Shown here piece by piece: positions 1 to 64,000 of a DNA stretch of 64,000 nucleotides. This stretch comes from Rhodococcus sp. KRD197 (GTDB lineage: Bacteria > Actinomycetota > Actinomycetes > Mycobacteriales > Mycobacteriaceae). The notes beneath the pieces were generated by a model. The model did not search any database. It was not told where the DNA came from and worked only from the letters and a program-made list of their open reading frames with translations. Positions within the stretch are counted from its first letter, which is position 1; every line of letters begins with the position of its first letter. The DNA is taken from assembly GCF_017168235.1 (NCBI RefSeq), contig NZ_JABFAO010000002.1, forward strand, positions 578,488 to 642,487, in the 5' to 3' direction. A program made the position numbers and the translations under genes.

Positions 1-523
1 GCGCGAGAAATTTCTCGCGCGCGGTGGTGATGGTGCCGTCGAGATAGCCGACGAACAAAGCCGTCAGGGCGCCGACGACACCGACCGCGACGAGGTGTCG
101 CTCGTCGTCGTCACCGGCACTCAGGTGTGGTCGCACCAGTTCGACGAAGCTGGGAACCAACGCGAGGCCGCTGCCTCCGATGGCGGGCTCGGTCAGCGGT
201 GCCAACAACAGGACACGTCCGACGCTGGGGTGATCGAGGACCAGTTCGACGAATGCGCGAACAGCGGCCTCGGGGATATCGGCCGGTTCGCTTGCAGCGG
301 CAGCGGCGATGGCGGTGCGAGCCTGTTCGCCGACGTGGGCGTAGACGGCGCGAACGTAGGCGTCGCGGTCGGCGAAGCTCTCGTAGAAGTATCGCTCGGT
401 GAGCCCGGCGCTGCGGCATGCCGCGCGGACGGAGACCGACGGTCCATCGCTGGCTCCGAGCAAGGCCACACCCGCGGTGAGCAGTGCTTCGTGTCGTCGT
501 TGTCGTCGTTCGTCGAGATTCAC
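1..523 (-). CDS. TetR/AcrR-family transcriptional regulator, C-terminus cut by window edge
   Basis: A GTG start at 523 with GGGAG just upstream opens a frame that stays open to base 1 (about 174 codons), so the gene is truncated at its 3' end by the window. The N-terminus has a TetR-type helix-turn-helix (AACRSAGLTERYFYESF, about residues 34-50), followed by an all-helical ligand domain. An ATG at 539 is in another frame and gives an Arg-rich unlikely protein. It is divergent from the MpaB-family oxygenase, and the palindrome between them is its likely operator. The ligand is unknown. Confidence 0.85.
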   Translation of the reverse strand, partial: MNLDERRQRRHEALLTAGVALLGASDGPSVSVRAACRSAGLTERYFYESFADRDAYVRAVYAHVGEQARTAIAAAAASEPADIPEAAVRAFVELVLDHPSVGRVLLLAPLTEPAIGGSGLALVPSFVELVRPHLSAGDDDERHLVAVGVVGALTALFVGYLDGTITTAREKFLA

Positions 524-550
524 CGTTCTCCCAAGCCATTGACTACAGGT

Positions 551-574
551 GTTGTCAGATCATAGTCTGACAAC
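551..574. promoter_or_regulatory. Palindromic operator between tetR and the oxygenase gene
   Basis: A perfect inverted repeat, GTTGTCAGA and TCTGACAAC separated by TCATAG. It ends exactly one base before the ATG of the rightward oxygenase gene and lies 28 bp upstream of the divergent tetR start. Position and symmetry suggest a TetR operator. It leaves no room for a ribosome-binding site, so the rightward mRNA is probably leaderless or starts internally. Confidence 0.75.
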
Positions 575-1507
575 ATGCGTAGTCAGTCGGGTGGCGAGCG
601 ACCGGTGCCTCTGGGGCCGGAATCGCTGACATGGAAGTACTTCGGAGACTGGAGGGGGATGCTGCAGGGCATCTGGGCTGGGTCGATGCAGAACATGCAC
701 CCCGGCCTCGGAGCCGGCGTCGAGCAGCACTCGATCTTCTTCGACGAGCGGTGGCAACGGCTGTACCGATCGCTGTATCCCATCGGGGGAGTGGTGTTCG
801 ACGGCGATCGAGCGGAGCAGACAGCCCTGCAGGTACGTGGCTACCACGACAACATCAAGGGCGTCGACGCGAAGGGGCGGCGCTACCATGCGCTCGATCC
901 CGACACCTTCTACTGGGCCCATGCCACATTCTTCATGGGCACGATCCTCACCGCCGACCACTTCATGGGAGGCCTCACCGAGGCGCAGAAACGGCAACTG
1001 TTCACCGAGCACATCCAGTGGTACCGGCTCTACGGCATGAGCATGAAACCGGTGCCACAGACCTGGGAGGATTTCCAGGAGTACTGGAGGCACATGTGCA
1101 CCGAGGTGCTCGAGGACAACAAGGCCACCCGCGACGTGCTGGATCTGTCGAACCTGGGCCCGCCGCCCTATGCGTTGTGGATGCCCGAGCGCGTGTGGTC
1201 CGTTTTTCGCAGGCCGATCGCCCGAGGGTTCGTCTGGCTCACCGTCGGGTTGTACGAGCAACCGGTGCGCGATCTGTTGGGCTACACCTGGACCGCGCGC
1301 GACGAGCGGTTGTTCCGTATCACCGGCAAAGTGGTCGATGCGATCTTCAAGCTGGTGCCGCCGCGCTACCGCATGCATCCACGCGGCCGGGCAGGTTGGG
1401 ATCGAGCGCTCGGCCGAGTGGCCGCCGACTCACCGCTGCCGCAGACGCCCGCGCGCAATCTCCCGCCGCTGGCCTCACGCAACGATCCGAAGCACTACAG
1501 CCCTTAG
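575..1507 (+). CDS. MpaB-family (DUF2236) oxygenase
   Basis: 310 aa, usual size for the oxygenase MpaB / Lcp-related DUF2236 family found in many copies in mycolate actinobacteria. Visible family features are the N-terminal WKYFGDWRGML segment and the central helix with FYWAHATFFMG (about residues 111-121), whose His is a candidate haem or metal ligand. The C-terminal half carries FRRPIARGFVWLTVGL. The natural substrate is not known for most members. It is probably controlled by the divergent TetR protein. The start ATG directly abuts the operator; no Shine-Dalgarno is seen. A long palindrome follows 8 bp after the stop. Confidence 0.82.
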   Translation: MRSQSGGERPVPLGPESLTWKYFGDWRGMLQGIWAGSMQNMHPGLGAGVEQHSIFFDERWQRLYRSLYPIGGVVFDGDRAEQTALQVRGYHDNIKGVDAKGRRYHALDPDTFYWAHATFFMGTILTADHFMGGLTEAQKRQLFTEHIQWYRLYGMSMKPVPQTWEDFQEYWRHMCTEVLEDNKATRDVLDLSNLGPPPYALWMPERVWSVFRRPIARGFVWLTVGLYEQPVRDLLGYTWTARDERLFRITGKVVDAIFKLVPPRYRMHPRGRAGWDRALGRVAADSPLPQTPARNLPPLASRNDPKHYSP

Positions 1508-1515
1508 GCGCTTCG

Positions 1516-1565
1516 CGCATGTGAGTGGAAATACATAGCCAGCTATGTATTTCCGCTCACATGCG
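1516..1565. repeat. Long intergenic palindrome, copy A (GTGAGTGGAAATACATAGC family)
   Basis: Arms 1516-1539 and 1542-1565, 24 bp with one mismatch and a 2-nt spacer. GC-rich mini-hairpins flank it: GGCGCTTCGCGC on the left and GCGGCGGAGCCGCC on the right. It lies between the convergent oxygenase and tmsB genes. No T-tract follows either arm. Confidence 0.9.
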
Positions 1566-1576
1566 GCGGAGCCGCC

Positions 1577-2893
1577 TTACCCCTCCCACCAGGGGCGCAG
1601 TGGCAAATCTGCCTCGCCCTTGCTGCCGAGCTTGACGCCCAGCACCTGGTGCAGCTGAACGACGTTGCGTTCGAATCCGAGCCGCGATCCGGCCATGTAC
1701 AGACCCCACACACGTGCGGTGCCCACACCGGCTTCGGCGACGCAGGCGTCCCAGTTCTCCACCAGGTTCTCGCACCACGCTTTCAGGGTGAGCGCGTAGT
1801 GCTCGCGGAGATTCTCCTCGTGCCGAACTTCCAGCCCCACATCCTGCATCTCGGTGATGATGCGACCCGAGCCCGTGAGCTCACCATCGGGGAAGACATA
1901 TCGGTCGATGAACGATCCGGCGCGCGCATGGGCACGGTTGTCCGGGCGGGTGATGCAATGGTTGAGCACCCGGCCACCGACCCGAAGCTTGGACTTGATC
2001 GACCCGAAATACGCCGGGTAGTTGTGCACGCCGATATGTTCGGTGAGTCCGATGGAGGAGACCGCGTCGAACTCGGTCTCGGTGACGTCGCGATAGTCCG
2101 AGAAACGAACCTCGGCCAGATCTGACAGCCCTTCGTCCGCGATGGCCTTCTGCGCCCACGCCGCCTGCTCCTTCGACAGCGTGGCACCGATCGCCCGAAC
2201 CCCGCGACGTGCGGCGTAGCGAACCATTCCGCCCCAGCCGCAACCGATATCGAGAAGTCGATCGCCCTCCTTCAGGCCCAGCTTCTCGAAGACGAGTCGA
2301 TACTTGTTCTCCTGCGCGGCCTCGAGAGTGTCCTCGGGGGAGGTGTACGTCGCGCAGGTGTACGTCATCGACGGCCCGAGCACGTACTCGTAGAAGGTGT
2401 TGGAGACATCGTAGTGATGCGAGATCGAATCGGCGTCACGAGTCTTGGAGTGGCGCAGGCCTTCCGCGATCCGACGCCACCGCGGTACCACCTCCTGCGG
2501 CGGTGGTGCGATGGGCCGAAGCAGATCCCACCCGAGCGACCGAGTGATCGATGCCAACGTCAGTGCACCGGGGCGTCGAAAGTGCAGTTCGTCGCTGATC
2601 AGTCGCAGCATGTCGTACGGGTCGCCGGGGTGAACTCCGACGGGTTCGAGGTCGCCGGAGACGTAGGCCCGCGCCATGCCGAGATCGCCGGGTGCGGTAA
2701 CGAGGTAGGTCGTCCCGCGTGGGGAATTGAGGTTGAGGCCGATAGCGGCGTCCTCGGGCCCGGCGGCGCTACCGTCGTACGCGGTGAAGCGCAGGGGGAT
2801 GTTGCCCTCGGAAAGGGTTTCGAGAATCTCCGAGATGGTGAGCTTGTGGGCGCGGGTCACATCTCGTGCAGTGGGTTCTTTGAACGTCGTCAT
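1577..2893 (-). CDS. tmsB: SAM-dependent fatty-acyl methyltransferase of the cyclopropane synthase family, tuberculostearate-type (TmsB/BfaB-like)
   Basis: 438 aa class I SAM methyltransferase of the CFA synthase family. The SAM loop LLDIGCGWGG is near residue 215, preceded by the typical HHYDVSNTFYEYVLG and followed by the ITRPD segment. The directly upstream partner is an FAD oxidoreductase whose stop overlaps this start by 4 nt (ATGA). In mycobacteria such a pair makes 10-methyl branched (tuberculostearic) acid: the methyltransferase adds methylene to oleoyl-phospholipid and the flavoprotein reduces it. The order matches Rv3719-Rv3720. A plain cyclopropane synthase role is possible but less likely given the partner. 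Confidence 0.83.
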   Translation of the reverse strand: MTTFKEPTARDVTRAHKLTISEILETLSEGNIPLRFTAYDGSAAGPEDAAIGLNLNSPRGTTYLVTAPGDLGMARAYVSGDLEPVGVHPGDPYDMLRLISDELHFRRPGALTLASITRSLGWDLLRPIAPPPQEVVPRWRRIAEGLRHSKTRDADSISHHYDVSNTFYEYVLGPSMTYTCATYTSPEDTLEAAQENKYRLVFEKLGLKEGDRLLDIGCGWGGMVRYAARRGVRAIGATLSKEQAAWAQKAIADEGLSDLAEVRFSDYRDVTETEFDAVSSIGLTEHIGVHNYPAYFGSIKSKLRVGGRVLNHCITRPDNRAHARAGSFIDRYVFPDGELTGSGRIITEMQDVGLEVRHEENLREHYALTLKAWCENLVENWDACVAEAGVGTARVWGLYMAGSRLGFERNVVQLHQVLGVKLGSKGEADLPLRPWWEG

Positions 2894-4338
2894 TTTCTTA
2901 GCACCGCCTTTGCATACATGGTCGATAACCGTGAATGAGGGTCGTACCTTTTCTTCAGCTCCGCGCTTCTTTCGCCGCCGTACAGTTCGGAGAATTCCGC
3001 CTCGGTGTAATACGCATCCGAGTAGAGCGACTTGTGTCCGTCGAAATGGGTGACCTTGTGTTCGATGGCCCGGTTGGTGGCGCCTTCGGGTTCACCGGCA
3101 ACGACGGGGACCGAGGACCAGAACCCGATATTGACGTAGGTTCGTTTCGGTTCGAGGGGGTAGAGGGGCCACGGGCGTGCGGCGTCGGCGCCCGGCGGCG
3201 CCGGTTCGCGAAGCCTCAGCGGGCACAGCCACAGCGGTTCGATCGGAACTTCGTCGAGGAACCACCGCAGGAACGATGCGGTGTTCTCGATGGGCACCTC
3301 GACGTCCTGGACGACGCGCTCACGTGGCGGGTTGCCCTTGCGGGCCTCGAGGCGGTCGGCGATGTCGTACTTCCGGTCGAGCGCAACGAGTTTCCAGTAG
3401 AAGCTCGACCGGCGATACTTGGTGGGCCAGAAGCGTCGAATTCTGGGGTTCTGGGTGCCGAATGCGCGCGAGCACCAGAACCAGTCCGTGTCCCACCGCC
3501 ACAGGTAATCGTGGATTGTCAGACGGTCCGTCTTGGGTGCATTGCCGTCGTGCTGAATCGAGCGGTAGTAGATCTCGGATCCGGAGCGATAATCGGACAC
3601 GGGACCCGTCGCGGCGGTCTGGATGCCGAGCGTCAGGTAGCTCTCGCTTTCCGAGAAGACCACGCCGTCGAGGTAATGGACGTCGACGCCGTCGTAGGAC
3701 CGGTCCGAGGCGATCTCGTCCATCGCCTGCTGCATGCTGTCGAGATCGTGAAACCGGAGGTGTCGCAGTGCGACATACGGCAGCACAGGTTCGAGTCGGA
3801 TCTTCAGCCGCGTCGCGTATCCGAGCGTGCCGTACGAGTTGGGAAAGCCCCAGAACAATGCGGAGTGGTCGCCGTCGGGTGTCGCGGTGACGATCTCTCC
3901 ACTACCGGTGAGCACGTCCATCTCGAGGACCGATTCGTGTGGAAGTCCGTTACGAAAGGACGTGCTCTCGATTCCGAGGCCGGTAACGGCGCCGCCGAGT
4001 GTGATGGTCTTGAGCTGGGGTACGACGAGTGGAGCCAGACCGTAGGGGAGGGTGGCAGCGACGAGGTCCTCGTAGGTGCACATGCCGGCGACGTCGGCGG
4101 TCCTGTTCTGGGCATCGACCGCGATGACCGTCGTCAGCCCCGATACGTCGAGCCCAGGTGCGGTCGGTTCGGCGCGGGCGCGAAAGAGGTTGGATGTCTT
4201 CTTCGCGAGCCGGACGGTTGCGTCCGCCGGGATCGCTCGGTAACTGTCGAGCAGCCGTTCGACGCCGGCGCGATGCGCGGCGAAGCCGCATTCGCGAGGA
4301 GCGGATCGTCGTCTCGGTAGTGCCAATGCAGGAGCCAC
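2890..4338 (-). CDS. tmsA: FAD-linked oxidoreductase, 10-methylene to 10-methyl fatty acid reductase (TmsA/BfaA-like)
   Basis: 482 aa with an N-terminal PCMH-type FAD-binding domain: TVRLAKKTSNLFRAR, then GMCTYEDLV and a LGGAVTGLGIES segment near residue 120. The family is the one that reduces 10-methylene to 10-methyl stearate in lipids with its methyltransferase partner. GTG 4338 is the furthest start. Conserved sequence begins at about HRAGVERLLDSYR (residue 22), so a later start is possible. It is translationally coupled to the methyltransferase (4-nt overlap). It probably acts at the membrane on phospholipid acyl chains. Confidence 0.82.
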   Translation of the reverse strand: MAPALALPRRRSAPRECGFAAHRAGVERLLDSYRAIPADATVRLAKKTSNLFRARAEPTAPGLDVSGLTTVIAVDAQNRTADVAGMCTYEDLVAATLPYGLAPLVVPQLKTITLGGAVTGLGIESTSFRNGLPHESVLEMDVLTGSGEIVTATPDGDHSALFWGFPNSYGTLGYATRLKIRLEPVLPYVALRHLRFHDLDSMQQAMDEIASDRSYDGVDVHYLDGVVFSESESYLTLGIQTAATGPVSDYRSGSEIYYRSIQHDGNAPKTDRLTIHDYLWRWDTDWFWCSRAFGTQNPRIRRFWPTKYRRSSFYWKLVALDRKYDIADRLEARKGNPPRERVVQDVEVPIENTASFLRWFLDEVPIEPLWLCPLRLREPAPPGADAARPWPLYPLEPKRTYVNIGFWSSVPVVAGEPEGATNRAIEHKVTHFDGHKSLYSDAYYTEAEFSELYGGERSAELKKRYDPHSRLSTMYAKAVLRK

Positions 4339-4595
4339 AGGGAGACGCTATCGCCGCTGCCCGGTGCGGGCTACCGAGAATGTGCGACGGCGAGCGAAAC
4401 TTCACCCAAATGTTGTTCGAGACTCCGTGTAGAAACGGACATTTGATGCGCAGATGCATGAAACATGCAAGTCATTTGCACTGCTAAAAATATTTGGTGA
4501 AGCATGTCACACCCACTCGCCTGCTCGGTTTCCGCTCTGCCACGAGAAGGGCAGGATGGACGCAGAACCAACAGCAGCACACGATCTAGGGAGAC
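4339..4595. other. Divergent promoter region between tmsA and the SRPBCC gene
   Basis: A 257-bp non-coding stretch that is AT-richer than its surroundings around 4440-4500. One short inverted repeat is visible, TGCAA at 4466-4470 and TTGCA at 4476-4480. No open frame of coding character and no RNA gene were recognised. Confidence 0.6.
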
Positions 4596-5036
4596 ATGTC
4601 AGTGGGAAAAGTTACGGCCAGCACGTCGAAGACCATTGCTCAGGCACCGGACCGAGTTCTGGCGGCGCTCGCAGACTACGAGACCGTTCGTCCCCGCATC
4701 CTGCCCGAGCAATACCGTGATTACGCCGTCGTGGAAGGCGGGCAGGGATCCGGAACTGTCGTCCAGTGGATTCTGCAGGCCACCTCCAAGCGTTCGCGAA
4801 ACATGAAGATGTCCGTGACGGTCGAGGGTATGCAGATAGTCGAACGGGACGCGAACTCGTCCCTGGTCACCACCTGGACCGTCGCCCCGTCGGGTTCAGG
4901 AAGCGAGGTCACCGTGCTGACCGAATGGGATGGTGCGGGCGGTATCGGGGGCTTCTTCGAAAAGATTTTCGCGCCGCGCGGACTGAACGCGATCCAAGCG
5001 CAGACGCTGACCAACCTGGAAAAGCACGTCCACTAA
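4596..5036 (+). CDS. SRPBCC-family (START-like) protein
   Basis: 146 aa, the size and layout of a single polyketide cyclase/START-fold domain: an N-terminal strand KVTASTSKTIAQAPDRVLAA, a middle VEGMQIVERDANSSLVTTW and a C-terminal helix GLNAIQAQTLTNLEKHV. Such proteins bind hydrophobic ligands. It corresponds by position to Rv3718c beside the Rv3719-Rv3720 pair, so a role linked to lipid methylation is an attractive inference but unproven. The 3' end overlaps the convergent tetR stop by 4 nt. Confidence 0.8.
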   Translation: MSVGKVTASTSKTIAQAPDRVLAALADYETVRPRILPEQYRDYAVVEGGQGSGTVVQWILQATSKRSRNMKMSVTVEGMQIVERDANSSLVTTWTVAPSGSGSEVTVLTEWDGAGGIGGFFEKIFAPRGLNAIQAQTLTNLEKHVH

Positions 5037-5680
5037 TAGGTTGCGAACCGCGGGTGGCCGATGACGACCGCGGTACCCATGATGACGGCACGCATCGACC
5101 ACTCGAACTCCGTGTCCGAGTCGCGTACCTTTCCGTCGACGGTCAACGGAATGAGCGTCAGGTCGGTGCGCGCCAACATGGCTTCGCTGTCCTCGGATCG
5201 CCGGTTCGGTGTGTGAATCATCTCGGCCAAGGCGATCGCGTGTTCGGACACCGTGCTCACCGCCCAACGCGCCTGCATCGGATTCAACTCGAACAGGGTG
5301 GCGTACCGCTGCTCGACGGCATCTATTCGAGCCAGCGCGTTGGGTGAGTCGGCATCGAGGTCTAGCAGGTAGCGGGCGATACCAGGATTGCGGTGCACGA
5401 GAGCCCGCAGCTCCACGCTCATGTGCATCAGCGCCTCTTCGAGCGTGTCGGCCTCGGTAGGCATGGGAAATTGCCAGCGCGCCAGAATTTCCTCGGCGAT
5501 GAGCGTGCGGAGCGTCTCGACGCCCTCGATGTGGTTGTAGATCGCGACGATGCTCACGCCGATCTTCTCGGCCATGGCCTTGACGGTGACCTTCGGCAGG
5601 GTGAGTTCGATCCCCGCCTCGATGAGGCTCTCCGGAGTCACCCGACGACGCGACGCTCGGAGCGGCTTCGGGTCGTGCAT
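5033..5680 (-). CDS. TetR/AcrR-family transcriptional regulator
   Basis: 215 aa. The N-terminal HTH reads VTVKAMAEKIGVSIVAIYNHI (two parts: VTVKAMAEKIGVS then IVAIYNHI, about residues 31-51), followed by a helical ligand domain. Convergent overlap of 4 nt with the SRPBCC gene and divergent from the siderophore-interacting-type reductase gene 123 bp away, which is a plausible target. No clear operator palindrome was seen in that gap, so the target is a guess. Confidence 0.84.
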   Translation of the reverse strand: MHDPKPLRASRRRVTPESLIEAGIELTLPKVTVKAMAEKIGVSIVAIYNHIEGVETLRTLIAEEILARWQFPMPTEADTLEEALMHMSVELRALVHRNPGIARYLLDLDADSPNALARIDAVEQRYATLFELNPMQARWAVSTVSEHAIALAEMIHTPNRRSEDSEAMLARTDLTLIPLTVDGKVRDSDTEFEWSMRAVIMGTAVVIGHPRFATY

Positions 5681-5803
5681 ACACGCAGCATACGACGGCA
5701 GGCCTCATCGCGGCCTTGTCGAGTGAACCCCGCGGGCGCGAGCAGTTCATGGCAAGCTTCAATGGTGCTCGAGCGAGCGGTCCGCGAACCGAGGGGGGCC
5801 AGT

Positions 5804-6511
5804 ATGGAGCTGCCCGATCGGTCTGCCGAATCAGCCGTGCCGACACTGCAGACACTTGCGATGCACCGACCGCGACCAGGACTGGTACGGATGACGTCCA
5901 TGCTCACCTCGGTGACACTGGAACCGAGCTGGGACGAAGAGGCCATCGCGACGTGGCTGCATTTTCCGGGTTGTTCTCGTGTCGACTACACCGTTCGTCG
6001 CTACGACGCCGAACGTGGAATCCTCGAACTCGATCTCACTCCCGGCCCCGAGAGCACGATCATGAACAAGTGGCTCGATTCGGTCGAGATCGGATCCCGG
6101 ACGCGTCTTGCCCAGCCCGATGTGGGATACATGCCGAACTTCGCCGACGGACGTCGAGTGCTGATCTTCGCCGACGAGTCGTCGATCTCCGCAGTTCGCG
6201 CGATCCTCGCCCAGTGGCCGGCAGGGGTGCCGGGCACGATGTGGCTGGACACCCGGGACCCCCGCCATATCGCCGATCTGCCCGTCGTGGCCGGAGTCGG
6301 GGTCGTCAGCTTCCATGTCGACATGGGTTTCGACCCGCTCGTCACCGCGGCGCGCCGAGTGGAACTGGACTCGAGCGCCACCGTCTGGGCTGCCGGAGAG
6401 ACCCGCAGGATGGACGAGATCCGGGCAACGTGCCTCGCCGCAGGGCTCCCCGAGTCCGACACGAGGGTCTTCGGATACTGGGCGGACAACGCCGGCCAGC
6501 GGCGCAGTTAG
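5804..6511 (+). CDS. Siderophore-interacting protein (SIP-family flavin reductase), short form
   Basis: 235 aa. ATG 5804 follows GAGGGGGG at a good distance. SRVDYTVRRYD (about residues 57-67) is the flavin-binding R-x-Y-T motif of SIP/FAD_binding_9 proteins. The C-terminal SIP domain has RVLIFADESSISAVRAIL, VWAAGETRRM and the closing GYW motif (VFGYWADN). The family reduces ferric siderophores using NAD(P)H and bound FAD in the cytosol. The flavin domain is shorter than in typical 260-280 aa members, so activity is not assured. No DtxR/IdeR-type iron box was seen upstream. Confidence 0.8.
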   Translation: MELPDRSAESAVPTLQTLAMHRPRPGLVRMTSMLTSVTLEPSWDEEAIATWLHFPGCSRVDYTVRRYDAERGILELDLTPGPESTIMNKWLDSVEIGSRTRLAQPDVGYMPNFADGRRVLIFADESSISAVRAILAQWPAGVPGTMWLDTRDPRHIADLPVVAGVGVVSFHVDMGFDPLVTAARRVELDSSATVWAAGETRRMDEIRATCLAAGLPESDTRVFGYWADNAGQRRS

Positions 6512-6588
6512 GCTGGTGCTCACGCGTGCGGGCGCCCCGAAAACGGTGGGCGGCGTAGCGAGCGAACTACCGACCGAGAGGACCACCA

Positions 6589-6930
6589 GTGCAACCCGGT
6601 GACCAGCAGCCCGACATGGCGTCCATCATGGCGCAGGCGCAGCAGATGCAGCAGCAGTTGATGGCGGCACAGGCCGAGATCGCCGGCACCGAGGTGACCG
6701 GGCAAGCAGGCGGCGGACTGGTCTCTGCGACGGTGAGGGGAACCGGCGAGCTCGTCGGACTTTCCATCGACCCCAAGGTGGTCGACCCCGACGATGTCGA
6801 GACCCTGCAGGACCTGATCATCGGAGCAGTGGCCGACGCATCGAAGTCGGCATCAGCATTGGCTGCTGAGAAGCTGGGTCCGCTGGCGGGTGGGCTCGGC
6901 GGGGGTTCGCTCGGCCTTCCCGGCTTCTAG
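6589..6930 (+). CDS. ybaB: YbaB/EbfC-family nucleoid-associated protein
   Basis: 113 aa from GTG 6589 (GAGAGGA 6 nt upstream). It has the family pattern: a Met/Gln-rich N-terminal helix ([20 protein letters not shown]), then [21 protein letters not shown] and a C-terminal helix ending in a Gly-rich tail. YbaB dimers bind DNA and are almost always encoded just before recR, as here (10 bp apart). The usual upstream dnaX (tau/gamma) gene is absent; a SIP-type gene stands there instead. Confidence 0.92.
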
Positions 6931-6940
6931 GGCGCACCGC

Positions 6941-7558
6941 GTGTACGAAGGTCCTGTTCAGGATCTGATAGACGAACTCGGCAAGATGCCGGGTGTAGGC
7001 CCGAAAAGCGCTCAGCGCATCGCCTTTCACCTCCTGGGCGTAGAACCGCCGGAGGTCGAGCGGCTGATCAAGGCGCTGCAGCGAGTGCGGGACGGCGTCC
7101 AGTTCTGCACCATGTGCGGCACGGTATCGGACAAGGAGCTGTGCCGGATCTGCGCCGATCCGCGCCGCGACCGCAGCATCATCTGCGTCGTGGAAGAACC
7201 CAAGGACGTTCAGGCAGTGGAACGCACGCGCGAGTTCAAGGGCCGCTACCACGTGCTCGGCGGCGCGCTCGATCCGCTGAACGGAGTGGGGCCTGATCAA
7301 CTCCGCATCCGAGAACTGCTGATCCGACTCGGAAACCAGGACGACGGGGTAGATGTCGCGGAGGTCATCATCGCCACCGATCCCAACACCGAGGGTGAAG
7401 CGACCGCCACCTATCTCGTCCGGACGATGCGCGATTTCCCCGGGCTGTCCATCACCCGACTCGCCTCCGGTCTGCCGATGGGCGGCGACCTCGAGTTCGC
7501 CGACGAGCTCACCCTGGGCCGGGCATTGACGGGTCGTAGGCCGCTCCGCGGCATGTGA
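6941..7558 (+). CDS. recR: Recombination mediator protein RecR
   Basis: 205 aa from GTG 6941 ([20 protein letters not shown]). Helix-hairpin-helix at the N-terminus ([15 protein letters not shown]), the zinc finger C-x2-C...C-x2-C spelled [16 protein letters not shown] (about residues 55-70) and a Toprim domain with ICVVEEPKD and [10 protein letters not shown]. It loads RecA with RecF/RecO in gap repair. The last codon and the stop (ATG TGA, 7553-7558) lie inside the left arm of a long intergenic palindrome. Confidence 0.96.
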
Positions 7559-7596
7559 GTGGAAATACATAGCAGGACAAGTATTTCCACTCACAT
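7553..7596. repeat. Long intergenic palindrome, copy B
   Basis: Perfect 16-bp arms ATGTGAGTGGAAATAC (7553-7568) and GTATTTCCACTCACAT (7581-7596) with a 12-nt loop. The left arm supplies the TGA stop of recR. This copy has lost the inner CATAGC part of one arm. It is followed immediately by a separate palindrome containing two DnaA-box sequences. Confidence 0.88.
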
Positions 7597-7625
7597 CCGG
7601 TTATCCACAGGCTGTGGATAACCGG
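7597..7625. promoter_or_regulatory. Palindrome of two opposed DnaA-box sequences
   Basis: Perfect 14-bp arms, CCGGTTATCCACAG (7597-7610) and CTGTGGATAACCGG (7612-7625), with one base between. Each arm contains the consensus TTATCCACA (7601-7609, and inverted 7613-7621). It lies between recR and the AbiEi-like gene, 47 bp before that gene's start. It may be a DnaA-binding site, an operator or a terminator stem; there is no T-tract. Confidence 0.6.
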
Positions 7626-7672
7626 CGATTTGCGCCCTCGGGCGGCCCGCCCGTCGGGCATGCTGTGCCTTC

Positions 7673-8695
7673 ATGGACACCAGACCGAGCGGCCGCTTGC
7701 AGGAATATCTCGACGAGCAATGCGGCATCCTGACGACCCGGCAGCTCTACGGTCTGGGCGAGAACCGTGAGTCGATCAGACACGCGGTCGAGACCGGCCA
7801 ATGGCTGCGAGTCTTCCGGGGAGTCTTCGCCGTCACGAACGGCCCGCTGACGCGCGAGATGCAGTTGTCGGCGGCTCTCCTCTACGCGGGGCCGAGAGCA
7901 CTGTTGAGCCATGACACCGCAGCCGAGGCATGGGGGATCTCACGACCGACGGAGGGGCCGGTACACGTGACGGTCCCGTACGGCTGCTCCGCGATCAGTC
8001 AGCCGCCGACGTTGCGCCACGCAGATCGAAGATTCACAGCCACTGCGCACGAGGTCATCCATCCGGGCGTCGAGGTGCACAGGTCGCGAGCCATGGCACA
8101 CATCGGAGCCGACACGAACCCGCTGCGAACTGGCAAACCCGATACCGTCCTGGACCTCGCGGTGGCCCAACCGACAGCCAGAGAGGCGATGATCTGCATG
8201 GTGTCGGCGATGGCCTCGGGTGCTGTGTCGGTGGACCTCATGCGCCGCAAACTCGAGCTTCGTCGGCCTCGGCGCTACCGGCGAGCGCTGTTCGACACTG
8301 TCGTCCTGCTCGGCGAAGGGGTGCATTCCGTCCTCGAACACAGGTATGTCCTCGACGTCGAACAGGCGCACGGACTTCCGACGGCGACGCGTCAGGCGCC
8401 CCATCATGTCGATGGCCGCGTTCTGTTCGAGGATGTGCTCTACGAGCAGTTCGGGCTCATCGTCAGGCTCGACGGCCAGGCCTTCCACAGCGCGAAGCAG
8501 CGAAGATTCCGAGACCGCAGGCGGGACAACTCAGCCGAGTTGCGCAACCTTCCGCGCCTGGCCTACGGCTGGGACGACGTGACGAAGGATCCCTGCGCGG
8601 TCTACGGGGAGGTCCGGGCAGTGCTCGTGCGGGAGGGATGGAGTGATGTGTCTTTTCCCTGCAGGCGCTGCGCGCATGTGAGTGAAAGTACATAG
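7673..8695 (+). CDS. AbiEi/DUF559-type protein with winged-helix and nuclease-like (VSR-fold) domains
   Basis: 340 aa. The N-terminus (LDEQCGILTTRQLYGLG, then WLRVFRGVFAVT) matches the AbiEi antitoxin-type winged helix. The C-terminus matches the DUF559/very-short-patch-repair-like segment (LDGQAFHS, then DRRRDNSAEL, YGWDDVTKDPCAV). The family normally shows E-x-D-G; here it is VRLDG, with Arg in place of Glu, so nuclease activity is doubtful. There is no adjacent AbiEii-type toxin gene. The last seven residues (AHVSEST) and stop come from an intergenic palindrome. Function unknown; solitary copies are common in actinobacteria. Confidence 0.75.
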   Translation: MDTRPSGRLQEYLDEQCGILTTRQLYGLGENRESIRHAVETGQWLRVFRGVFAVTNGPLTREMQLSAALLYAGPRALLSHDTAAEAWGISRPTEGPVHVTVPYGCSAISQPPTLRHADRRFTATAHEVIHPGVEVHRSRAMAHIGADTNPLRTGKPDTVLDLAVAQPTAREAMICMVSAMASGAVSVDLMRRKLELRRPRRYRRALFDTVVLLGEGVHSVLEHRYVLDVEQAHGLPTATRQAPHHVDGRVLFEDVLYEQFGLIVRLDGQAFHSAKQRRFRDRRRDNSAELRNLPRLAYGWDDVTKDPCAVYGEVRAVLVREGWSDVSFPCRRCAHVSEST

Positions 8696-8720
8696 CGGGC
8701 TATGTACTTCCACTCACATG
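8675..8720. repeat. Long intergenic palindrome, copy C
   Basis: Arms 8675-8696 and 8699-8720, 22 bp with one mismatch and a GG spacer, in the GAAAGTAC subtype. It provides the TAG stop of the left gene (8693-8695) and the TGA stop of gatD (8714-8716). Flanks are GGCGCTGCGCGC and a GGCGGAGCCGC mini-hairpin, oriented as copy A. Confidence 0.9.
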
Positions 8721-9424
8721 TGGCGGAGCCGCTCCCTCCGGAGCTGGGTTACCTCCGGCAGATCAAGGGGCGCCAACCGGGTGCCCAGGGCCTTCTCCAG
8801 CAGGTAGTCCGCCAGTTCCGGATTCCGCGCGAGCACGGGGCCGTGCATGTACGTGCCGATCACCGACCCCTGCACGACGCCCTCGCGTCCGTCGCCGACG
8901 CCGTTGCCCACACCGGAGGTGACCTTCGCCAGCGGAGCTGCGTCGAGGCCGAGAGTGGTTCCACCGCGGTGGTTCTCGAACCCGGTGAGCTTTGCGCTCA
9001 GACCGTCGAGGAAAGGTTCGCTCACGACCTCCCCGATGGATCGCTTCTCCTGCGGTGCGGTGGTGACATCGAACATCGAGATGCCGTCCACGCGTTCACC
9101 CGCGGAGGTCTCGTACCAGTGCCCGAGTACCTGGATCGCCGCGCAGATCGCGAGAACCGGAACGCCCCGCTCCGCCGCTTTCTGCAGCCCGGGATACTTC
9201 GTCAGGTGGCGGGTGGCCAGGCGTTGCGCTGAATCCTCGGCTCCGCCCAGGGTGTAGACGTCGCACGATTCCGGAACCGGATCGTTGAGCGTGATGTGCA
9301 CGACTTCGGCGTCGATATCGCGCATGCGCAACCGCTGGCGCAGGATCAGGGCGTTGCCGTTGTCCCCGTAGGTACCCATGACGTCGGGTAGCACGAGACC
9401 GATGCGGACAGTGGACTCAGACAT
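8714..9424 (-). CDS. gatD: Lipid II isoglutaminyl synthase, glutamine amidotransferase subunit GatD
   Basis: 236 aa CobB/CobQ-like glutaminase. The nucleophile Cys is in VLAICAAIQVLGHWYE (about residues 91-106) and the His in GTYMHGPVLARNPELAD. It releases ammonia from glutamine for MurT, which amidates D-iso-glutamate of lipid II in the cytoplasm. It overlaps murT by 8 nt, the normal arrangement (Rv3713-Rv3712 in M. tuberculosis). The final Met codon and stop are inside the intergenic palindrome. Confidence 0.92.
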   Translation of the reverse strand: MSESTVRIGLVLPDVMGTYGDNGNALILRQRLRMRDIDAEVVHITLNDPVPESCDVYTLGGAEDSAQRLATRHLTKYPGLQKAAERGVPVLAICAAIQVLGHWYETSAGERVDGISMFDVTTAPQEKRSIGEVVSEPFLDGLSAKLTGFENHRGGTTLGLDAAPLAKVTSGVGNGVGDGREGVVQGSVIGTYMHGPVLARNPELADYLLEKALGTRLAPLDLPEVTQLRRERLRHM

Positions 9425-10682
9425 CGCTCACCTCGCGTGCGAGTGCGCGCCCGAGGTCGCGGAACGCGGTGTAGTTGGCCAAAACCTCGACGCGTCCCGG
9501 CGGACAGGATGCGATGGCAGCGAGCGGGTCCGCGACGGTGGTGTGCGGCGAACCGGCGTAGAGCAACCGCACGCCGAGATCGGTGGCACGCTCACCGGAG
9601 GCGACGACGGCCACGTTCTCGAAGTGCTCGAAGCGCACGTCCCACAACCACGACAGATCCTCCCCGTCGGGGACCTGCCCGTTGACGGCGATCACGAGAC
9701 CGTCCACGGTGGGGTCGATCATCGACAGGGCCTCCTGCCACCCGGCGGGATTTTTCGCCAGGAGCAACCGCACCGAGTGCGATCCGTATTGAACTGTGGA
9801 GTATCGGCCCGCGACTTCCTCGACGCCTGCTGCGGCCGCGACGGCATCGGACGGCGCGGTGCCGAGCGTCACTGCGGCGGCGACGGCCTGGGCTGCGTTG
9901 CCGCGGTTCGCCCGGCCCGGCAGCGCCAATGTCATCGGGATCTTCAGCCCGTCGGGGCCGTAGAGATAGTCGTCGTCGAGCCACCAGTCCGGTTCCGGCC
10001 GCTGGAAATCCGATCCGGTGCTGTACCAGTGCGCGCCGTCCCAGACGATGGGTTCGCCGGTGCGCGGGCAGCTGACCGAGTCGCCGGCCCAGCCGCCACC
10101 GGCCGCCACCCAGACGACATTGGGGGCGTCGTAGGCGGCCGAGGTGACCAGGACGTCATCGCAGTTGGCGATGACGACGGTCTCGGGGTGCCGCGCCAGC
10201 CCGGCGCGGAGCTTCCGTTCGATCATGTTGATCTCGCCGACACGGTCGAGCTGATCGCGGCTGAGGTTGAGTAGGACGACGGCCGCGGGTGAGACGGCGT
10301 CGCACACGTGCGGTACGTGGAGTTCGTCGACTTCGAGCGCGGCGAGCGGTGCGTCGAAGTTGGCGTGCAGAGCCGCGACGATGCCGGCATCCATGTTCGC
10401 TCCGTCGGCCTGCGTGGCGACCTCGCCGAGCGTGGCGAGTGCGGCAGCGGCCATCCTCGTCGTCGTCGATTTGCCGTTGGTTCCGGTGATGACGACGGTA
10501 CGACGCCCCGATCCGAGCCCGGTGAGGATGTCCGGGTCGATTTTGAGGGCGACGAGGCCGCCGATCATCGATCCTTTGCCGCGTCCCGCCTTGCGTGACG
10601 CCCACCTCGCTGCTTCCGCCGCCCGCAGCGCCAATCGGCCGCGCGCACCGATTGCCGCTCTGCGCTCACCCGTTCGAACCAT
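9417..10682 (-). CDS. murT: Lipid II isoglutaminyl synthase, Mur ligase-like subunit MurT
   Basis: 421 aa from ATG 10682; an upstream GTG at 10736 would add 18 poorly conserved residues but has GAGGAG nearby. The Mur ligase P-loop is TGTNGKSTTTRM. LNLSRDQLDRVGE and GRANRGNAAQA are typical central and ADP-binding segments, and the C-terminal DUF1727 domain includes YTAFRDLGRAL. With GatD it makes iso-glutamine in the peptidoglycan stem. The central zinc-ribbon region reads CPRTGEPI, with only one of the four cysteines known from the Staphylococcus aureus enzyme. Confidence 0.92.
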   Translation of the reverse strand: MVRTGERRAAIGARGRLALRAAEAARWASRKAGRGKGSMIGGLVALKIDPDILTGLGSGRRTVVITGTNGKSTTTRMAAAALATLGEVATQADGANMDAGIVAALHANFDAPLAALEVDELHVPHVCDAVSPAAVVLLNLSRDQLDRVGEINMIERKLRAGLARHPETVVIANCDDVLVTSAAYDAPNVVWVAAGGGWAGDSVSCPRTGEPIVWDGAHWYSTGSDFQRPEPDWWLDDDYLYGPDGLKIPMTLALPGRANRGNAAQAVAAAVTLGTAPSDAVAAAAGVEEVAGRYSTVQYGSHSVRLLLAKNPAGWQEALSMIDPTVDGLVIAVNGQVPDGEDLSWLWDVRFEHFENVAVVASGERATDLGVRLLYAGSPHTTVADPLAAIASCPPGRVEVLANYTAFRDLGRALAREVSDV

Positions 10683-10776
10683 GCGCCGAGTCTGGCACAA
10701 ACATCCGGCTCGACTCTCCTCGTAATGTGGCGCCACCCGCTATGTTGACTGAAACAGGTTCTAGAAAGGAACTCGC

Positions 10777-11160
10777 ATGGTCCCAGCTGCCGATGTCGTC
10801 CGTAAGACCGTCGACGCCTATGTCCAGGCCGTCGCGCACGGGACCGTCGATGACATTCTTGCCCTGTACGCCGATGGAGCGACCGTGGAAGATCCGGTCG
10901 GTACCGAGGTCAGGACGACCGAGCAGGCGATCAGGGAGTTCTACGCGGTTCTGGAGCCCTTGGAGCAGTCGGCGGAACTTCTCGCGTGCAAGATCGCTTC
11001 CAACTCTGCGGCTTTCCACTTCAGGCTGGTGTCCAAATTCGGGGAGAACACGTTCGAAGTGGCGCCCATCGACGTGATGGAATTCGACGACGACGGCAGA
11101 ATCACATCGATGCGGGCGTATTGGTCGCCCGAGGATCTGGTCCAGCTTTCTGGAAACTGA
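10777..11160 (+). CDS. SnoaL/NTF2-like protein, ketosteroid isomerase type
   Basis: 127 aa, a single NTF2-fold domain. ATG 10777 follows AAAGGAA. DILALYADGATVEDPVGTE and the closing RITSMRAYWSPED match steroid delta-isomerase-like proteins, with an Asp (DPVG) where delta-5-3-ketosteroid isomerases place a catalytic acid. The true substrate cannot be read from sequence. It is monocistronic between the divergent murT and the convergent transporter gene. Confidence 0.75.
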   Translation: MVPAADVVRKTVDAYVQAVAHGTVDDILALYADGATVEDPVGTEVRTTEQAIREFYAVLEPLEQSAELLACKIASNSAAFHFRLVSKFGENTFEVAPIDVMEFDDDGRITSMRAYWSPEDLVQLSGN

Positions 11161-11188
11161 CGGAACGCCCAGATCGCAGTCAGCGACA

Positions 11189-12121
11189 TCACACCCGCAG
11201 TGGCTCGGCCAACGGCGCGGGGGCTGCGGCGGCGCGCCTGCTTGCCATTCCTCCCACGCTTCCGACGATGACGACGGCTGCCCCGATCAGTGACAGCACG
11301 GTGGGTATCTCGGCCAGGAATATCCACGCCGCCCCGATTCCGACGACGGGGACCAGCAGTGAGAACGGTGCGACGACTCCAGCGGGGTTGCGGCTGATGA
11401 GCACGGTCCACAGGCCTGATCCAGCGATGGTGCCCACGAGCACGATGTAGGCCAGTCCGGCAAGCGCGGGCCACCCGGTTGCGCTGAACGACTCTGCGAG
11501 CGCGCGCCACCCCGTTGTCGGTCCCTCGGTGGCTGCGGACAGGGCGAGCATCGGGATCGGCGGGACGACGCACATCCACAACATCAGTCGCATCGGTTCG
11601 GTCGACTTCGCCAGGCGGTTGCCCAGGTTGCCGAAAGCCCAGCCCAGTCCCGCGAGCAGCGTCAGGACAACGGGAACGAGTGAGGCTGCCTGCGAGCGGT
11701 CGTATCCGATGAGACACATACCGGCGATGGCGATGGTGATACCGAGGATCTGGCGTCGGCTCACGTGTTCCCGCAGTAGAAGCGCGCCGAGAACGATGGT
11801 GAACGGTGCCGAGGATTGCAGCACGAGGGAGGCGAGACCGGTGGGCATGCCGGCGTTCATCGCGGCGAAGAGGAATGCGAACTGGGCGAATCCGAATCCG
11901 AAGCCGTACAGCAGCAGCCACTTGATCGGGACGTCGGGGCGTCGCACGAAAAGGAGTACGGGGACGGCGATGACCAGGAAGCGCAGTCCAGCGAAGAAGA
12001 ACGGTGGGAAGTGGTCGAGTCCGACGCGGATGGCGAGGAAGTTCAGTCCCCACAGCACGGCGACGGTCAGTCCGAGGAGGCGGTCGCGTGTGTTCACGTG
12101 ATCCATGGTGGATGCCAGCAT
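11189..12121 (-). CDS. EamA/DMT-family transporter
   Basis: 310 aa with ten hydrophobic segments arranged as two EamA repeats (first starting RLLGLTVAVLWGLNFLAIRVG, given here as RLLGLTVAVLWG then LNFLAIRVG; second starting LTLLAGLGWAFGNLGNRLA). These inner-membrane permeases export amino acids or other metabolites. Possible starts are ATG 12121, ATG 12106 or a nearby GTG; none has a good ribosome-binding site. It is divergent from a LysR gene 48 bp away, which is its likely regulator. Confidence 0.87.
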   Translation of the reverse strand: MLASTMDHVNTRDRLLGLTVAVLWGLNFLAIRVGLDHFPPFFFAGLRFLVIAVPVLLFVRRPDVPIKWLLLYGFGFGFAQFAFLFAAMNAGMPTGLASLVLQSSAPFTIVLGALLLREHVSRRQILGITIAIAGMCLIGYDRSQAASLVPVVLTLLAGLGWAFGNLGNRLAKSTEPMRLMLWMCVVPPIPMLALSAATEGPTTGWRALAESFSATGWPALAGLAYIVLVGTIAGSGLWTVLISRNPAGVVAPFSLLVPVVGIGAAWIFLAEIPTVLSLIGAAVVIVGSVGGMASRRAAAAPAPLAEPLRV

Positions 12122-12141
12122 GCATCAGGACAATCGAATAA

Positions 12142-12157
12142 AAGTGCAATGACACTT
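12142..12157. promoter_or_regulatory. Candidate LysR operator in the EamA-LysR intergenic gap
   Basis: Inverted repeat AAGTG-CAATGA-CACTT in the 48-bp gap between the divergent eamA and lysR genes, a typical place for LysR autoregulation and target control. The arms are short, so this is a suggestion. Confidence 0.45.
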
Positions 12158-12169
12158 AAGATTCTCTAC

Positions 12170-13072
12170 ATGAACCTCGAGCGTCTACGCATCCTGCGCG
12201 AGTTGGCCGACCGCGGCACCGTGGGCGCGACGGCCGCAGCACTGTCGTTGACACCGTCGGCCGTGTCGCAGCAACTCAAGCTGCTAGCCAAAGAGGCCGG
12301 CGTGAAGTTGCTGGAACCGGACGGTCGACGGCTGCGACTGACCGACGCCGGTCGAGCGCTCGTATTGCGTGCCGACGAGGTTCTCGCTGCGCTCGATCGC
12401 GCGGCTGCCGAGATGGCCTCCTACAGCGCCTCACCTCGTGGACGCGTGCGCGTGGCACTCTTCCCCTCGGGTGCGGCCCTGTTGCTGCCGGGCGTGTTCG
12501 AGCGACTGCTGGGCAGCGAGATCCTCCTCGACGCCAGCGACGAGGATGTGCCCGCCTCTGCCGTCCCGGTCTTGCTCGCCGATTACGACGTCGTACTGAC
12601 GCATCGAGACGAGCGTGCGCCCGCCACCGCTGGTCCCCGAATCGAGGTGACGGCGCTGATGCGGGAGCCGATCGATCTCGTGCTCCCTGCGGGTCATCGC
12701 CTGGCCGGCCAGGATTCGGTCGATGTACGCCAGCTCGCCGACGAAAGGTGGATCAGCGTTCGCGGCGGATTCCCCGTCGACGACGTCCTGCTGTCGGTCG
12801 CCGCAGCGACCGGCGTCGCACCGCGGGTGGTGCAGCGTATCAACGACTTTCGTGTCACCGAGGAGCTCGTTGCGCGCGGACACGGCGTAGCGCTGTTGCC
12901 GCGCTACGCCGTGGTGCACCCCTCGCTGGTGCGGCTGCCGCTGTCCGGAGTGCGGGCCGGTCGGATCTACGAACTGGCGACCCGGCCCGGTGCGCGTGCA
13001 CTCCCGGCGGTGTCCGCGGTGATAGAGGCCTTTCGTGGTGAGGTGGCCGCTACTGCAACGCCTTTGCCTTGA
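12170..13072 (+). CDS. LysR-family transcriptional regulator
   Basis: 300 aa from ATG 12170 (MNLERLRILRELADRG). The N-terminal LysR HTH has GATAAALSLTPSAVSQQLKL (about residues 20-39), followed by a LysR substrate-binding domain beginning GRVRVALFPSGAALL. Divergent from the EamA transporter, the usual pairing for an effector-responsive exporter. Its 3' end overlaps the convergent SHOCT gene by 23 bp. Confidence 0.9.
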   Translation: MNLERLRILRELADRGTVGATAAALSLTPSAVSQQLKLLAKEAGVKLLEPDGRRLRLTDAGRALVLRADEVLAALDRAAAEMASYSASPRGRVRVALFPSGAALLLPGVFERLLGSEILLDASDEDVPASAVPVLLADYDVVLTHRDERAPATAGPRIEVTALMREPIDLVLPAGHRLAGQDSVDVRQLADERWISVRGGFPVDDVLLSVAAATGVAPRVVQRINDFRVTEELVARGHGVALLPRYAVVHPSLVRLPLSGVRAGRIYELATRPGARALPAVSAVIEAFRGEVAATATPLP

Positions 13073-13427
13073 GCTGTCCGAATTCCTCTTCGGTGATGGT
13101 TCCCTTGTCCAGCAGCGTCTTGGCGTGCGCGATCTCCTCGGCCGACGTGCGTCCCGCGACCTGCCTGATGTACTGGTCCTGCTCGTCCTTCGCTTCCTGC
13201 ATGGCCGCGACCTGACGCTTGGACATGCCGTCACCCTTGGCGATGAGGTAGATCAACGCGGTCAGGAACGGAGCAACAATGAGGAAGAACACCCAGATGG
13301 CCTTGACCCAGCCCGAGCTCTTGTGGTCCCGGAACAGATCGCCGATGATCGAGAAGAGCACCATGAGGTACGCGATGAACGCGAAGCTCACGATGATGAG
13401 CCACAAAAAATCCCAGAACGAGTCCAC
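13050..13427 (-). CDS. Small membrane protein with PLDc_N-like helices and a SHOCT domain
   Basis: 125 aa from GTG 13427 (MDSFWDFLWLIIVSF), chosen because GGAGC lies about 10 nt upstream and actinobacterial relatives start there. Two transmembrane segments (about 5-27 and 45-66) are followed by a polar linker and a C-terminal SHOCT motif (AEEIAHAKTLLDKGTITEEEF). SHOCT domains are short oligomerisation modules. The function is unknown. Its coding end overlaps the lysR coding end by 23 bp on the opposite strand. Confidence 0.78.
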   Translation of the reverse strand: MDSFWDFLWLIIVSFAFIAYLMVLFSIIGDLFRDHKSSGWVKAIWVFFLIVAPFLTALIYLIAKGDGMSKRQVAAMQEAKDEQDQYIRQVAGRTSAEEIAHAKTLLDKGTITEEEFGQLKAKALQ

Positions 13428-13510
13428 GATGACAGCTCCATTTCCGCTGGTGAAAGATCCAGCGCAATAGTCGCACCGTGGCGGGGTCAAGATCATCATC
13501 CGAAACAGGT

Positions 13511-13564
13511 GAGATCGAGGTTGTGCTGTGTTTCCGGCGACTATCCGTGCACAACCTCGATCTC
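13511..13564 (-). terminator. Long stem-loop downstream of leuA
   Basis: Perfect 16-bp arms GAGATCGAGGTTGTGC (13511-13526) and GCACAACCTCGATCTC (13549-13564) with a 22-nt loop, beginning 7 bp beyond the leuA stop. No U-tract, as is common for actinobacterial terminators. Confidence 0.65.
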
Positions 13565-13571
13565 GGCGGGG

Positions 13572-15401
<1,830 letters not shown>

Positions 15402-15439
15402 TTATTACCTGAAATGGTTATCGACCGGCGCGAAGAACC

Positions 15440-15478
15440 CCGCGACGGGAAGCCAGTCTGTGTCAGACCCCGTCGCGG
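15440..15478 (-). promoter_or_regulatory. Stem-loop of the leuA leader (attenuator-like)
   Basis: Arms 15440-15449 and 15469-15478 pair through CGCGACGGG/CCCGTCGCG, and a nested GTCTG-TGT-CAGAC stem (15456-15468) sits inside. On the leuA transcript the 5' arm overlaps codons 9-12 of the leader peptide, so ribosome position on the Leu codons just upstream would decide whether the stem forms. Confidence 0.65.
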
Positions 15479-15504
15479 CGATCGAGGAGGAGCGCGCGCT
15501 GCAT
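15463..15504 (-). CDS. leuA leader peptide (13 aa)
   Basis: Short frame ATG 15504 to TGA 15463 encoding MQRALLLDRRDGV, with three consecutive CTC leucine codons at 15484-15492. It lies 79 bp upstream of leuA on the same strand and runs into a nested stem-loop. A TACACT -10-like box 7 nt before the ATG suggests that it is leaderless. Leu-rich leaders ahead of leuA are known in corynebacteria and other actinobacteria. The function is inferred. Confidence 0.7.
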   Translation of the reverse strand: MQRALLLDRRDGV

Positions 15505-15559
15505 AACGCCGAGTGTACTACCGCACACACCCTCCGCACCCGTGGGTTGACCGAACCGG

Positions 15560-15787
15560 TCAGTCCGGCAACCTGCGCAGTTCGACGACGGTCAGCCCCA
15601 GGGCGTCGAATCGCGCCAGCATGCCGCGCAGCGCCGTGTCGTCCTCGAGCGGCCCGAACAATCGCGTGCAGGGATACGGCGTCCTTGCCACGGCCAGATC
15701 GGGGAATGCGGCTTTGGTGCGGTCGGTCATGTCGCCTTCGACGACGAACTCGTAGCGCACCGGATGTGTGTCGGCGGGCTGAGCCAT
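15560..15787 (-). CDS. Conserved-looking small hypothetical protein
   Basis: 75 aa from ATG 15787 with GAGGAG 7-12 nt upstream. One small alpha/beta-like domain is apparent (VRYEFVVEGDMT, then LFGPLEDDTALRGMLARFDALGLTVVELRRLP). No family was recognised. It lies between leuA and a LuxR-type regulator gene on the same strand, 132 bp after the latter's stop, and may be its target or part of its unit. Confidence 0.62.
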   Translation of the reverse strand: MAQPADTHPVRYEFVVEGDMTDRTKAAFPDLAVARTPYPCTRLFGPLEDDTALRGMLARFDALGLTVVELRRLPD

Positions 15788-15919
15788 GGTCGTGCTCCTC
15801 GTCGGGTCCGCAAGGATCGTGATTACTTGGGGCCGGGCTACCGGCGTCACTATCAGCGTCCATCCACCGCGCCCGGTCGGCATCACCCGCAGGAGATGAG
15901 TAATGCGGGGCTGCTGTGC

Positions 15920-18592
15920 TCAGAGCAGACCAAGTTCGTGTGCCGTGGCAATGGCGTCACGACGAGAGCGCACCTCGAGCTTGCGATAGATCCCTCGTAG
16001 GTGTGTCTTGACGGTGTTCACCGATACGAAATGGTCGGCAGCGATCTGCTCTGCGGTTCGCCACGATGGCAGTTCCCGGAGTAGTTCGAGCTCCCGGCGA
16101 GTCAATGCTCCCGAGGTTCGGCGAGCGGTCATGTTCGCGTCCTGCGGGACCGCGGCGCGCGCGAGGTCCGCAAAGGACTCGAGGGCGCCGAAGCGCCCAT
16201 GGTTGTGCGAGAGAATGTCGCGAATGGGCCGGCCGGCTTCGGCGAAGGGCAGAAGAATGTTCTCCGGTTCCGCAATCGCCAAAGCCCGCACCACCGTGTC
16301 GAACGCCCGAGTGGGATGCGCACGCGCTGCTGCCACGCACGCCGAGGCGAGGAGTGCGCGCACGAGCGTGACCTGGTTGAGGCAGCGGCGGCTGCCGGTG
16401 ATCACCGCGTTCAGTTCGGTATCGGCGGCGTCGAGTCGGCCGTTGAAGCGATGCACCTCCGCGGCGAGCACCGAGACCTCCCCGACTCGTCCGAGCCGCC
16501 GAGCCGTGAGTTCGACCAGTTCGGTGGCGCGATGCACCTGCCCGGACGCCAGGTAGCGGTGGGCGATCATCGGAACCAGCAGACCCTCGAAGGCAGGAAC
16601 GACCGGAAGATCGAACTCGAGCCTCTCCCGGTCATGACGCCCGTGGTTCTCACCTGCAGCGAGGGATGCCTCGCGCGCGTTCGACGCCCGCGCTGCCTCG
16701 ACAACCCAGTGCGCACGGCGTCCGTACTCTGCGACTGCGGGAACGGGTGATCCGGTGAAGGCTGCCCAGACGTCCTCCGGATTCGGTGTCGATGTCGGAT
16801 CCAGCCGCACGGCCGCAACGATCAGATCGATCGACTGGTTCATTGCGTATACGGGTGAATCGAGGAGGCGGTACTTCAGTGCGTACTTCCGGCCCTGTTC
16901 TGCGGTGCCCAACGCATCGCTGAGGTGCCCGGCCAGAAACTGGCATCCGGCCTCGAGCGTCAGGCAGGCCAGGACGGTGAGGTGGAGGTTGCCGGCCCTG
17001 GCATTGGCCGCTGCGTCCGACAAGGACTGCTGTGCGGCGGTGAATCGACTCAGGTGCAGGTGGGCCAGACCTACCACCATCAGCGTGTACGCATCGAGTT
17101 CGGGTGAACCGGACGCTCCCACGTCGAGTTGCTCGAGGCGGTCCAGCGCTGCCGAGGTATTTCCGGCCCCGAGAGTCGCATGCAGCTCGAGTGCCCGACG
17201 CAGCATCTCGGCATCGCGATCTCCGTGCGGCGTGTAGTTCGCGCGTCGGAGTGCGGACAGTATCGACACCGCCGGGGCAGTGTTGCCCTCGGCCATCAGA
17301 GCCGCCGCGGAAATCAGCGACGCGGTGGGGTCGCGTCGGACGTCGACGGGGCTGTGCTCGATGGCGCTGAGTACCTCGGCTGAGTTGCCGCGCAACACCA
17401 TCCCGAGTCCGGATTCGACCAGGATCGCCAGAATCGCCGGGCAATCGCCGGCGTGAACGCTGTGCGAGAGCGCTTGCAGTGGTTGCCGATAGTCGTTGAA
17501 CCAGGACGACGCGACGCGCTCGAGGTTGCGTATCTGAGCTGCACCGAGGCGCGCGATCTCGGCGCGCAGATACTCGCGCATCAGCGGGTGGTATCGATAG
17601 ACGGGCTCCGATTCGGGGATCCGGTCGAGGAGAAAATTCTGCGCGATGAGGTCGTCGAGGATGTCCTGTGCATGCGGGTTGCCGGTGAGTCGCTCCGCTA
17701 GATCGGTTGTGAACCATTCCGGCACAGAGGTTTCCAGTAGAAATGTGCGAACCTCTGCGGTCAGGTGCGACAGAATCTCGCCGACGAGATAGTCGGCCAC
17801 GCTGTGCTGCGAGCCGGTGAATGCCTCGATCACTTCCGGTGGGCGCTGTGAACCCGTGAGCGCCATTGCTGCCAGGCGCAATCCCGCCGCCCAGCCTTCG
17901 GTTCTGTTCATCAGCTTGGCGGAGTCACTCGGATCGAGCTCGATAGCCGACCGCGCGAACAGCTGTGAGGCCTCGTCCTCGGTGAAGGCTACGGCCGAGG
18001 GTGAGATGTCGTGCACGAGGCCGTCGAGGCGCAGCTTCTGTAGTGCCAGTGGTGGCTCGAACCGGCCCGCGACGATGGTCCGGACATTGCGCGGCGGCCA
18101 GCGCAGGAAGTTGCCGAGGACGGTGAGCATGTCGTTCTCGTGCAGGAGGTGGCAGTCATCGAGAATCAGCGTGATGTGCTCGTCGACGGATTCGAGCGCA
18201 TCGACCAGAGCGGCGGTGAAATTCGCGTACGACGGATCGTCGGCGGTGGGCAGTGACTCGACGGCCGCGGCCAGGGCGGCCGATCCGGACTGTGAGAACG
18301 TCGAGACGATGACCTCGCGCAGATGCGCGAGGTCATTGTCGGATTCATCGACAGTGAGCCATGCGATCGCCTCGGCGTCGAGCGCGCGGCTGGTGGCAGA
18401 GCGGCGTGCTGCTACCCAGTCGGCGAGCAACGTCGTCTTGCCTGCACCGGCAGGCGCCGTCAGCAGCGTGACCGTACTGGCAGTGTCGGCGCGGTCGAGG
18501 AGATCGAGCAAGCGTCGACGTCGAATGGTGGACCGGCCGGGCGCCGGCACGCGACTGCGCAGCGTGGGCGTGGAGTAGGGCAACGTGGTCAT
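15920..18592 (-). CDS. MalT-type LuxR-family ATP-dependent transcriptional regulator
   Basis: 890 aa from ATG 18592, preceded by GGGAGAGG; an upstream ATG at 18616 lacks such a site. STAND ATPase layout: Walker A TAPAGAGKTTLL (about 45-56), Walker B LILDDCHLL, a central TPR-like helical array, and a C-terminal LuxR HTH (ALTRRELELLRELP, then AEQIAADHFVSVNTVKTHL). MalT-like proteins are inducer-activated; the inducer is unknown here. Divergent from ask across 391 bp. Confidence 0.9.
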   Translation of the reverse strand: MTTLPYSTPTLRSRVPAPGRSTIRRRRLLDLLDRADTASTVTLLTAPAGAGKTTLLADWVAARRSATSRALDAEAIAWLTVDESDNDLAHLREVIVSTFSQSGSAALAAAVESLPTADDPSYANFTAALVDALESVDEHITLILDDCHLLHENDMLTVLGNFLRWPPRNVRTIVAGRFEPPLALQKLRLDGLVHDISPSAVAFTEDEASQLFARSAIELDPSDSAKLMNRTEGWAAGLRLAAMALTGSQRPPEVIEAFTGSQHSVADYLVGEILSHLTAEVRTFLLETSVPEWFTTDLAERLTGNPHAQDILDDLIAQNFLLDRIPESEPVYRYHPLMREYLRAEIARLGAAQIRNLERVASSWFNDYRQPLQALSHSVHAGDCPAILAILVESGLGMVLRGNSAEVLSAIEHSPVDVRRDPTASLISAAALMAEGNTAPAVSILSALRRANYTPHGDRDAEMLRRALELHATLGAGNTSAALDRLEQLDVGASGSPELDAYTLMVVGLAHLHLSRFTAAQQSLSDAAANARAGNLHLTVLACLTLEAGCQFLAGHLSDALGTAEQGRKYALKYRLLDSPVYAMNQSIDLIVAAVRLDPTSTPNPEDVWAAFTGSPVPAVAEYGRRAHWVVEAARASNAREASLAAGENHGRHDRERLEFDLPVVPAFEGLLVPMIAHRYLASGQVHRATELVELTARRLGRVGEVSVLAAEVHRFNGRLDAADTELNAVITGSRRCLNQVTLVRALLASACVAAARAHPTRAFDTVVRALAIAEPENILLPFAEAGRPIRDILSHNHGRFGALESFADLARAAVPQDANMTARRTSGALTRRELELLRELPSWRTAEQIAADHFVSVNTVKTHLRGIYRKLEVRSRRDAIATAHELGLL

Positions 18593-18983
18593 ACGCAACC
18601 CTCTCCCGACTGACAAGGCGCAAGCGATGTGGCGGACGGCCCAATAGTATTACGTTCCTTACGGTTTGGGGTGCCAACACTGTAAATCGGGTGGCCCGGT
18701 CTGTTTTGTCGAGGCTTGTGTGTTCTCGATGCCGGATTCGTTGGCCTTTTTCGCATCTGGCGCCCGGGAAATGGCGTCCGAAGCGGACGGGGCCTCGGAA
18801 TCGCTTCGGGTCTCTTTGTTCGAACGGGCCCAGGATTTCGAGTCGGGAGCGTCTGTGCCGGAATCGTCGCAGGTCAGAGGTGGTGCCGGTGTACCCGCGG
18901 CGCGGATCGGACCCGGAACTCGGTAAGGTAGCCAGGCCAGATGCACCAGCAATCGCACCCGAAAGCAGCGGAGGTACACACGC
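18593..18983. other. Intergenic region between the LuxR-type gene and ask
   Basis: 391 bp carrying the divergent promoters. Frames here lack actinobacterial codon character and no RNA structure was recognised. The right end has AGCGGAGG, the ribosome-binding site of ask. Confidence 0.6.
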
Positions 18984-21276
<2,293 letters not shown>

Positions 21277-21286
21277 GCGCCTTCGG

Positions 21287-21336
21287 CGCATGTGAGTGGA
21301 AATACATAGCCCGCTATGTATTTCCACTCACATGCG
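21287..21336. repeat. Long intergenic palindrome, copy D (perfect)
   Basis: Perfect 24-bp arms 21287-21310 and 21313-21336, spacer CC, with GGCGCCTTCGGCGC on the left and GCGCGGAGCGCC on the right. It lies between convergent asd and the ABC ATPase gene; the latter's stop (TGA, 21328-21330) is within the right arm. Confidence 0.93.
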
Positions 21337-22404
21337 CGGAGCGCCTTCGCCCGACCCGTCGAAGACGTGCGCATGTGCCTCGTCGAACCGCACGGCCACC
21401 ACATCGCCCTTCTGGGGTGGGTCACGCCAATCCGCACGCGCGACGATGGTCTGCGTCCGACCGTTGATGTCGGCGCGACCGAAGACGAAGGCCTCCGAAC
21501 CCAGCTCCTCGACCACATCGATCTCGAGCTTCAATCCCGACGAGACGATCTCGACGTGTTCCGGCCGAATGCCGAACATCACCTCGGAGCCACTGCAGCG
21601 GGCGAGGACATCGCGCGGAATCGGAACGACCTGGTCGCCGATCCGCACTCCGCCGTCGGTGATCGGGGCACTGAACAGGTTCATCGACGGGGATCCCATG
21701 AACCCGGCGACGAAGACGTTCGCGGGAGTTCGGTACAGCTCGCGCGGTGAGGCGCACTGCTGCAGCGTTCCGCCTTTGAGTACCGCGACGCGGTCGCCCA
21801 TGGTCATCGCCTCCACCTGATCGTGCGTGACGTACACCGTGGTGGTGGCCAGCCTGCGCTGCAGCTGCGCGATCTGCGTGCGGGTCTGAACTCGGAGTTT
21901 CGCGTCCAGATTCGACAGCGGCTCGTCCATCAGAAAGACCTGCGGCTGACGGACGATGGCCCGGCCCATGGCCACGCGCTGGCGTTGCCCTCCCGAGAGC
22001 GCCTTCGGCTTCCGATCGAGGTAGTCCTCGAGGTCCAGGAGCTTCGCGGCTTCGAGGACGCGTGTTCGGATCTCCTCTTTGCCGGCTTTGGCGAGCTTGA
22101 GCGCGAAGCCCATGTTCTCGGCGACGCTCATGTGCGGGTAGAGCGCGTAGTTCTGGAACACCATCGCGATGTCGCGGTCCTTGGGTTCGGAATGCGTGAC
22201 GTCCGAGCCGCCGATGAGAATGCGACCGCTGTCGACCTCCTCGAGGCCGGCGAGCATGCGCAGAGATGTGGACTTGCCGCAGCCCGACGGGCCGACGAGA
22301 ACGAGAAATTCGCCGTCGGCGATCTCGAGGTCGAGGGCGTTGACCGCGGGCACCTCAGAGCCCGGGAAAAGCCTGGTGGCGCGGTCGAACGTGATAGATG
22401 CCAT
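21328..22404 (-). CDS. ugpC: UgpC/MsmK-family carbohydrate ABC transporter ATP-binding protein
   Basis: 358 aa from ATG 22404. Walker [16 protein letters not shown]-loop [13 protein letters not shown], signature [15 protein letters not shown], Walker [14 protein letters not shown], and a C-terminal TOBE/MalK-like regulatory domain. No permease or binding-protein gene lies nearby, so it may be a shared ATPase serving several sugar importers, as MsiK does in streptomycetes. The symbol denotes the family, not a proven glycerol-phosphate role. The last Met codon and stop are within an intergenic palindrome. Confidence 0.86.
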
Positions 22405-22500
22405 GGGTATGTGTGATCCCTCCACCGGCAGGAACGTGCCGGACGATCCGAGTGACGGGTGTCGACGGGTGTCGACGAGGCAACATAGTATGGCGGCGGG

Positions 22501-22590
22501 AGTGGAGCCTGCGGAACGACCCTGGGTGAAGCTTGCAGTGGAGCCTGCGGAACGACCCTGGGTGAAGCTTGCAGTGGAGCCTGCGGAATG
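22501..22590. repeat. 36-bp tandem repeat, about 2.5 copies
   Basis: Two exact 36-bp units (22501-22536 and 22537-22572, each beginning AGTGGAGCCTGCGGAACGAC) and a third partial unit that diverges after 16 bases. A 10-bp direct repeat ACGGGTGTCG occurs twice just before it (22455-22474). The repeats lie in the gap between ugpC and the multicopper oxidase gene, 44 bp before the latter's start. Confidence 0.9.
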
Positions 22591-22633
22591 CCGCTGGTAT
22601 CCATGCCACGGTCTGGGATGGGGAGGGTACGGC

Positions 22634-24448
22634 TTGAACGAGGTGTCTCGCAGGTCGGCCTTCCGTGCGGCCGGTGTCATGGCGCTCGTTGCGGGGGCGG
22701 CAGCGCTCCCGTCCAGTTCTCGGGCTCGCCACGCGTTCGCTGACGACATCTTCGGCGGCAACAGTCCGCTGCTGTTCCACTCTCCGCCGTTGCAACCGTT
22801 CCGGGACGAGCTGCCACGGCTGCCGATGCTCACCGGCACCGACCTTTCGCTCGAGGCGCGCAGCAGTGTGCATCGCTTCCATGCCGATCTGCCGGAGGGG
22901 CCCACGTTCGGGTACGGCGAATGCAACTACCTGGGCCCGACGATCGAAAGCGTGCAAGGCCAGCCGTGGACGCTGCGGTACACCAACAGCACCGAGGGCA
23001 ATCCACTCGCCGCCGACGTCGACACCTCCTTGCACGGCCTGAGCGAGCGCGATCGCGAGCAGACAGCGACCACGCTGCACCTGCACGGCGGAATCACGTC
23101 GCCCGAGAGCGACGGTCACTCGGAGATGCTCGTGCAGCCGGGGGAGTCCCTCACGCACAAATTCTCGGGGCTCAACGAATCCGCTGGTCTGTGGTACCAC
23201 GATCACGCTATGTCGATGACGCGCATCAACGTCTATGCCGGTCTTGTCGGTGTCAATCTTGTTCGTGATCAGTTCGATTCGGGTTCGGCAGACAATTCGC
23301 TCGGTCTACCGTCCGGTGAATTCGAGGTACCTCTGGTACTGCAGGAAAAGATCATGAATCCCGACGGCAGCATGAGCCTGCGTACCAACATCACCGTGCC
23401 GCAAGGCAAGTGGGAAGGTGGCGGTACCGGCGACGTGGGCGTCGTCAACGGAAAGATCTGGCCGACGATGGAAGTCGCGCGAGGGATGTACCGCTTCCGT
23501 ATCGTCAACGCAGGTTCGTACAGTGTGTGGAATCTGTTTCTCAGCAATCGAATGACGTTCTGGGTCATCGGAAACGACGGCGGTTTGCTCGACGCCCCCG
23601 TCCGGACCGAGAGCATCCGCCTGGCTCCCGCTGAACGCGTTGACGTGTTGGTGGACTTCGGATCGGTCGAGCCGGGTGAGGTGATCGAGCTCCGCAACGA
23701 CGAGCCGCCGCCCGCACAGGCCGCGTCGCTGGGCGCGGTACCGATGCCGCTGTTCTGTCAGTTCAGGGTGGCGTCGGGACGCGGTTTCGCAGGAGAGATC
23801 ATGACGATGTATCGCGGCGGCAAGGGGCAACCGGCTTTGCTCCCGGAGATACCCCTCGCGCAGGTGCAGCGGACCGTGACGGTCAATCAGCCGTCGGCGG
23901 GACTGTCTTTGGCACCGCCGATGATGACACTGAACAATCTTCGCTACAGCGACCCCGATATCGAGATGCCGGCGCAGGGCGCCGTCGAGCAGTGGAACAT
24001 CGTCAACACCACGCTCGAGCCGCACCCGATCCATCTGCATCTGGTGCACTTTCGCACCCTCGGCCGCGCTCCGGTGGATCTCGCGGCGTACATGCGTGAT
24101 CACCCGCGGCCCGATATCGGCGTCAAGTGGGCGCCGGAGGTCGAACGCTATGTCACCGGTCCGCTCGCACCGCCGCCGGCGTGGGAAGCGGGGGCGAAGG
24201 ACACCGTCAACACATACCCCGGCACGGTGACGCGCATTCTGGTGCGTTTCCCGACCGGCGATGAGCTCGGCTTCGATCCCGATGCGACGTTCACGGCGCC
24301 TTCCAGCGGCAATCGCTCGAGCCACGACATGGGCCACGGCGCGGGGCACGATATGGGCGCAGGGGCCGAGCTGCAGGGTTACATGTGGCACTGTCACATG
24401 CTCGACCACGAGGATCACGAGATGATGCTGCGGTACCGGGTGGTCTGA
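22634..24448 (+). CDS. Tat-exported multicopper oxidase
   Basis: 604 aa from TTG 22634 (GGGAGGG 7 nt before); GTG 22643 is the alternative. The Tat-type signal [20 protein letters not shown] precedes three cupredoxin domains. Copper motifs in order are [40 protein letters not shown] and [15 protein letters not shown], so all types 1, 2 and 3 copper ligands are present. Closest in layout to phenoxazinone synthase/bilirubin oxidase-like enzymes. A Met/His-rich insert ([12 protein letters not shown]) sits just before the last copper motif, as in copper-resistance oxidases. It acts outside the membrane; monocistronic. Confidence 0.9.
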
Positions 24449-24568
24449 CCCTCTGGGGTCGCGCGGCTTTTCGCACACTTTTCGGCTGTCCGCGCGTGTT
24501 GCAGCCTGTGCGAACGACTGAAACCTGCGCGAACAGCCATGCGACCCGCGCTCGCGCACAGCTCACTT

Positions 24569-24590
24569 ACAAGCAGTCTGGACTGTTTGT
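24569..24590. promoter_or_regulatory. Operator palindrome of the tetR-BVMO-choD operon
   Basis: Inverted repeat ACAAGCAGTC-TG-GACTGTTTGT with one mismatch, 12 bp upstream of the tetR ATG. It overlaps a possible -35 (TGGACT, 24579-24584), with TATGGT (24602-24607) 17 bp later. That spacing would place transcription start at about GTG 24615, a leaderless start inside the annotated frame. Confidence 0.65.
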
Positions 24591-24602
24591 TGATTTGACG
24601 CT

Positions 24603-25196
24603 ATGGTCGCAAGTGTGACCCAAACCACCGAGGTTCCAGAGAGGCGAACCCAAGCCGAACGTACGGCCGGTACGCAGGCGAAACTGCTCGACGCCGCGAT
24701 CGACTGCCTCGTCGAACTCGGCTTCGCCAAGACCAGCACTCAGGAGATCGCCCGCCGCGCCGGAGTATCGCGCGGCGCTCAGCTGCACCACTTTCCGACC
24801 AAGGAATCGCTGGTGACCGCAGCCGTCGGACACCTCGTCGAGAAGCGCCTCGCCGAGATCCTCGAGGCCGATCCCGATCCCGATCGCGGCGTCGAGGTGC
24901 TCAGCGAGGCATTCTCCGGCCCACTGTTCTACGCGGCGCTCGAGCTGTGGGTGGCAGCGCGGACCGACCCGGCGCTGCACGAGGCCATGGTCCCGCTGGA
25001 GCGTCGGGTCTCCGAGGCGATCATGGGCGGCGCGACCGCGATCATGGGCAGCCGCATGACGAACGAATCGATCGAACTCACCGTCGAATTGGCCCGCGGA
25101 CTCGCGGTCTCGGCACTCTTCCGCACGCCCGACGCCGATGCTGCGCTTCGGGCCCGACTGCTCCCTGTCTGGGAGTCGAAGGTGGTCACCTCATGA
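24603..25196 (+). CDS. TetR/AcrR-family regulator of the adjacent oxidoreductase operon
   Basis: 197 aa. HTH STQEIARRAGVSRGAQLHHF (about residues 45-64). ATG 24603 has no Shine-Dalgarno; GTG 24615 fits a leaderless start. The stop overlaps the next gene's ATG by 4 nt, so it is the first gene of a four-gene operon and very likely autoregulates through the palindrome just upstream. The effector is unknown; a ketone or steroid-like compound would suit the enzymes it governs. Confidence 0.87.
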   Translation: MVASVTQTTEVPERRTQAERTAGTQAKLLDAAIDCLVELGFAKTSTQEIARRAGVSRGAQLHHFPTKESLVTAAVGHLVEKRLAEILEADPDPDRGVEVLSEAFSGPLFYAALELWVAARTDPALHEAMVPLERRVSEAIMGGATAIMGSRMTNESIELTVELARGLAVSALFRTPDADAALRARLLPVWESKVVTS

Positions 25197-26680
25197 CAGT
25201 TCCAGAATCGGTACGCGTACTCGTCGTCGGAGCGGGCTTCGCCGGCATCGCCGCCGCAGCACGCATTCTCGACGACGATCCCAGCGCGGACGTGTTGATC
25301 ATCGAGCGCGCCTCGGAGGTCGGCGGCACCTGGCGAGACAACACCTACCCGGGTTGTGCCTGCGATGTGCCGACCTCGCTGTATTCGTTCTCGTTCGCCC
25401 CCAGCCCCGACTGGACGCACACCTTTGCGCGCCAACCGGAGCTTTTCACCTACCTGCGCGGCGTCGTCGATTCGCTCGGCCTGCGTAGCCGGATCGTCTT
25501 CGACTGCGAGCTCACCTCCGCGGTGTGGAATCCCGAGCGATCGCACTGGAACGTCGAAACCTCGCAGGGACCGGTGAGCGCCGAAGTACTCGTCGCGGCC
25601 ACCGGCGCGCTCTCGACACCGAAACTGCCCGATGTTCCGGGCCTCGACATCTTCGGCGGCACCATGTTCCACTCCGCAACGTGGAATCACGATCACGATC
25701 TCACCGGGGAACGGGTCGCGGTGATCGGGACCGGCGCCTCGGCGGTGCAATTCGTGCCCGAGATCGTCGACCGGGCCGAGCGGCTCACCGTCTTCCAGCG
25801 GACCCCGGCCTGGGTGGTGCCCCGCCTCGACCGAACCCTCGGCAGGCTCGAAAAGGCCATGTACAAGCGGTTCCCGTCGACGCAGAAGGCAGTGCGCGGC
25901 GTCATCTACGGCTACCGCGAGGCATATGTCACCGCCCTCGCACATCATCCCAAGGTGCTGCCGCTGATCTCGAACGTCGCGAAGATTCACCTGCGTCGAC
26001 AGGTCAAGAACCCGGTCAAGCGCGCCGCGTTGACGCCCGACTTTCTTCTCGGCTGCAAGCGCATGCTGCTGTCCAACGACTGGTTGAAGACGCTCGATCG
26101 AGACGACGTGGACCTCGTGGCCAGCCGGTTGACCCGGATCACCGAGGACTCGGTGATCGATGCGGACGGTAACTCGTACCCAGTGGACACGATCATTTTC
26201 GGCACGGGATTCACCCCCACCGAACCGCCGATTTCGAACGCCCTGGTCAGTACGGACGGTCGCACGCTGGCCGAGCACTGGGGTGGCAGTCCCAACGCTT
26301 TCCGCGGCACCACCGTGCACGGATTTCCCAACCTCTTCCTGATGTACGGCCCCAACACCAACCTCGGGCACAGCTCCATCGTCTACATGCTCGAGTCGCA
26401 GGCCAACTATGTGGTCGATGCGCTGCGCCGGATGGCCGATCACCGGCTGGCATCGGTGGAGGTCAGCGAACATGCGCAGCAGCAATACAACTCGTGGATT
26501 CACGACTCGCTCGCGGGGACGGTGTGGAACTCCGGTGGTTGCTCGAGCTGGTACCTCGATGCTCAGGGGCGCAACCCGGTGATGTGGCCCACGTACACCT
26601 TCAAGTTCCGCAACTCGACACGCACATTCGACCTCGGGCACTACGAGGGCGCACCGGCGAAAGAAGGTCAACAGGTATGA
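25193..26680 (+). CDS. Baeyer-Villiger-type flavin monooxygenase
   Basis: 495 aa. FAD-binding GAGFAGIAAAARIL at the N-terminus, NADPH-binding VIGTGASAVQFVPEI near residue 180, and between them FGGTMFHSATWNHDHD, which fits the type I BVMO fingerprint FxGxxxHxxxW. Such enzymes insert oxygen beside a ketone, or in some members oxidise N or S. The ATG overlaps the tetR stop, and its stop overlaps the choD ATG, so the three genes are translationally coupled. The substrate cannot be predicted. Confidence 0.9.
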   Translation: MTVPESVRVLVVGAGFAGIAAAARILDDDPSADVLIIERASEVGGTWRDNTYPGCACDVPTSLYSFSFAPSPDWTHTFARQPELFTYLRGVVDSLGLRSRIVFDCELTSAVWNPERSHWNVETSQGPVSAEVLVAATGALSTPKLPDVPGLDIFGGTMFHSATWNHDHDLTGERVAVIGTGASAVQFVPEIVDRAERLTVFQRTPAWVVPRLDRTLGRLEKAMYKRFPSTQKAVRGVIYGYREAYVTALAHHPKVLPLISNVAKIHLRRQVKNPVKRAALTPDFLLGCKRMLLSNDWLKTLDRDDVDLVASRLTRITEDSVIDADGNSYPVDTIIFGTGFTPTEPPISNALVSTDGRTLAEHWGGSPNAFRGTTVHGFPNLFLMYGPNTNLGHSSIVYMLESQANYVVDALRRMADHRLASVEVSEHAQQQYNSWIHDSLAGTVWNSGGCSSWYLDAQGRNPVMWPTYTFKFRNSTRTFDLGHYEGAPAKEGQQV

Positions 26681-28380
26681 GCGACTTCGATGTCCTCGTC
26701 ATCGGATCTGGATTCGGTGGCAGTGTCGCGGCACTGCGTGCAGTCGAAAAAGGTTACAGCGTTGGAGTTCTCGAATCCGGTCGCCGCTTCACCGACGAGG
26801 AGCTACCCAAGACCAGCTGGCGGCTGCGCAAGTATCTGTGGGCACCTGCGCTGGGATGCTATGGACTCCAACGCATTCACCTCCTGCCGGACGTCCTTGT
26901 CATGGCGGGAGCGGGTGTCGGCGGCGGATCGCTGAACTACGCCAACACCCTGTATCAGCCGCCCAAGCGATTTTTCGAGGATCCGCAGTGGGCCTCGATC
27001 ACGGACTGGCACCGCGAACTCGGACCGTACTACGACCAGGCGAAGCGCATGCTCGGCGTCGAGACCAATCCGTCGATCACCCCGTCGGACAAGGTGATGA
27101 AAGAGGTCGCCGAGGACATGGGCGTCGGCGACACGTTCGTCAGTACACCGGTCGGCGTCTTCTTCGGCACGCCCGGACAGCCGTCGAAGGACCCGTTCTT
27201 CGGCGGCGTCGGTCCCGAGCGGACCGGCTGCACCGAATGCGGGTCGTGCATGACCGGATGCCGCGTGGGTGCGAAGAACACCCTCGTCAAGAACTACCTG
27301 TATCTCGCCGAACAGGCAGGGGCCGAGGTGATGCCGTTGACGACCGTCACAGGCGTCCGTCCTGCTCCGGGTGGCGGATACGAGGTGATCACGCGCCGAA
27401 CCGGTGGAAAGCTACGGCGTAAGGAGACGGTGCTGACGGCCGATCAGGTGGTGTTCGCGGCCGGCACCTACGGAACGCAGAAGCTGATGCTGGCCATGAA
27501 GGAAGACCGGATGCTGCCGAAGTTGTCCGATCGAATCGGCAGCAAGGTTCGTACCAACTCCGAGGCCGTGCTCGCCGCGACGGCCCGCGGACGCGAGATC
27601 GACTACACCGAGGGCGTGGCAATCACCTCCTCGTTCCATCCCGACGACCACACGCACATCGAACCGGTGCGATACGGCAAGGGCAGCAACGCGATCGGGC
27701 TGCTGCAGACCGTTCTCAGCGACGGCGGCGGCCGCACTCCCCGAGTGGTGAAGACCATCGGTGTGGCACTGCGACATCCGGGAGCCGCGTGGCGGAGTCT
27801 GTCCGTGCGGCGCTGGTCCGAACGCACCGTCATCGCGCTGGTGATGCAGACCGACGACAACTCCCTCGAACTGGGCTCTAAGAAGGGACTGTTCGGACGA
27901 CGTCTGACCAGTAAGCCGGGCGCCGGTGACCCGCCGCCGTCGTGGATTCCGCAGGGCCACGAGGCAATCAGGCTCCTCGCCGACAAGATCGGCGGTGATC
28001 CTGGTGGGTCCATTGCCGAGATCGTCAACATACCGATGACCGCCCACTTTCTCGGGGGCTGCGCGATCGGCGAAACCGCCGAGCAAGGCGTCGTCGATGC
28101 GTATCACCGGGTGTACGGGTACGACGGACTTCACGTCGTCGACGGTTCGGCCATCAGCGCCAACCTCGGTGTCAACCCGTCGCTGACCATCACCGCCCAA
28201 GCCGAACGCGCCTTGGCGCTGTGGCCGAACAAGGGCGAGCAGGATCTGCGGCCCGAACTCGGGTCCGCGTACCGTGAGATCCTGCCGACGCCTCCCCGTC
28301 GGCCGGTGGTTCCCGCAGCGGCTCCCGGCGCGTTGCGTCTGCCGCTCACAGTGAAAGGAAGCTCGACATGTGGAGCGTGA
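26677..28380 (+). CDS. choD: GMC-family oxidoreductase, ChoD-like (putative cholesterol oxidase)
   Basis: 567 aa. N-terminal FAD-binding VLVIGSGFGGSVAALRA, GAGVGGGSLNYANTLYQPP, a Cys-rich TGCTECGSCMTGCRVGAKNT, and the C-terminal HVVDGSAISANLGVNPSLTI. The whole length resembles mycobacterial ChoD (Rv3409c), which is called a cholesterol oxidase though its physiological role is disputed. The Cys cluster follows C-x2-C-x2-C-x3-C spacing as in ferredoxin sites. It overlaps the BVMO gene by 4 nt and the decarboxylase-like gene by 13 nt. A steroid or other secondary-alcohol substrate is inferred. Confidence 0.86.
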   Translation: MSDFDVLVIGSGFGGSVAALRAVEKGYSVGVLESGRRFTDEELPKTSWRLRKYLWAPALGCYGLQRIHLLPDVLVMAGAGVGGGSLNYANTLYQPPKRFFEDPQWASITDWHRELGPYYDQAKRMLGVETNPSITPSDKVMKEVAEDMGVGDTFVSTPVGVFFGTPGQPSKDPFFGGVGPERTGCTECGSCMTGCRVGAKNTLVKNYLYLAEQAGAEVMPLTTVTGVRPAPGGGYEVITRRTGGKLRRKETVLTADQVVFAAGTYGTQKLMLAMKEDRMLPKLSDRIGSKVRTNSEAVLAATARGREIDYTEGVAITSSFHPDDHTHIEPVRYGKGSNAIGLLQTVLSDGGGRTPRVVKTIGVALRHPGAAWRSLSVRRWSERTVIALVMQTDDNSLELGSKKGLFGRRLTSKPGAGDPPPSWIPQGHEAIRLLADKIGGDPGGSIAEIVNIPMTAHFLGGCAIGETAEQGVVDAYHRVYGYDGLHVVDGSAISANLGVNPSLTITAQAERALALWPNKGEQDLRPELGSAYREILPTPPRRPVVPAAAPGALRLPLTVKGSSTCGA

Positions 28381-29018
28381 CCGAATCGCAGTCCGAGCGT
28401 GTCGAGTGGCCGCAGAGCCCGCCGCCGCCCTGGCCTGCGGATGTTCGAGCGACCATCTGGTTTCACCGCGCGACGGTGTCGGGGCGAGCGTTGCTGCCGA
28501 CGTCCTCCATCCCGGTGACCATGGTGATGGTGGTCGACTATCTGAGTTCACCGGTTGGCCCGTATCGGGAGATTCTCGCGAGCCCGGTGCTCCGACGCCC
28601 CGGTTCCGGCCTGGGGGTGATACCGAGGATGGCAGTGCCGTTCATCGCGGTCGATTCGGAGGAATCGGTGCACGGCGGCCGGTCGCACTGGCATCTGCCG
28701 AAGGTGATGGCGGACTTCGACGGCGATGTCCTCGGCGATTTCTCGGCCACGGGTGAGACCTGGGAGGTCCGGACGAGTTCGCGCGGTATCGGTCCTACCT
28801 GGCCCATCATGGGTGCGATGGGATTCGCGCAACCGAATGATTCAGTGCTCGAGTTGGGCGGGGCGAAGCTGAAGGGCAAGGCGAGGCTGTGCCGCGTCGA
28901 TGTCACCGCGAGCGGCCCGACGCTGGGTTCGTGGGTGAAAGCCGGAACCCATTTCGGTCTGCAGATCGTCTCGGGCTCGATGTCCACCGGCCCTGCGACG
29001 CAGGTCGACGCGAGGTAG
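28368..29018 (+). CDS. Acetoacetate decarboxylase-like protein
   Basis: 216 aa. ATG 28368 lies inside the end of choD, with AAAGGAAG upstream. VRATIWFHRATVSGRALLP, PYREILASPVL and HLPKVMADFDGDVLG fit the ADC-like fold, where the Lys in the HLPK segment may be the Schiff-base residue. Members include decarboxylases, aldolase-dehydratases and proteins without known activity. As the last gene of the tetR-BVMO-choD operon it probably acts on the same pathway. Confidence 0.7.
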   Translation: MWSVTESQSERVEWPQSPPPPWPADVRATIWFHRATVSGRALLPTSSIPVTMVMVVDYLSSPVGPYREILASPVLRRPGSGLGVIPRMAVPFIAVDSEESVHGGRSHWHLPKVMADFDGDVLGDFSATGETWEVRTSSRGIGPTWPIMGAMGFAQPNDSVLELGGAKLKGKARLCRVDVTASGPTLGSWVKAGTHFGLQIVSGSMSTGPATQVDAR

Positions 29019-29026
29019 CCACTCCC

Positions 29027-29066
29027 ATGCCCCTTTTCTTGACTTAGTCCAGAAAAGGGGCATACT
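29027..29066 (+). promoter_or_regulatory. furA promoter with overlapping repressor palindrome
   Basis: TTGACT (29039-29044), 16 bp, CATACT (29061-29066), placing transcription start at about 29073-29074, the furA ATG (leaderless). A perfect inverted repeat with 13-bp arms (ATGCCCCTTTTCT 29027-29039, AGAAAAGGGGCAT 29051-29063, 11-bp spacer) covers the -35 and spacer. This is the expected pattern for a peroxide-sensing Fur repressor that controls its own gene and catalase. Confidence 0.8.
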
Positions 29067-29073
29067 GGGGAAC

Positions 29074-29544
29074 ATGCCCTTGGACGATGTGACTGCGGAC
29101 CCGGTTGCGCTGCTGCGCTCCGTCGGGTTGCGCGTCACGGGTCCTCGTGTAGCGGTGTTGAACGCGGTTGCAGCCCGACCGCACTCCGACGCCGACGACG
29201 TGGCTGCCTCGGTGCGATCCGAGGTCGGTTCGGTGTCGATGCAAGCGGTGTACGACGTGCTGCGCGCCTGCGTGAATGCCGGACTTCTGCGTCGGATCGA
29301 GCCGGCAGGCTCACCGGCGCTGTACGAAAGCCGAACCGGCGACAATCACCACCACCTGGTGTGCCGTCAGTGCCACAGGGTGGTCGACGTCGATTGCGTT
29401 CTCGGTGCCGCGCCATGTCTGGATCCGTCGGATTCGCAGGGTTTCGTCGTCGACGAGGCCGAGGTGGTGTTCTGGGGCGTCTGTGCCGAGTGTGCGTCCG
29501 GACAGGATTCGGCAAGCTCCGTTTCGGTTATATCCACCGAGTAG
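29074..29544 (+). CDS. furA: Fur-family peroxide-responsive repressor (FurA/CatR type)
   Basis: 156 aa. Winged helix with LRVTGPRVAVLNAVAARPHSD and SMQAVYDVLRACVNAGLLRR, then the metal-binding HHHLVCRQCHRVVDVDC and a C-terminal CAEC. The two C-x2-C pairs make the structural zinc site and the HHH segment part of the sensing site. It lies directly upstream of katA and dps, the same arrangement as the FurA/CatR-controlled catalase genes of mycobacteria and streptomycetes. It should repress them until oxidised by peroxide. Confidence 0.93.
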   Translation: MPLDDVTADPVALLRSVGLRVTGPRVAVLNAVAARPHSDADDVAASVRSEVGSVSMQAVYDVLRACVNAGLLRRIEPAGSPALYESRTGDNHHHLVCRQCHRVVDVDCVLGAAPCLDPSDSQGFVVDEAEVVFWGVCAECASGQDSASSVSVISTE

Positions 29545-29635
29545 CACGACACCGACGCACAAGCGTCAATGAATTCTGCCTCTCGAGCCAGCCCCTCGAC
29601 AGGCTCCAGTGAAGTGATTTTAGGAGGCTTTGCTC

Positions 29636-31177
29636 ATGACCGAGCCGACCACCCAGCCGAAGACCACTCCGGCAACCACGAGTAACTCGGGTATCCCCGT
29701 CCCCAGCGACGACCAGTCGTTGACCGCTGGCACGCAGGGCCCGATCCTGCTCCACGACCACTACCTCATCGAGAAGATGGCGCAGTTCAACCGTGAGCGT
29801 GTCCCGGAGCGCGTCGTGCACGCCAAGGGTGCGGGCGCATTCGGTGAACTCGAAATCACCGGAGACATCAGCAAATACACCAAGGCCAAGGCGCTACAGC
29901 CCGGCGCGAAGACCGAGATGCTCGCGCGTTTCTCCACCGTCGCCGGTGAGCAGGGCAGCCCGGATACCTGGCGCGACCCGCGCGGTTTCTCGCTCAAGTT
30001 CTACACCGAGGAAGGCAACTGGGACCTCGTCGGAAACAACACCCCGGTCTTCTTCGTCAAGGATCCGATCAAGTTCCAGGACTTCATCCGCAGCCAGAAG
30101 CGCATGCCCGATTCCGGCCTGCGCGACCACAACATGCAGTGGGACTTCTGGACGCTCTCTCCCGAGACCGCGCACCAGGTCACCTGGCTGATGGGTGACC
30201 GCGGCATCCCGAAGTCGTACCGCCACATGGACGGATTCGGCTCGCACACTTACCAGTTCATCAATGAAGCCGGTGAGAAGAACTGGGTCAAGTTCCACTT
30301 CAAGACCGATCAGGGTATCGACTTCCTGACGCAGGAGAAGGCTGACGAGCTCGCCGGCACCTCGCCCGATCATCATCGACAGGATCTGTTCGGCTCCATC
30401 AAGGAAGGTAACTTCCCCAGCTGGACGCTGAAGGTGCAGATCATGCCGTACGAGGACGCGGAGGGCTACAAGTTCAACCCGTTCGACCTCACCAAGGTCT
30501 GGTCGCAGAAGGACTACCCGCTGATCGAGGTCGGCAAAATGACGCTCAATCGCAACCCGGAGAACTTCCACGCGCAGATCGAGCAGAGCTCGTTCGAGCC
30601 GTCCAACCTGGTTCCCGGAATCGGCGTCAGCCCGGACAAGATGCTGCTCGGCCGCATCTTCTCCTACGCTGACGCGCACCGCTACCGCATCGGTGCGAAC
30701 TACGCGCAGCTGCCGGTCAACGCGCCGAAGTCGCCGGTGAACTCGTACTCCAAGGACGGGGCGATGCGCTACTCGTTCAACTCCCCGCAGACGCCGGTGT
30801 ACGCACCCAACTCGTACGGTGGCCCGCACGCGGACACCGCGAAGTACGGCAACGACGGGTCGTGGGACTTCGAGCCGCGCTTCGTCCGCACCGGTTATGT
30901 CGAACACCCCGAGGACGGCGACTTCGTCCAGCCCGGGACGCTCTACCGTGAGGTCATGGACGACGGCCAACGCGAACGCCTCGTGGGCAACATCGTCGGG
31001 CACGCGCTCAACGGAGTGACCGAGCAAGTCCTGGCGCGAGTGTTCGACTACTGGAAGAACGTCGACGCCGATCTCGGCAAGAAGGTCGAGGAAGGCGTCC
31101 GGGCAGGGCAAGGCAATGTCGCACCCACGACAAGCCAGTCGCCGACCACACCCGGAGACGAAGCCGAACAAGTCTAA
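29636..31177 (+). CDS. katA: Monofunctional haem catalase
   Basis: 513 aa from ATG 29636, preceded by AGGAGG 8 nt away. Active-site His in [15 protein letters not shown] (about residue 61), distal Asn in [14 protein letters not shown], and proximal haem Tyr in [14 protein letters not shown] (about residue 340). This is a small-subunit catalase that disproportionates hydrogen peroxide in the cytosol. A Thr/Ser/Pro-rich tail of about 25 residues ends the protein. It follows furA by 91 bp and precedes dps by 28 bp, forming one peroxide-defence cluster. Confidence 0.96.
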
Positions 31178-31205
31178 AGTAGTAACCCCTTACGAGGAGG
31201 AATCA

Positions 31206-31679
31206 ATGACCAATCCCATCACCAGCACACTCGACGCCGGCCAGCAGAAGATAGCCGGAGATGCCCTGCAGGGCACCGTCGTCGACCTCATCGACCTGTC
31301 CCTGATCGCCAAGCAAGCGCATTGGAACGTCATCGGAAGGAACTTCCGATCGGTTCACCTCGCGCTCGACGAATTAGTCACAGCGGCACGTGAATTCACC
31401 GACAGCGCGGCGGAGCGGGCAACCGCGATCGGTGTCAGCCCAGATGGTCGTTCGGCTACGGTTTCCACCACTGCCGGCACCAAAGGGTTCGGCGAAGGCT
31501 GGACCAAGGACGATCAGGTGATCGCCGCGGTCGTCGACAACCTGGCGGCCGTGATCGACCGTCTCCGGAGTCGAATTGCCGACACCGAGGCGGCAGACCC
31601 GGTCACCCAGGATCTGCTGATCTCCATCACCGCGCGGCTCGAACAGCTGCACTGGATGTGGCAGGCGCAGGTCGACTGA
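31206..31679 (+). CDS. dps: Dps-family ferritin-like DNA-protecting protein
   Basis: 157 aa from ATG 31206, with GAGGAGG just upstream. The ferroxidase signature AKQAHWNVIGRNFRSVHLAL (about residues 35-54) supplies the His and Asp ligands across the dimer interface. A four-helix bundle continues to LEQLHWMWQAQV. Dodecameric Dps oxidises iron with peroxide and stores it, complementing the catalase encoded just before it. A strong terminator follows at 31696. Confidence 0.94.
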   Translation: MTNPITSTLDAGQQKIAGDALQGTVVDLIDLSLIAKQAHWNVIGRNFRSVHLALDELVTAAREFTDSAAERATAIGVSPDGRSATVSTTAGTKGFGEGWTKDDQVIAAVVDNLAAVIDRLRSRIADTEAADPVTQDLLISITARLEQLHWMWQAQVD

Positions 31680-31695
31680 GTCGAAACGTTCTTGG

Positions 31696-31726
31696 AAAGG
31701 GCCCCTCGTTCGCGAGGGGCCCTTTT
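31696..31726 (+). terminator. Rho-independent terminator after dps
   Basis: Perfect 13-bp stem AAAGGGCCCCTCG (31696-31708) and CGAGGGGCCCTTT (31713-31725) with a TTCG loop, followed by T. It ends the furA-katA-dps cluster 16 bp after the dps stop. Confidence 0.9.
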
Positions 31727-31764
31727 CGACGTTTCCCCTCCGCTTGGCGGGGTAAGCGACCGTA

Positions 31765-32442
31765 ATGACTTCCGGTTCAGGTGCAGTCCTGTTCGACATC
31801 GACGGCACGTTGGTCGACTCGAACTACGTTCACGTCGATACCTGGTCGCGCGCATTCGCCGACGCAGGCATCACGGTGCCGTCGTGGCGTATTCATCGTT
31901 GCATCGGAATGGACGGCGGCAAACTGCTCGAGGAACTCGTCGGATCCTCCGACAGTGCGGCCGCGCTGGAAGCGAAGGAGCTGCACAGCTCCTATTACGC
32001 CGAGGCGAGCAAGCGCCTGCAGATACTTCCTGGATCACGGGAGTTGTTGCAGCGCATCGAGGATCTGGGCTTGACCGTGGTGCTGGCGACCTCAGCGCCC
32101 GAGGACGAGCTCGCCACCCTCCGGGACCTGCTCGATGTCGAGGAAATCGTGTCGGTGGTGACCTCGTCCGAGGATGCGGAGGTCGCCAAGCCGAGTCCCG
32201 AGATCATCGGTGTCGCACTCGAGCGTGCAGCAGTGGGCGCCGAGGACGCGGTCATGATCGGCGACAGCGTCTGGGACGTCGAGGCGTCGCGACGCGTCGG
32301 CGTGCGCTGCATCGGTGTGCGGTCCGGCGGAATCTCCGAGGCCGAATTACGCGAGGCCGGCGCCGTGGCCGTCTACGACGATCCAGCGGCCATCATCGCC
32401 GATCTCGAAGCCGGCCCGATCTGGAGCTTGCCGCGCGCATGA
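31765..32442 (+). CDS. HAD-family hydrolase, phosphatase type
   Basis: 225 aa. Motif I VLFDIDGTLVDSN near the N-terminus, motif II VVLATSAPEDE, motif III Lys in EVAKPSPEIIG, and motif IV MIGDSVWDVEASRR. It has the C1-cap layout of phosphoglycolate phosphatase/beta-phosphoglucomutase-like enzymes. The substrate is not predictable. Monocistronic, 85 bp after the dps stop. Confidence 0.88.
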   Translation: MTSGSGAVLFDIDGTLVDSNYVHVDTWSRAFADAGITVPSWRIHRCIGMDGGKLLEELVGSSDSAAALEAKELHSSYYAEASKRLQILPGSRELLQRIEDLGLTVVLATSAPEDELATLRDLLDVEEIVSVVTSSEDAEVAKPSPEIIGVALERAAVGAEDAVMIGDSVWDVEASRRVGVRCIGVRSGGISEAELREAGAVAVYDDPAAIIADLEAGPIWSLPRA

Positions 32443-32536
32443 GTCGGATCGAGGGCTGCGTCAGCGGGTTGAAAGCACGCAACACCTGAGATAGTGGATG
32501 CCGACGGTATTGGCTTCGTCGGCGTCCAGGAGCGAG

Positions 32537-33856
32537 ATGAACCATGCGGCACGGCACCAGGCCGAGGACAGTCCGGACGCACTCGGCATGTGGCGGCTGT
32601 GCTGGGTGGCAGTGGTCTGTGGAGTGGTCATCGGCTTTGTCGGTGGGGCATTTCGATGGTGTCTTCGGCAAGCGGACGAGCGCAGGCTCGAACTCCTCGA
32701 GTGGGTGCATTCGGCCCCGGCCCCCGCGCTGTTGATTCCCGTTGCGGTCACCGCTGGTGGAGCGGGATTGGCGGCCTTGATCGTCAGATGGACGCCGCTG
32801 GCGGCAGGGAGCGGAATTCAACACGTGGAGGCTGTCGCCAGGGGAGAGTCGCAGGCGCCGCCGCGCAGTGTGCTCCCGGCGAAGTTCATCGGCGGACTGC
32901 TCTCGATCGGTTCGGGCCTGGTGCTGGGTCGCGAGGGGCCGACAGTGCACATGGGAGCTGCCATCGGGGCCGAAGCAGGTAGGCGAGCGCGGCTCAGCAG
33001 CGCCGACTCCGCATCGATGCAGTCCTCGGTTGCGGGTGCCGGGCTCGCCGTGGCGTTCAACGCCCCCATCGGGGGAGCGGTGTTCGTCTTCGAGGAGGTA
33101 ACGAAGTCCTTTCGTGCGCGGACCGTGCTGCCCACCCTTATCGCGGTAGCAGTCGGAGTCGGTTGTTCGCGAATGATCAACGGAGACAGGCCCGATTTCT
33201 TTGCAGGGGGCGTCGACGCGCCGTCGATTGCGCTACTGCCGTACTTCGTCGTGTTCGGGCTGACGGCAGGAGTCCTCGGCGTTCTGTACAGCAAGATGAT
33301 TCTCGGCGCGGTCGACGTCGCGGAGAGGTTCGACAACGTTTCTCCCACGGTCCGCGCGGTGCTCATCGGCGCGCTCGTAGGGGCCCTGATGACGTTGGAT
33401 CAGGGTTACGCCGGCGGCGGAGACGCGGTGGTGCAGTCGCTGATCGGGGGCGGCAATCCGGTTGTGCCCGTCGTCGCCGGGTTTCTCGTCATCCGTTTGA
33501 TCACCGGGCCTCTGTCCTACGCCTCGGCCACTCCCGGAGGGCTGTTCGCGCCGCTGCTTGCGCTCGGCGCCCTGTGGGGTGCCCTCGTCGCGGGGGTCGG
33601 CGACGCTGCCCTGCCGGACATGAACACGCCATCGTTGCCTGCGATGGTCGTCGTCGGAATGGCCGCGCTCTTCGGTGCGGTTGTGCGAGCGCCGATTACC
33701 GGGATCGTGATAGTCGTCGAAATGACCGCAGTCACTTCGGTGACAGTCCCCATGCTCGCCGCTACCGCGGCAGCCGTCCTCGTCGCACACCTGGCAGGGT
33801 CGCCGCCGATTTACGACAGCCTGCGTCACCGAATGCTCGGCGACGGTCGAAGATGA
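32537..33856 (+). CDS. ClC-family chloride channel / proton-chloride antiporter
   Basis: 439 aa from ATG 32537 (CCAGGAG upstream). Many transmembrane helices with the three ClC selectivity segments: AAGSGIQHVEAV (near 94), VLGREGPTVHMGAAIG with the gating Glu, and ATPGGLFAPLLALGA. A second Glu in IGGAVFVFEEVTKSF stands where antiporters have the internal proton-transfer Glu, so proton-coupled exchange is the better guess. No C-terminal CBS domains. It shares a bidirectional terminator with the opposing tRNA gene. Confidence 0.9.
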   Translation: MNHAARHQAEDSPDALGMWRLCWVAVVCGVVIGFVGGAFRWCLRQADERRLELLEWVHSAPAPALLIPVAVTAGGAGLAALIVRWTPLAAGSGIQHVEAVARGESQAPPRSVLPAKFIGGLLSIGSGLVLGREGPTVHMGAAIGAEAGRRARLSSADSASMQSSVAGAGLAVAFNAPIGGAVFVFEEVTKSFRARTVLPTLIAVAVGVGCSRMINGDRPDFFAGGVDAPSIALLPYFVVFGLTAGVLGVLYSKMILGAVDVAERFDNVSPTVRAVLIGALVGALMTLDQGYAGGGDAVVQSLIGGGNPVVPVVAGFLVIRLITGPLSYASATPGGLFAPLLALGALWGALVAGVGDAALPDMNTPSLPAMVVVGMAALFGAVVRAPITGIVIVVEMTAVTSVTVPMLAATAAAVLVAHLAGSPPIYDSLRHRMLGDGRR

Positions 33857-33862
33857 ACGAAA

Positions 33863-33894
33863 AAAGACCCGCCCGAAGAGTCAGGCGAGTCTTT
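33863..33894. terminator. Bidirectional terminator between clc and tRNA-Pro
   Basis: Stem AAAGACCCGCC (33863-33873) and GGCGAGTCTTT (33884-33894), 10 of 11 paired. Rightward it is followed by GTTTC, ending the ClC transcript. Leftward it is followed by a run of T (A-run 33860-33865 on the plus strand), ending the tRNA transcript. Confidence 0.75.
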
Positions 33895-33909
33895 GTTTCG
33901 ATCTTGCTG

Positions 33910-33983
<74 letters not shown>

Positions 33984-34001
33984 TGTACCGCCTGGAGCAG
34001 T

Positions 34002-35024
34002 CTAGCTCACGACTGCCTCGGAACGCGAAACGGTCTCGTCCGACCCTTCTCGGGGACCCTTGCGTGGTGCAGCGGTGAGTGTCAACAGCGTCGCCTCGGG
34101 TCGGCAGCAGAAACGCGCGGGCGCGTAGGGCGATGTGCCGACGCCGGCCGAGACGTGGAGCTGTGTGTGGGCGCCCCACTTCGACGGTCCCTTCACACGT
34201 GAGCGGTCGATCTGGCAGTTGGTCACCAACGCGCCGTAGAACGGCAGGCACAGCTGTCCACCGTGGGTGTGACCGGCCAGCACGAGGTCGTATCCGTCGT
34301 CGGCGAACTTGTCGAGAACCCGCGGCTCCGGTGAGTGGGTGATACCCAGCCGCAGGTCTGCCAACGGATTGGGTTGACCGGCGATGGTGTCGTAGCGGTC
34401 GCGCTTCAGATGCGGATCGTCGACGCCGGCGGAGGCGATGCGCACACCCGCAACCTCGAGCTCGCGGCGCACGTGCGTCACGTCGTGCCAACCGCGCTCG
34501 GTGAACGCGGCGCGCAGGTCCCGCCACGGTAGGGACTCGCCGAAGACACGCTTGTGGTCCTTGTTGAAGTACTTCAGCGGGTTCTTCGGCTTCGGGGCGA
34601 AGTAGTCGTTGCTGCCGAAGACGAACAGGCCCGGCCGGGACAGCAGCGGCCCGAGCGCCTGAACGACGGCAGGTACCGAACGCATGTGGGACAGATTGTC
34701 GCCGGTGTTGACCACCAGGTCCGGTTCCAGGCGGTCCAGCTCGCGGAGCCAATTCTGCTTCAGGCGCTGGCTGGGCATCATGTGCAGGTCGCTGATGTGC
34801 AGGACGCGCAGCGGCGACGAGTCGGGATCGAGGACGGCCATCGACGTCTCGCGCAGCGTGAAGGCATTGCGCTCGATGAGGGTGGCATATCCGACGCCCA
34901 GTGCGGCGGCGCCGGCCGTGGCGAGGGCGGCGCTCTTCATCGGTGAATCGGCTGCCCCAGCGCGAGCCTTGCCGGCGGCCGCGAGAAGTGCCGAAGCGTT
35001 GTTTTTGACGAACACGCTCACCAC
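34002..35024 (-). CDS. Membrane-anchored metallophosphoesterase
   Basis: 340 aa. A hydrophobic segment near residues 30-50 (SAALATAGAAALGVGYATLI) anchors the protein. The calcineurin-like core follows: VLHISDLHMMP, VVNTGDNLSH, FVFGSNDYF (Asp-containing variant of GNH), GITHSPEP and LAGHTHGGQLCLP. All metal ligands are therefore present. It corresponds by position to Rv3683 beside ponA2 and may act on envelope phosphoesters, but the substrate is unknown. Confidence 0.88.
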   Translation of the reverse strand: MVSVFVKNNASALLAAAGKARAGAADSPMKSAALATAGAAALGVGYATLIERNAFTLRETSMAVLDPDSSPLRVLHISDLHMMPSQRLKQNWLRELDRLEPDLVVNTGDNLSHMRSVPAVVQALGPLLSRPGLFVFGSNDYFAPKPKNPLKYFNKDHKRVFGESLPWRDLRAAFTERGWHDVTHVRRELEVAGVRIASAGVDDPHLKRDRYDTIAGQPNPLADLRLGITHSPEPRVLDKFADDGYDLVLAGHTHGGQLCLPFYGALVTNCQIDRSRVKGPSKWGAHTQLHVSAGVGTSPYAPARFCCRPEATLLTLTAAPRKGPREGSDETVSRSEAVVS

Positions 35025-35086
35025 GATACGGCAGGGTGGGGAATCGACGTGCGGTCTCGGGCCGCGCCCGCGTAGCGTTCTGTCAC

Positions 35087-35563
35087 ATGTCAGAACTCAA
35101 GCCCGAATTGAAGACCAGGCTCCGATCCGACCTCACCGCGGCGATGAAGGCCAAGGACAAGCTGCGTTTGGCCACATTGCGCATGCTTCTCGCCGCGATC
35201 CAGACCGAGGAGGTATCCGGCAAGGAGGCGCACGAACTCACCGACGAGCAGGTGCTGAAGGTGCTCGCCAAGGAGTCGAAGAAACGCGGTGAATCGGCCG
35301 AGATCTACACGCAGAACGGACGCGGTGAGCTCGCGGCCACCGAGCACGCGGAAGCCCGGATCATCGACGAGTATCTCCCGACGCCGCTGACGGACGCCGA
35401 GCTCGCCGACGTCGCGGACACCGCCATCGCTCAGGTGGCCGAGGAGCTCGGTGAGCGCCCGGGAATGAAGCAGATGGGGCTGGTCATGAAGGCCGCCTCG
35501 GCGTTGGCCGCGGGCAAGGCCGACGGCTCTCGTGTGTCCAAGGCGGTCAAGGACCGCCTGTAG
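35087..35563 (+). CDS. GatB/YqeY domain-containing protein
   Basis: 158 aa from ATG 35087. All-helical YqeY domain: LKTRLRSDLTAAMKAKDKLR, ESAEIYTQNGRGELA, IIDEYLPTPLTDAEL and the C-terminal KADGSRVSKAVKDRL. Related to the tail of tRNA amidotransferase GatB; the role of the stand-alone form is unclear, though tRNA binding is proposed. No ribosome-binding site is visible, so it may be leaderless. A palindrome follows the stop. Confidence 0.9.
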   Translation: MSELKPELKTRLRSDLTAAMKAKDKLRLATLRMLLAAIQTEEVSGKEAHELTDEQVLKVLAKESKKRGESAEIYTQNGRGELAATEHAEARIIDEYLPTPLTDAELADVADTAIAQVAEELGERPGMKQMGLVMKAASALAAGKADGSRVSKAVKDRL

Positions 35564-35572
35564 GCGCTGACG

Positions 35573-35656
35573 CGCATGTGCGCGGAAATACACTGTGCAC
35601 CTGGGTCACTCCGCAGGCTGCGCTCCTGACCCTCCATGTATTTCCGCGCACATGCG
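35573..35656. repeat. Long intergenic palindrome, copy E (long-loop variant)
   Basis: Perfect 20-bp arms 35573-35592 and 35637-35656 with a 44-nt loop. The core reads GTGCGCGGAAATACA instead of GTGAGTGGAAATACA, and both arms carry the change. It lies between convergent yqeY-type gene and ponA2. Confidence 0.88.
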
Positions 35657-35666
35657 GCGAAGCTGC

Positions 35667-38039
35667 CTACCGGGGCACGGTCAGCCCGGGAATCGCCGGT
35701 ATCTGAATCGGCGGCAGCTCCGGGAGCTCGATGTCGGGCCGTGCCGGGTTGGCCGGTGCGGGAGGAGCCTCCCGCACCGATCCGTCGCTGACGTAGATCG
35801 TGATGGTGGATCCAGGGATCGCCGAGCCGGAGGGCGAGATCCCTGTGACGGTTCCCCGTGAGGACGAACTGGCCGTCATCACGGCTGTCACCTGGAAGCC
35901 TGCACCCTGCAGCGTCGAAGTTGCCGAGCTCTGGGTCTGACCGGTGACGTCGGGGACCTGCCCGTTGGCCGAACCACGGACGTACTTCTGATCCACCGGC
36001 GGCAACTCGACCGAACCGAAGTTGTTCGCGACGGGGTCAATGGCCTGGAACCAGGTACGAGCGGGCTCGTTACCGCCGAAGAGGTTGCCCGAGCCGCACG
36101 GTCGTAGTGGGAACGAGCAGATCTCACCGGGCGTCGGTGAGTCGCCGTAGGTGTACACCGCGGCGGCATAGCGATTGGTGAAGCCGAGGAAGCCGGAGGA
36201 CATGTGCGACTCGGTGGTACCGGTCTTGCCGCCCATCGGCAGTGTCCAGCCGACCGAACCGGCAGCCGACGCCGAGGTGCCGCCCGCTTGATCGTCCTTG
36301 CTCATTGCGTTCATGAGGGTGTTGGCCAGGCCGGGCTCGACGACCTGCTCGCAGGGCTGCTGCGTGAGGGGCACGGGCTGGCCTTCGCGGTCGTAGACCG
36401 AATCGATGGGGGTGGGTGGGCACCACTTGCCGCTCGAGGCCAGCGTCGCAGCCACGTTCGACAGCTCCAGCGGGTTCACCCATGTCGGCCCGAGGGTGTA
36501 GGAACCGAGGTTCTGCGACTTCTGGAAGTCCGCCATGGACTGATCGTCGAAGCCCGAGGTGCCGGGGTTGGCGTAGGACCGCAAGCCCAGCCGTACGGAC
36601 ATGTCGACCACAGGGCTGACCCCGACCGACTCGATGAGCTTGACGAATGCCGTGTTCGGGGATTGGGCGAGGGCATCGGTGATGGACAGCGACGCCGGGT
36701 AGTTGCCGGCATTCTCGACGCAGTAGGTGTTGGCAGGGCACCCCGGTGCGCCACCGTCACCGAGACCCTTCACCTCGGCGCGACGCGGCACCTGCAGCGT
36801 CGCGCTGGTACCGAGGCCGCGCTCCATCGCTGCAGCCGTGGTGAAGACCTTGAAGATCGAGCCGGCACCGTGGCCGACGAGTGTGTAGGGCTGCGGCTGC
36901 ACCGTCTCGTTGGTGTCGGCGTCGAGGCCGTACGTACGGCTGCTGCCCATGGCGAGAATCCGGTGCGAGTCCTGGCCCGGAGCGATGACGTTCATGACGG
37001 TCGCGACGCCGTTGAGGGTGGGGCTGGAATTCCCCACGAGCGCGGCCTTGGTCGAATCCTGGACCGCCGGGTCGAGGGTGGTGCGGATCAGGTAGCCGCC
37101 CTTGTCGATCTGTTCCCTGCTGATGCCGGCGTCGGCCAGGTACTGCAGTGCGTAGTCGCAGAAGAAGCCGCGGTCCCCTGCGGCGATGCAGCCGCGGGGG
37201 AGTGTCTGAGGAACAGGGAGCACGCCGAGCGGCTCGGTCTTGGCCTGCCTGAACTCGTCGGCTCGTTCCGGAATGTTCTCGATCATCGTGTCCAGCACGA
37301 CGTTGCGTCGTTCGGTGACGCCCTGCTCGTTGGTGTACGGGTTGAGCGCCGAGCTCGACTGCACCATGCCCGCGAGCATCGCCGACTGCTTTGCGTCGAG
37401 GTCGCTGGCGTCGATGCCGAAGTAGGTCTGTGCGGCGTCCTGGATGCCGAACGAGGCGTTGCCGAACGGTACGAGGTTCAGGTACCGGGTGAGGATCTCG
37501 TCCTTGGTCAGTTCCTTGTCCAGCGTCAGCGCCATCCGGATCTCGCGGATCTTGCGAGCGGGAGTCGTCTCGATGGCGGCACGTCGCTCGGCGTCGGTCT
37601 TGGCGACGACGAGTAGCTGGTAATTCTTGACGTACTGCTGGTCGAGGGTGGACGCACCTTGCTCGACCTGACCGCTCGTGGTGTTGGTGAGGAAGGCGCG
37701 CAGCGTGCCCTGCCAGTCGACGCCCTGGTGCTCGGCGAATCGCCGGTCCTCGATGGAGACGATCGCCAGTTTCATCTGATTGGAGATCTGATCGCTCGGG
37801 ACTTCGAATCGGCGTTGCTCGTACAACCAGGCGATGGGATTGCCCGCCGAGTCGACCATCGTGGACACGGCAGGCACCGTGCCCTCGACGAGTTCGGCCG
37901 ACACATTGTCGACGGTGTCCGCCGCGCGGTTGGAGGCGTAGCCGAACCCGCCTGCCAACGGAAACATCACTCCGGCCAACAGCGCACCCGCAAGTGCGGA
38001 ACATCCGGCGAGCTTCGCCACGGTTTTTCCAACTGACAC
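35667..38039 (-). CDS. ponA2: Bifunctional class A penicillin-binding protein with C-terminal PASTA domain
   Basis: 790 aa. N-terminal transmembrane segment (about 12-35), then a glycosyltransferase domain with VSIEDRRFAEHQGVDW and GASTLDQQYVKNYQ. The transpeptidase domain carries GSIFKVFT (Ser-x-x-Lys), QSPNTAF (SxN) and GGKTGTTES. One PASTA domain (GQVPDVTGQTQSSATSTLQ) and a Pro-rich tail close the protein. It polymerises and crosslinks peptidoglycan outside the membrane. PonA2-type enzymes are dispensable in growth but important in non-growing or stressed cells. Divergent from whiB4, as in mycobacteria. Confidence 0.95.
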   Translation of the reverse strand: MSVGKTVAKLAGCSALAGALLAGVMFPLAGGFGYASNRAADTVDNVSAELVEGTVPAVSTMVDSAGNPIAWLYEQRRFEVPSDQISNQMKLAIVSIEDRRFAEHQGVDWQGTLRAFLTNTTSGQVEQGASTLDQQYVKNYQLLVVAKTDAERRAAIETTPARKIREIRMALTLDKELTKDEILTRYLNLVPFGNASFGIQDAAQTYFGIDASDLDAKQSAMLAGMVQSSSALNPYTNEQGVTERRNVVLDTMIENIPERADEFRQAKTEPLGVLPVPQTLPRGCIAAGDRGFFCDYALQYLADAGISREQIDKGGYLIRTTLDPAVQDSTKAALVGNSSPTLNGVATVMNVIAPGQDSHRILAMGSSRTYGLDADTNETVQPQPYTLVGHGAGSIFKVFTTAAAMERGLGTSATLQVPRRAEVKGLGDGGAPGCPANTYCVENAGNYPASLSITDALAQSPNTAFVKLIESVGVSPVVDMSVRLGLRSYANPGTSGFDDQSMADFQKSQNLGSYTLGPTWVNPLELSNVAATLASSGKWCPPTPIDSVYDREGQPVPLTQQPCEQVVEPGLANTLMNAMSKDDQAGGTSASAAGSVGWTLPMGGKTGTTESHMSSGFLGFTNRYAAAVYTYGDSPTPGEICSFPLRPCGSGNLFGGNEPARTWFQAIDPVANNFGSVELPPVDQKYVRGSANGQVPDVTGQTQSSATSTLQGAGFQVTAVMTASSSSRGTVTGISPSGSAIPGSTITIYVSDGSVREAPPAPANPARPDIELPELPPIQIPAIPGLTVPR

Positions 38040-38381
38040 GTAGGACAGCGTACGTGGGCCCCTGCGGGTCTCCCACGAATCGGGTCGTTCAGTCGGCTCG
38101 AGGACTGCCGTGCTGATTCTCGCGAGGGGTCCCGCTCATCTGAGCGGAGTCGGTCTTCGGCGTCGAACCGCAGGTCGAGACGGTCGTACCAGAAATTTGC
38201 TCATCTCGTCTTGCGTTCGACGCTCAATTTCCCTAAATTATGGACACGGTGTGATTCACATAACACTTGTATATGAATGTGGGGCAGCTCCTAGATCCAT
38301 GTGCTTCAAGCAGTGGAGAACAGGGTTTTTGAGCTTGTGGAACGTTCAGCGAGAACGTTCGAATTGCAAAGGGGATCCGCA
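38040..38381. promoter_or_regulatory. ponA2-whiB4 intergenic region
   Basis: 342 bp with no gene. AT-rich 38221-38280 includes the palindrome TGTGA-T-TCACA (38250-38260). Two copies of the self-complementary GAACGTTC lie at 38340-38347 and 38353-38360, 13 bp apart and just upstream of the whiB4 ribosome-binding site (AAAGGGGA). These are candidate regulatory sites; the binding proteins are unknown. Confidence 0.55.
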
Positions 38382-38705
38382 ATGCACACAACGGCAGCAC
38401 CTACGCGGCTAGATGTGGAAGAAGCAGAAGCACGCATTGCGTGGGTGACACAGGCTCGGTGCAAGGGCACGGACCCGGACCAGCTTTTCGTTCGGGGGGC
38501 AGCGCAGCGCAAAGCTGCAACCATTTGTCGACACTGTCCAGTTTTGATGCAGTGCGGAGCCGACGCGCTCGACAACCGCGTCGAGTTCGGGGTGTGGGGT
38601 GGAATGACCGAGCGTCAGCGGCGGGCGTTGCTCAAGCAGCACCCGGAGGTCGACTCCTGGTCGGAGTTCTTCGAGTCGCAGCGCCAGCAGCAGACCGCTA
38701 TGTGA
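38382..38705 (+). CDS. whiB4: WhiB-family iron-sulfur redox regulator, WhiB4 type
   Basis: 107 aa from ATG 38382. Four cluster-binding cysteines: one in ARCKGTDPDQLF and three in ATICRHCPVLMQC (C-x2-C-x5-C), followed by the beta-turn GVWGGMTERQRRALLK and a basic tail. The 4Fe-4S cluster reacts with oxygen or NO, and the apo form binds DNA. Position beside ponA2 and bagAB matches Rv3681c, which tunes antioxidant genes in M. tuberculosis. Confidence 0.93.
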   Translation: MHTTAAPTRLDVEEAEARIAWVTQARCKGTDPDQLFVRGAAQRKAATICRHCPVLMQCGADALDNRVEFGVWGGMTERQRRALLKQHPEVDSWSEFFESQRQQQTAM

Positions 38706-38742
38706 CCCTTTCCCAGCGCAGCTGGGCCCAGCGAGGCGGGCG

Positions 38743-39873
38743 TCAGGCCGACCGGGTCAACTGGTCGGCCACCGCACGCAGGGCATGCAGATCCGACACC
38801 TCGAACGGTAGCGAGGGAACTCCGACGATCGGAACCCTCGGATGGGCAGAGGTGAACCGGCGGAGCATACGAAGCTCGCGTGCGGCTGTGACCGCGCGGG
38901 CCGCGTGAATGCGCAGTACGGCGGCGGTGAGTGCGGCGCCGGAGGTATCGGTTTCGTCGAGCAGATCGGCGGCCGTGACTGCGTGGTCGGCAGGCAGGTC
39001 CGCCAGGGTGGGGTGCGTCCGGTTCAGAACCAGGCCCGCCAGCGGCATGCCCTCGGAGCTGAGTCTGTCGACGAAGAACGCGGCCTCACGCAGCGCATCC
39101 GGTTCGGGTGCCGCGACGACGAGGAAGCTGGTCCCGCTCTGGCGCAGAAGCTGGTAGGTGTGGGTCGCGCGTTCCCGGAAGCCGCCGAACATCGAGTCCA
39201 GCGACTGCACGAACGCCGACGCGTCGGAGAGCATCTGGCTGCCGATGACCGTCGAGACTCCACGCAGGGCCAGGCCCATCGCGCTTGTCACCAGCCTGGT
39301 GAGCCCGCGACCGGGTGCCATCAGTAGTCGAATGAATCGGCCGTCGAGGAACGATCCGAGCCGCTGCGGGGCGTCGAGGAAGTCCAGCGCATTGCGCGAG
39401 GGCGGGGTGTCGACGACGATCAGATCCCAGGTCGAATCCGCGGCGAGCTGTCCGAGCTTCTCCATCGCCATGTACTCCTGCGTGCCCGAGAACGACGAGG
39501 CCACAGTTTGATAGAACGGATTGGCCAACACCTGCTCGGCCTTCTCCGGCGTCGAGTGCTCGATGACCATCTCGTCGAACGTTCGACGCATGTTGAGCAT
39601 CATCGCGTGCAGCTCGCCCGTTGTGCCCTCGGGAAGTTTCACCGGCTGAGGCGAATTGTCGAGCTCGTCCACCCCCAGCGCCTGAGCGAGTCGACGCGCA
39701 GGGTCGATGGTGAGAACGACAACCTTGCGGCCGCTTTCAGCGGCGCGCAGCGCCATCGACGCAGCCGTCGTCGTCTTTCCGACGCCGCCGGCGCCACACA
39801 CGACCACGATGCGAGAGGACTCGTCGAGCAGAATTTTCTCGATGTCGAGTACGGGAGCTGCAGTACGCGTCAT
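38743..39873 (-). CDS. bagB: Get3/ArsA-like ATPase BagB
   Basis: 376 aa. P-loop [19 protein letters not shown] lacks the first signature lysine of Get3 (Ala instead), while [16 protein letters not shown] and [16 protein letters not shown] are the switch I and II regions. It is paired with BagA, whose stop overlaps this start by 4 nt. In M. tuberculosis Rv3679-Rv3680 form a complex resembling Get3, with a role in glycerol and glutamate tolerance or export proposed; tail-anchored protein delivery is not established. Convergent with whiB4. Confidence 0.9.
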
Positions 39874-40877
39874 TTCACACCCTGTTCCTTCAGTTCGGCT
39901 GCGAGCTCGTAGAGTCCGCCGAGGTCTACGCCGTCGGCGAGCATCGGCAGGTACAGACGCGCGGTGTCGAGTTCGTCGAGTTGGGCCCCGCTGTCCACCT
40001 GCGCGGCGAGTGTCGAGGCGTGCTCGATGGTCTCGGTCAACAATCCCGCGAAGTCGTTGTCCGAGAGTGTTATCCCGGACTTGTCCAGTCCACTCCGAAT
40101 GGCCTGAGCGTCGAGCGAACCTTGGGCGGCCTCTTGGAGTTCCTCCGGTGTGAGGTACGTCGGCTCGGTCCGGTTGACGATGACGGTGCCCAATCGCAGG
40201 TCAGCTGCCTCGAGTTCACGCGCAGCGTCGGCGGTTTCCTGAACGGGCAACGCCTCGAGCAACGTGACGAGGTGCACGACGGTGTCCGCCGAGTGCAGCA
40301 AACGCACGACGCCTTCGCTCTGCGAACGCACCGGCCCCCCCTTGGCGAGATCTGCCATCGCCTTGGTGACGTCGAGGAAGTTTCCGATGCGTCCCGTCGG
40401 CGGAGAGTCGACGACGACTTCGTCGTAGACCCGCGATCCGAGCTGGTCGGTGCGGACGACGCATTCTTTGACCTTTCCGGTCAACAGCACGTCGCGAAGC
40501 CCCGGCGCGATGGTCGTCGCGAACTCGATGGCCCCGATCTTGCGCATCGCTCGACCGGCGAAGCCGAGGTTGTAGAACATGTCGAGATACTCGAGAAAGG
40601 CGGTCTCGATATCGATGGCCAACGCGAAGACCTCGCCGCCACCTTCAGCGGAGGCCACACGAGTCTCGACCGGCGGGAGCGGCGGTACGTCGAAGAGTTG
40701 GGCGATGCCCTGTCTTCCCTCGACCTCCACGAGCAGGACGCGCCGGCCGTCGGAGGCCAGCGCCAGTGCCAGCGCGGCGGCAACCGTCGACTTGCCTGTC
40801 CCACCTTTTCCGGAGACGAAATGCAGTCTCGCCGCTTCGGCCTTGTCCGGCCAGCCATGAATCCTTGGTGTACCCAC
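39870..40877 (-). CDS. bagA: Get3/ArsA-like ATPase BagA
   Basis: 335 aa from GTG 40877. Deviant Walker [18 protein letters not shown] contains the signature lysine that reaches across the dimer, and [17 protein letters not shown] is switch II. Together with BagB (which lacks that Lys) it should make an asymmetric heteromer with one full type of active site. First gene of the bagA-bagB pair; a WS/DGAT-type acyltransferase gene lies upstream on the same strand. Confidence 0.9.
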
Positions 40878-40926
40878 ATCACGACCATATAGACGAATCA
40901 GTCACCGGCTTGCCAGGAACATGCAT

Positions 40927-42312
40927 TCAGTTCGGCACCGTGGTTGCCTCCAGGACGTCTGCCACTGCTTTTTCGAGAAACTCCACATAGCGCGCGTGGT
41001 CGGGGAAGGTCTCAGGGCAGGCGGTGACGCATGCCGTCACCGTGTTCCCGATCCCGTAGAAGCCGTGCGAGAGAGACCTGGCGGGCCCGAGCATCGGAAA
41101 ACCGGCCGTCATTATCGGCCGAGCACCGCACAGTTCGATCCCTGCGTCGCCACGATCGACGCTGACGACGGTGACATTGGTCAGTACCGCCTCGGGCAGG
41201 TCGTGGCTGGGTCTTGCGTGCTTGGCTCCGCGCCTGCGGAACGCGAGGAAGATCGGCGCGGGAATCTTGTTCTCGGCTCTGATCCACCTCGTCAGCAGCG
41301 GATCTACCACTGCGGTGCGGGCAGCGGACAGTGACGCGCGGATCGCCCCGGCTCGCTCGGTGAGATCGTCGATCTCGACGTGCAGATCGACGCTGCCGTT
41401 GACGATCCGGTTGACGGCCGGCCACCGAACTTCCTCGGGAAGCGCCATCGGAACCAGTGCATTGAGCGAGTCCGGGGTCGTGTCACCGGCGTCGGCGAGG
41501 TATCGATCCGTCGCCAGGGATACCGCGGTGAGTGCGCATGTGGTGACCGAGAAGCTCGCGCGCCGGAATGCACCTGGCGGACAGGCGATCATGTGGACCA
41601 CGCGGCTGCGCATCGGTGCGGCGTTGCCCCGGACGGCGGGCCTGGCCGCGTCGCGGCTCGTCGGCTCGACACCGTGGGCGCGAACGAATGCGCGGCGCGC
41701 TCGCGCGGCCCCCACCCGCGCGGCGAGGAGGCGGTACGGCAACTCGAGAAGCGAGGACACCGCGTGCGGAAGCTGCGTTCCGGGCGCGGCGGCAACAGAC
41801 CCGGTGGTGGGTCCGCTGGGGAGCGTCGGTGTGAACAGCAACCGCGCCAGACGCGAGGCACCACGGCCGTCGGTCAACGCATGGCTGACCTGAAACACCA
41901 CAACGGCAGCTTTCCCGTCGGCATGGGGAACTCCCTCGACATCGCACGCAACATGAACGCGCCAGGGTGCTTCGGCGGCATCGACGGGGATCTGCACCAG
42001 GCCCTCGACCGCCCGGGGAACGTCTTCCCACGTCTGCGAGGGCAAGTCGACCACCCGAGAACGCAGCGATGCACCGTCGTGAATTCGATCGTCGTGAACC
42101 CACCGTGGGTAGTCGAGGTTGCCGGGCACCTCCTGCAGCCGGGTGAGGAGTTCCGGAACGCGAGCGGCGCGGGAGCAGACGAACTCCGCGATCTCCTCGA
42201 ACGAGGCCGGCGCATCCCCGGGCCAGCCGAACGCCAACAGAACGTACTGGTCTCGGGAAAGGTCTTTCGATGCGTAGTGGAATGCGGCATCGATGATGTC
42301 GAGACGGCTCAC
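40927..42312 (-). CDS. WS/DGAT-family acyltransferase (wax ester / triacylglycerol synthase-like)
   Basis: 461 aa from GTG 42312 (GAGAGGG 8 nt upstream). The condensation-type motif HHxxxDG appears as VSHALTDGRGASRLA: the second, catalytic His is kept but the first is Ser. The C-terminal AVLTNVTVVSVDRG and SLSHGFYGIGNTVTACVTAC match the DUF1298 part of the family. Rhodococci carry many such enzymes for storage lipid. Substrate preference and activity with the altered motif are uncertain. It sits between bagA and the DUF4177 gene, where I recall no such gene in M. tuberculosis. Confidence 0.8.
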   Translation of the reverse strand: MSRLDIIDAAFHYASKDLSRDQYVLLAFGWPGDAPASFEEIAEFVCSRAARVPELLTRLQEVPGNLDYPRWVHDDRIHDGASLRSRVVDLPSQTWEDVPRAVEGLVQIPVDAAEAPWRVHVACDVEGVPHADGKAAVVVFQVSHALTDGRGASRLARLLFTPTLPSGPTTGSVAAAPGTQLPHAVSSLLELPYRLLAARVGAARARRAFVRAHGVEPTSRDAARPAVRGNAAPMRSRVVHMIACPPGAFRRASFSVTTCALTAVSLATDRYLADAGDTTPDSLNALVPMALPEEVRWPAVNRIVNGSVDLHVEIDDLTERAGAIRASLSAARTAVVDPLLTRWIRAENKIPAPIFLAFRRRGAKHARPSHDLPEAVLTNVTVVSVDRGDAGIELCGARPIMTAGFPMLGPARSLSHGFYGIGNTVTACVTACPETFPDHARYVEFLEKAVADVLEATTVPN

Positions 42313-42362
42313 AGCCCCGACCCTCTCACAGTGAAACTGCCGCCCGACTAGGCTCACGGTTC

Positions 42363-42530
42363 ATGAGCGAAAAAGTCATCTGGGAGTACTTCTCCGCACC
42401 GGTCCTGATTCATGCCACCAAGCAGATACTCGACAACTACGGTTCCGAGGGCTGGGAGCTGGTGACCATCATGTCGGGACCCAACGGCGGCGACTCGTTG
42501 GTGGCCTACTTCAAGCGCCCCAAGTCCTGA
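42363..42530 (+). CDS. DUF4177-type small protein
   Basis: 55 aa (MSEKVIWEYFSAPVLIHATK at the start), with the DUF4177 pattern WEY...GSEGWELVTI and YFKRPKS at the end. Position beside bagA and ridA matches Rv3678A. TAGGCT lies 8 nt before the ATG, suggesting a leaderless mRNA. The RidA gene follows after 5 bp, so the two are co-transcribed. The function is unknown. Confidence 0.85.
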   Translation: MSEKVIWEYFSAPVLIHATKQILDNYGSEGWELVTIMSGPNGGDSLVAYFKRPKS

Positions 42531-42535
42531 GCGCC

Positions 42536-42991
42536 GTGACCAGCTGGAGCGAGCGACTCACCGAGCTCGGCATCGAACTGCCTGCCGTAGTCCCGCCGTT
42601 GGCCGCATATGTTCCCGCAGTGCAGACGGGTTCGCTGGTGTACACGGCCGGTCAGCTACCGATGGTGGCGGGCAAGCTGACGCACTCAGGAAAAGTCGGT
42701 GCCGATGTCACGGCCGAGGACGCGGCCGACGCGGCACGTATCTGTGCGCTCAACGCGCTGGCTGCAATCGACTCTCTCGTCGGGGTCGACGCGATCAAAC
42801 GTGTGGTCAAGGTGGTCGGCTTCGTGGCGTCCGCTCCCGGCTTCACCGGTCAGCCCGCGGTGATCAACGGGGCGTCGAACGTTCTCGGCGACATCTTCGG
42901 TGATGCAGGCAAGCACGCACGCTCGGCCGTGGGCGTGGCCGAACTACCGCTGGGCGCGGCAGTCGAGATCGAGCTCATCGTCGAGGTGTAG
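42536..42991 (+). CDS. ridA: RidA/YjgF-family protein (enamine/imine deaminase type)
   Basis: 151 aa from GTG 42536. Family segments: LVYTAGQLPMVAGKLTHSGKVG, AARICALNALAAIDSLVG, RVVKVVGFVASAPGF and the closing RSAVGVAELPLGAAVEIELI, where the Arg is the usual carboxylate-binding residue. RidA proteins hydrolyse reactive enamine/imine intermediates from PLP enzymes. This longer clade (Rv3678c-like) is less studied. The last 48 nt overlap the 3' end of the opposing Gfo/Idh/MocA gene. Confidence 0.88.
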   Translation: MTSWSERLTELGIELPAVVPPLAAYVPAVQTGSLVYTAGQLPMVAGKLTHSGKVGADVTAEDAADAARICALNALAAIDSLVGVDAIKRVVKVVGFVASAPGFTGQPAVINGASNVLGDIFGDAGKHARSAVGVAELPLGAAVEIELIVEV

Positions 42992-43837
42992 ACGACACGC
43001 GTGCAGTACCTCTTGCAGGTGCAGACCCCGCTGGACGGAACACGGGTGATCGACACCAGCGGCGACCGAGGCGAGAAACTCGTCGAGCAGCACGCGGAAA
43101 CATTCCGTGGACGATGCGGGACGGTCGGTCAACGAGAGCACCCCGGCCGTGCCGCTGAGTTCGACCCTGAACAGGGATGGTCGCACTGGTGTCGCGAGGG
43201 ACAGGTGCGAGGTACTCATCGCGCCGTTCGAGTGTTTCAGCACCACCGTCCACGCATCGGCGGACTCACCTCGATGACAGAGTGCGACGTCGACGATCGG
43301 CCCCAGGGTGAGATCGAGTAGGTCGAACATGTGCGGGCCGATATCGAACAGTGCGCCCTCGCGGTGTCGCCACGGCGAATTCGAATACTCCCCACCCAGC
43401 ACCGAACCGGACAGCCAGGTGCCCGAGCCTGCGCTCCAATCGCCAGCACGGGCCCGGTCCAAGAAAGCACGCGTTTGCGGTGCGAACCGCAGCGTCAGCG
43501 TCACCATCGAGCGCACATCTGCCCTCGCGACTGCGTCGGCAAGGTGGGAGGCGTCCTCGAGGGTCGCAGCGATCGGCTTGTCGAGCAGCACGTGCTTGCC
43601 CGCATCGGCAGCTGTGACGGCCATCCCCGCCTGCACCTCGGGCGGAACGGCGAAGGCGACGGCCTCGACCTCTTCCAGCATCGCGTCATAACTTTCGAAC
43701 ACCGGCGCCCCCATGCTCGCGGCGGCATCGGGTCGGCGTGCCCACACCCCGGCGAACTCGATATCCGGATGAGCCTGCAGCGACGGTGCCTGCGTGGCAC
43801 GCGCCCACGGCCCCGCGCCTACCAAACCGACCCTCAT
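42944..43837 (-). CDS. Gfo/Idh/MocA-family NAD(P)-dependent oxidoreductase
   Basis: 297 aa. N-terminal Rossmann motif RVGLVGAGPWARATQAPSL, then AVAFAVPPEVQAGMAV, the catalytic-region HVLLDKPIAATLEDA (Lys in DKP) and DIGPHMFDLLDL with the His usual in this family. Substrates are typically sugars, inositols or related polyols; none can be assigned. Its 3' end runs 48 nt into ridA on the opposite strand, and its 5' end is 34 bp from the divergent MBL-fold gene. Confidence 0.86.
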   Translation of the reverse strand: MRVGLVGAGPWARATQAPSLQAHPDIEFAGVWARRPDAAASMGAPVFESYDAMLEEVEAVAFAVPPEVQAGMAVTAADAGKHVLLDKPIAATLEDASHLADAVARADVRSMVTLTLRFAPQTRAFLDRARAGDWSAGSGTWLSGSVLGGEYSNSPWRHREGALFDIGPHMFDLLDLTLGPIVDVALCHRGESADAWTVVLKHSNGAMSTSHLSLATPVRPSLFRVELSGTAGVLSLTDRPASSTECFRVLLDEFLASVAAGVDHPCSVQRGLHLQEVLHACRLHLDDELDLDCRAQR

Positions 43838-43871
43838 GTCCCTAGGGTACGACTATGACTCTGGAGCGATC

Positions 43872-44654
43872 ATGACTCTCGCGCACCCGGCCTACGGTCG
43901 GCTCCGGCAGGTAACGGACACTGCGGCAGTGCTACTGGCCGACAACCCGGGCAGGATGACCCTGGACGGAACCAACACGTGGGTGCTGCGGGCGCCGGGC
44001 AGTGAGGACTGCGTCGTCGTCGATCCCGGTCCCAAGGAATCCGGCCACCTGGACGCGGTGGCCGCGACGGGCAACGTTGCACTGGTGCTGGTCACCCACC
44101 GGCACCGCGACCACACCGCCGGGCTGAAACGGTTTCATCGCAAGACCGGCGCGCCGATCCGCGCGCACTCCGGGGAGTTCCTGCACGGCGACACCGATCC
44201 GCTCGTCGACGGCGAGGTGATCGACGCGGCGGGAGTGTCCATCACGGTACTTTCGACGCCGGGGCACACCGCCGATTCACTGAGCTTCGTACTCGACGAC
44301 GCCGTCCTCACCGGTGACACGATTCTCGGACGCGGTACGACGGTGCTCGATCCCCAGGACGGCTCCCTCGGCGACTATCTGACGTCGCTGGACCGCCTGG
44401 AAGAAGCCGGGGCCGGGAAGATGGTGCTACCGGGGCACGGCGCGGAGGTGCCCGATACCGCCGAGGTGGTGCGCTTCTACCGATCGCACAGGCTCGAACG
44501 CCTGGCGCAGGTTAAAGCAGCACTCGACGAGCTGGGCGAGGACGCGAAGCCCATGCAGGTGGTCAAGCACGTCTACGCGGATGTGGACAAGAAGCTGTGG
44601 CCCGCTGCACGCATGTCCGTCAAGACGCAGCTGGCCTACCTCCGTCAGAACTAG
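43872..44654 (+). CDS. MBL-fold metallo-hydrolase (beta-lactamase-like, LACTB2-type)
   Basis: 260 aa from ATG 43872 (CTGGAGCG upstream). Metal-binding [14 protein letters not shown] matches HxHx[25 protein letters not shown] and LPGHGAEV supply the remaining ligands; a C-terminal winged helix ends the protein. The family includes endoribonucleases and glyoxalase II-like hydrolases. It matches Rv3677c by position. A six-codon frame (ATG 43855, MTLERS) ends by overlapping this start. Its stop overlaps the convergent crp stop. Confidence 0.88.
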
Positions 44655-45325
44655 CGCGCTCGGCGGGCGAGTCGCTCGGAGTCGGAGATGAGCACGCTCT
44701 TGCCTTCGAGCCGGAGCCAGCCACGGTGCGCGAAATCGGCGAGGGCCTTGTTGACCGTCTCGCGTGAAGCACCCACCAACTGGGCGATCTCTTCCTGCGT
44801 GAGATCGTGCGTGACGCGCAGTGACCCGGCTTCCTGGGTGCCGAAGCGCTGAGCAAGCTGCAACAGCGCCTTGGCGACACGACCGGGAACGTCGGTGAAG
44901 ATGAGGTCGGCGAGATTGTTGTTGGTACGACGAAGCCGACGCGCGAGGACACGAAGCAGCTGCTCTGCGATCTCAGGGCGCTGATCGATCCAGGCCTTGA
45001 GGGCGTCGCGGTCCATGCTGACCGCGCGGACCTCGGTCACCGTGGTGGCGGTGGACGTACGGGGCCCGGGATCGAAGATCGACAGTTCACCGAACATGTC
45101 CGACGGACCCATGATGGTCAGCAGGTTCTCGCGACCGTCCGGAGAGCGGCGTCCGAGTTTGATCTTGCCGGAGACGATGATGTAGAGCCGATCACCTGGC
45201 TCGCCCTCGTTGAAGACCACATGGCCTCGGGGAAAGTCCACTGGCTGCAACTGCTTGGTCAGTGCTGCAACCGCAGAGGGTTCGACTCCTTGGAAGATGC
45301 CGGCCCGTGCCAGGACGTCGTCCAC
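44651..45325 (-). CDS. crp: Crp/Fnr-family global regulator (cAMP receptor protein)
   Basis: 224 aa. cNMP-binding domain with [20 protein letters not shown] and [20 protein letters not shown] (phosphate-binding cassette), a long dimer helix, and a C-terminal winged helix [20 protein letters not shown]. Very close in layout to Rv3676 and corynebacterial GlxR. It binds TGTGA-N6-TCACA-type sites; two such sites lie upstream of acs in this window. It is flanked by the MBL gene and the Rv3675-like gene as in mycobacteria. Confidence 0.96.
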
Positions 45326-45548
45326 TTGCGCTCCTTTAGGGGGATGTCGCCGCCGCAGTCACCTGCGCCGACGAAAGGCGTTTCTCGCAACGCGAACCTC
45401 GAGACTCTCGACTCGTGGAACACGCGTGTATTCAAACATGACCAATATCTCGGTGAAGTCTACGTCGCGAAGGTCGAATCCGAGTGATCGACGCCACGGG
45501 CGCGCAGGAACATATCGAACGCAATGCCTGCGGTCGGCTCGAAAACGG

Positions 45549-45800
45549 TCAACTCGCGCGCTGATCAGCCATCTCGTCGATGGTGGCTACGCCACGCTTG
45601 CGGTTGTTGAAACGATCGAGAGCGTGCGGGAAACCTTCGTTGGCGAGTGTCGCGACCTCGGACGTGCTGGCCTTGTCGAGGAACTCCTGAACCTCTTGTT
45701 CGCGGACCCCGAGCTTGCTGAGGCGGAACTCCACTCGCTCCATGGCGAGGGAGAACAGCATCAGCAGTACTGGAAAGAGCACCACGGCGAGTCCTTGCAT
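45549..45800 (-). CDS. Small membrane protein (Rv3675-like)
   Basis: 83 aa from ATG 45800. One N-terminal transmembrane helix ([20 protein letters not shown]), then a charged soluble part ([20 protein letters not shown]) containing [19 protein letters not shown]. It lies between crp and nth, where M. tuberculosis has Rv3675. Upstream in-frame codons back to 45986 would add Arg-rich sequence that overlaps nth, so the shorter start is preferred. Function unknown. The 223 bp between it and crp hold the crp promoter and no gene. Confidence 0.72.
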
Positions 45801-45880
45801 ACCGAGCAGTAAACACCGGAAAGGTCTCGATAAGAACACAGCGCCAATTCGTTGCAGATTCTTGTCCGTACAGTTGTGGG

Positions 45881-46648
45881 GTGAAATCGACCGTCCCTCC
45901 TGCGCGCGAGGTGCGCAAACGCGAAGAGACGAAACTGGGGCTCGTCCGCCGAGCCCGACGCATGAATCGTGAGCTCGCGCGGGCATTTCCGCATGTCTAC
46001 TGCGAACTCGACTTCACGACGCCGCTCGAACTCGCCGTCGCGACGATCCTGTCTGCGCAGTGCACCGACAAACGCGTCAACATGGTTACGCCAGCTCTGT
46101 TCGTGAGATATCGCACTGCCCGCGACTACGCCGAAGCCGACCGCACCGAGCTCGAGGAGTACATCCGCACTACGGGCTTCTACCGCAACAAGACCAACTC
46201 GCTCATCGGACTCGGTTCGGCGTTGCTCGAGAAGTTCGGCGGCGAAGTACCAGCGAATCTGAAGGATCTCGTCACCCTGCCGGGAATCGGCCGAAAGACC
46301 GCCAACGTCGTCCTCGGCAACGCCTTCGATGTCCCCGGCATCACCGTCGACACGCATTTCGGCCGGCTCGTGCGGCGCTGGCAATGGACGGACGAGGAAG
46401 ACCCCGTCAAGGTCGAACACGCGGTCGGGGCGCTCATCGAACGCAAGGAATGGACCCTGCTCTCGCATCGGGTGATCTTTCATGGCCGACGCGTGTGCCA
46501 CGCCCGCAAACCGGCCTGCGGCGTATGCATCCTCGCCAAGGACTGCCCGTCGTACGGGCTCGGCCCCACCGACAAGGCTGCCGCGGCGGCCCTGGTGAAG
46601 GGACCCGAAACCGACCACCTCCTGCAACTGGCAGGAGTGGACTCGTGA
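45881..46648 (+). CDS. nth: Endonuclease III
   Basis: 255 aa from GTG 45881. HhH-GPD core with [33 protein letters not shown] (catalytic Lys) and [13 protein letters not shown] (catalytic Asp). The C-terminal iron-sulfur loop C-x6-C-x2-C-x5-C reads [17 protein letters not shown]. It excises oxidised pyrimidines and nicks abasic DNA. The gene starts a run of four overlapping genes (nth, thioredoxin-like, NUDIX, marP), each overlapping by 4 nt. Confidence 0.95.
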
Positions 46649-47304
46649 CCGGTTCCGCGGCTCGGTGGTCGCTGGCGGCTCTGCTCGTCGTCGTCGCGCT
46701 GATCTTCGCGATCTGGCCACGCGGGGAAGATCCCGGGACAGCCTCCCCGGAGATGGGCCGAGGCGCCCCGATAGTGGAGGAACGGCGCGCTGCCGACACC
46801 TCCGAGGCTCTCGCGCCGCTGCGTGAACGCGCGGATCTGTCTGCGTGCCCGACACCGACCAGCGCTGCGGCGAACGACGGTCCGCTGGCTGGACTCGTGC
46901 TCGAGTGCATCGGTGACGGCAGTTCGGTGGATCTGGGGCAGGCCCTCGCTGGGCGCCCGGCTTTGATCAACCTGTGGGCGTACTGGTGCGCTCCGTGCGC
47001 CGAGGAACTGCCCTACCTGCAGGATTACGCCGCGCAGATGGATGGGCGCCTGACCGTGCTCACCGTGCATCAGGACCGAAACGAGGCCAACGGGCTGGCG
47101 AAACTCGCCGATTACGGTATTCGTCTGCCCGGCGTGCAGGACGGTACCGGGCGTACGGCATTGGCCGTCGGCGCGCCCAGTGTCCTCCCGGTGTCGATTC
47201 TGATCGACGCGGATGGCACTGTCGTTTCCGTGCTGCCTCAACCGTTCCGCAGTGTCGACGACATCGACGATGCTGTCCGAACCAACCTGGGAATTGCGCT
47301 GTGA
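46645..47304 (+). CDS. Membrane-anchored TlpA-like thioredoxin-fold protein
   Basis: 219 aa from GTG 46645. An N-terminal signal anchor ([17 protein letters not shown]), a linker, then a TlpA-type thioredoxin domain with active site [20 protein letters not shown] (WCAPC, about residue 115) and the cis-Pro segment [10 protein letters not shown]. Two more Cys (ADLSACPTP and LVLECIGDG) may form a second disulfide. It would act outside the membrane in thiol exchange. Corresponds to Rv3673c. Confidence 0.9.
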
Positions 47305-48044
47305 CCCCTCCGGTGTGGCTGCGGCAGGTCGTGGACTCGGTGGGCGGTGAGCAGGGACTGATCGATCCCAACGGCACCAACCCGGTGCTGCAGCGGACCG
47401 CCGCCGACGGTGAGCTCACGCGCCACGCATCTGTCCTCGTCCTGTTCGGTGGATCGCGGGAGCCCCATCAGCTCGCCCGCGGTGGCCTACCCGAGGATGC
47501 GGACGTCCTGCTGACCCAGCGGGCGTCGACGTTGCGTCAACACAGCGGTCAGATTGCCTTCCCCGGCGGCGCCACCGACCCCGGAGACGAATCGCCCATA
47601 GCGACAGCGCTGCGAGAAGCGCAGGAAGAAACCGGTCTCGACCCTCGCGGCGTGCAGCCGCTCGCGACGTTGCCGGGCATCTATGTGCCACCGTCGAGGT
47701 TCGACGTCGTTCCCGTCCTGGCCTACTGGCGTGAACCCAGTGCCGTCGGCGTCGTCGACGCGGCCGAGGCCGATCGGGTGATGAGGGTACCGATCAGGAC
47801 ACTGCTCGACCCCGACAACCGCTTCCAGGTCCGCCACCCCCGCGGCTACCAGGGCCCCGCCTTCGCTGTCGACGGGATGCTGGTGTGGGGATTCACCGGC
47901 GGTATCCTGGCGGGTCTGCTCGCGGTTTCCGGCTGGGAAACCGAATGGGACACGAGTGATGTGCGCGATCTGGAGGCCAGCTTGGCAGCAGTGGACCAAT
48001 CAGGAAGTCGTTCGACAGGCTTCCTGACGGGACTGGACCGGTGA
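47301..48044 (+). CDS. NUDIX hydrolase, CoA pyrophosphatase type
   Basis: 247 aa from GTG 47301. The Nudix box spans GGATDPGDESPIATALRE and AQEETGLDP, preceded by LRQHSGQIAFPGG, which fits the CoA-type UPF0035 sub-pattern (LLTQRASTLRQHSGQIAFPG, about residues 74-93). Likely hydrolyses CoA or related diphosphates. It overlaps both neighbours by 4 nt and matches Rv3672c upstream of marP. Confidence 0.9.
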   Translation: MTPPVWLRQVVDSVGGEQGLIDPNGTNPVLQRTAADGELTRHASVLVLFGGSREPHQLARGGLPEDADVLLTQRASTLRQHSGQIAFPGGATDPGDESPIATALREAQEETGLDPRGVQPLATLPGIYVPPSRFDVVPVLAYWREPSAVGVVDAAEADRVMRVPIRTLLDPDNRFQVRHPRGYQGPAFAVDGMLVWGFTGGILAGLLAVSGWETEWDTSDVRDLEASLAAVDQSGSRSTGFLTGLDR

Positions 48045-49231
48045 CGGGCTCCACCTGGGTGGACATCATCGTCATCGGTGTCGCCCTCCTCGCGGCCTCG
48101 TCCGGATGGCGGCAGGGTGCGGTGGCGTCGGCGATGGCGTTTCTGGGTGTGGTACTCGGTGCGGTCGCCGGAATTCTCATCGCGCCGCACGTCCTCGACT
48201 ACGTCGACGGCACGCGACTGCGGGTGATCGTGGGCATCTCGGTGATCATCGCGCTCGTCATCATCGGCGAGGTATCGGGGATGGTGCTCGGGCGGGCGCT
48301 GCGCAGCAGTATGCACTCCCCGGGGGCCAGATCCGTCGACAGCGTCATCGGCGCAGGGCTGCAGGGCGTCGCGGTGCTCGCGGCCGCGTGGCTCCTCGCG
48401 ATCCCGCTGACATCGTCCTCACAGCCCGAGTTGGCCGGCGCGGTTCGCGGGTCGCAGGTGCTGAGCAAGGTCGACGAGGTCGCACCGCAGTGGCTCCGCG
48501 AGATACCCAAGGAATTCTCCGCGTTGCTCGATACATCCGGGCTGCCGGATGTCATCGGGCCGTTCGGGCAGACCCCGGTGGCCGATGTCGCACCACCCGA
48601 CCCGGTACTGCAGGCCAGCTCTGTTGTCGGGCAGCTGCAGCAGAGTGTCCTCAAGATCAGCGGCGTCGCCTCGAGCTGTCAGAAGGCGCTCGAAGGATCC
48701 GGTTTCGTCGTCGCCCCCGAACTCGTGATGACCAATGCCCACGTCGTCGCCGGGACCGATGGCGTCACCGTCGACTCCGTCGGCTCGGTGTTCGACGCCG
48801 AGGTCGTGCTCTTCGACTCGGAGGAGGACGTGGCGTTGCTGCGAGTCCCCGGACTACGGGCCCCGGTACTGAATTTCCGCGCTGACCCGGCAGCACCGGG
48901 CGAGGGCGCGATCGTGCTGGGCTACCCGGGCGGCGGACCGTACACCGCAAGCTCGGCGCGGGTCCGTGAGACGCTCAACCTCAGCGGCCCGGACATCTAC
49001 CAGACCGGCACCGTGCAGCGGGAGGTCTACACCGTCCGCGGCACCGTCCGGCAGGGCAACTCGGGAGGGCCACTGGTTGCCGCGGACGGGCAGGTACTCG
49101 GACTGGTCTTCGGCGCTGCCGTCGACGACCCGGACACGGGCTTCGTCCTCACCGCCTCCGAGATCGCCGACGAGCTCGAGCGCGGAATCTCCAGCCCGGT
49201 GGCTGTCGGAACCGGCGCCTGCATCCTGTAA
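48041..49231 (+). CDS. marP: Membrane serine protease MarP
   Basis: 396 aa. Four N-terminal transmembrane helices of CvpA type (about residues 6-125), then a chymotrypsin-fold protease with catalytic His (MTNAHVVAG), Asp (SEEDVALLRV) and Ser (RQGNSGGPLVA). Cys in ASSCQKALEGSG and the C-terminal GTGACIL match the two that form the regulatory disulfide in the M. tuberculosis enzyme (Rv3671c), which is needed for acid and oxidative stress survival. It is the last gene of the nth run; a palindrome follows 11 bp after the stop. Confidence 0.93.
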   Translation: MTGSTWVDIIVIGVALLAASSGWRQGAVASAMAFLGVVLGAVAGILIAPHVLDYVDGTRLRVIVGISVIIALVIIGEVSGMVLGRALRSSMHSPGARSVDSVIGAGLQGVAVLAAAWLLAIPLTSSSQPELAGAVRGSQVLSKVDEVAPQWLREIPKEFSALLDTSGLPDVIGPFGQTPVADVAPPDPVLQASSVVGQLQQSVLKISGVASSCQKALEGSGFVVAPELVMTNAHVVAGTDGVTVDSVGSVFDAEVVLFDSEEDVALLRVPGLRAPVLNFRADPAAPGEGAIVLGYPGGGPYTASSARVRETLNLSGPDIYQTGTVQREVYTVRGTVRQGNSGGPLVAADGQVLGLVFGAAVDDPDTGFVLTASEIADELERGISSPVAVGTGACIL

Positions 49232-49242
49232 GGCGGCTCCGC

Positions 49243-49292
49243 CGCATGTGAGTGAAAGTACATAGTGGGCTATGTACTTTCACTCACATGCG
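49243..49292. repeat. Long intergenic palindrome, copy F
   Basis: Perfect 23-bp arms 49243-49265 and 49270-49292 with spacer TGGG, GAAAGTAC subtype in both arms. Flanks GGCGGCTCCGCCGC (left) and GCGCGAAGCGCC (right) are those of copy A in reverse order, so this copy is inverted relative to A. It supplies the stop codon of ephE (49280-49282). Confidence 0.93.
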
Positions 49293-50227
49293 CGAAGCGC
49301 CTTCAGTATCTGGGCACTGACCTCGTCCGGGGCTTCCTGATGCGCGTAGTGCCCGGCTCCGAGGACGGTGTGCAGCCGCCGCCTCGGTGCCCAGTGCGCG
49401 TCCGCCTCGACAGTGCGAGGGAGTATGTACCGATCTTGTTCGCCGCGAATCTGCACCACCGGGATGCTCAGCTCGGTGTCCATCGCCTGCATGAAGCGTC
49501 GCCCGTCGGAACGAAACTGGCTGCGGAAGGCCCAGCGTTGATATTCGAGTGCGCTGTGCGCGGCGCCGGGGATACGAATGGCCGAGCGCATCTGCGTCGC
49601 GACATCGTCGAACTCCGCGGTGCCGTGCCAGGACGCGCCGGTCCGCAACCGCAGCAGCCGCTCCACCTCGTCACCGTTGTTCTTGGTGAGACCGCGCTCG
49701 GGCACGAGGGGAACCTGATAGCTCAGCAAGTGCGACAGCAGTGCGCGCCGCTGTGCTTTGTTCCGCAGGACGGCGCGCCGTAGCGCGATCGGGTGCGGAG
49801 AACTGACGAGCGCGATCGAACCCACCATGCGGGGGTGCAGCGCGGCCGTCGCCCAGCACACCAAGCCGCCGTCTGCATGCCCGACGAGGGTGGCCTGGCC
49901 GTAACCGAGCGCTCGAATCAGCCCGACGACGTCGCCGGCGAGCGTCCAACCGTCGTAGCCGCGTGGTGGCTTGTCGGAGTCCCCGTAGCCACGTAAATCC
50001 ACCGCCACCGCGCGGCAGCCCGCCGCCGCCAAAGTCGTCAGTTGATAACGCCACGACCACCAGAAATCAGCGAAGCCATGCAGCAGCACGACGAGCGGCG
50101 CGTCGGCGGGGAGGTCGGCACCGTCGGCGGCTGCCTCGACGACGTGAAATCTGATTCCGTTCGCATGGATGTCGCGGTGCTGCCACGGCCCGGCGAAGCG
50201 GACCGTGGATGGATCCGGCGCAGTCAT
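49280..50227 (-). CDS. ephE: Alpha/beta hydrolase, EphE-like (putative epoxide hydrolase)
   Basis: 315 aa. LVVLLHGFADFWWSWRYQL holds the oxyanion HGF and the VGHADGGLVCWATAA elbow places Asp as nucleophile, as in epoxide hydrolases and haloalkane dehalogenases. DLRGYGDSDKPPRGYDGW is typical of the epoxide hydrolase branch, and GAGHYAHQEAPDEV holds the catalytic His. Position after marP matches Rv3670. The last three residues (ACE) and stop come from the intergenic palindrome. Confidence 0.87.
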   Translation of the reverse strand: MTAPDPSTVRFAGPWQHRDIHANGIRFHVVEAAADGADLPADAPLVVLLHGFADFWWSWRYQLTTLAAAGCRAVAVDLRGYGDSDKPPRGYDGWTLAGDVVGLIRALGYGQATLVGHADGGLVCWATAALHPRMVGSIALVSSPHPIALRRAVLRNKAQRRALLSHLLSYQVPLVPERGLTKNNGDEVERLLRLRTGASWHGTAEFDDVATQMRSAIRIPGAAHSALEYQRWAFRSQFRSDGRRFMQAMDTELSIPVVQIRGEQDRYILPRTVEADAHWAPRRRLHTVLGAGHYAHQEAPDEVSAQILKALRACE

Positions 50228-50248
50228 GAGGTCCCGAAGCGGAGGGGT

Positions 50249-50785
50249 CTACTGCTTGTAACCGGGAATTCCCGGAACGGATTGGTGCTGATTCGGCAGC
50301 ACACTCGACGTCTGCTTGAGCGAATCGATCGTCTTCTCCGGCTTGCGCAGCTTCTTCACTCGCAGATAGCCGAGGAATCCGAGAAGGGCCGCCACCAGCA
50401 CCATGAACACGAAGACGATCAGGAAAGCCGCCCAGCGCGGCAACCAGATGTCCAGCGTTTCGGCGAGGAAGAAGAAGAAGAAAAACGCACTGAAGGCGAG
50501 GACAGCGAGTGCGAGCGCGAAGAAGAGGCTGCCCTGCAGACCCTTCTTGATCTCCCCGGTGACCTCGGCCTTGGCGAGCTCGACCTCGGCGCGCACCAGC
50601 GTCGAAACCTGGGTTGTCGCGTCCTTGACGAGGCTTCCGATGCTGCCGGTGCCTGGAGCTCGGTAGTCCGCGTCCGACAACGGGATGGAGGAGATCGTGT
50701 GAGGAACTCCGTCCGGGTAGTCAGCTTTACCGTTGCCACGTTTGGTCTGGCTCAACTTCTCGACCCTCCAGTTGCTGATGCTCAT
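50249..50785 (-). CDS. Actinobacterial holin-X / DUF1469-type membrane protein
   Basis: 178 aa. N-terminal polar part, an amphipathic helix (SLVKDATTQVSTLVRAEVEL), then two transmembrane helices (LFFALALAVLAFSAFFFFFF and AAFLIVFVFMVLVAALLGFL). The C-terminus is charged. Called phage holin family in databases but encoded in the core block (Rv3669 position) with no phage genes nearby, so lysis is unlikely. It lies 21 bp upstream of ephE on the same strand and is probably co-transcribed with it. Confidence 0.82.
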   Translation of the reverse strand: MSISNWRVEKLSQTKRGNGKADYPDGVPHTISSIPLSDADYRAPGTGSIGSLVKDATTQVSTLVRAEVELAKAEVTGEIKKGLQGSLFFALALAVLAFSAFFFFFFLAETLDIWLPRWAAFLIVFVFMVLVAALLGFLGYLRVKKLRKPEKTIDSLKQTSSVLPNQHQSVPGIPGYKQ

Positions 50786-50868
50786 CGATTCTCGTCCGGG
50801 CTTCGCAATAAGACTAGTGCCGACCCGAGTCGCAGTGCTTCAGGGAGGCGGATTCGACGCCTGTGCGC

Positions 50869-50907
50869 GGAAATACGACAGTGACCTCGGGTCACTGTCG
50901 TATTTCC
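50869..50907. repeat. Long intergenic palindrome, copy G (divergent variant)
   Basis: Perfect 18-bp stem, GGAAATACGACAGTGACC (50869-50886) and its complement (50890-50907), loop TCG. TGTGCGCGGAAATAC on the left is shared with copy E, but the inner half of the stem is different. It lies between the acs 3' end and the start of the holin-type gene. Confidence 0.75.
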
Positions 50908-50919
50908 AAGCACGTGCCG

Positions 50920-52863
50920 CTAGCGGCCCTTCTTGATCGACTCGAACACCTTGGGATCGACGAGGGTGGAGACGTCGCCGAGCTCGCGGCCCTCGGCAAC
51001 ATCACGCAGCAACCGTCGCATGATCTTGCCCGAGCGGGTCTTCGGCAGCTCGGGCACGATCGAGATCTCGCGCGGCTTCGCGATCGGTGAGATCTCTGTC
51101 GACACCTGAGCCTTGAGCTCGGCAATCAACGCGTCACCGGTGTTCTCGACACCGGCGCGCAGGATCACGAATGCCACGATGCCCTGCCCGGTGGTGTCGT
51201 CCGCGGCGCCGACGACAGCCGCTTCGGCGACACCGTGGTGGGTGACCAGAGCGGACTCGACCTCGGAGGTGGAGATGCGGTGGCCGGAAACGTTCATGAC
51301 GTCGTCGACGCGGCCGAGCACCCACAGTGCGCCGTCCTCGTCGTACTTGGCGCCGTCGCCGGCGAAGTACCAGCCCTCTTCGGCGTAGCGGGACCAGTAG
51401 GTGTCGCGGTAGCGGTCCATGTCGCCCCAGATGCCGCGCAGCATCGACGGCCACGGCTCGTCCAGGACGAGGTACCCGTTGCCGCCATTGCCCAGCGGCC
51501 TCGCCTCGTCGTCGACGATCTTGGCCGAGATACCCGGCAGCGGGGTCATGGCCGATCCCGGCTTGGTGGCGGTGACGCCGGGGAGCGGGGAGATCATGAT
51601 CGAACCGGTCTCGGTCTGCCACCATGTGTCGACGATGGGGGCGGTTCCGCCGCCGACGACATCACGGAACCAACGCCAGGCCTCGGGGTTGATCGGCTCG
51701 CCGACGCTGCCGAGCAGACGGACCGAGGACAGGTCGTGTGCGTCGGGAATCTCCCTGCCCCACTTCATGAACGTGCGCACCAGGGTGGGGGAGGTGTAGT
51801 AGATCGAGACCTTGTACTTCTCGACGATGTTCCAATGACGGTGCTCGTCAGGGGAATTGGGGGTCCCCTCGTAGACGACCTGGGTGGCGCGGTTGGAGAG
51901 CGGGCCGTACACGATGTACGAATGCCCGGTGACCCAACCGATGTCGGCGGTGCACCAGTAGACATCCTTGCCGGGCTTGTGGTCGAAGACGTTGTGGTGG
52001 GTGTAGGAGGTCTGTGTCAAGTATCCGCCGGAGGTGTGAATGATGCCCTTGGGCTTACCGGTGGTGCCTGAGGTGTAAAGGATGAACAGGGGGTGCTCGG
52101 CGTCGAACGCTTGCGCCTCGTGCTCCTTCGATGCCTGCGCGACGGTGTCGTGCCACCACAGGTCGCGGCCCTCGGTCCAGGAGACCTCGGAGTCGGTGCG
52201 CTTGACCACCAGCACGTGTTCGATCGAACCGGCCCCGTCCACGGCCTGGTCGACGGTGTCCTTGATGGGCGCGGCCTTGCCGCGGCGCCACTGGCCGTCG
52301 GTGGTGATGACGAGTTTGGCTTCGGCGTCGTCGACGCGTGAGCGCAGCGCCGTGGCCGAGAAACCGGCGAAGACCACCGAATGCGTCAGCCCGAGGCGTG
52401 CGCACGCGAGGATGGAGACGATGGCCTCGGGGATCATCGGCATGTAGATCGCGACGCGGTCACCGGGCACGAGCCCGAGGTCGGTGAGGGTGTTGGCGGC
52501 CTGGCTCACTTCGGCGAGCAGGTCGGAGTAGGTGACGTCGCGGCTGTCGCCGGGCTCGCCCTCCCATGCGATGGCGACCTGGTCGCCGTAGCCGTCCAGG
52601 ACGTGGCGGTCCACGCAGTTGTAGGCGACGTTGAGCTTGCCGTCCGCGAACCACTTGGCGACGGGTGCGTCGGACCAGTCGAGTACCTCGGTGAACGGAG
52701 TGTGCCAGTGGAGTCGGCGCGCCTGCTTGGCCCAGAATGCCAGTCGATCCTGCTCCGCCTCGGCGTAGAGATCTGAGGTTGCGTTGGCCTGGGCGGCGAA
52801 CTCCGCCGTGGGCGGGTAGGAATCTGCCGCAGTCTCCGGTGCTCCGGATGTACTGGTCGTCAT
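50920..52863 (-). CDS. acs: Acetyl-coenzyme A synthetase
   Basis: 647 aa, full length. ANL-superfamily motifs: the P-loop LFILYTSGTTGKPKGIIHTS, DTWWQTETGSIMISPLPG, WYFAGDGAKYDEDG, GRVDDVMNVSGHRISTSEVE and the C-terminal PKTRSGKIMRRLLRD with the Lys that is controlled by acetylation in the family. It makes acetyl-CoA from acetate through acetyl-AMP. Two tandem Crp-type sites lie about 117-148 bp upstream. Corresponds to Rv3667. Confidence 0.97.
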   Translation of the reverse strand: MTTSTSGAPETAADSYPPTAEFAAQANATSDLYAEAEQDRLAFWAKQARRLHWHTPFTEVLDWSDAPVAKWFADGKLNVAYNCVDRHVLDGYGDQVAIAWEGEPGDSRDVTYSDLLAEVSQAANTLTDLGLVPGDRVAIYMPMIPEAIVSILACARLGLTHSVVFAGFSATALRSRVDDAEAKLVITTDGQWRRGKAAPIKDTVDQAVDGAGSIEHVLVVKRTDSEVSWTEGRDLWWHDTVAQASKEHEAQAFDAEHPLFILYTSGTTGKPKGIIHTSGGYLTQTSYTHHNVFDHKPGKDVYWCTADIGWVTGHSYIVYGPLSNRATQVVYEGTPNSPDEHRHWNIVEKYKVSIYYTSPTLVRTFMKWGREIPDAHDLSSVRLLGSVGEPINPEAWRWFRDVVGGGTAPIVDTWWQTETGSIMISPLPGVTATKPGSAMTPLPGISAKIVDDEARPLGNGGNGYLVLDEPWPSMLRGIWGDMDRYRDTYWSRYAEEGWYFAGDGAKYDEDGALWVLGRVDDVMNVSGHRISTSEVESALVTHHGVAEAAVVGAADDTTGQGIVAFVILRAGVENTGDALIAELKAQVSTEISPIAKPREISIVPELPKTRSGKIMRRLLRDVAEGRELGDVSTLVDPKVFESIKKGR

Positions 52864-53353
52864 CTCGAATAGCTCTCTCTCGTCCGTCGATCTCGCTCGT
52901 TGGCCCCGTCACGTCACCCGCAGAACACACCGGCGAATCCGGGCTGAGCCGGTCGGCCAAGGTCCCCTGCGGGAGCTCTTGTGAGGGTAGTCACATGTGA
53001 GCGTCATCGCACCGTTGCAGCGCCCTGCAACCCTGTGATCTGCGGCGATCGGTAGCTTCTGCGCGGTGGACGGTAGGAGGGCTCTAGTCCCCGACCCGCT
53101 GTCGTGCCGTGAACTCCGAAGCCACGAAAAACAAGTTGCCGAAAAGTTTCGGCCGTGTTTCGGCTCGTTCGTCGTGCGTGCGAATGTCGGGGGAGTTCGC
53201 ATGCTCGGTTCGCGATGTGTCTAAAGTCCCTTCCATTGGATCGTTCCGTGGCTTCACCGAGCCACGGTTTGCGATCGCCCACCGATCCTGAGGGCGTCGC
53301 GCCCGAGGGACTGAGCACGGTGACCCTGTGCTCACATCTAGATGGAGGATTTT
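52864..53353. other. acs-dppA divergent intergenic region
   Basis: 490 bp with no convincing gene. It holds two Crp-type sites near the acs side (52980-53011) and, at the other end, TGGAGG as the dppA ribosome-binding site. Translations of open frames here are not protein-like. Confidence 0.65.
52980..53011. promoter_or_regulatory. Two tandem Crp/GlxR-type binding sites upstream of acs
   Basis: TGTGAGGGTAGTCACA (52980-52995) matches TGTGA-N6-TCACA exactly. The next 16 bp, TGTGAGCGTCATCGCA (52996-53011), match with one change. They lie 117-148 bp upstream of the acs start. Crp/GlxR control of acs is known in mycobacteria and corynebacteria. Confidence 0.82.
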
Positions 53354-54973
53354 GTGCGAATCAAACGTGCCGCGGTTATCGCCACGGCTGTCCTGACGAG
53401 TGCGGGCCTGCTCGCTGCCTGTGGCGGCGACGGTGGCTCGGCGTCGGGAGGAGACGGCATCTACAGCATCTACATCGGCGATCCCGAGAACCCGCTCGTT
53501 CCCGGCAACACCACCGAGAGCGAAGGCAGTCAGGTTCTGAAGGCGCTGTTCACGCCGTTGGTCACGTTCAACGACGATGACAACAGCGTCGAGTACGACG
53601 GTGTCGCCGAGTCCGTCGAGTCCGAGGACAACGTCACCTGGACGGTCAAGCTCAAGGACGGTTGGACCTTCCACGACGGCACCCCGGTGACGTCCGAGTC
53701 CTACACCAAGGCGTGGAGCTATAACGCGCTCAGCACCAACGCATTCGGAGCTTCGTACTTCTTCGAGAACATCGAGGGTTACGACGATCTTCAGGGAGCC
53801 GACGGGGCCGAGCCGGCCGCGACCGAACTGACTGGCTTGAACGTCGTCGACGACACGACCTTCACCGTCACCCTCGACGGCCCGTTCGCCATCTTCCCGC
53901 TCACACTGGGCTACCAGGCGTTCGATCCGCTGCCCGAGGCGTTCTACGAGGACCCCGACGCGTTCGGCGCTCGCCCGATCGGCAACGGCCCGTTCAAGGC
54001 GGACGAGGAATTCGTTCCCGGCCGCGGTTTCACCGTCACCAAGTACGAGGACTACGCCGGCGACAACGCTGCGCAGTCCGAGGGCGTGGAGTTCAAGGTC
54101 TATACCGAATTGAACACCGGCTTCAATGACGTGCAGGCCGGTGGCCTCGACGTGATGCTCGACCTGCCCGAGGACGCCTGGGCAACGGCCCGCGACACGT
54201 TCGGCGAGAACTACGGTGAACGTCCCCGCCCGGACATCACCTCGCTCGGCTTCCCGACCTACGATCCGCGATTCCAGGACCCGAACGTCCGCAAGGCCTT
54301 CTCCATGGCCATCGACCGCCAGGCGATCGCGACAGCAATCTTCACCGATACCCGCACTCCCGCAGGCTCGTTCGCTTCTCCTGTGGTCGAGGGATACCGC
54401 GAGGACGCATGTGGAGCGAACTGTGAACTCAATGCCGACGAGGCAAACCAGCTACTCGATGAAGCAGGGTTCGACCGCAGCCAGCCGGTGGACCTGTGGT
54501 TCAACGCCGGTGCGGGACACGATTCGTGGATGACGGCGGTGGGCAACCAGATTCGAGAGAACCTCGGAGTGGACTACGCCCTGCGCGGTGACCTCCAGTT
54601 CGCGCAGTACCTGCCGTTGCAGGATGCACAGGGCATGACCGGGCCGTTCCGCTCAGCCTGGATCATGGACTACCCGTCGATCTACAACTTCCTTGCCCCG
54701 CTGTACTCCACTGCAGCGACCCCACCGGCAGGTAGCAATTATGTCTTCTTCGACGATCCTGCTTTCGACGCTGCTCTGGCAGAGGGCAACAACGCCGAGG
54801 ACATCGACGCTGCAACTGTGGACTACCAGCGCGCCGAGGACATCCTGATCGATCAGATGCCCGCGACCCCGCTGTTCTACGGGCTGAACCAGGCGGTGTG
54901 GTCCGATCGCGTCTCCGACGTGAAGATCGACAACACCGGCAACATCATCGTCGAGGACGTCGTCGTCAACTGA
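53354..54973 (+). CDS. dppA: Dipeptide/oligopeptide ABC transporter substrate-binding lipoprotein
   Basis: 539 aa from GTG 53354, which TGGAGG favours over ATG 53342. The signal peptide ends in a lipobox (AGLLAACGG), so the protein is a lipoprotein. SBP family 5 features: YDGVAESVESEDNVTWTVKL, WTFHDGTPVTSESY and RKAFSMAIDRQAIA. It binds peptides outside the membrane for DppBCD. Corresponds to Rv3666c. Hairpins separate it from dppB. Confidence 0.94.
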   Translation: MRIKRAAVIATAVLTSAGLLAACGGDGGSASGGDGIYSIYIGDPENPLVPGNTTESEGSQVLKALFTPLVTFNDDDNSVEYDGVAESVESEDNVTWTVKLKDGWTFHDGTPVTSESYTKAWSYNALSTNAFGASYFFENIEGYDDLQGADGAEPAATELTGLNVVDDTTFTVTLDGPFAIFPLTLGYQAFDPLPEAFYEDPDAFGARPIGNGPFKADEEFVPGRGFTVTKYEDYAGDNAAQSEGVEFKVYTELNTGFNDVQAGGLDVMLDLPEDAWATARDTFGENYGERPRPDITSLGFPTYDPRFQDPNVRKAFSMAIDRQAIATAIFTDTRTPAGSFASPVVEGYREDACGANCELNADEANQLLDEAGFDRSQPVDLWFNAGAGHDSWMTAVGNQIRENLGVDYALRGDLQFAQYLPLQDAQGMTGPFRSAWIMDYPSIYNFLAPLYSTAATPPAGSNYVFFDDPAFDAALAEGNNAEDIDAATVDYQRAEDILIDQMPATPLFYGLNQAVWSDRVSDVKIDNTGNIIVEDVVVN

Positions 54974-54983
54974 TAGCAGACCC

Positions 54984-55025
54984 CCGGTGGGTGGAAACCG
55001 GATCGACCCGGCTTCCACCCACCGG
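54984..55025 (+). terminator. Strong stem-loop between dppA and dppB
   Basis: Perfect 13-bp arms CCGGTGGGTGGAA (54984-54996) and TTCCACCCACCGG (55013-55025), starting 11 bp after the dppA stop. GTTTT follows shortly after. Likely a partial terminator or mRNA 3'-end stabiliser that raises dppA expression relative to dppBCD. Confidence 0.72.
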
Positions 55026-55038
55026 ATCTCGTTTTCGA

Positions 55039-55060
55039 GGGCAGAGATCGATCTCTGCCC
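55039..55060. repeat. Perfect 22-bp palindrome in the dppA-dppB gap
   Basis: GGGCAGAGATC at 55039-55049 followed directly by its complement GATCTCTGCCC. It has no loop, so it is better as a protein-binding site than as an RNA hairpin. It lies 57 bp before dppB. Confidence 0.65.
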
Positions 55061-55117
55061 CCACCTGCGCCTTTCCCAGGCCCGTTCGCAGGTGAAAAGC
55101 CCCTAGGAGAGACCACA

Positions 55118-56041
55118 GTGGGTCGCTACATCACTCGCCGATTACTGCTGACGATTCCCGTCCTGATCGGCACCTCGTTCCTCATCTTTGCCATGGTCTA
55201 TGCGCTACCCGGTGATCCGATCCGCGCGCTCGCCGGTGACCGCCCGCTCGCACCCGCAGTTGCCGCCCAGTTGCGCGCCGACTACAACCTCGACGACCCG
55301 CTGATCGTGCAGTACTTCAAGTACATCGGCGGCTTCTTCCAAGGAGATTTCGGTACCGATTTCTCCGGTCGACCCGTGCTCGATACCATCGAGCGCGCCC
55401 TTCCTGTCACCATCAAGCTGACCATCGTCGCCGTGGTCATCGAAACCGTCATCGGAATCGCAGCGGGTGTCCTCTCGGCACTGAAGAGAGGGTCGTTCTT
55501 CGACAACCTCGTGCTGCTGTCCACCACACTGCTCGTGTCGATTCCGGTGTTCGTTCTCGGCTTCCTCGCTCAGTTCACGCTCGGTCTGCAGTTGGGCCTC
55601 TTTCCCGTCGCCGGCATCAACGACGGTTGGGCGAGCTACCTGCTTCCCGGCCTCGTCCTCGCGTCGCTGTCGATGGCCTACGTGGCGCGTCTGACGCGGA
55701 CGTCGGTAGCCGAATCGATGGCCGCGGATTACATACGCACGGCAAAGGCGAAGGGAATCAGTAACCGGCGCATCATCTTTCGCCACGCACTGCGCAACTC
55801 GCTGATCCCGGTCGTCACTTTCATCGGCGCCGACGTCGGCGGACTGCTCGGCGGCGCCATCGTGACCGAAACGGTGTTCAACCTGCCCGGCCTCGGCCGC
55901 GCGATCTACGACGGTCTCGCACGTCAGGAGGGCGCAGTGGTCGTCGGCATCGTGACGCTGTTCGTCTTCTTCTACATCTTCTTCAACCTCGTAGTGGACG
56001 TCCTCTACGCGGTACTCGATCCAAGGATTCGCTATGAATAA
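55118..56041 (+). CDS. dppB: Dipeptide ABC transporter permease
   Basis: 307 aa from GTG 55118 (AGGAGA upstream). Six transmembrane helices; starts GRYITRRLLLTIPVLIGTSF and carries the family's ALPGDPIRAL and the EAA loop with DYIRTAKAKGISNRRIIFRH. Forms the channel with DppC. It overlaps dppC by 8 nt. Matches Rv3665c. Confidence 0.95.
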   Translation: MGRYITRRLLLTIPVLIGTSFLIFAMVYALPGDPIRALAGDRPLAPAVAAQLRADYNLDDPLIVQYFKYIGGFFQGDFGTDFSGRPVLDTIERALPVTIKLTIVAVVIETVIGIAAGVLSALKRGSFFDNLVLLSTTLLVSIPVFVLGFLAQFTLGLQLGLFPVAGINDGWASYLLPGLVLASLSMAYVARLTRTSVAESMAADYIRTAKAKGISNRRIIFRHALRNSLIPVVTFIGADVGGLLGGAIVTETVFNLPGLGRAIYDGLARQEGAVVVGIVTLFVFFYIFFNLVVDVLYAVLDPRIRYE

Positions 56042-56972
56042 GGACGACACAGACGCTTCTCGACATCTGCACGACGAGGGGCAGCCCGGCAACGTCGTCA
56101 CGGGTGAAGCCGGCGAGCTGGCCGGGCAGGCAAGCCTGTGGGGCAATGCGTGGAAGTTCCTGCGCAAGAGCCCGTTCTTCATCATCGGGTCGTTTCTGCT
56201 GCTGGTTCTGCTGTTGATGGCCGTTGTGCCGCAACTGTTCGCGCGCGGTATCGACCCCAGGGCGTGTTCGCTCTCCGACAGCAGGCAGCCACCGAGTGCC
56301 GCGCACTGGTTCGGAACCGACATCCAGGGCTGCGACTACTACGCCAATGTCATCTACGGCGCCCGCATCTCGCTGTCGATCGGGGTCTTGTCGGTGGTCG
56401 GAATCCTCGTCGTCGGTGTTCTGATCGGCGCTCTCGCAGGGTATTTCGGCGGAATCACCGACAGCATCCTCGCGCGATTCACCGACGTGTTCTTCGGTAT
56501 CCCGCTGCTGCTCGGCGCGTTGATCCTGCTCACGGTGACTGCTCAGCGCACCATTTTCACCGTCTCGCTCGCCCTCGTGGCATTCGGGTGGATGACGGCG
56601 ATGCGGTTGGTGCGGTCGAGCGTGATCGCCATCAAGCACAGCGAATATGTCCAAGCCGCACAGGCTCTGGGCGCCTCGACCTACCGCATTCTGGTGCGTC
56701 ACATCCTGCCGAATGCTCTCGCCCCCGTCATCATCTACGCGACCATCTCGATCGGAGTATTCATCGCCGCCGAGGCAACGCTGACATTCCTCGGCATCGG
56801 ATTGCAAGCCCCAGAGATATCTTGGGGACTGCAGATCAACCTGGGGCAGAACGTGTTCCTGACGTCGCCGTACCTGGTGCTGTTCCCGGCCGGCTTCCTC
56901 TCCGTCACGGTGCTGGCGTTCATCATGCTCGGTGACGCACTCCGTGACGCACTCGATCCGAAACGGAACTGA
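56034..56972 (+). CDS. dppC: Dipeptide ABC transporter permease
   Basis: 312 aa from ATG 56034. A cytosolic N-terminal tail, the OppC_N helix (FIIGSFLLLVLLLMAVVPQL), then the permease domain with FGTDIQGCDYYANVIYGARI and the EAA loop YVQAAQALGASTYRILVRHI. Partner of DppB. The dppD start is one base after its stop. Matches Rv3664c. Confidence 0.95.
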   Translation: MNKDDTDASRHLHDEGQPGNVVTGEAGELAGQASLWGNAWKFLRKSPFFIIGSFLLLVLLLMAVVPQLFARGIDPRACSLSDSRQPPSAAHWFGTDIQGCDYYANVIYGARISLSIGVLSVVGILVVGVLIGALAGYFGGITDSILARFTDVFFGIPLLLGALILLTVTAQRTIFTVSLALVAFGWMTAMRLVRSSVIAIKHSEYVQAAQALGASTYRILVRHILPNALAPVIIYATISIGVFIAAEATLTFLGIGLQAPEISWGLQINLGQNVFLTSPYLVLFPAGFLSVTVLAFIMLGDALRDALDPKRN

Positions 56973-56973
56973 C

Positions 56974-58647
56974 ATGAGTATCCAGAAAGACACAGTTCTC
57001 ACCGTCACCGATCTGACGATCGAGTTCGAAGTCGACAAGGTCTGGCGCAAGGCTGTCGACGCCGTCTCGTTCACGGTGGCAGCCGGTGAGGTGTTGGCCA
57101 TCGTCGGAGAATCGGGCTCGGGCAAGTCCACCACCGCCATGGCGATACCCGGTCTGCTGGCCGACAACGCGAGGGTGGCGGGCAGCATCGATCTCGGTGG
57201 CCGCGAGTTGGTGGGCCTGACGGAGAAGCAGCTCGCCCCGATCCGCGGCAAGGACGTCGCTGTCATCTTCCAAGAACCGATGACGGCGCTGAACCCGGTG
57301 TACTCCATCGGCTGGCAGATCACCGAGGCGATCCGCGCGCACACGTCGCTGTCGAAGAAGGAGGCCAAGGCGCGCGCGGTGGAGCTGCTGAAGCTCGTCG
57401 AGATGCCCGAGCCGGAGACCCGGGTGAACTACTACCCGCACCAGCTCTCCGGTGGCCAGCGTCAGCGCGCGATGATCGCGCAGGCACTCTCGTCGGACCC
57501 GTCCCTGCTGATCGCCGACGAGCCGACCACGGCCCTCGATGTGACCGTGCAGGCGGAAATCCTCGACCTGATGCGTGACCTGCGGAACCGCATCGACGCC
57601 TCCATCGTGCTGATCACGCACGATATGGGCGTGGTGGCCGATATGGCGGACCGTATCGCGGTGATGAAGGACGGCGCCATCGTCGAGACCGACCGAGCCG
57701 AGAAGATCTTCAAGAGCGCATCGCACCCGTACACGCAGCAGTTGCTGGCCTCGGTGCCGCACCTCGGGAGCAGTATCGAGGCTGTGGCAGCGGGCAAGAT
57801 CGCAGCCCCCGGCCAAGCGGCCGATACGCGGGCGCTGAGCATCGTCGACGGTGTCATCGAGTACCCCGGACGGCCGGTGTTCCGCGCCGTGGACGGGGTG
57901 AGCTTAGACATCGAAATGGGCGAGGTGGTCGGACTCGTCGGTGAGTCGGGGTCGGGCAAATCCACCATCGGCAAAGCCGTCGTCGGCTTGAACAAGCTCA
58001 CCAGCGGCACGCTGTCCATCGGGGGCATCGACATCACCGCAGCAAGCAACCGCGAGCTGAGGTCGGTGCGCAGCAAGGTCGGTATCGTGTTTCAGGATCC
58101 GGGTTCATCGCTGAACCCGCGGTGGCCCATCGGTCAATCGATCGCCGAGCCGATGCTGCTGCACACCGACCTCGACGCCTCCCAGCGCAACCGCAAAGTC
58201 GAGGAACTGCTGGATCAGGTGCAACTCTCGCGCACGATGCGCAACAGGTACCCCCACCAGCTGTCCGGTGGTCAACGCCAACGCGTCGGGATCGCGCGGG
58301 CCCTTGCCCTGGAGCCGACACTGCTGGTCGCCGACGAACCCACCTCCGCGCTGGACGTTTCGGTACAGGCCAAGGTGCTGGAGCTGTTCAAGGAATTGCA
58401 GCGGGAATACGGTTTCGCGTGCCTGTTCATCAGCCACGACCTGGCAGTGGTCGAGGTGCTCGCGAAGCGCATCGCGGTGCTGAACAAGGGCAAGATGGCG
58501 GAGTTCGGAACCACCGATCAGATCCTGCGCAGACCCACCAACGAATACACGAAACGGCTGCTGGCAGCTGTTCCGGTGCCCGACCCGGCCGAGCAGGCCA
58601 AGCGGCGCAATGCCCGCGCCGAGCTGCTGGCAGCCGGGGCCGACTAG
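56974..58647 (+). CDS. dppD: Dipeptide ABC transporter, fused double ATPase (DppD-DppF type)
   Basis: 557 aa from ATG 56974 with two full ABC domains. The first has [30 protein letters not shown] and LLIADEPTTALDV; the second [31 protein letters not shown] and LLVADEPTSALDV. Both are competent for ATP. Short oligopeptide-transporter C-terminal tags follow each (SHPYTQQLLASVPH, NEYTKRLLAAVPVPD). One chain thus does the work of separate DppD and DppF. Matches Rv3663c. Confidence 0.95.
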   Translation: MSIQKDTVLTVTDLTIEFEVDKVWRKAVDAVSFTVAAGEVLAIVGESGSGKSTTAMAIPGLLADNARVAGSIDLGGRELVGLTEKQLAPIRGKDVAVIFQEPMTALNPVYSIGWQITEAIRAHTSLSKKEAKARAVELLKLVEMPEPETRVNYYPHQLSGGQRQRAMIAQALSSDPSLLIADEPTTALDVTVQAEILDLMRDLRNRIDASIVLITHDMGVVADMADRIAVMKDGAIVETDRAEKIFKSASHPYTQQLLASVPHLGSSIEAVAAGKIAAPGQAADTRALSIVDGVIEYPGRPVFRAVDGVSLDIEMGEVVGLVGESGSGKSTIGKAVVGLNKLTSGTLSIGGIDITAASNRELRSVRSKVGIVFQDPGSSLNPRWPIGQSIAEPMLLHTDLDASQRNRKVEELLDQVQLSRTMRNRYPHQLSGGQRQRVGIARALALEPTLLVADEPTSALDVSVQAKVLELFKELQREYGFACLFISHDLAVVEVLAKRIAVLNKGKMAEFGTTDQILRRPTNEYTKRLLAAVPVPDPAEQAKRRNARAELLAAGAD

Positions 58648-58680
58648 AGCGTCGGGACGCGGGGGGTACCGTCGTTTGTC

Positions 58681-59442
58681 GTGACGGACCCCCTCGCGCC
58701 CCTGCTCGAACTTCCCGGCATCGTCGACGCGGCCGAACGCGCACGTGACGCTCTCGGTGCCGTGCACCGACACAAGGCCAACCGTCGAGGCTGGCCGGCC
58801 ACCGCCGCCGAGGCTGCCGTCCGGGCAGCCCGATCCTCGTCAGCGCTCGAGGGTGGCTCGATGGACTTCCCACGCGGGGGCGAGGACGGTGACCCTGTGC
58901 TCGCCGGCTCGCTGCGGGTGGCGTCGGCGCTCGACGGTGACGCACTGCAGAACATGCTCCCGGTGTGGAAGCGCGCACCTTTGCAGGCTTTGGCGCGTCT
59001 GCATCTGCTCGCTGCCGCGGACCTCGTCGAGGACGAGGCACTCCTCGGGCGGCCGCGACCGGACAACAGTGTCGGAGAGCGCCTCGACCTGCTGGCTCAA
59101 CTGGTCACCGGTGGGACCTCGGCGCCCGCCCCTGTCATCGCTGCGATCGTGCACGGGGAACTGCTCACGATGAAGCCCTTCGGGTCGGCCGACGGTATCG
59201 TCGCCCGCGCCGCCTCGCGATTGGTTGCCACCTCCTCGGGACTCGATCCGCACAACCTCGGTGTGCCCGAGGTCAGTTGGATGCGTCGGTCACAGGCATA
59301 TCGGGATGGCGCCGCGAGTTTCGCCTCGGGTACGGCCAACGGAGTCGGCAGCTGGGTGATGCTGTGCTGCGGCGCTCTCGAAGCCGGGGCGATGGAGGCG
59401 ACATCGATCGCCGAGGCTGCCGCGGAATCGGGGAGCAAGTAG
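58681..59442 (+). CDS. Fic-domain-like protein with a degenerate active site
   Basis: 253 aa from GTG 58681. I see the layout of a Fic protein: RSSSALEGG (about 42-50) where Fic inhibitory helices have S-x-x-x-E-G/N, and IVHGELLTMKPFGSADGIVA (about 156-175) where the Fic motif HPF-x-D/E-GN-x-R belongs. The catalytic His is Lys and the GNGR part is lost, so AMP transfer is not expected. It corresponds by position to Rv3662c downstream of dpp. The domain assignment is my reading and needs profile comparison. Confidence 0.6.
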   Translation: MTDPLAPLLELPGIVDAAERARDALGAVHRHKANRRGWPATAAEAAVRAARSSSALEGGSMDFPRGGEDGDPVLAGSLRVASALDGDALQNMLPVWKRAPLQALARLHLLAAADLVEDEALLGRPRPDNSVGERLDLLAQLVTGGTSAPAPVIAAIVHGELLTMKPFGSADGIVARAASRLVATSSGLDPHNLGVPEVSWMRRSQAYRDGAASFASGTANGVGSWVMLCCGALEAGAMEATSIAEAAAESGSK

Positions 59443-59460
59443 ACATTTGCGGCAATCGCC

Positions 59461-59520
59461 ACTCGATGCAACCACACTCGATGCAACCACACTCGATGCA
59501 ACCACACTCGATGCAACCAA
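59461..59520. repeat. 15-bp tandem repeat, four copies
   Basis: Four head-to-tail units of ACTCGATGCAACCAC (59461-59475, 59476-59490, 59491-59505, 59506-59520, the last ending A). It starts 18 bp after the Fic-like gene's stop and lies just past the terminator of the leftward small RNA. Confidence 0.93.
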
Positions 59521-59536
59521 AGGGCGGATGCACACC

Positions 59537-59848
59537 AAAAGGGCGGCGCCGCCGAGGTGAGTCGACTTCGCCGCCCGTTAGCACGGACGATCGGGATACC
59601 AAGCGTGCAAATTGGGCTGTGGCGATACATTGATCGCGAGGCCTCGGCGTGGGTTCGGTGGAGTAGGAGGTCATCCCTGCAACCGGTGCAGGGTTCTTGC
59701 TGCTACTTCCCGAATCTCGCAGGCCCACAGCGCTTCTGCCCTGTCAGCGGCGCGCTCCGCGTGGGATGCCTGATGTCCGTGCTGGGAATTGCGGTCGGGA
59801 GTGCGAACCTTCTCTTCTGGTTCGAACTTGGCCTTCCGTTCTTCCGTA
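59537..59848 (-). ncRNA. Probable Ms1 (MTS2823)-type RNA polymerase-binding small RNA
   Basis: Gap between the HAD gene and the Fic-like gene, where M. tuberculosis has MTS2823 (Rv3661/Rv3662c gap), same strand as the HAD gene. On the minus strand: -35 TTGATG (59882-59877), 17 bp, -10 TAGAAA (59859-59854), predicted start near 59848. It ends in a terminator of GGGCGGCG paired with CGCCGCCC then TTTT (to 59537). The length of about 310 nt fits Ms1 (about 300 nt). An internal stem CCCTGCA/TGCAGGG spans 59675-59693. Boundaries are predicted. No protein-like frame occupies the gap. Confidence 0.62.
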
Positions 59849-59907
59849 ACTCATTTCTACCCCGCAATGCCGCCCACATCAAGTGTTTCGCGAGATTGGC
59901 GTCGGCG

Positions 59908-60750
59908 TCAGCGTTTTCTTCGGAGCAGGCCGTAGGTGACGGCTCCGGCGACCAGTGCGCTGAAACCGACTGCGGCGCTTGCCGCTACCGTCGTGCCCGA
60001 GGGGCTGTGGATCCGCGACCGCAGTGACACCGGGTTGGAGAAGGTCAGGATCGGCCAGCCCGAGGACGCAGCTTCCTTGCGTAGCGCTCGGTCGGGATTG
60101 ACCGCGGTGGGATGCCCGACGGCACGCAACATAGGGAGGTCGGTGATCGAGTCGGAGTACGCAAAGCAGTGCTGGAGATCGTACCGACGCTCCTGTGCCA
60201 ACTCGCTCATGGCCTCGACTTTTCCCTCGCCGTAGCAGTAGAACTCGATGGTGCCGTTGTAGCGGCCATCCTCGACTTCCATCCGCGTCGCCATGGAAAT
60301 GTCGGCGCCGAGGGCCTCGGCGATCGGATGCACGATCTCGTCGCCGGAGGCCGACACCACGACGATGTCGTGCCCCCGGAGTTTGTGGTCGGCGATGAGT
60401 TCGGTGGCCTCCGCGAAGACCAGTGGATCGACGATGTCGTGCAGTGTTTCGTTGACGATCGAGCGCACCTGCTCGACGTCCCATCCTGCGCACATGTTCG
60501 CGATGTGGGCCCGCATACGTTCCATCTGATCGTGATCGGCCCCGGAGAGCAGGAAGAGGAACTGTGCGTAGCTGCTCTTGAGCACCGCGCGCCTGTTGAT
60601 CAGCCCCTGATCGAAGAACGGTCGGCTGAACGCGAGCGTGCTCGACTTTGCGATGATCGTCTTGTCCAGGTCGAAGAATGCGGCAATTCTTCTGGTGGGA
60701 CGTACGGATTCGGCTGCGTCTGTGCTGGCGCTCGTGGTCACGATCCTCAC
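59908..60750 (-). CDS. HAD-IB family phosphatase with C-terminal membrane helix (SerB-like)
   Basis: 280 aa from GTG 60750 (GAAGG upstream; GTG 60741 is possible). Motif I AAFFDLDKTIIAKSSTLAF, motif II VVVSASGDEIVHPIAEALG, and CFAYSDSITDLPMLRAVGHP as motif IV. A C-terminal hydrophobic helix (ASAAVGFSALVAGAVTYGLL) ends in basic residues. Such proteins act on phosphoserine-like or lysophospholipid substrates. It matches Rv3661, and both flanking gaps carry small RNA genes. Confidence 0.9.
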   Translation of the reverse strand: MRIVTTSASTDAAESVRPTRRIAAFFDLDKTIIAKSSTLAFSRPFFDQGLINRRAVLKSSYAQFLFLLSGADHDQMERMRAHIANMCAGWDVEQVRSIVNETLHDIVDPLVFAEATELIADHKLRGHDIVVVSASGDEIVHPIAEALGADISMATRMEVEDGRYNGTIEFYCYGEGKVEAMSELAQERRYDLQHCFAYSDSITDLPMLRAVGHPTAVNPDRALRKEAASSGWPILTFSNPVSLRSRIHSPSGTTVAASAAVGFSALVAGAVTYGLLRRKR

Positions 60751-60856
60751 AATAGTTGCCTTCGGTGACACGCCGGTGTCCGTGCCGCGATCGATGCTCG
60801 AAAATCGACAAGGTTGAACTTGCAAACAGCGCGCGTCGCAGGTGTAGTATCGATCC

Positions 60857-60952
60857 AGTCCGACTAGCTCGGACATGTTCAGCCCGACCCCCCGGGGCTG
60901 AACTAGACGACCCTCGCCTCCTCCCCCCCCTGGCGAGGGTCGTCCTCTTTTT
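60857..60952 (+). ncRNA. 6C RNA (B11-type actinobacterial small RNA)
   Basis: Three stems in about 96 nt: GTCCGA/TCGGAC (60858-60874); GTTCAGCCC/GGGCTGAAC (60877-60903) with a loop holding six C; ACGACCCTCGCC/GGCGAGGGTCGT (60907-60943) with a loop holding eight C, followed by CCTCTTTTT. TTGCAA (60820-60825) and TAGTAT (60845-60850) form the promoter. Two C6+ loops define the 6C RNA family, and the place between the Rv3661-like HAD gene and ssd is that of M. tuberculosis B11. The C-rich loops are thought to pair with G-rich ribosome-binding sites. Confidence 0.9.
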
Positions 60953-61067
60953 CGGGCAAACCTGTTTGTGGTACCGCCGTCCAGTAATTCATCCACAGGG
61001 CGGCAAACTATCCACATCTCGTCGAACGTTGTTTCCTGTGAGCGGATTCGGCGACATTCTTCCAGTC

Positions 61068-62216
61068 ATGGATTTCGACACACCCGATGTCATCTCGAGC
61101 CGCCCGTGCCTGCTGCTCGTTGCAGATCCGGTGCTGCGTCAGGATGCGCTCCGGGTGGCCGCCGCGACCGATTGCGTTGTGCAGGAACGGAACTTACCAG
61201 TCGGTAATGATTCGGCTGCTCAGGCCGCAGTGGGTGCCATCGCCATGACCCGTCTCGACTGGGACAACGCCGCCGCGGTGCTCCTCGACTCCCAGACCGC
61301 ACAGCACATTCCGGCGCTGCGCCTACCCCGCCGCGAAAACGTGGCCGTGCTCGCTCGCGGTGAGGCAGGCGTCGAACACTGGCGCACGGCCACCGCCGTC
61401 GGTGCTGCACATGTGCTCGAGCTCCCACGCGACGAAGGTGAACTGGTTCGTCTCCTCGGGACGAGCTACCACGACGCGCACCGCCACGGTGGTTGCATCG
61501 CGGTCGTCGGCGCCAGGGGAGGCGCGGGGGCATCGATCCTGTCGGCGGCCCTCGCGCTTGTGTCCGCCGCGTCCGAAGCCCGCACCCTGCTCGTCGACGG
61601 CGACGAATTCGGCGGGGGGATGGATCTCGTACTCGGTTGGGAGGACGATCCCGGACTGCGCTGGCCGGGCCTCGTCATCGAAGCCGGTCGCATTTCCGCC
61701 GACTCGTTGCACAACGCTCTGCCGTCGAGGGGCTCGCTCGCCGTCCTCTCGGCCGGCCGGGTCCGGCCCGGCGCGTCGGGAGGGGTCGATCCTGTGGCAA
61801 GCGCTGCGGTCATCGAGGCAGGCCGACGCGCAGGCGACTTGGTCGTGTGCGACGTTCCCCGGCTCGTCGGTCCTCGGACCGAGGTCTTTCACGACGCTGC
61901 CGACCTCGTCGTACTCGTCGTACGGGCCGAGCTCGGAGCAGTCGCGGCGGCGGAGAACCTCGCCGGCTACATCACGACCCGCAACTCCAACGTCGGGCTG
62001 GTGGTCAGGGGGCCCGCTCCCGGTGGCCTCACCGGTGCCGAGATCGCCGACGCCCTGCAGTTGCCGCTGCTGGCGAGCATGCGTCCTGAGCCCGGGCTCG
62101 CCGTCCGAATCGAGCGCGGTGGTCTTGCGCTGCCCAGGCGTTCACCGCTCGCGGCAGCCGCCCGAGCCGTCCTCGACACGTTCGCCCGCAAACCGCAGAT
62201 CGGGCGTGCCACATGA
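61068..62216 (+). CDS. ssd: Septum-site-determining/CpaE-like protein Ssd
   Basis: 382 aa from ATG 61068; GTG 61038 is in frame and cannot be excluded. An N-terminal receiver-like half (CLLLVADPVLRQDALRVAAA), then a MinD/ParA-type half with CIAVVGARGGAGASILSAAL, where the deviant Walker A lacks the usual lysines, and ARTLLVDGDEFGGGMDLVLG. Related to Rv3660c, which affects septation when overproduced, and to CpaE of tad pilus loci. It overlaps tadA by 4 nt, so a role in positioning the Tad machine is a fair inference. Confidence 0.88.
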   Translation: MDFDTPDVISSRPCLLLVADPVLRQDALRVAAATDCVVQERNLPVGNDSAAQAAVGAIAMTRLDWDNAAAVLLDSQTAQHIPALRLPRRENVAVLARGEAGVEHWRTATAVGAAHVLELPRDEGELVRLLGTSYHDAHRHGGCIAVVGARGGAGASILSAALALVSAASEARTLLVDGDEFGGGMDLVLGWEDDPGLRWPGLVIEAGRISADSLHNALPSRGSLAVLSAGRVRPGASGGVDPVASAAVIEAGRRAGDLVVCDVPRLVGPRTEVFHDAADLVVLVVRAELGAVAAAENLAGYITTRNSNVGLVVRGPAPGGLTGAEIADALQLPLLASMRPEPGLAVRIERGGLALPRRSPLAAAARAVLDTFARKPQIGRAT

Positions 62217-63391
62217 GCGTCGTCACCGCGGATCTGCTGGACCGTGTTCGCGACCGGCTGGCTCAATCCGCGGACGACCCGACACCGACGATGGTTGCCG
62301 CGGCGATCCGCATCGAAGCCGGTGGCGTCCTGAGCGATACTGACCTGCTCGCTGCCTTGCGAGTGCTTCAGACCGAGTTGACCGGCGCTGGACCGCTGGA
62401 ACCGCTGTTGAGCGATCCCTCTGTCGCCGATGTTCTCGTCACCGCGCCCGACGAGGTATGGGTGGACCGAGGCAGTGGCCTCGAGCGGGCCTCGATCCGA
62501 TTCGCCGACGAGGCAGCTGTGCGTCGGCTGTGTCAACGTCTGGCGCTCTCGGCGGGCAGACGGCTCGACGACGCGCAGCCCTGGGTGGACGGCCAGCTAC
62601 CCGGTGTCGGCGACGGCACGTTCGGTGTGCGGCTGCACGCTGTGCTCGCCCCTGTCGCCCGGGGTGGCACCTGCCTGTCTTTGCGGGTCCTGCGACCCAC
62701 CACCCAGGGGCTCGGCGCACTGGCCGAGCGCGGCGCCATCGAACCAGAGGCGTTGCTACTGCTCCGCGCAATCGTGGCTGCACGCCTTGCCTTCCTGGTC
62801 GTCGGCGGCACGGGCGCGGGAAAGACAACGCTGTTGGCGGCAATGCTGGGGGAGGTCAGCCGCACCGAACGCATCGTCTGCGTCGAGGATGCGGCCGAGT
62901 TGGCGCCGTCGCACCCGCACGTGGTGCGGATGGTTGCCCGCGCACCCAACATCGAAGGAGTCGGAGAGGTGACGGTTCGGCAGCTGGTCCGGCAGGCCCT
63001 GCGGATGCGGCCGGACCGGCTGGTGGTCGGGGAAGTACGCGGCGCCGAGGTGGTCGACTTGCTCACCGCACTCAACACCGGGCACGACGGCGGGGCCGGG
63101 ACCATTCACGCGAACTCGCCCGTCGAGGTGCCTGCGCGGTTGGAAGCGCTTGCAGCTCTAGGGGGAATGGATCGCGCGGCCTTGCACAGTCAGCTGAGTG
63201 CGGCCCTGCAGGTGGTGCTCCACGTGCACCGCGGGGCCGACGGACGCAGGAGACTGCGGGAGATCGCGGTGGTGACGGCCGACGAAGCGGGCCGGGTCTC
63301 GATCATGCAGGCGTGGAGCATCATCGGGACGGCGTGGCCCGGCCGGGCTCGACTGGATCGACTTCTGGCCGAGCGAGGTGAGCTGTCGTGA
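62213..63391 (+). CDS. tadA: TadA/CpaF-family secretion ATPase
   Basis: 392 aa. Type II/IV secretion ATPase with LAFLVVGGTGAGKTTLLAAM (Walker A near residue 200), ERIVCVEDAAELAPSHPHVV (Asp box) and LRMRPDRLVVGEVRGAEVVD (Walker B), then TGHDGGAGTIHANSP (His box). It drives pilin secretion for Tad/Flp pili. It matches Rv3659c. It overlaps ssd and tadB by 4 nt each, so all are one operon. Confidence 0.94.
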   Translation: MSVVTADLLDRVRDRLAQSADDPTPTMVAAAIRIEAGGVLSDTDLLAALRVLQTELTGAGPLEPLLSDPSVADVLVTAPDEVWVDRGSGLERASIRFADEAAVRRLCQRLALSAGRRLDDAQPWVDGQLPGVGDGTFGVRLHAVLAPVARGGTCLSLRVLRPTTQGLGALAERGAIEPEALLLLRAIVAARLAFLVVGGTGAGKTTLLAAMLGEVSRTERIVCVEDAAELAPSHPHVVRMVARAPNIEGVGEVTVRQLVRQALRMRPDRLVVGEVRGAEVVDLLTALNTGHDGGAGTIHANSPVEVPARLEALAALGGMDRAALHSQLSAALQVVLHVHRGADGRRRLREIAVVTADEAGRVSIMQAWSIIGTAWPGRARLDRLLAERGELS

Positions 63392-64000
63392 CTGCGGTGG
63401 GCGTGTTGCTGTGCGCGATGGCGTTGCTCGTCAGCCCGCGGCCCAGGGCACGGGTGGCCGTGTTGCGGCCCGAGGTGTCGAGATCGGTCGACCGTCGGTC
63501 TCGGGTGGTGATGATCGCGGCTGGCGTGGTCGTCGCACTGGTGCTCGCCCTGCAGACCGGAGGAGTGCATTTCGTCGCCGCAGCCTCGATCGTGGCCGCG
63601 ACCGTATGGAAACGGCGTCGAGGTAGAGGTTTTCGGCGCGAGCGACGCAGGGAGTCCGAGTCACTGATCGCCGGACTCGAAACCATCATCGGGGAACTAC
63701 GCGTGGGCGCTCACCCCGCGATCGCCTGCGGAACAGCGGCCGCCGAATGCACCGGGTCCGTTGCGTTGTCGTTTCGGCGCGCTTCGGGTCGTGCTCGGCT
63801 CGGGGGCACAGCTCACGAAGGTCTGCCGACAGCAGACTCGGCCGTGTCGCGGGAACTGACGATCCTCGCCGGCGCCTGGCGCGTCGCCGACGAAAATGGT
63901 CTCGCGCTGGTGGGTCTGCTCGGCGCTGCACGCGGTGATCTGCTGGCTCGCAATCGCTTCCGCGACCGCACCGAGGCGTCGCTGGCGGGTGCACGCGCAA
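63388..64000 (+). CDS. tadB: TadB-like membrane protein of the Tad apparatus, C-terminus cut by window edge
   Basis: GTG 63388 overlaps the tadA stop and the frame remains open to the window end (204 codons). Two short hydrophobic segments near the N-terminus (AVGVLLCAMALLVS, then VVMIAAGVVVALVLAL and HFVAAASIVAATVW) precede a basic RRRGRGFRRERRRESES and the start of a GspF-type domain (IAGLETIIGELRVGAHPAIA). In M. tuberculosis Rv3658c has the same place. It would be the platform protein for pilin assembly. Confidence 0.85.
   Translation, partial: MTAVGVLLCAMALLVSPRPRARVAVLRPEVSRSVDRRSRVVMIAAGVVVALVLALQTGGVHFVAAASIVAATVWKRRRGRGFRRERRRESESLIAGLETIIGELRVGAHPAIACGTAAAECTGSVALSFRRASGRARLGGTAHEGLPTADSAVSRELTILAGAWRVADENGLALVGLLGAARGDLLARNRFRDRTEASLAGARA

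Follow-up and report, generated by a model that had tools for sequence, protein, structure and literature searches.

The repeats Efa-1 (Efar) and YPAL have a role as two-way terminators. Both are stem-loop repeats dispersed between genes, as described in parts of PMC2267715. In the uptake-signal terminators of Neisseria and the Pasteurellaceae, a repeated sequence set in inverted pairs forms the terminator hairpins at gene ends (passages of PMC1852404). According to the relevant sections of PMC3116915, PMC3733652 and PMC8049555, REP/BIME and REPIN elements are short palindromic tagged units whose inverted doublets, often heterodimers, form hairpins; they occur in tens to hundreds of extragenic copies, many near gene 3' ends, with 69-235 REPINs in one strain set (PMC8049555). 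Actinobacteria are not among the phyla listed in PMC3733652, and a table in PMC12306157 names three Actinomycetota, no Rhodococcus among them. Finally, sections of PMC8269248 describe, for the GC-rich actinobacterium Streptomyces clavuligerus, transcript ends with a stable stem and no U tract, some of them bidirectional, and explain such structured ends as I-shaped terminators or as trimmed Rho-terminated RNA.

The element described here was found in a 64-kb stretch of Rhodococcus sp. KRD197 DNA (the window, meaning the whole stretch analysed). The earlier note on this DNA knew of no description of it, and our search of the open-licence PMC literature likewise found no account. At the copies, Rfam returned only a sub-threshold match to MIR7486 (21269-21349, 34.6 versus 67 bits).

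Seven palindromes in the window

Inverted repeats were present at all seven places given in the earlier note (1516-1565, 7553-7596, 8675-8720, 21287-21336, 35573-35656, 49243-49292 and 50869-50907), their arms measuring 16 to 28 nt under different ways of counting mismatches. When the window was searched for the half-arm CATGTGNGYGRAARTAC with up to 3 substitutions, 14 of the 15 matches were both arms of these seven palindromes, and the remaining one was a stray at 15531 with 3 mismatches. A stricter de novo palindrome scan (arm score >=15) returned 6 palindromes in the window versus 0, 0 and 0 in three third-order Markov shuffles; the palindrome at 35573 was missed because its loop exceeds the loop limit of the scan. 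The copies with their flanking parts, and the RNA features placed in the window by Rfam, are as follows.

1505-1579, no strand assigned: copy 1, between convergent genes; core 1519-1562; left mini-hairpin starts within the TAG stop 1505-1507, right mini-hairpin extends to the TAA stop 1577-1579 of the facing gene
7537-7596, no strand assigned: copy 2, codirectional, downstream of a RecR-like gene (6941-7558) whose TGA lies within the core (ATGTGA); left mini-hairpin 7537-7552, core 7553-7596 with a 12-nt loop, no right mini-hairpin
8663-8733, no strand assigned: copy 3, convergent; both gene ends within the core (TAG in CATAGC, TGA in ATGTGA)
21274-21347, no strand assigned: copy 4, convergent; semialdehyde dehydrogenase stop TAG 21274-21276; the facing ABC transporter ATPase gene (minus strand) ends within the core
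35561-35669, no strand assigned: copy 5, convergent, between a YqeY-like gene and a penicillin-binding protein gene; core interrupted by a 44-nt apex insert (35593-35636) carrying GGGTCACTCCGCAGGCTGCGCTCCTGACCC; a further hairpin lies within this loop
49229-49303, no strand assigned: copy 6, convergent; stop TAA 49229-49231; the facing gene ends within the core
50860-50916, no strand assigned: copy 7, a degenerate copy adjoining the 3' end of gene 50920-52863 (minus strand); of the arm, the outer part GTGCGCGGAAATAC alone is retained, and the inner stem differs
22410-22467, minus strand: msiK RNA (Rfam)
33910-33983, minus strand: tRNA (Rfam)
59531-59847, minus strand: Ms1-like RNA (Rfam, below gathering score)
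60876-60948, plus strand: 6C RNA (Rfam)

By the calls of a codon-usage gene caller, which are not a curated annotation, five palindromes lie between convergent genes (1516, 8675, 21287, 35573 and 49243), and the other two (7553 and 50869) follow a codirectional gene, which agrees with the earlier claim of five convergent copies and at least one adjoining gene 3' end for every copy. Neighbouring genes include those for RecR, semialdehyde dehydrogenase, cyclopropane synthetase, penicillin-binding protein and an AbiEi-like regulator (Pfam). Five of the 12 convergent junctions in the window carry a copy. The claim that other gene ends lack such a structure held for six of the 12, which have no repeat scoring above 7, but not for the junction at 33856, which has an A/T-flanked hairpin.

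Other inverted repeats were noted in passing. Adjoining copy 2, at 7597-7625, stand two inverted DnaA-box-like sites (CCGGTTATCCACAGGCTGTGGATAACCGG); the genome holds one perfect and one 2-mismatch site of this kind, and a similar site occurs in relatives G047, G044 and G041, in some with a T run behind it. The palindrome TGACTACGCATGTTGTCAG...CTGACAACATGCGTAGTCA lies between divergent genes in four relatives (L173:14615-14660 and stretches of G004, G039 and G047), with a weaker likeness at 531-594 of the window; it looks like an operator. The hairpin CGAGCAGGGCGGTAGGT..ACCTACCGCCCTGCTCG is almost unchanged in five relatives (L154:8065-8103, L158:16362-16400, L170:17319-17358, G004 and G039), and an inverted repeat CCGGTGGGTGGAAACCGGATC/GACCCGGCTTCCACCCACCGG at 54984-55025 of the window has a similar counterpart in G017.

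A dispersed family of facing half-units at gene 3' ends

A search of the whole genome (5.56 Mb) with the 19-nt core arm and up to 3 mismatches gave 146 matches, 75 forward and 71 reverse, and the reversed core pattern, used as a control, gave none in either orientation. Exact copies of the 19-mer numbered 11 among the matches listed. The covariance model R1, built on 62 copies (49 from this genome and 13 from G003 and G010), matched at least 75 places in the genome. At E 0.01 it matched 31 of the 37 genomes of the genus, seven of the 37 giving 0 or 1 matches; with stricter filters, 121 genomes sampled across the family yielded 8 with a match, 4 of them in the organism's own genus. The degenerate core without mismatches was confined to 3 of 31 genomes (this one, G003 and G010), all in one genus of 13. 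When named genomes were scanned for the complete palindrome, it appeared in four stretches, all from Rhodococcoides kyotonense, of which the organism of the window is a relative.

The usual core consists of two 21-nt arms, ATGTGNGYGRAARTACATAGC, flanking 2 to 4 nt, and some copies pair one usual arm with an arm ending in ATACGTGTCCC. Most arms are flanked on their outer side by a mini-hairpin whose GC stem has 4 or 5 bp, for example GCGCTTCGCGC or GCGGCTTCGCCGC. Most copies are composed of two REP-like halves facing each other, each with an AG tag (5'-NAG, usually TAG), a GC mini-hairpin and a 21-nt arm, about 75 nt overall. Dispersal over at least 75 places and this build of mostly heterodimeric tagged halves bear out the description of the element as dispersed and REP-like.

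The flanks and surroundings were studied in 73 copies, 67 from among the genome matches listed and 6 from the window (copy 7 was left out), a set that favours well-matching copies because it was drawn from the matches listed. A typed mini-hairpin was present on 121 of the 146 sides, and 22 copies had none on one or both sides. The 51 copies typed on both sides comprised 38 with one 4-bp and one 5-bp stem, 9 with two long and 4 with two short stems; random pairing would give 25.5 mixed pairs (p 0.0004). The earlier idea that the mini-hairpins give each copy a direction is correct in part; the short and long types are each found on either side of copies. The AG preceded the mini-hairpin on 83 of the 102 typed sides that face a gene end and also on 11 of the 19 that face none (p 3e-9 versus 1 in 16), from which we conclude that the tag is part of the element; the base preceding TAG is variable across copies.

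Pairing holds in 90.3% of the cells of the 62-copy alignment, and 13 of its 23 pairs have changed on both sides; among 500 shuffles, the covariation score was reached by 0 and the number of both-side pairs by 5. Within a genome the primary sequence is conserved beyond the needs of a hairpin. At L043:1992-2189 the arms stand about 156 nt apart, and ARAGORN found no tRNA in the insert. A second repeat, of hairpin type GGTCGCTCCGCAGGCTCCGCTCCTGGCC, occupies the apex of some palindromes (window 35593-35636, L066:7453-7529, L074:1939-2015 and stretches of G004 and G039), and elsewhere a related form of it recurs as a tandem unit of 33 bp. Mini-hairpins standing alone at gene stops, with no long repeat, numbered 0 to 6 per genome stretch, with mostly unrelated sequences.

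Gene orientation around the copies, a check proposed in the earlier note, was biased. Of the 73 copies, convergent genes flank 48 and divergent genes 2; another 22 follow a codirectional gene, 1 stands at a contig edge, and none was found inside a gene. Against a background of 1033 neighbour pairs in 15 relatives, with 203 convergent (20%) and 203 divergent, convergent placement was enriched (48 of 72 classed copies, p 6e-18) and divergent placement depleted (2 of 72, p 4e-5). Palindromes found de novo in the 15 relatives and the window (n=86) included 48 convergent, 29 codirectional and 5 divergent cases; 3 more fell inside called genes and 1 at an edge. The stop codon lay between -20 and +16 nt from the core for 111 of the 118 gene 3' ends adjoining copies, and for 26 it lay inside the core; frequent stops were the TAG opening the mini-hairpin, the TGA in ATGTGA and the TAG in CATAGC. 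TAG was the stop at 69 of the 118 ends. Among window genes not next to a copy, after two cut at an edge had been dropped, it was the stop in 16 of 47 (p 0.006), and in relatives it closes 318 of 1036 called genes.

Orthologous junctions and sequence families in relatives

Relatives often carried long palindromes with other cores at the same junctions, and clades had high-copy families of their own. The two genes at junction 21276 (copy 4) are together in 25 of 36 relatives and apart in 11; 29 loci were fetched, of which 4 without both genes were left out. An inverted repeat scoring at least 10, in each case above 30 shuffles of its own sequence, was present in 23 of the 25, and the remaining two (L088 and L099) have a longer-loop inverted repeat, judged by eye. 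These sequences form several families with no evident likeness between them. Family C, represented at this junction in 14 relatives, has 95% pairing cells and both-side changes in 8 of 20 pairs; its covariation score was reached by 0 of 500 shuffles and its number of pair types by 46 of 500. Template switching is another possible source of such paired changes when the palindrome is one of DNA. In the clade of G037, G042, G038, G001 and G045 the hairpin at this junction belongs to no named high-copy family, and these genomes have 24-27 model R1 rows elsewhere.

Judged by eye, the position was also kept and the core differed at junctions 7558, 8695 and 35563, often with the flanking mini-hairpins retained. 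At junction 8695 (copy 3) the cores are of type A in G047 and G044, type B in G041, G017 and G006 and type D in G016, several of them imperfect, and the mini-hairpins around the exchanged cores are similar among relatives (both by eye). At junction 35563 (copy 5), 8 of 10 relatives score at least 10; the repeat of G017 is imperfect and G016 has none. At junction 49231 (copy 6) a long palindrome was seen by eye in 2 of the 25 evaluable relatives, after 4 of the 29 fetched loci had been left out, 3 because they were not joined within 500 bases and 1 because its alignment was unreliable; the G041 site TAGGCGCGTAGCGCCTA is possibly a deletion scar.

Each family recurs many times within its own hosts. 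Family B had 170 matches in G006, 178 in G018, 79 in G041 and 0 in the genome of the window, and B-rich G006 and G018 held 6 and 4 rows of the family-A model R1. Family C matched 59 times in G007, 39 in G017, 39 in G009, 38 in G043 and 25 in G011, with 1 to 8 matches in other genomes, and family D 47 times in G016 and once in each of three other genomes. A candidate link between families A and B, seen by eye, is the G047 core GTGCGTGGTTATACGTCC. Several junction hairpins in G045, G042 and G038 look locus-specific.

G004 and G039 share 94.8% identity over a stretch of 99 kb. One family-A element differs between them (41 bp) among the gaps of at least 12 that were listed, and its site shows a possible 2-bp GG repeat in a single filled/empty pair that fits insertion and deletion equally. 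The two genomes also differ by an 84-bp insert with an unrelated palindrome and by a 36-bp insert at the junction of copy 1 that is an imperfect hairpin; in G039, the apex of a palindrome shared with G004 holds a second GGTCGCTCCGCAGGCTCCGCTCCTGGCC-type repeat, as in copy 5. Other listed gaps of this size are tandem repeats or unrelated. By this comparison of sequences, present-day mobility looks slow, and we infer the spread of the element from its copy number. The Y1/RAYT transposase domain PF01797 was absent from the genome of the window, and among the 37 genomes of the genus a single one had it; as a control, the same search was run on 14 known genomes and detected it in 5, E. coli included. 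No transposase lay between or beside copies in a Pfam sample of 18 neighbour proteins, all of them enzymes, transporters, cell-envelope or regulatory proteins. Of the label REP/MITE-like, the first half is supported; the MITE part, with its implied transposition, is hypothetical. This genome has no Y1 transposase, no clear target-site duplication was seen, and G004 and G039 differ at one family-A element among the gaps listed.

Proposed function, rival readings and known systems

The sense-strand RNA of the copies folds with a mean of -47 kcal/mol (range -24 to -70) at 112 of the 118 gene ends, those of copies with the 44-nt core, for which Ts were also counted; six strands of three copies gave -49 to -58 kcal/mol with z-scores of -8.9 to -12.6. 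A U tract was sought behind the core, and 71 of the 112 ends had no T in the next 10 nt, with no T run longer than 4 in 40 nt. The copies thus have the GC hairpin at the gene 3' end but lack the U tract of a classical intrinsic terminator, and in their stable stem without a U tract they have the form of an I-shaped, or U-lacking, terminator. We also compared A·C and G·U mismatches in the outer 17 pairs. On the sense strand of the 22 codirectional copies A·C (16) exceeded G·U (6; p 0.05), and the 45 convergent copies had 22 of each. The A·C excess goes against selection on the sense RNA; DNA-level or neutral processes suit it better.

The palindrome probably marks transcript ends in both directions. 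We consider it rather probable that the copies are compound two-way 3'-end hairpins without a U tract, kept at some junctions and homogenised within each genome. The position of the copies, their two-way symmetry and the retention of the stem through sequence change suggest a 3'-end function, be it termination or protection, in both directions. The two-way gene end proposed in the earlier note fits the position (48 of 72 convergent) and the long palindromes kept at some orthologous junctions. In a typical copy two REP-like half-units stand face to face at a stop codon, and the element either contains the stop or directly adjoins it, for one gene or for both. In the mechanism that we propose, transcription of either gene would yield an RNA that folds into a very stable stem-loop directly after the stop, and this stem-loop would set the transcript 3' end in both directions. 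Because there is no U tract, a tail-less (I-shaped) hairpin may bring about release, or Rho may do so and an exonuclease then trim the RNA to the stem; we infer ends of these kinds by analogy with Streptomyces, which has many structured U-lacking ends, as reported in sections of PMC8269248. Selection would keep a hairpin at some junctions, and a putative copying or conversion process would replace and homogenise its sequence in each genome, giving rise to clade-specific families. With low confidence, we favour such a process behind the within-genome likeness of the arms, because hairpins kept for their fold alone would drift apart from one locus to the next, as several junction hairpins of G045, G042 and G038 seemingly have. 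A hairpin is not needed everywhere: a long palindrome at 49231 occurs in 2 of 25 relatives, G016 has none at 35563, and most copy-free convergent junctions of the window are without a strong hairpin.

Selfish REPIN- or MITE-like elements without a host function, bearing their own stop codons, might produce much of the same picture, as they would survive mainly between convergent genes and behind stops, where insertion is least harmful. The many near-identical copies (146 core matches) agree with this, as do the AG tag on 11 of 19 typed sides facing no gene end (p 3e-9), a heterodimer bias (38 of 51) like that of the REP dimers described in PMC3733652, the palindrome at junction 49231 in only 2 of 25 evaluable relatives and the excess of A·C over G·U on the sense strand. 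Such a reading is nevertheless unlikely in our view, given that junction 21276 has long palindromes in all 25 relatives with the genes together (two by eye) despite complete sequence change, that the hairpin there in the clade of G037, G042, G038, G001 and G045 lies outside any named high-copy family, that this genome has no Y1 transposase and that G004 and G039, two species 94.8% identical, differ so little. A site acting at the DNA level, for instance for a nucleoid, replication or uptake protein, and merely tolerating gene ends would explain why within-genome conservation exceeds the requirement of a hairpin and why the families vary from species to species in the manner of uptake-sequence dialects. 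We regard this as very improbable: the position is tied to stop codons, unrelated cores replace one another at one junction, and single arms are not scattered, 14 of the 15 half-arm matches in the window being paired in palindromes, which also led us to reject uptake signals.

That these are ordinary terminators arisen independently, with no shared descent, finds a parallel in the locus-specific-looking junction hairpins of G045, G042 and G038. For the genome of the window it is refuted by the 146 core matches within 3 mismatches, 11 of them exact 19-mers among the matches listed, versus 0 for the reversed pattern, and overall it is scarcely credible. A further proposal is possible, if rather doubtful: a REPIN-like population without a RAYT would have taken over many two-way transcript ends in an actinobacterial genus and split into clade dialects, its cores being exchanged in place inside similar mini-hairpins. 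In-place exchange was seen at a handful of junctions and is implied at many more; if true, the takeover needs some machinery for copying or conversion, as yet undescribed, that can recognise palindromes where genes end. Terminators are usually seen as evolving locus by locus, and here near-identical palindromes stand at many ends of one genome, with other sequences at the junctions of relatives. One genus therefore makes two questions testable: what homogenises short repeats in the apparent absence of a RAYT, and whether GC-rich bacteria have recruited palindromic repeats as two-way terminators.

Compared with the known systems, the element resembles the ends of Streptomyces clavuligerus in form; the sections of PMC8269248 consulted describe no dispersed sequence family there. 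Uptake signals are about 9-11 nt long and generally present in at least 1000 copies, many outside terminators, according to passages of PMC1852404, in contrast to the paired 21-nt arms found here. Efa-1 and YPAL, compared by description only, have models of 163 and 168 nt in PMC2267715, versus about 75 nt here. With REPINs the element shares its high copy number, its extragenic dispersal and the inverted doublet of two units in one hairpin. We do not file it as a REPIN because two defining features, a GTAG or CGTC tag and a RAYT, were tested and are absent: the tag is AG, usually TAG, and PF01797 is missing from this genome, which has no Y1/RAYT gene. It differs from REPINs further in that the arms of both units pair over more than 20 bp and relatives carry other cores at the same junctions.
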